15,017 nucleotides of DNA, taken from positions 1 through 15,017 of the forward strand of contig DIZT01000188.1 in assembly GCA_002427975.1 (NCBI GenBank). Direction: 5' to 3'. Both the position numbers and the translations under genes were made by a program. The notes under the pieces are model-generated. The model made no database searches. It worked only from the letters and a program-made list of their open reading frames with translations, and was not told where the DNA came from. Shown piece by piece: positions 1 through 15,017 of this stretch. Every line of letters begins with the position of its first letter. Within the stretch, counting starts at the first letter, position 1. Origin of the DNA: Micrococcaceae bacterium UBA6021. Lineage in GTDB: Bacteria > Actinomycetota > Actinomycetes > Actinomycetales > Micrococcaceae.

Positions 1-607
1 CCGCCACTTCGCGGATCTCGAACTCGACGGCGGGCCAGCGTAGCGCGGCGTTTTGGAGGACGTCCTTTTTGGCGTCCGAGTCCCGTCCCGTGATCAGGCC
101 GATGCGGTGGGGGAGCAGCGGCAGGGGTTTCTTCCGGGAATCGGCAAATAGCCCCTCGGCGGCGAGGGCCTGGCGCAACCGTTCGATCCGCGCCAGGAGG
201 TCGCCGAGCCCCACCGGCCTGATGTCCCTGACCTGCATGTTGAGCCGGCCGGTCTTCAGCCAGAACTCCGGCTTGAGCAAGGCCACCACGCGGGATCCCC
301 GCTCAAGCGGCATGTTCTGGCGGTCCAGGACCTTGGTCCAGACCGACGCCGGCAGGGACACTTCCGCGTCAACGTCCCGGAGTGTGAGGTACGCGTTGCC
401 GCCGCGGCGGTTCATTTCGATGACCTGGCCCTCGATCCAGGCCGCCGGTGTCCGGTCGATGTGCGTCTTGAGTTTCTGGGACAGTAGCTGCAACGGCCAG
501 GGATTATCCGGGCTGGTTTCGGCGGCCGTGGCAGGCAGCGTGGTGGCAGCCGTGCCCGGCAAGGCAGCCTGTTCAGACATGTCCGCCGCCGAGGGAAGCT
601 GTGGCAT
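1..607 (-). CDS. xseA: Exodeoxyribonuclease VII large subunit, N-terminal part (runs off the window)
   Basis: XseA is the catalytic large subunit of exonuclease VII, a cytoplasmic enzyme that degrades single-stranded DNA to acid-soluble oligonucleotides with XseB. Only about 202 codons are present; the gene reads from 607 towards base 1 and continues outside the window. After a low-complexity Ala/Thr-rich leader (about residues 11-33) comes the OB-fold nucleic-acid-binding domain (PWPLQLLSQKLKTHI, then WIEGQVIEMNRRGGNAYLTL near residues 57-76, and RGSRVVALLKPEFW). The start of the exonuclease domain follows (HRIGLITGRDSDAKKDVLQN). The ATG at 607 was chosen because an AAAGGA sequence lies about 13 nt upstream; an in-frame ATG at 580 (MSEQ) is an alternative. 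The ATG at 614 is out of frame and stops quickly. The gene is divergent from the membrane protein at 803. Confidence 0.93.
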   Translation of the reverse strand, partial: MPQLPSAADMSEQAALPGTAATTLPATAAETSPDNPWPLQLLSQKLKTHIDRTPAAWIEGQVIEMNRRGGNAYLTLRDVDAEVSLPASVWTKVLDRQNMPLERGSRVVALLKPEFWLKTGRLNMQVRDIRPVGLGDLLARIERLRQALAAEGLFADSRKKPLPLLPHRIGLITGRDSDAKKDVLQNAALRWPAVEFEIREVA

Positions 608-802
608 GCGGCATGGTGGGTCCTTTGCTCGAGAGATGGTGGCTCGGGTTTGAATGGTGGCTGTCAGTCACCTGACGGCTGTCAGTGAGCTGGCGGTTGC
701 CATTCAACCTTATCCATAAGCTGTATCACCCAGGACTGTAATTCCACGTTCAGGCGTGACGTCTAAGATGGCTTCGCCACCGCCAATCATTAAGGACCTG
801 TT
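608..802. promoter_or_regulatory. Divergent intergenic region with CTGTCAG repeats
   Basis: This 195-bp spacer must hold the promoters of xseA (leftward) and the membrane protein gene (rightward). It contains two direct CTGTCAG copies (661-667, 679-685) with CTGACGG between them (672-678), which forms a near-palindrome with the first copy. An outer inverted pair, TTGAATGG (650-657) and CCATTCAA (700-707), encloses the cluster. These could be a repressor site or a cruciform; no regulator is identified. AAGGAC at 792-797 is the likely ribosome binding site for the TTG start at 803. Confidence 0.35.
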
Positions 803-1654
803 TTGCGTACCTTCGTTTCAGCCGTCGCCGTCATCCTGGGCGTCTTGCTGTCCGCCCTGGCCGTTCCCGCGATTTGGCTTGACCGCAGCGTTGTCCAGGA
901 GGACGGTTTCGTTGAGTTGGCTGCCCCACTGGGGCAGGACGCAGAATTCCAGCACAGGCTCGCCGCGGCCGCTGTGGGAACCATCGACACGAGCGCCATC
1001 CCGGACGCCCTGGCAGGGCTGGTCAAGCCAGCGATAGCGGCGGCCGCCGGGTCGCTCACCGGATTGCCCGGCTACCCGGCGGCCTGGGAGGAAACACTGC
1101 GGAAGAGTCACCAACTCAGCTTCGCGGGTCCCGCGTCCCTGCCGGCCCAAACAAACACCCAACAGTCACTCACACTGGACGTGGCTCCACTGGTGGCATT
1201 GGCGACAGGGGAGCTCTCGCGCTCGACCGGGCTGCCGCTTGACCCGCCGAAACAGACGCTTATCAGCATTGGGCAACCGGGCCAGCGCGAGCTGATCGGA
1301 AGAGTGTCTGCCTACGCCCCGTTGGGTTATCCGCTGGCGGCCGGGGCTGTCATAGCCTTTGCGCTGGCCTTGGTGACCGCCCGCCGTCGATGGACCGTGG
1401 TTTTCAGTGTTGGCCTTGGGGGCCTTGTGCTGGCCGGACTGTGGGCTTTCGGCTCCCGACTGGCCAGCGACGCTGCCTTGGGGACGGCCACGGGCAACGC
1501 GGTTGCTGACATGTTCAAGGACGGGTTCGTGGCTGCCGCGTCCAGCAGCTTCCAATCCTGGATCACAGTACCCCTGCTTACCGGCGGGGCGCTCATCGCT
1601 GCGGGCATTGTGATCCGGGTCGCCGGACCTGGGCGGCGTGCCCTCACCCGGTAG
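803..1654 (+). CDS. Hypothetical membrane protein, four predicted TM segments
   Basis: No named family is recognised. The 283-residue product begins with a hydrophobic signal-anchor (about residues 4-25, VSAVAVILGVLLSALAVPA). An extracytoplasmic stretch of roughly 145 residues follows, with no cysteines or catalytic motif that I can see. Three more hydrophobic segments come near the C-terminus (YPLAAGAVIAFALALV; VVFSVGLGGLVLAGLWAFG; ITVPLLTGGALIAAGIVI). TTG is taken as the start because AAGGAC sits at a good distance upstream and the first residues (MRTFVSAVAV) form a natural signal peptide. No ATG or GTG gives a complete leader. The gene ends 9 bp before ispH on the same strand, so the two may be co-transcribed. 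The function is unknown. Confidence 0.75.
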   Translation: MRTFVSAVAVILGVLLSALAVPAIWLDRSVVQEDGFVELAAPLGQDAEFQHRLAAAAVGTIDTSAIPDALAGLVKPAIAAAAGSLTGLPGYPAAWEETLRKSHQLSFAGPASLPAQTNTQQSLTLDVAPLVALATGELSRSTGLPLDPPKQTLISIGQPGQRELIGRVSAYAPLGYPLAAGAVIAFALALVTARRRWTVVFSVGLGGLVLAGLWAFGSRLASDAALGTATGNAVADMFKDGFVAAASSSFQSWITVPLLTGGALIAAGIVIRVAGPGRRALTR

Positions 1655-1663
1655 CATGGAGGC

Positions 1664-2743
1664 ATGACTTCCTCCGCGGTTTCCCTCTCGATGCCAACTG
1701 TCCCACGCAGGCGGCGCTCGCCTGAGGAAGTAGCTGCCGCGGCTCCGGTGACCGGTCCCAAGAAGGTACTCCTGGCTGCCCCCCGAGGCTATTGTGCCGG
1801 CGTGGACAGGGCCGTCATCGCTGTGGAAAAAGCGCTGGAACACTACGGTCCGCCGGTGTACGTCCGAAAGCAGATCGTGCACAACGTCCATGTGGTGAGC
1901 TCGCTTGAGGCCCAAGGCGCCATCTTCGTCGATGAGACGGACGAGGTCCCGGAAGGCGCGTTGGTGATCTTCTCCGCGCACGGGGTATCTCCCGCCGTCG
2001 TCCAATCTGCCGAGGACCGCGGGCTGCGCACCATTGACGCCACGTGCCCCCTGGTGACCAAGGTCCATAAGGAAGCGGTGCGGTTCGCCAAGGACGACTT
2101 CGACATCCTTCTGATCGGCCACGACGGCCATGAAGAAGTGGAAGGGACCGCAGGGGAGGCCCCGGAGCATATCCAGATCATCAACGGTCCGCATGAGGTG
2201 GACAAAGTGACAGTCAGGGACCCCGAGAAGGTCATCTGGCTTTCCCAGACCACCCTCAGCGTGGACGAGACCATGGAGACCGTCCGGCTGCTGAAGGAGC
2301 GGTTTCCCACCCTCCAGGATCCGCCCAGCGACGACATCTGCTACGCCACCACCAACCGCCAGGTGGCCATCAAGAAAATCTCCCCCCAGGCCGATCTGGT
2401 CATTGTGGTGGGATCGGCTAACTCCTCGAACTCAGTCCGCTTGGTGGAAGTCGCCCTGGAATACGGCGCCAAGGCCTCCTACCGCGTGGACTTCGCCAAC
2501 GAAGTGGACGAGGCGTGGTTTGAAGGCGTGGCAACCGTGGGAGTCACCTCGGGGGCTTCCGTACCAGAGGTCCTGGTTAGTGACGTCCTGCGCCTGCTCG
2601 CCGACTACGGCTATGGCTCCGTGGAAGAAGTTGTCACGGCTGAAGAAGACCTCCTTTTCTCGTTGCCCAAGGAACTCCGCGCAACCCTGAAGGAAGCCGG
2701 CGACGTCACCAGGGCACTCGGCGGACGCCGGTCCCGCAACTGA
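1664..2743 (+). CDS. ispH: 4-hydroxy-3-methylbut-2-enyl diphosphate reductase (IspH)
   Basis: IspH carries out the last step of the MEP isoprenoid pathway, reducing HMBPP to IPP and DMAPP with a [4Fe-4S] cluster in the cytoplasm. All three cluster cysteines are visible: C44 in [12 protein letters not shown]128 in [11 protein letters not shown] and C226 in [11 protein letters not shown]. The catalytic-glutamate motif GHEEVEGT (near residues 155-162) and the diphosphate-binding SSNSVRL (about 254-260) are also intact. At 359 residues it is slightly longer than E. coli IspH because of a basic N-terminal extension ([10 protein letters not shown]). GGAGG lies only 1 nt before the ATG at 1664, so the in-frame ATG at 1691 is possible; either keeps the whole enzyme. 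It converges on rmuC with about 50 bp between stop codons. Confidence 0.96.
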
Positions 2744-2793
2744 CACCTCCCGCTCCTCCGGTGGTTGAGCTTGTCAGTAATGAGCCTCCGGTG

Positions 2794-3996
2794 TCAGGCC
2801 GCGGCGTCGTCCTGCTGAAGTTCCGGGGCTGCCAGCGAACGCGGCGTGACGTCAAGGGCCGGCGGGGTGAGCAGCCCGGATTCGTCCATGGCATTGAGCT
2901 TCCTGGCCGTGGGCAGGATCCGCGCTTCCAGGGTGCCGATCAGGGAGTTGTACCGGTCCACTGAAGACTTCAGGGACGAACCGAGCTTGCCCACGTTGTC
3001 CCCGAGAGTTCCCATGCGCTCGTACAGCTGGCGTGCGAGGTCGAACAGTTCGCGGGCACTGTCCGTCAGCACATCCTGGCGCCACGTGAAGGCCACCGAT
3101 TTGAGCACTGCGAGCAGGGTGCTTGGGGAGGCGAGGACGACATTCCTGGACAGCGCATGGTCCAACAGTGTCGCATCGGCCGTCAAGGCTGCCGCGAGGA
3201 TGGATTCGGCCGGCAGGAAGCAGATGACCAGCTCGGGGGAGTTCCCGGGGATATCCCAATACTTCTTGTTGCTGAGCGCGTCCACGTGGGCCCGCAGCGC
3301 CTTGGCGTGGGCGGCCAACAGGGATTGCTGGTTGCCGGGGTTCCCCGCGGACTCCTGCCGCGCACCCAGCTCCTGGGCCTCCAGGTAAGAGGACAACGGC
3401 ACCTTGGCGTCCACCACCAGCTGCTTCTGGCCCGGCAGCTGGACGACGAGGTCGGGACGGACCGCCGAATCGGATCCGGCGCTGTGGACCTGCTCAAGGA
3501 AATCCACATGCTTGAGCATCCCCGATGCTTCAACCACACGGCGCAGCTGCACCTCACCCCATTGTCCACGGGCGCTGTTGGAGCGGAGCGCAGACTCAAG
3601 GGCGTGGGTGGAGCGGATGAGCTGGGCATCGGACAGCCTGGCCTCCTGCAGTTGCTGCGCCAGCTGGCCGTACTGTTCCAGGCGGTCGCGTTCCAATAGG
3701 GCCACCTGCTGCTGCACTGCGGTCAGCTTTTCCGCCACCGGCGCCAGGGCGCGGAGCACGCTCCCGTCCTGGTTGCGGGCCTCACCGAGCTCCCGGTTCT
3801 GCAGGGAAAGGAGGCGGCGCTCCGCGTCCGCGGCCGCGAACTGGGCGCTGACCTCGGAAAGGCGCGACGAAACGGCGTCGAAGTCTTCCTCCAGGGCGCG
3901 ACTGCGCCGGCGCAGTGGAAAGTAGGCGGCGGTGGCGCCGGCAACGGCACCGACCAGCAGCATCAACAAGGCAAGAATCACGGCTAAAGCATCCAT
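2794..3996 (-). CDS. rmuC: DNA recombination protein RmuC homologue
   Basis: RmuC-family proteins are membrane-anchored coiled-coil proteins with a nuclease-like fold. In E. coli, loss of RmuC raises inversion at short inverted repeats; the biochemical role is uncertain. The 400-residue product starts with one TM helix (ALAVILALLMLLVGAVAGATAAYF) and basic residues (PLRRRSRALEED). A long coiled coil rich in Leu, Glu, Gln and Arg follows (to about residue 130). Then comes the RmuC domain, with family blocks RGQWGEVQLRRVVE, RPDLVVQLPGQKQLVVDAKV and ELVICFLPAESILAAAL. The ATG at 3996 was chosen because it starts directly before the TM helix and has GAGG upstream; an upstream extension to 4041 (MSLPQIV) would put non-hydrophobic residues ahead of the anchor. 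Confidence 0.93.
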   Translation of the reverse strand: MDALAVILALLMLLVGAVAGATAAYFPLRRRSRALEEDFDAVSSRLSEVSAQFAAADAERRLLSLQNRELGEARNQDGSVLRALAPVAEKLTAVQQQVALLERDRLEQYGQLAQQLQEARLSDAQLIRSTHALESALRSNSARGQWGEVQLRRVVEASGMLKHVDFLEQVHSAGSDSAVRPDLVVQLPGQKQLVVDAKVPLSSYLEAQELGARQESAGNPGNQQSLLAAHAKALRAHVDALSNKKYWDIPGNSPELVICFLPAESILAAALTADATLLDHALSRNVVLASPSTLLAVLKSVAFTWRQDVLTDSARELFDLARQLYERMGTLGDNVGKLGSSLKSSVDRYNSLIGTLEARILPTARKLNAMDESGLLTPPALDVTPRSLAAPELQQDDAAA

Positions 3997-4112
3997 ATCC
4001 TCACTGTGGCATGACCCTGTGACAATTTGCGGAAGCGACATATTCGGCTAGGTGTTCCACCCAGTGCCGACACTGCGGGGGACCGCCTGGGGCTCAGGTG
4101 TCCCACAACCGG

Positions 4113-4118
4113 TAGAAT
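4113..4118 (+). promoter_or_regulatory. Likely -10 box of ychF, leaderless start
   Basis: TAGAAT lies 8 nt upstream of the GTG at 4127, and no Shine-Dalgarno sequence is present between them. That spacing puts the transcription start at or next to the start codon, as in leaderless actinobacterial mRNAs. No convincing -35 box is seen. Confidence 0.45.
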
Positions 4119-4126
4119 CAATGCTC

Positions 4127-5212
4127 GTGGCTCTTACTATTGGCATCGTCGGACTGCCCAACGTCGGCAAATCAACTCTCTTCAACGCACTGACCCGCAA
4201 CCAGGTGCTCGCGGCGAACTATCCGTTCGCTACGATCGAACCCAATGTCGGCGTCGTGAACCTCCCGGATCCGCGGCTGAAGCAGCTCGCCGAGATTTTC
4301 GGCTCGCAGCGCCTCCTCCCCGCTCCGGTGTCCTTCGTAGACATCGCCGGGATCGTCAAGGGCGCGTCGGAGGGCGAGGGCCTGGGTAACAAATTCCTCG
4401 CCAACATCCGCGAGGCCGAGGCCATCGTCCAGGTGGTGCGCGTGTTCGATGACCCCGATGTCATCCACGTTGACGGCAAGGTGGATCCCCGCTCGGATAT
4501 GGAGACCATCAACACCGAGCTGATCCTGGCTGACCTCCAGACGATCGAAAAGGCCATCCCCCGGATCGAAAAAGAAGTCAAGATCAAGAAGCGGGAAGCC
4601 GCCGAACTGGCTGCCATCCACGCTGCCCAGACGGTCCTGGAACGCGGCGACACCATCTTCGCCTCGATCACCAGCGACAAGCTGGAGATGGAGCACCTCA
4701 AGGAGCTCAGCCTCCTGACTGCCAAGCCGTTCATCTACGTCTTCAACGCGGACGAAGGCATCCTGGGCAGCCCGGAAAAGCAGGAAGAGCTGCGGGCCAT
4801 GGTGGCCCCCGCGGACGCCATCTTCCTCGATGCGAAGCTCGAATCCGACCTCGTGGAACTGGACGAGGAAGAAGCCCGGGAAATGCTGGAAATGAACGGC
4901 CAGGACGAGTCCGGCCTCGATCAGCTTGCGCGCGTCGGCTTCCACACCCTGGGACTGCAGACCTACCTCACGGCCGGGCCCAAGGAAACACGTGCCTGGA
5001 CCATCCACCAGGGCGACACCGCGCCGCAGGCAGCGGGGGTCATCCACAGCGATTTCCAGCGCGGCTTCATCAAGGCCGAAGTGGTTTCCTTCCACGACCT
5101 CATTGAGGCAGGGTCCATGGCTGAAGCCAAGTCCCGCGGCAAGGTCCGGATTGAAGGCAAAGAATACGTGATGGTCGACGGCGACGTGGTGGAGTTCCGC
5201 TTCAACGTGTGA
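4127..5212 (+). CDS. ychF: Redox-regulated ATPase / Obg-like GTPase-fold protein YchF
   Basis: YchF is a conserved cytoplasmic P-loop ATPase (Obg-like, OLA1 family) that associates with ribosomes and is linked to stress responses. The 361-residue length matches the family. Visible features are the P-loop GLPNVGKS (about residues 8-15), the G3 block VDIAG, the NxxE-type G4 block (FNADE) typical of the ATP-preferring YchF branch, and the C-terminal TGS domain ending [19 protein letters not shown] at 4127 is preferred as a leaderless start (MALTIGIVG); an in-frame ATG at 4121 adds two residues. The last codons form the left copy of a 17-bp direct repeat whose partner is at 12968. The reading frame is complete, so the apparent integration left the protein intact with TGA as its stop. 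Confidence 0.95.
5194..5210 (+). repeat. attL-like 17-bp direct repeat at the 3' end of ychF
   Basis: The 17 bases GTTCCGCTTCAACGTGT lie inside the last codons of ychF and recur exactly at 12968-12984. The flanking bases differ on both sides. One copy restoring a gene's 3' end and a second at the far side of foreign-looking DNA is the expected product of tyrosine-recombinase integration. Calling it attL is inference. Confidence 0.75.
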
Positions 5213-5396
5213 CTCGGGGAGATCGAGGACTGGCTCACGTCCGATTTGGGCATCATCCCTATGCGAGAGAGGGGCTCATGGCACGACGGCACCGCCCTCG
5301 ACAGGTTCAGCGACGTGGACTACTTCATCGCGATGCCGGCGAGCCGTCCGGACGACTCCTCGATGACGTCTGCGACCGTGCCTCCATACTTGGATC
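5213..5396 (+). pseudogene. Remnant of a Pol-beta-type nucleotidyltransferase
   Basis: Read in the frame starting at 5213, the segment gives IEDWLTSDLGIIPMRERGSW followed by HDGTALDRFSDVDYFIAMP and ASRPDDSS. The pattern G-S-x(n)-G-T-A-x(4)-S-D-V-D is the nucleotide-binding and metal-binding signature of Pol-beta-superfamily nucleotidyltransferases (GS block, then DxD as D-V-D). Only about 60 residues remain. No start or N-terminus exists because the segment begins right after the ychF stop, and the frame runs into unrelated sequence over the AbiV gene. It is therefore truncated at both ends. It might derive from a CBASS-like or housekeeping-type transferase; too little is left to tell. Confidence 0.6.
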
Positions 5397-6104
5397 ATGG
5401 TGAAGAAGGACGAGAGCGAGCCGGAATATGTCACGGCAGAGTTCGCTCGACTGTGGTGGAAGTCGTTGATGGCAAACGTGGTCGCTCTCGTGGAAGACGC
5501 CGCGCTTCTTGCCTCTCACGAGAGCCCTGGTCGGGCTCAGTCGCTTATCGTGCTTGCCATGGAGGAGCTGGCAAAGGCGCGCTGGCTATACGAGGCTGCC
5601 GAATATGAGTGGTCAGCCCCATTGGGTCTGTACGGACTCGACCCGCGGCCCGGCGGCGACGTGACCTTACCGGAGGGTCTCTGCTCTACGCGTCGGCCTC
5701 ACGCCGAGAAGCTACAGGCGGCCGAACAGTTCGCATCGGGCCTCGCTGGGTTCTGGACTCTGGAACGGCGCATGGAGTACTACGAGCGGCCCGACTTGGA
5801 GACGTTCATTGCCACAGCGAAGCAGCGCAATCTCGACAAACAGGCAGGCTTCTATGTGGACCGGGTCGGAGACAGGATCTCCGTTCCGTTCGGGATCTCC
5901 GCTGAAGACGTCGCGAGTGCCATCAGGCACACCGCAAAGGTCGTCCAGATGCATCTGATTGAGGACCATACTCGCCAGCAAGATGCGCCCGTCGCCTCCC
6001 TGATCGATTCAGTGGAAGACCTCCACTGGGCTGTCATTCCATATTCCGACCCGGAGCTGTTTGCCGACTTCACCGACCGGATGTCAACTGGTGAGGACGG
6101 GTAG
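5397..6104 (+). CDS. abiV: AbiV-family abortive infection protein (HEPN-like)
   Basis: AbiV of Lactococcus blocks phage growth by shutting down translation after contact with a phage protein (SaV); the family is grouped with HEPN-fold helical proteins. The 235-residue product carries the family's helical core (WWKSLMANVVALVEDAALLA, then the block AMEELAKARWLYEAA near residues 54-68). It also has the later signature QRNLDKQAGFYVD (about 143-155) followed by a short beta turn and SVPFGIS. The length fits the family. ATG at 5397 has no clear ribosome binding site and lies directly after the nucleotidyltransferase remnant, so loss of upstream sequence may have removed the native promoter. No second AbiV-type gene adjoins it; the family often acts alone. 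The family call is confident; antiphage activity here is inference. Confidence 0.82.
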   Translation: MVKKDESEPEYVTAEFARLWWKSLMANVVALVEDAALLASHESPGRAQSLIVLAMEELAKARWLYEAAEYEWSAPLGLYGLDPRPGGDVTLPEGLCSTRRPHAEKLQAAEQFASGLAGFWTLERRMEYYERPDLETFIATAKQRNLDKQAGFYVDRVGDRISVPFGISAEDVASAIRHTAKVVQMHLIEDHTRQQDAPVASLIDSVEDLHWAVIPYSDPELFADFTDRMSTGEDG

Positions 6105-6347
6105 GGCTCCAAAATCCGCGTGGACGGGACGGTGCCTCGTGTCGTACGCCTACGAAGGGTTCGAACGGATAGTTCGGATGCCGAGACTATCTCGCCGGAC
6201 GTCGCATGGATTCATCCATGGGCTGCGGGAAGGAGTCAGCCTCTTCTCTAGATCCTCGCTGCCTACTCACCGCGCCCGGTAGCTCGGTCAACTGCGCATG
6301 AACGGCGGACCCACAGGCCGCGCACCACGGACTCTGCGAATGGCAGC
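6105..6347. other. Non-coding gap after abiV
   Basis: This stretch holds short open frames without recognisable protein character. No strong hairpin, repeat or RNA gene was seen. It may contain the promoter for the broken gene that follows. Confidence 0.3.
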
Positions 6348-6801
6348 ATGGCTGACCGCGCTGCATCTGACGAACGCTACGTGCTCGAGCTGTGCGACGA
6401 GATCCTTAGCGCGAGAGGCCGGAGCCAAGCGACGTTCGATTGGCTCCGGGGTGACCCGTCCTCTGCGCGTCCTCTTGGAACAAAGCTCCCCGTGGACGGC
6501 CACTGGCAGGCTCTCAAGCTCGTTGTAAAGTTCGGGGAAGAGCAGCATTCAAAGCCGTCGCCGTTCTTTGACGGACGCCAGACCGTATCCGGCCTGGGTC
6601 GCGGAGAGCAGCGTGGTCTCCTATGACGAGCGCAAGCCTCTGCTCATTGCGGAGCACGGACTGCGTCTGTTGGTGATCGAGAAGTCCGCGTTCGCCGTCA
6701 GGTCGAAGCGGATCGTACGCGACCGCGCCAGGGACACCACCGTCGTCCGCGACTGCCTCGGAGAGTGTGGCCGCGCTGGCCCTACACAAGCGTCATCGTG
6801 A
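6348..6801 (+). pseudogene. Frameshifted hypothetical protein, possibly endonuclease-like
   Basis: Two adjoining frames read as one protein once a single base is removed. The first frame (from 6348) gives YVLELCDEIL, FDWLRGDPSSARPLGTKLPV, the block LKLVVKFGEEQH and TVSGLGRGEQRGL, then meets TGA at 6624-6626. Dropping one C of the CC at 6620-6621 continues it as YDERKPLLIAEHGLRLLVIE and onwards to TGA at 6799-6801, about 150 residues in all. This layout is familiar from hypothetical actinobacterial proteins (LPVD-x-x-W, E-E-Q-H, GRGEQR, GL-L-I). The spacing of D, E and Q resembles a PD-(D/E)XK-type core, but that assignment is weak. The fault may be a true mutation or a sequencing error. Confidence 0.65.
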
Positions 6802-6895
6802 GACGGAACGCTGATCTCTCGAGGGTGAGCAATGCGAACGGCCACGCTGCTCGGCGGCTGTCCAGAAGGTCGACGTCCCGTTCGGAAAGCCTCGC

Positions 6896-7774
6896 TCAGG
6901 ACGACTGACTCCGGCCCTCCTCCCGCTGCGGCGGATCTCCGATCAAGTCAATATGCGTGAATGGCCCCAGGTAGTCGTCGTGGAAGGGCAGCTCCTCCCA
7001 GCTTGGCAGGCCGTCGGGCAACGGGAAGATCCGGGCGGTCCGGTCGGGAATCACGTCTGTTGGCAGTAGCGGCTCCGGGGCGTGGATGACGACCGCGACG
7101 AGATCCGCGATGCGGATGTGCGTCACCAAAGTGAGCTCCATGAGCCGTTGCATTCCATCGAGCTGGGCCTGCGGACAAGACGCCGCATCCGGCGACTTCT
7201 GAACCCAGTCGAAGACGCCGTTCTGCTTGCGGACGCGGAACAGGTCCACAGCGAATCGGTCCGGGATGCCGGTCGCCAGCGCATGCCGGGAAAGCCTGTC
7301 GACAAGGAGCCTGAAGGGCTGGGACACGTTCAGGTTGACTGCCGTCTTCGCGAACCACCGCGCAAGGGTCGTGGCTTCGTCGTCGGTGATGCACCCCTGG
7401 CGCGGGCTCTGAGTCAGGATCGGCATGGCGCTCACCTCCAGCGAAGACATCCAGCCGTTGTTGCACCGGGCGCAGACCTCGCCGTTGAAATGGGCGCGCA
7501 GCGGACGCTCTCCGCGCTCAGACGCGACGACGCCGCCCAGAGGCATGCTGATGCGGATGGGGTGGACTCGCTCATCCATGGCACCGTGGTGCTTGAGGAG
7601 CCACTGGGGGAAGATGTGCTCCTTCGACCGCGTCCCAGCGATGTTGTCGCAGAACCAGCAGAAGGGGACTGGCTCGACTACTCGGTGGGCGAGCCGGCGG
7701 CCCGTCTCGATCAGGTTCCGGTCGAACTTCCGCAGTCTGTCGGGATCTACAGGCTGCTCACTACCTGGCGGCAT
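6896..7774 (-). CDS. HNH-type zinc-binding nuclease-like protein
   Basis: This 292-residue product is the third gene of a minus-strand operon. It shows C39-x2-C42 (PFCWFCD), then SKEHIFPQWLL (about residues 50-60), and C101-x2-C104 in CARCNNGWM. Two CxxC pairs around an E-H-I-x-P motif form the zinc-bound beta-beta-alpha core seen in HNH endonucleases, with H53 as the likely general base. The rest is a helical C-terminal region with no motif I can name. The ATG at 7774 was chosen because it overlaps the upstream gene's TGA by one base (TGATG), a translational-coupling arrangement; the longer open frame would add 31 basic residues lying over the upstream gene. Nuclease activity is inferred from the motifs. 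Confidence 0.72.
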   Translation of the reverse strand: MPPGSEQPVDPDRLRKFDRNLIETGRRLAHRVVEPVPFCWFCDNIAGTRSKEHIFPQWLLKHHGAMDERVHPIRISMPLGGVVASERGERPLRAHFNGEVCARCNNGWMSSLEVSAMPILTQSPRQGCITDDEATTLARWFAKTAVNLNVSQPFRLLVDRLSRHALATGIPDRFAVDLFRVRKQNGVFDWVQKSPDAASCPQAQLDGMQRLMELTLVTHIRIADLVAVVIHAPEPLLPTDVIPDRTARIFPLPDGLPSWEELPFHDDYLGPFTHIDLIGDPPQREEGRSQSS

Positions 7775-8259
7775 CACTTCTCCTCTGCGACGTGGACGAA
7801 CGGTGGCCTGACGCGGGATACGGCGGCGAGCTTTTCGTTTAGCCTCGAGATCGCGGAGTTGAACCACTCATCGTCGATCCAGAAGCGCGTGCCGGTCGCT
7901 CGACTGTTCCGCGTCTCCGAGCGGTTGAGCCGCTGCCCCTGATCCGGGTGCGTGGCGGGCCGGGCGTGTAGCACGTCGCTCCTGATCTCTGCGGCGACGT
8001 AGAGCATCCTGTACACCTCGGTCAGGTAGTCCTTGATCGGCCCAACTTTGGCCGCCTTCGCGGCGTCCCTGACTCCGCCGGCGATCCCTGAGGTCATCAT
8101 GGGCTCCAGCCTGTCCAGCGCGAGGTCGTCCGGCAGCCGGTCCGTGAGGCGGTGCAGATCGCCGAGGATCGTCCACTCCATCGACGAGACCGTGTATGCC
8201 ACTTCGCCGATCCTCGCGAGGTACGTCTGTTCGGGGAGCGCGACGCTCGATCGTTCCAT
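7774..8259 (-). CDS. Small helical protein with HEPN-like RX4H motif
   Basis: The 161-residue product is predicted mainly helical. It carries RSDVLHARPAT at about residues 93-103, so R93-x4-H98 matches the R-X4-6-H catalytic signature of HEPN-superfamily ribonucleases. Further recognisable blocks are QTYLARIGEVAYTVSSMEW near the N-terminus and FWIDDEWF near residues 127-133. The start has GGAGG upstream (within the end of the preceding gene), and the start codon follows that gene's stop by 3 bp. Its own stop overlaps the HNH gene start. In known HEPN modules such proteins are RNA-cleaving toxins or defence effectors; whether this one cleaves RNA is inference. Confidence 0.62.
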   Translation of the reverse strand: MERSSVALPEQTYLARIGEVAYTVSSMEWTILGDLHRLTDRLPDDLALDRLEPMMTSGIAGGVRDAAKAAKVGPIKDYLTEVYRMLYVAAEIRSDVLHARPATHPDQGQRLNRSETRNSRATGTRFWIDDEWFNSAISRLNEKLAAVSRVRPPFVHVAEEK

Positions 8260-8262
8260 CGG

Positions 8263-9033
8263 TCAGTCCTCCGAGTTCCGGCGATTGGACGGGTGGATGC
8301 GGGCAGCTGCGATCCGCTCCAGCTCTTCCTGCGACAGGAGGTAGGCACGGCGGCCGTGGCCACGATCCCGGCTGTCCATGATGCGGCGGTACTCGGCCAG
8401 CATGCGGAGATACGTGTCGAGCATGCGTGAATGCGAGTTGCCGTTGTCGTTGCGCTCCAGCTGGGGCTTCAGCTCGGTCCACCGGTCATCCCGCATCAGG
8501 AAGTCGACGTAGCTCGCCATATGCCCCTCTAGCGCATCGTTGTGGTCGAAGCCGTGGAACTCAACTTCGTAGGCCAGTTCCTCGTCGACGGGCGACCCTT
8601 CCTTCGAGAGCTGGTCGATGCTATAGGTGGTGGTCCGGAACATCTGGAGGATATCGGATACGCGCCCGCAGTCCCGCTTTGACAGCTCGGTGTTGAAACC
8701 GGCCATCTCGTACCAGTACTCGCCGGTGAAGCCGGCTTCGAGGATGCCCGCCCGCATCAGTTGGTAGTCGAGATCGCCGTCGACGTCATTGCCGTCCTTA
8801 GGCAGCACCCGCGCGTGGATCCGGTGCAGGAGGGAGAGTACCTGCCTGTCGACGATCCGCATGCTCTCCGGGGCGGGCTCATCGCCGTGCTTGATCTCCC
8901 GTTCGTAGATGGGCACGACCGCCTCCATGAGTAGGTCTCGGACAAACTCGCTGAGCGTCACGCCCTCGTTGTCCGCCATTTCCTTGAGCTGATCGCGGAC
9001 GTGATCGTCCACTCGGATATTCAGAACTGCCAT
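8263..9033 (-). CDS. Ribbon-helix-helix DNA-binding protein with YfbU-like domain
   Basis: The first gene of the operon encodes 256 residues. Residues 1 to about 40 form a ribbon-helix-helix DNA-binding domain (LNIRVDDHVRDQLKEMADNE, then GVTLSEFVRDLLMEAV). From about residue 58 to the end it resembles the YfbU family: DRQVLSLLHRIHARVL, the block GRVSDILQMFRTTTYSIDQL, FHGFDHNDALEGHMASYVDF and AYLLSQEELERIAAAR line up with the order of blocks in E. coli YfbU. YfbU has no settled biochemical role; in E. coli it has been listed among proteins contributing to MazF-linked cell death. The ATG has GGAGG upstream with good spacing. A perfect 9-bp inverted repeat 19 bp upstream makes autoregulation plausible. 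Confidence 0.78.
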   Translation of the reverse strand: MAVLNIRVDDHVRDQLKEMADNEGVTLSEFVRDLLMEAVVPIYEREIKHGDEPAPESMRIVDRQVLSLLHRIHARVLPKDGNDVDGDLDYQLMRAGILEAGFTGEYWYEMAGFNTELSKRDCGRVSDILQMFRTTTYSIDQLSKEGSPVDEELAYEVEFHGFDHNDALEGHMASYVDFLMRDDRWTELKPQLERNDNGNSHSRMLDTYLRMLAEYRRIMDSRDRGHGRRAYLLSQEELERIAAARIHPSNRRNSED

Positions 9034-9051
9034 TTTGTCCTCCAGTATGCG

Positions 9052-9082
9052 TGTATGACGCTTAGTGTCGCACCGTCATACA
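9052..9082 (-). promoter_or_regulatory. Palindromic operator-like site upstream of the RHH-YfbU operon
   Basis: TGTATGACG (9052-9060) and its exact reverse complement CGTCATACA (9074-9082) are separated by 13 bp, giving 22 bp centre to centre, about two helical turns. A related GTATG half-site sits at 9044-9048. The site lies 19 bp from the ATG at 9033, where the promoter should be. Ribbon-helix-helix proteins bind such spaced repeats as dimers of dimers, so the product of this operon is the obvious candidate ligand. Confidence 0.6.
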
Positions 9083-9469
9083 AAGTCGGTTATGTCGCGA
9101 TCTGCCGCTGTCGATGATCGTGCTCCAGCTGTCTGGTGAGCGACTCCGGATGGCGCCTTATCGCGTGACGCGTGTGTGGGGGGAGGCGCTTCGCGCTTCG
9201 AGCGGGCAGAGCCCGCCCGGGTGAGGGGTGGGAAGGGCTCGACGTCGAGGCGGGCCTCGGTGCGCCGGTTGCCGACGCTCTTCAGGCAGCGGCGGAACAG
9301 GCGCGGGTTGCGATTGAGAGCGAACATCTGCGCCCGGTGCTCGGGCAGTTAGAGATGGAGTCCAGGCCACCAGGAGGGAGCTCGCCCTTGCTGCCAAGTA
9401 GCCACCGGGTTATCCACATACCCGAATGTGGCGGTTACGTGCAGCCCGCAGTCCGGCGATGCTTGGCGA
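9083..9469. other. Gene-free GC-rich gap with short hairpins
   Basis: No convincing gene is present. A perfect GCGGGC/GCCCGC hairpin with a 3-nt loop lies at 9202-9216 and a CCACAT/ATGTGG inverted repeat at 9414-9431, close to the next gene. The stretch 9170-9400 is open in several frames on both strands but encodes proline- and arginine-rich or low-complexity sequence with no family I recognise. It may be decayed coding DNA. The promoter of the DUF1877-like gene should lie near its right end. Confidence 0.35.
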
Positions 9470-9988
9470 ATGGGAATCAGATACTACGCGTACGCATTCG
9501 ACGGCAACTTGACAGATCAAGCGCTTGTCGATCCGCTCAGCTTTCTCTCCGATGATCCGCTCGCCGATGCATGGGGATTCGAACACTGTGCCACGATCAG
9601 CACCCCGACGTTTGAGCAAGCGGTGCCTAATCGGGACATGCTGTACCTCGACAAAGCATGGCGGCATTTGCAGTGCCTCACCGCACCAGCGGAACCAGAC
9701 CTGATGGCCCGTCGTGCCTATCGGATGTTCGAGGGCGCAGTGGTCATGAACGACATGGGTTGGAAGCCTTGGGTGCGGACATTGACCCCACCGGAGGTGT
9801 TGGCTGTCGCAAGGGACCTGGAAGAGGTCTCCGACGAGGACGTGGAGTTACGGCTGCGGGAATCGCATTGCTTCAGTCCGGACGTTGATGGTGAGGTCGA
9901 CTATGTCGTGAGCTACCTTCGGCAAGCGCGGACCTTTACGGCGAACCTCGCTGCTGAGGGACGCGGCATGGTCTACATGATCGGATGA
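9470..9988 (+). CDS. DUF1877-like (YfbM-like) hypothetical protein
   Basis: The 172-residue product starts MGIRYYAYAF and contains LYLDKAWRHLQCL (about residues 61-73). That block resembles the DLDKSW-x-x-L-H-x-L block of DUF1877/YfbM proteins, and the segment RTLTPPEVLAVARDLEEVSD matches the following TPEEV-type helix. There are no TM segments or signal peptide, so it is likely cytoplasmic. The ATG at 9470 was chosen over upstream GTG codons because the conserved MGxRYY opening starts there. The family has no known function; members are scattered in accessory regions. It converges on the oxidoreductase gene, with a long hairpin between. Confidence 0.6.
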   Translation: MGIRYYAYAFDGNLTDQALVDPLSFLSDDPLADAWGFEHCATISTPTFEQAVPNRDMLYLDKAWRHLQCLTAPAEPDLMARRAYRMFEGAVVMNDMGWKPWVRTLTPPEVLAVARDLEEVSDEDVELRLRESHCFSPDVDGEVDYVVSYLRQARTFTANLAAEGRGMVYMIG

Positions 9989-10008
9989 TGTCAGTACCGC
10001 GTGATTCC

Positions 10009-10054
10009 AAAGAACCCCACCGGGGACCAGTGCAGGTCCACGGTGGGCTTCTTT
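10009..10054. terminator. Strong hairpin between convergent genes, likely bidirectional terminator
   Basis: AAAGAACCCCACCG (10009-10022) pairs with CGGTGGGCTTCTTT (10041-10054) with one mismatch. Inside it, GGACC (10024-10028) pairs with GGTCC (10035-10039) around a 6-nt loop. The A-rich left arm and T-rich right arm suit termination in both directions, as expected between the converging DUF1877-like and oxidoreductase genes. Confidence 0.75.
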
Positions 10055-10107
10055 GTCTCTGCATGCGTTCCAATGGCTTGCAGCGGCCGCCGGCAGGCCG
10101 GCAACCC

Positions 10108-11148
10108 CTAACTTGCCCGGGTCCAGCCCAGGGCGGGACCCAATTTCGTGGCGATGTCGGTGAGGATTTGGACGTAGTCCTCATGGTGGAAGCTGAACGG
10201 CAGCGCGAACGCCACTTCGTCGACCTCCTGGAACCCCGCGTGTGCGTACAGCTGTTCGGCGATCTGATCGCTGGTGCCGATGAGATCCGGGGCGAACAGC
10301 ATCCTTTTTGGCCCCTGCGGCGCCCGGGTGCGGGGACTGCGTTCATCGACGTACCGCTGGTACTTTTCCCGCTGCTGAGCTGAAGCCGAATCGGTAGGGA
10401 TCACCACCAGGCCTTGCGAGACCCTGGCTGGTCCATGCGGTTGGGCTGATGTCGCGGCGGCTTCACGATAGGCGCGGATCTGCGATTGCTGGATTTGGGC
10501 AAACGCGGGTTCCTGATTCGTTTCGGGGAAGATCACACTGCTGGAGAGCAGATTGAATCCGTTTGACCCGGCCCAGACAGCCGATTTCCTGCTGGCCGCC
10601 CCATACCAAAGTCGATCGCGGAGCCCGGAAGAGTACGGCTCGACGCGGTTGGAGAATTCCTCGACGACACCCTGCTTGCCGGAAAATTCCCGGACCGGTT
10701 CCCCTGCAATCAAACGGGCAAGCCGTTCCACGCGTGCGTAGCTGAAGTCCTCCAGCTCGGCGGAATCCGGGTAGAGCTCGTGCTTCACCGTGCCGTAGTT
10801 CATTGGTTCACCGACGCTCAGGCCCGGATTGAGTCGCCCGCCCGCGAGCAGATCCACTGTGGCCAGATCCTCAGCCAGGCGCAATGGATTTTCCCAGCCC
10901 ATGGGGGTGACAGCGGTTCCAAGCTCGATCCGGGAGGTGCGTTGGCTGGCCGCGGCCATGATCGCAATGGGGGAGGAGATTCCGAACTGCAGATGGCGGT
11001 GGCGCAGCCAGGCGCTGTCGAATCCGAGCCGTTCGCCCAGTTCGATGACCTGCAACGTCGATTCGTGCCCCGCGGCTGGATCCGCTGGATCGAACAGACC
11101 AATCGTCAGAAATCCAAGCTTGCGTAACGGTTGTGAAGAATGGGGCAT
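10108..11148 (-). CDS. LLM-class (luciferase-like) flavin-dependent oxidoreductase
   Basis: Members of this family are TIM-barrel enzymes using FMN or F420 to oxidise or reduce small molecules; the substrate here is unknown. The 346-residue product shows the family order: LGFLTIGLFDP at the first strand, LGERLGFDSAWLRHRH, a stretch SPIAIMAAASQRTSRIELGT with AVTPMGWENPLRLAEDLATV, and DLLAGGRLNPGLSVGEP. The C-terminal block LIGTSDQIAEQLYAHAGFQE is the usual end-of-barrel motif (G-x-P/S-x-x-V/I-A-x-x-L). ATG at 11148 follows GAAGGAAG and begins just before the first strand; the open frame continues upstream for 100 codons of arginine-rich, implausible sequence. It is divergent from mazE and is the one cargo gene without an obvious defence role. 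Confidence 0.85.
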   Translation of the reverse strand: MPHSSQPLRKLGFLTIGLFDPADPAAGHESTLQVIELGERLGFDSAWLRHRHLQFGISSPIAIMAAASQRTSRIELGTAVTPMGWENPLRLAEDLATVDLLAGGRLNPGLSVGEPMNYGTVKHELYPDSAELEDFSYARVERLARLIAGEPVREFSGKQGVVEEFSNRVEPYSSGLRDRLWYGAASRKSAVWAGSNGFNLLSSSVIFPETNQEPAFAQIQQSQIRAYREAAATSAQPHGPARVSQGLVVIPTDSASAQQREKYQRYVDERSPRTRAPQGPKRMLFAPDLIGTSDQIAEQLYAHAGFQEVDEVAFALPFSFHHEDYVQILTDIATKLGPALGWTRAS

Positions 11149-11293
11149 GGGCTTCCTTCGAAGGGTTCGTCGACGGCTGGTCCCCATGATATCCGGGGGG
11201 ACCAAGCGCGTAGGCACAGCGCAACCAGTCAGGAGACTCCGGGATCGACAGATCTTTCGGATACAAGTAGTTGAGGCGCGTAGTCCGTTAGGA

Positions 11294-11310
11294 ATACCGA
11301 TTGGTATACT
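11294..11310 (+). promoter_or_regulatory. Promoter and operator-like palindrome of the mazE/mazF pair
   Basis: ATACC (11294-11298) and GGTAT (11303-11307) form an inverted repeat around GATT. The right arm overlaps TATACT (11305-11310), a good -10 box 6 nt before the ATG at 11317. The mRNA would be leaderless, and a protein on the palindrome would cover the promoter, the usual logic of antitoxin autoregulation. Confidence 0.55.
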
Positions 11311-11316
11311 GGGTTG

Positions 11317-11544
11317 ATGGCAACGACAATCAAGGTGTCGGTCGAGCTTCGCGACCGAATCAACCGTGACGCTCAGGAGCGGGGAGTGACGGCGGCCGGT
11401 CTTATCGAGGGGCTGCTCGACGGGTACGAACGGCGTAGGCGCATGCAATTATTCGGGCATGCGTTTCGTGGTGCAGACCAAGAGTACTGGGATGAGTTCC
11501 GGGAATGGGACGTTGCGCTGAGTGACGGACGCGATGGTAGGTGA
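11317..11544 (+). CDS. MazE-like ribbon-helix-helix antitoxin
   Basis: The 75-residue product begins TIKVSVELRDRINRDAQERG and continues VTAAGLIEGLLDGYERRRR, a ribbon-helix-helix DNA-binding domain. A C-terminal tail follows (DQEYWDEFREWD), of the kind that wraps and blocks MazF. The ATG at 11317 directly follows an apparent -10 box and has no Shine-Dalgarno sequence, consistent with a leaderless start; an in-frame TTG at 11314 is less likely. Its 3' end overlaps the downstream toxin gene, the standard toxin-antitoxin order. Role and partner are inferred from domain type and position. Confidence 0.8.
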   Translation: MATTIKVSVELRDRINRDAQERGVTAAGLIEGLLDGYERRRRMQLFGHAFRGADQEYWDEFREWDVALSDGRDGR

Positions 11545-11881
11545 TCTCCAACGGGGGATGGTTGTATGGGCCGAACTTGATCCAGTCCGCGGGCGTGAAC
11601 AGGCAGGGCGTCGTCCTGCACTTGTGATCGCAAGTGATCTTTACCTCGAGCAGGCCGACACGCTGGCGATCATCGTCCCTGCGACGACGACTGATCGCGG
11701 ATGGCCCAACCACGTGCCGTTGACAGGCTCGAATCTCATGCTCACCCAGCTGACGTACGCGATGACCGAACAGCCTCGGGTGGTCACGCGTGAGCGACTC
11801 TTTGATGTGGCGGGAATTGTCGACGCGGCGACCATGCATGAAGTCGACGGCTGGCTTCGTGATTTCCTCGCCTTGCCGTGA
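11534..11881 (+). CDS. mazF: MazF/PemK-family endoribonuclease toxin
   Basis: MazF toxins cleave mRNA (and in some cases tRNA or rRNA) at short sequence motifs, arresting growth when the antitoxin decays. The 115-residue product has RGMVVWAELDPVRGREQAGR followed by RPALVIAS, containing the conserved basic residue before the RP (R27). It also has PATTTDRGW (about residues 49-56), carrying the catalytic-site threonine region, and the later QLTYAMTEQPRVV strand with an L-x-x-V-x-G-x-V/I-like helix entry. It overlaps the antitoxin gene by 11 bp. An in-frame GTG at 11522 would add four residues and is equally possible. Cleavage specificity cannot be read from sequence. Confidence 0.88.
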   Translation: MVGDLQRGMVVWAELDPVRGREQAGRRPALVIASDLYLEQADTLAIIVPATTTDRGWPNHVPLTGSNLMLTQLTYAMTEQPRVVTRERLFDVAGIVDAATMHEVDGWLRDFLALP

Positions 11882-11949
11882 TTGGCGCTTGGTGGCCTTT
11901 GCATGACCGAGGGCGCGCGGGACGGTTACGACGTCGCAACCGGCCAAAA

Positions 11950-11976
11950 TTGCTGGCTTCCCCGGTGCTTTACGAT
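11950..11976 (+). promoter_or_regulatory. Possible promoter of the potassium channel gene
   Basis: TTGCTG (11950-11955) and TACGAT (11971-11976) are spaced by 15 bp. The ATG at 11984 follows the -10-like box by 7 nt, so a leaderless start is possible. The spacing is short of the usual 17 bp, so this is tentative. Confidence 0.3.
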
Positions 11977-11983
11977 GCAACCT

Positions 11984-12748
11984 ATGACCCAACACCTCTG
12001 GCGCCGCTATTCGGAGTGGCCGCTCGTCATCGCGGCCCTTCTATTCGTCGTTGCCTACTCCGTCCAAGTCATCGGCAACATTTCCGAGCGTGACGCAGGG
12101 GTAATCGAGACCATTGTGTGGATAACGTGGGCGTTGTTCGCTGTGGACTATCTTGCCAACCTCATACTCGCCCCACGGAGGGGCAGATGGTTCATCCGAA
12201 ATCTCCACGAGCTCGTAATCCTGGCCTTGCCCGTTCTGCGTCCCTTACGCCTGCTTCGGCTAGTAACGCTCCTTCGGGTCCTGCACGGCGCCGCTGGCAA
12301 CGCCTTGCGTGGGCGCATTGTGACCTACGTTCTCGGCTCCGCCGTACTTCTAACGTATGCGGGTGCGCTCGCCGTCCTTGACGCGGAAGAGAACGCCAGT
12401 GGCTCCAACATCACAAACCTTGGGGACGCCATCTGGTGGGCGTTGACGACTATAACAACCGTTGGATACGGCGACCATTACCCGGTCACGGTGGTGGGGC
12501 GCGTCGTCGCAGCAGGTCTAATGATCGGTGGCATTGCTGTTTTGGGCGTGGTCACGGCGTCTGTTGCATCGTGGCTGGTTGAGCAGGTGAGCGCCGAGAC
12601 TGCGGCCGAGGTGGAAGCCGCGGACGCGCCGCTGCGAGCTGAGTTGGCGAGACTATCGGCGCAGGTTGAGCGCCTGACGTCCCTTCTGGATTCCCGCCCG
12701 ATGGATGACACGGGAACGGCACTGAAGAAGCCGCCACGGATCTTCTAG
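11984..12748 (+). CDS. Voltage-gated-type potassium channel
   Basis: The 254-residue membrane protein has S1 (WPLVIAALLFVVAYSVQVIG) and S2 (ETIVWITWALFAVDYLANLI). An S3/S4-like segment follows in which arginines recur at about residues 86, 89, 92 and 98 (RPLRLLRLVTLLRVL), like a voltage-sensor helix. Then come S5 (IVTYVLGSAVLLTYAGALAVL), the pore with selectivity filter TTVGYGD (158-164), and S6 (VVAAGLMIGGIAVLGVVTAS). The C-terminus is a short coiled coil (about residues 206-236) that may set the tetramer. The ATG at 11984 is chosen as possibly leaderless; ATG at 11975 is an alternative, and a longer TTG-started frame from 11882 lacks support. It lies about 100 bp after mazF on the same strand. 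Ion selectivity is clear from the filter; the physiological role is not. Confidence 0.85.
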   Translation: MTQHLWRRYSEWPLVIAALLFVVAYSVQVIGNISERDAGVIETIVWITWALFAVDYLANLILAPRRGRWFIRNLHELVILALPVLRPLRLLRLVTLLRVLHGAAGNALRGRIVTYVLGSAVLLTYAGALAVLDAEENASGSNITNLGDAIWWALTTITTVGYGDHYPVTVVGRVVAAGLMIGGIAVLGVVTASVASWLVEQVSAETAAEVEAADAPLRAELARLSAQVERLTSLLDSRPMDDTGTALKKPPRIF

Positions 12749-12967
12749 GGCCACTCAACCAGCCGGGAAGGAACGAGGACTCGGAACACCCGGTTCTGCC
12801 GTGGCCGGTAGACTATTGGGCGAACGACTTCCGTGGCCTATCGGTCCGTACGTAGTCCGCAAAACGTCCACATCAGGACCGTAACGGACCACCACAGACC
12901 ACCATGGAACCCCCGGAATCTAGCGGCTTCTGGGACCAGACAACCACGGACGAAAACCCGGGCACAG
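12749..12967. other. Right end of the island: gene-free, repeat-rich
   Basis: No gene is supported here. The stretch next to the right repeat carries GGTCCGT (12843-12849) and its reverse complement ACGGACC (12884-12890). It also has two GGACC copies within 12876-12890 and a 10-bp imperfect tandem (GGACCACCAC, then AGACCACCAT) ending at 12905. Such clusters beside an attachment site can be arm-type binding sites for a tyrosine recombinase and its accessory factors, but this is inference. Confidence 0.35.
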
Positions 12968-12984
12968 GTTCCGCTTCAACGTGT
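12968..12984 (+). repeat. attR-like 17-bp direct repeat with duplicate ychF end
   Basis: This is the exact partner of 5194-5210. Read in the ychF frame it gives FRFNV followed by TAA at 12984-12986, so it is the apparent original 3' end of ychF left behind at the right junction. Confidence 0.75.
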
Positions 12985-13011
12985 AATTTCCGGACGGACA
13001 AAGGAGACGGC

Positions 13012-14775
13012 ATGCCGCTGAGGCGTCTGATTCAGGTCATCACCGGGGCCGTAGCCGCGGTTCTGGTCATCTCAGGGTGTTCCGGTTCGGGGGGAGCACC
13101 TCCGGTGGTGGTGGGCGCGACGAAGCAGGGCGGAAGCGTCACGGTGGCGGAGGTGAATGCCTTCACGTCGTTCAACCCATTCAGCGCCGCCGGAAACACG
13201 GACATCAACACCAAGATCGGCAATATCACCCATTCCGGGTTCTACTATGTGGATGACACCGAAAAAGTGGTCCGGAACGAGAAATTCGGACACTTTGAAA
13301 AAGTCTCCGACAATCCCCTGAAGGTGAAGTACACCGTCAATGCCGGGGTGAAGTGGTCCGACGGCGCAGCCATCGATGCCGGCGATCTCCTCCTGTCCTG
13401 GGCCGCCGGTTCTGGCTACTTCGACGACGCTGACGCCCAGTCCCGGACAGGCACCACCTATTTTTCTGCCGCTGCGGACAAGAGCGGCCTGGCGGCCACC
13501 GCCCTCCCGGAGATCGGCAGTGATGGCCGTTCCATCACTCTGGAATACGCGTCACCATACGCGGACTGGGAAGTAGCGTTCGACGTCGGGCTGCCGGCCC
13601 ATGTTGTAGCCGCCAAGAGCGGCCTGAACGACGAAGCCGCCCTCATTGACCTCATCAAAAACTCGCCGCGGGGTGACACCAGGAAACCTGCGAGTAACGT
13701 CCCGCTGAAACGGGTCAGCGATTTCTGGAATTCAGGGTTTGACACCAAGAGCCTGCCCGAAGACCCAGCCATGTACCTTTCCAGCGGGCCATACATCGTC
13801 CGCGACATCGTTCCGGGCGCCTCGATACGACTGGTGCGGAACAAGGACTATGTGTGGGGTGCCGAGCCCTCCCTGGATGACATCACCGTCACGTTCACGG
13901 GCGCTGCCGCCGCTGCCATCGCCGCGCTCAGCAACGGACAGGCTGACATCATCGCCCCGCAACCCTCAGCCGGCACCGAAAGCCTCTTCGACGGCTTGGC
14001 TGCCCAGGGCAACACTGTCCAGCGGTACAGCCAGTCCGCTTACGACCACCTCGATCTGAATTTTACGGGCTCCTTTGCCGACAAGAATGTCAGGGAGGCG
14101 TTTCTCAAAACAGTTCCCCGGCAGCAGATCGTGGACGATGTGGTGGGCGGGTTCGTGCCCGGTGCGAAGCCCCTGGATTCGCAGGTCTTCCTGCCCTCCC
14201 AACCCAAATACCAGGATTCTGTCAAGAACAACGGTTCTTCCGAATATTCGGCTGTGGATATCCAAGGGGCAAAGTCGCAATTGCAGGGAGCTGCACCGAC
14301 AGTCCGGATCCTGTACAACAAGGACAACCCCAATAGGGTGCGAGCCTTTTCGCTGATCCGGGACTCGGCCCGTCTCGCCGGTTTCACCGTTGAAGATGCG
14401 GGTCTCGGCAACTCGGATTGGGTAAAGGCGCTCGGAGGCGGAAGCTACGACGCTGCCATCCTCGGCTGGATCGGTCCCGGAGTCGGCGTCAGCCGCGTCC
14501 CGCAGATCTTCAAGACAGGCGGCGCCAGCAACTTCAACCGGTTCTCCGACGGCGACGCGGACAAAGCGATGGAACAACTGGCAACCACCACGGACCTGGC
14601 AAAGCAGGACGAACTGATGGCCGCCGTCGACAAACGGGTGTGGAACAGCGCCTATGGATTGCCCCTCTACCAGACCACGGGAACGGTCGCCTTCAGCAGC
14701 CGTGTGACGGGAATCAAGCCCAGCTCCGGCCCTTTGGGCGTCTGGTGGAATGTGTGGGAGTGGCGCCTCAAATAG
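13012..14775 (+). CDS. ABC transporter substrate-binding lipoprotein, family 5 (peptide/nickel type)
   Basis: Family 5 binding proteins capture oligopeptides, dipeptides or nickel outside the cell and hand them to an ABC permease. The 587-residue product begins with basic residues, a hydrophobic signal and the lipobox VISGC with C23 as the lipidation site. Characteristic blocks follow: VKYTVNAGVKWSDGAAIDAG with DLLLSW, SGPYIVRDIVPGASIRLVRN with KDYVWG, ISALSNGQADI-like AAIAALSNGQADIIAP, and DHLDLNFTGSFADKNVREAF. ATG at 13012 was chosen because AAGGAG (13001-13006) precedes it and the signal peptide starts there; the open frame extends to 12904 across the attR-like repeat and is an artefact. 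No permease genes are in the window, and the ligand is unknown. Confidence 0.9.
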   Translation: MPLRRLIQVITGAVAAVLVISGCSGSGGAPPVVVGATKQGGSVTVAEVNAFTSFNPFSAAGNTDINTKIGNITHSGFYYVDDTEKVVRNEKFGHFEKVSDNPLKVKYTVNAGVKWSDGAAIDAGDLLLSWAAGSGYFDDADAQSRTGTTYFSAAADKSGLAATALPEIGSDGRSITLEYASPYADWEVAFDVGLPAHVVAAKSGLNDEAALIDLIKNSPRGDTRKPASNVPLKRVSDFWNSGFDTKSLPEDPAMYLSSGPYIVRDIVPGASIRLVRNKDYVWGAEPSLDDITVTFTGAAAAAIAALSNGQADIIAPQPSAGTESLFDGLAAQGNTVQRYSQSAYDHLDLNFTGSFADKNVREAFLKTVPRQQIVDDVVGGFVPGAKPLDSQVFLPSQPKYQDSVKNNGSSEYSAVDIQGAKSQLQGAAPTVRILYNKDNPNRVRAFSLIRDSARLAGFTVEDAGLGNSDWVKALGGGSYDAAILGWIGPGVGVSRVPQIFKTGGASNFNRFSDGDADKAMEQLATTTDLAKQDELMAAVDKRVWNSAYGLPLYQTTGTVAFSSRVTGIKPSSGPLGVWWNVWEWRLK

Positions 14776-14783
14776 GCTCCCCT

Positions 14784-14822
14784 GAGGGCCTGCCGTCGGC
14801 GTGGGAGCACGCCCCGGCCCTC
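14784..14822 (+). terminator. Compound hairpin after the binding-protein gene
   Basis: GAGGGCC (14784-14790) pairs with GGCCCTC (14816-14822). Inside, GGCGTG (14798-14803) pairs with CACGCC (14808-14813) around a 4-nt loop. It starts 8 bp after the stop codon. There is no clear T tract, so termination would be of the GC-rich actinobacterial kind. Confidence 0.6.
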
Positions 14823-15017
14823 GATTCGCCGCATCTCCTACCAGCGAGTAGCATGTGACGTGCGCAACTTCCAGGTACCGGCTAGTTACTGACGATTAAC
14901 TGGTTACGGTTTGGCAACGGAGTACCAGTATTTGGACTTTGTGCGGTTAGGGTCTGCCAGTTAATTACACGCCGTTATTCAAGATTTGTCGGTTTGAGTG
15001 TGTAGTTCCAGTCGCCG
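14823..15017. other. AT-richer gene-free tail with an inverted repeat
   Basis: No gene is seen. A perfect 9-bp inverted repeat, ATTAACTGG (14895-14903) and CCAGTTAAT (14957-14965), lies in AT-richer sequence that probably holds the promoter or leader of a gene beyond the window. Confidence 0.35.

Follow-up and report, generated by a model that had tools for sequence, protein, structure and literature searches.

A putative autorepressed defence operon of RHH-YfbU, HEPN-like and HNH-like genes, and the changing partners of its first gene

The window, by which is meant the whole 15,017-nucleotide stretch of contig DIZT01000188.1 of Micrococcaceae bacterium UBA6021, carries three coupled genes on the minus strand. 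The first gene of the operon, g1 (8263..9033), encodes a 256-residue RHH-YfbU protein predicted to act as an autorepressor or antitoxin-like regulator, the second, g2 (7774..8259), encodes a helical protein of 161 residues that is a candidate HEPN-type RNase and the third, g3 (6896..7774), encodes a 292-residue HNH-like protein that is a candidate DNase. A 3-bp gap separates the end of g1 at 8263 from the start of g2 at 8259, and in TGATG (7772-7776) the g3 ATG has a single base in common with the stop codon of g2. A ribosome-binding site sequence lies before every start on the minus strand, GGAGG (9039..9043) for g1, GGAGG (8268..8272) within the 3′ end of g1 for g2 and GAGGAG (7780..7785) within the 3′ end of g2 for g3, such that the three-gene coupling proposed in an earlier sequence-only reading is borne out. 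An inverted repeat, GTATGAC-N15-GTCATAC (9053..9081), begins 48 bases before the g1 start and is the predicted g1 operator. The layout, in which a DNA-binding gene of antitoxin type leads, is coupled to its neighbour and has an operator-like repeat before it, is that of a type II toxin-antitoxin operon. The operon is housed in an accessory stretch of some 7.9 kb behind ychF, a variable site that also holds AbiV and an RHH/MazF pair, in keeping with the proposal that a regulator and two nuclease-like genes lie here in a defence-rich stretch. No tRNA genes were found in the window, and PADLOC 2.0.0 returned no family for g1, g2 or g3 at E up to 1.

The g1 protein matched Pfam YfbU (PF03887) at E 4.3e-42 (144.4 bits, cut-off 25) with residues 4-39 matching RHH_1 at 23.8 bits (cut-off 20.5), so that the fusion of a DNA-binding regulator to a YfbU domain stands with both parts over the Pfam cut-offs. 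A g1 profile matched the solved E. coli YfbU structure 1wpb (E 9.9e-12) and, at its N-terminus, the antitoxin MazE7 (6a6x; E 0.0055). In Pfam, g1 had ten matches with E no higher than 1, to YfbU and to RHH-type or antitoxin DNA-binding models, the Panacea domain, which we take to be a DUF entry in Pfam, not being among them. E. coli YfbU (PDB 1wpb, 4lr3) has the YfbU domain in common with g1, but g1 has an extra DNA-binding half for which the E. coli protein has no space, since the match spans nearly its full 172-residue chain. In the available part of one study, E. coli yfbU was needed for death after DNA damage, YfbU being termed a protein of unknown function there despite the solved structures (PMC2646832).

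The repeat before g1 recurs in relatives. Among 37 RHH-YfbU loci, leaving aside L077, L087 and L091, in which the g1 N-terminus was unaligned, and copies of the same place, GTRTGAC-N14/15-GTCAYAC was found upstream of g1 in 12 (shuffled mean 0.0005), beginning in those 12 loci 48-54 bases before the gene. Its presence follows the kinship of g1, with the repeat in 12 of the 17 loci where g1 is at least 62% identical and in 0 of the 20 more distant loci, and it also precedes lone g1 genes (L027, L028, L030). The position of this repeat points to autorepression of g1 through the predicted operator.

The R-x4-H noted in the second protein proved to be conserved, with R93-x4-H98 invariant in 66/66 aligned homologues together with E28, W29 and D34. 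Some Rx4-6H motif occurs by chance in 74% of g2 shuffles and the motif alone is thus little proof. The residue at position 94, following R93, is N in 43 homologues, S in 21, G in one and D in one, such that g2 has both features of the HEPN motif, a conserved Rx4-6H and a polar residue after the arginine. In the available part of the description of the HEPN superfamily, N, D or H is most usual after the arginine, many but not all families have a second conserved acidic residue, typically in Ex3[KR], and in HEPN proteins and Csx1 the motif ends a long helix with beta strands next (PMC3710099). The AlphaFold2 model of g2 (pLDDT 93.0, pTM 0.86) has a helix at 74-97 with R93 inside it and H98 just behind, followed by beta strands and then by a helix at 130-150, and on this model we would assign helix 74-97, by our own judgement, as HEPN helix 3. 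As far as that source goes, g2 resembles the superfamily in its Rx4H with a polar residue, in a motif that terminates a long helix and in an upstream invariant acidic residue, and resembles Csx1 in the beta strands after the motif, but it differs in having a serine after the arginine in the window protein rather than N, D or H, in having leucine at residue 32 so that E28 is not part of an Ex3[KR], although E28 and D34 are both invariant, and in its want of a sequence-profile or fold match (PMC3710099).

The window g2 protein had no match in Pfam, NCBIfam, PADLOC or PHROG, and no HEPN family was among the best 25 of the 35 Pfam families matched by the 66 g2 members at E up to 10. Alignment of g2 with five RiboL-PSP HEPN proteins by hhalign gave a probability of 2.9%, with IRSDVLHAR of g2 aligned with RRNEIAHGR. 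Foldseek gave no significant match for g2, and VIA-align returned generic helix bundles. PF18736 had no match anywhere and was therefore unusable as a comparison family. Searches of the g2 and g3 sequences against solved structures, whether single or as profiles, gave nothing useful. A fusion to HTH_3 was present in at least 11 g2 homologues among the 120 listed. In two other settings g2 adjoins AbiH (L002) and an AAA_13 protein (L009).

In the third protein, the motif CxxC...EH...CxxCNNGWM, within a protein whose C-terminal half is conserved, comprises C40-x2-C43, E53-H54 and C102-x2-C105-N106 in the 293-residue GTG-start numbering, in which H54 is the H53 that the sequence-only reading gave in ATG numbering. 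E53 and H54 are present in all 46 of the 48 homologues that have the region, while C102, C105 and N106 are present in 48/48. The cysteine pairs around E/D-H and N are the residues expected of an HNH protein, and we take these conserved C/E-H/N positions to be the HNH signature positions. Matches to Pfam HNH_5 all fell below the cut-off, with the window protein at E 0.18 and 25 of the 48 homologues matching with E no higher than 1 (lowest 0.0017). The AlphaFold2 model (pLDDT 92.4) gave no significant match in a fold search, and of the HNH-type zinc nuclease fold that had been claimed the conserved residues stand, the fold being a candidate one. No match was found in NCBIfam, and in PHROG the protein matched phrog_38451, a family of unknown function (E 4.9e-8).

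The expectation that the three genes would be conserved together was not upheld by the neighbourhood search. All three were found at 2 of the 13 g2 loci read, the window and Pseudarthrobacter enclensis (L005), the latter with g2 frameshifted and g1 and g3 open, while at the remaining 11 the available flanking DNA contained no g1 and no full g3, and a conserved three-gene system was rejected on these counts. A frameshift also interrupts g2 in Catellatospora (L008), and in Actinomyces oris (L011) the N-terminal part of g2 is missing. Pairwise association is nonetheless supported, with g1 and g2 homologues sharing an equal-size longest contig in 8 cases (offset-control mean 0.52, maximum 3) and g2 and g3 homologues in 7 (mean 0.39, maximum 3), in keeping with g1-g2 and g2-g3 linkage above chance. 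Of the immune trio that had been proposed, this linkage and the defence-type genes behind g1 elsewhere are thus retained while the trio as a conserved unit is not. The distribution of g2 is sporadic, with matches in 5 of 295 genomes of the family and in 2 of 366 of the phylum (one of them weak in each set), and g1, g2 and g3 each also occur apart. Relatives of g2 were found in one plasmid record and of g3 in two, compared with 186 plasmid records with some RHH-YfbU relative. The phage collection had no match to any of the three proteins. Viral contigs yielded no relative of g2, distant g3 relatives in 22, a close g1 relative in one (L068, the same as L108) and a distant YfbU at three loci (L109-L111).

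Exchange of partners by g1 is a more general feature than the trio. RHH-YfbU genes head operons or pairs in which the second gene is variously HNH-like, Abi_2/PD-T4-5, PDC-S54, DUF4062/PDC-S60, DUF3800-like, TIR or g2. From 619 g1 homologues, of which the best 120 were listed, and the 186 plasmid records, 22 plasmid loci were read of 40 listed (rows H9, H15-H22, H29, H31, H32, H34, H37 and H40-H43, mostly apparent near-duplicates, were left out), the plasmid gene tables being incomplete. The partner overlaps RHH-YfbU or lies within 7 bp of it in 7 of the 22 (one by a chosen start), while no annotated co-directional gene lies within 20 bp upstream in any, which suggests that tight co-expression matters. 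Close partners behind RHH-YfbU include a PDC-S54 match in L095 (E 1.4e-107, 1-bp overlap), DUF4062/PDC-S60 in L101 (E 2.7e-27, 3-bp gap), an HNH-like protein matched by the g3 profile in L092 (E 2.6e-5, 4-bp overlap), a CxxC..H..CxxCN protein in L098 (1-bp gap, with the start chosen by us) and DUF3800-like proteins in L031 (4-bp overlap) and L094 (7-bp gap). Further away, within a range of 32 to 220 bp, are Abi_2/PD-T4-5 proteins in L026 (220 bp) and L100 (147 bp) and DUF3800-like proteins in L096 and L099. The L092 stretch also contains drmA of DISARM. RHH-YfbU had no coupled partner in 9 of the 22 plasmid loci and a next gene that is not effector-like in 2 more, and a recombinase gene lies near it in 8 (L028, L088, L089, L091, L094, L095, L097 and L100). 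Genome loci were taken from 10 genomes including that of the window, leaving out G168 and G292, and L083 and L085-L087 with their short flanks were not used for reading partners. An effector-like partner was found in only 3 of the 11 genome loci so read, the partners seen in genomes being TIR_2 in L077 (E 9.6e-12), a DUF3800-like protein in L076 and a truncated Abi_2-like protein in L041.

PADLOC models matched 4 of 10 partner proteins against 2 of 10 non-partner hypothetical proteins of the same loci, the latter at 5148-6071 of L029, which also matches methyltransferase models, and at 1513-2391 of L092, just upstream of RHH-YfbU. Because non-partners match too, partner enrichment is not demonstrated and the surroundings of RHH-YfbU are themselves defence-rich, and the idea that PADLOC matches prove the partners to be defence genes was rejected.

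We give about an even chance to the locus being a single defence operon of toxin-antitoxin-like type, autorepressed and with a pair of nuclease-like effectors, its trio being one combination of a partner-swapping g1 family. The coupling, the operator-like repeat, the invariant putative active-site residues and the exchange of partners are read from sequence, and DNA binding, nuclease activities, neutralisation and a phage trigger are inferred. The RHH domain of g1 would bind the GTATGAC-N15-GTCATAC operator and keep the operon low, with the YfbU domain sensing a trigger or restraining the effectors, g2 as a probable HEPN-type RNase and g3 as a probable HNH DNase. Loss or release of g1, for example on phage infection, would then both derepress the operon and free the nucleases, such that the cell is stopped or the invader degraded. 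Rather unlikely, if the strongest of the alternatives, is that g1 only represses transcription of a cargo operon in which g2 and g3 are independently captured defence or nuclease genes with no protein-protein neutralisation. The separate occurrence of all three genes, the plasmid loci without a coupled partner and the operator before lone g1 genes would all fit such a repressor, but the close spacing of partners downstream, set against none upstream, counts against it.

It is improbable that g1 is a CopG-like maintenance regulator of plasmids or mobile elements and that g2 and g3 are chance hitch-hikers at a site of gene acquisition, for while the plasmid records, the nearby recombinases and the variable site behind ychF are consistent with it, the recurrent g1-g2 and g2-g3 linkage, the 3-bp gap and 1-bp overlap and the ribosome sites inside the preceding gene speak against chance. 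Slightly more improbable still is that g2 is no nuclease and serves instead, as a small helical protein, in the role of adaptor or antitoxin, leaving g3 as the sole toxic gene. The lack of a significant fold match, the low hhalign probability, though with the motif aligned, and the recurrent g2-g3 pair agree with this, but R93, H98 and E28 are invariant, the motif closes a long helix that is followed by beta strands, an arrangement given for HEPN and Csx1 in the available part of PMC3710099, g2 is common without g3 and it is fused to HTH_3 in some homologues.

Beyond the window, we tentatively suggest, at less than even confidence, that RHH-YfbU is an undescribed partner-swapping antitoxin or repressor family of mobile elements with its own palindromic operator, controlling at least seven effector families (HEPN-like g2, Abi_2, HNH-like, PDC-S54 nuclease-like, DUF3800-like, DUF4062 and TIR), the window being a two-effector version with RNase and DNase under one antitoxin. 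The position of RHH-YfbU before several unrelated anti-virus-type genes suggests a possible reusable control unit of bacterial immunity. If RHH-YfbU is a shared switch or antitoxin of many defence effectors, the YfbU domain gains a testable job, RHH-YfbU with the GTATGAC palindrome would be a simple marker for the discovery of immune operons on plasmids and in Actinobacteria, and there would be a case beside Panacea of a single inhibitor domain serving many toxins.

Among known systems, the PADLOC candidates PDC-S54 and PDC-S60, neither name being found in the literature searched, match partners behind RHH-YfbU in L095 and L101 but are effectors unlike g2 and g3. PD-T4-5 and AbiF-AbiD are, in the available part of PMC9519451, plasmid-borne Abi-type defence genes with relatives behind RHH-YfbU in L026 and L100, and the available part of PMC3710099 counts the Abi2/AbiF/AbiD group among HEPN proteins, whereas g2 has no Abi_2 or PD-T4-5 match and the window adds an HNH-like gene. 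There is a parallel in organisation with Panacea (PanA) and the NetFlax network, in which, according to the available text of PMC10440598, one antitoxin domain is found with many unrelated effectors and RHH is a DNA-binding domain in numerous antitoxins, the word YfbU not being found by a search of that text. The likeness is one regulator domain with many unrelated partners, while the locus described here differs in its RHH-YfbU domain, in its two candidate effectors in tandem and in the putative nature of the antitoxin role of g1.

The three genes are encoded on the minus strand, specifying an RHH-YfbU protein (g1, 8263-9033, 256 aa), a helical protein of 161 aa carrying R93-x4-H98 (g2, 7774-8259) and an HNH-like candidate DNase (g3, 6896-7774). 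Strand, spacing and motifs, re-read from the window sequence, were as described in the sequence-only reading, which proposed the trio as a new defence or toxin-antitoxin operon, and Pfam identified g1 as the YfbU-domain protein with an N-terminal RHH domain that had been described. The proposal that the trio forms a co-occurring unit did not survive, with g1 and full g3 found beside g2 in only two of the 13 g2 loci read with flanks (the window and the homologous loci L002-L011, L025 and L044, leaving out copies of these 13 and the weak matches L016 and L035). One is the window; the other, Pseudarthrobacter enclensis (L005), has open g1 and g3 genes and a frameshifted g2 (8001-8475). Behind g2 of Sinomonas gamaensis (L003), g3 is reduced to its first 25 residues, while a scan of 11 loci including L003 found neither g1 nor g3 in the available flanks of the remaining 10, an absence that is weak at L004 and L010 because these stretches are short or end near g2. 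A frameshift also splits g2 in Catellatospora vulcania (L008, 8001-8461), and the L011 copy is without its N-terminal part. The distribution of g2 is sporadic, being found in 5/295 genomes of the family, one of the five at E 8.7e-4 with stops, and in 2/366 genomes of the phylum, one of them weak.

Linkage was scored by pairing homologues whose longest contigs were equal in size (sizes of at least 1,400) against offset controls, an indirect sign of linkage since adjacency itself is observed only in the loci read. Among the best 120 of 619 g1 homologues, the best 120 of 133 g2 homologues and all 65 g3 homologues, at least eight g1-g2 pairs were found, the window and P. enclensis included (control mean 0.52, maximum 3), together with at least seven g2-g3 pairs (mean 0.39, maximum 3). 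Among the matches listed, one size was common to all three, and this single size was the only direct g1-g3 pairing, with no excess over the control (mean 0.45, maximum 3). Given the excess of pairs over controls and the g2 loci lacking partners, the g1-g2 and g2-g3 associations are recurrent, not obligatory.

The window g2 protein matched nothing in Pfam, NCBIfam, PADLOC or PHROGs. The presence of the motif means little on its own, because 74% of shuffled g2 sequences contain an Rx4-6H string of some kind; unlike mere presence, the invariance of R93 and H98 in the alignment is meaningful, with R93, H98, E28, W29, D34 and E52 unchanged in 66/66 aligned homologues chosen among the best 120 of 133 found. 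AlphaFold2 models g2 with confidence (pLDDT 93.0, pTM 0.86): a long helix (11-37) and shorter helices precede a helix at 74-97, which contains R93 and is closely followed by H98; strands come next at 100-128 and a further helix at 130-150. Against a HEPN assignment, Foldseek, VIA-align and hhalign linked g2 to no HEPN family, the invariant E28 lies outside any Ex3[KR] motif, and the residue after R in the window protein is serine, not N, D or H. Overall, g2 is a reasonably likely HEPN-type candidate. Fusions to HTH_3 in 11 of the best 120 g2 homologues (for example the proteins P0061, P0062 and P0073) suggest that g2 is subject to a DNA-binding partner in other contexts as well.

The trio lies behind genes read off their translations as lytB, rmuC and ychF, which we take to be housekeeping-like. 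DNA similarity to 3/3 same-genus genomes spans rmuC and ychF and stops at window 5210-5215. In L105 similarity restarts at window 13123, in what is presumably a solute-binding protein-like gene, approximately 0.4 kb behind ychF in L105, while L106 carries a homologue of the window DUF1877 gene approximately 90 bp behind ychF, and in L107 none of the other tested window genes was found in 18.5 kb scanned. As same-genus genomes carry different content behind ychF, window 5216-13122 (~7.9 kb) is judged to be accessory DNA at a variable site. The source genome is incomplete (3.79 Mb, 346 contigs, 83% complete, with the window as contig 292). Besides the trio, the accessory stretch encodes the DUF1877 protein, an ORF at 10108-11448, and an AbiV-family protein 0.8 kb from the trio (5397-6104, plus strand; PF18728, E 5.7e-27; TIGR04498 over cut-off) for which PADLOC gave no match. 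It also holds a PemK/MazF toxin gene that overlaps an RHH gene (11314-11881, plus strand); the two resemble a standard type II toxin-antitoxin pair, and an ion-channel gene follows directly.

A g1 relative is present in 186 records of the plasmid collection, and 22 neighbourhoods were read. A co-directional next gene overlaps or lies within 7 bp in seven (L029, L031, L092, L094, L095, L098, L101), L098 being counted on our chosen start at 3240 where the record annotates 3372, and an effector-like gene lies 32-220 bp downstream in four (L026, L096, L099, L100). The next gene is not effector-like in two (L032, L093), and the partner is absent or far in nine (L027, L028, L030, L033, L088, L089, L090, L091, L097). 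With no annotated co-directional gene within 20 bp upstream in any of the 22, g1 looks like a first gene. Effector-like partners were also found in three of 11 genome loci read (L036-L041, L045, L074-L077), starting approximately 100-140 bp behind the end of the g1 alignment or open frame (L041, L076, L077). As side observations, a 'recombinase family protein' gene lies beside or near RHH-YfbU in 8/22 plasmid loci (L028, L088, L089, L091, L094, L095, L097, L100), and YfbU proteins without the RHH domain occur on viral contigs (L110, 2721-3212; L111, 3998-4525) near genes that by eye resemble terminase subunits. A longer g1 form of 335-351 aa has a conserved C-terminal extension of ~80 residues (P0196, P0226, P0239, P0243, P0245, P0290, P0300), and for P0239 and P0245 the longest contig equals in size that of a g2 homologue.

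The partners include Abi_2/PD-T4-5 (L026, L100, and a truncated copy in L041), PDC-S54 (L095, E 1.4e-107; read from its motif as a putative PD-(D/E)XK nuclease), DUF4062 with PDC-S60 (L101) and TIR_2 (L077). Five BLAST-linked DUF3800-like members (L031, L076, L094, L096, L099), L094 having the weakest link, gave weak Pfam matches (E 0.014 in L031, 0.052 in L099). HNH-like partners occur in L092 (g3-profile match, E 2.6e-5), with the DISARM gene drmA in the same stretch, and in L098 by motif, with no Pfam match; the L029 partner had no match over cut-off. PADLOC matched four of ten partner proteins versus two of ten non-partner hypothetical proteins of the same loci, and because the latter match too an enrichment argument was set aside as not proven, so that coupling and partner diversity carry the case. 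The g3 protein has CxxC, EH and CxxCNNGWM, and its HNH_5 matches in Pfam are sub-threshold only. It matches one PHROG of unknown function, and its model is confident (pLDDT 92.4), with no significant match in a fold search. Distant relatives occur at 22 loci on viral contigs, and on an Arthrobacter plasmid (L034, 2961-4858) genes for an HTH protein and an ImmA-type (M78) peptidase precede a homologue. Since the ImmA protease domain is named as an antitoxin of RosmerTA systems (PMC10440598), g3 may be a swapped effector as well.

Upstream of g1 lies an inverted repeat, GTATGAC-N15-GTCATAC (9053-9081), as a predicted operator. GTRTGAC-N14/15-GTCAYAC begins 48-54 bases before the start in 12/37 RHH-YfbU loci, against a mean of 0.0005 in single-base shuffles of the same stretches, and a single arm occurs in 21/37 loci versus 0.49 expected from shuffles. 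The 12 all fall among the 17 loci with g1 at least 62% identical to that of the window and, by common ancestry, are not 12 independent events, although their sources are separate plasmids and chromosomes plus a single viral contig. The arm pair is found in 0/20 loci with more distant g1, which seem to have other repeats. Outside the stretches before g1, the DNA scanned has such a pair only at one Sinomonas site with a 10-base spacer (L003 and its copy L042). The predicted operator precedes lone g1 genes and g1 with differing partners alike. The main rival reading is of g1 as a plain repressor without neutralisation.

Most likely, g1 would both repress the operon via its predicted operator and restrain g2 and/or g3, such that its loss or inactivation would release them. 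This toxin-antitoxin-like reading draws on the coupling, the operator-like repeat, the invariant putative active sites and the partner exchange visible in the sequences; g1 would bind DNA, g2 and g3 would act as nucleases, and phage would provide the trigger. In the YfbU/UPF0304 literature covered, including the accessible text of PMC2646832 and PMC5049587 and excluding most subscription journals, no description of RHH-YfbU as a defence-operon regulator was found. The proposed reading of the locus is a toxin-antitoxin-like, partner-swapping defence operon.
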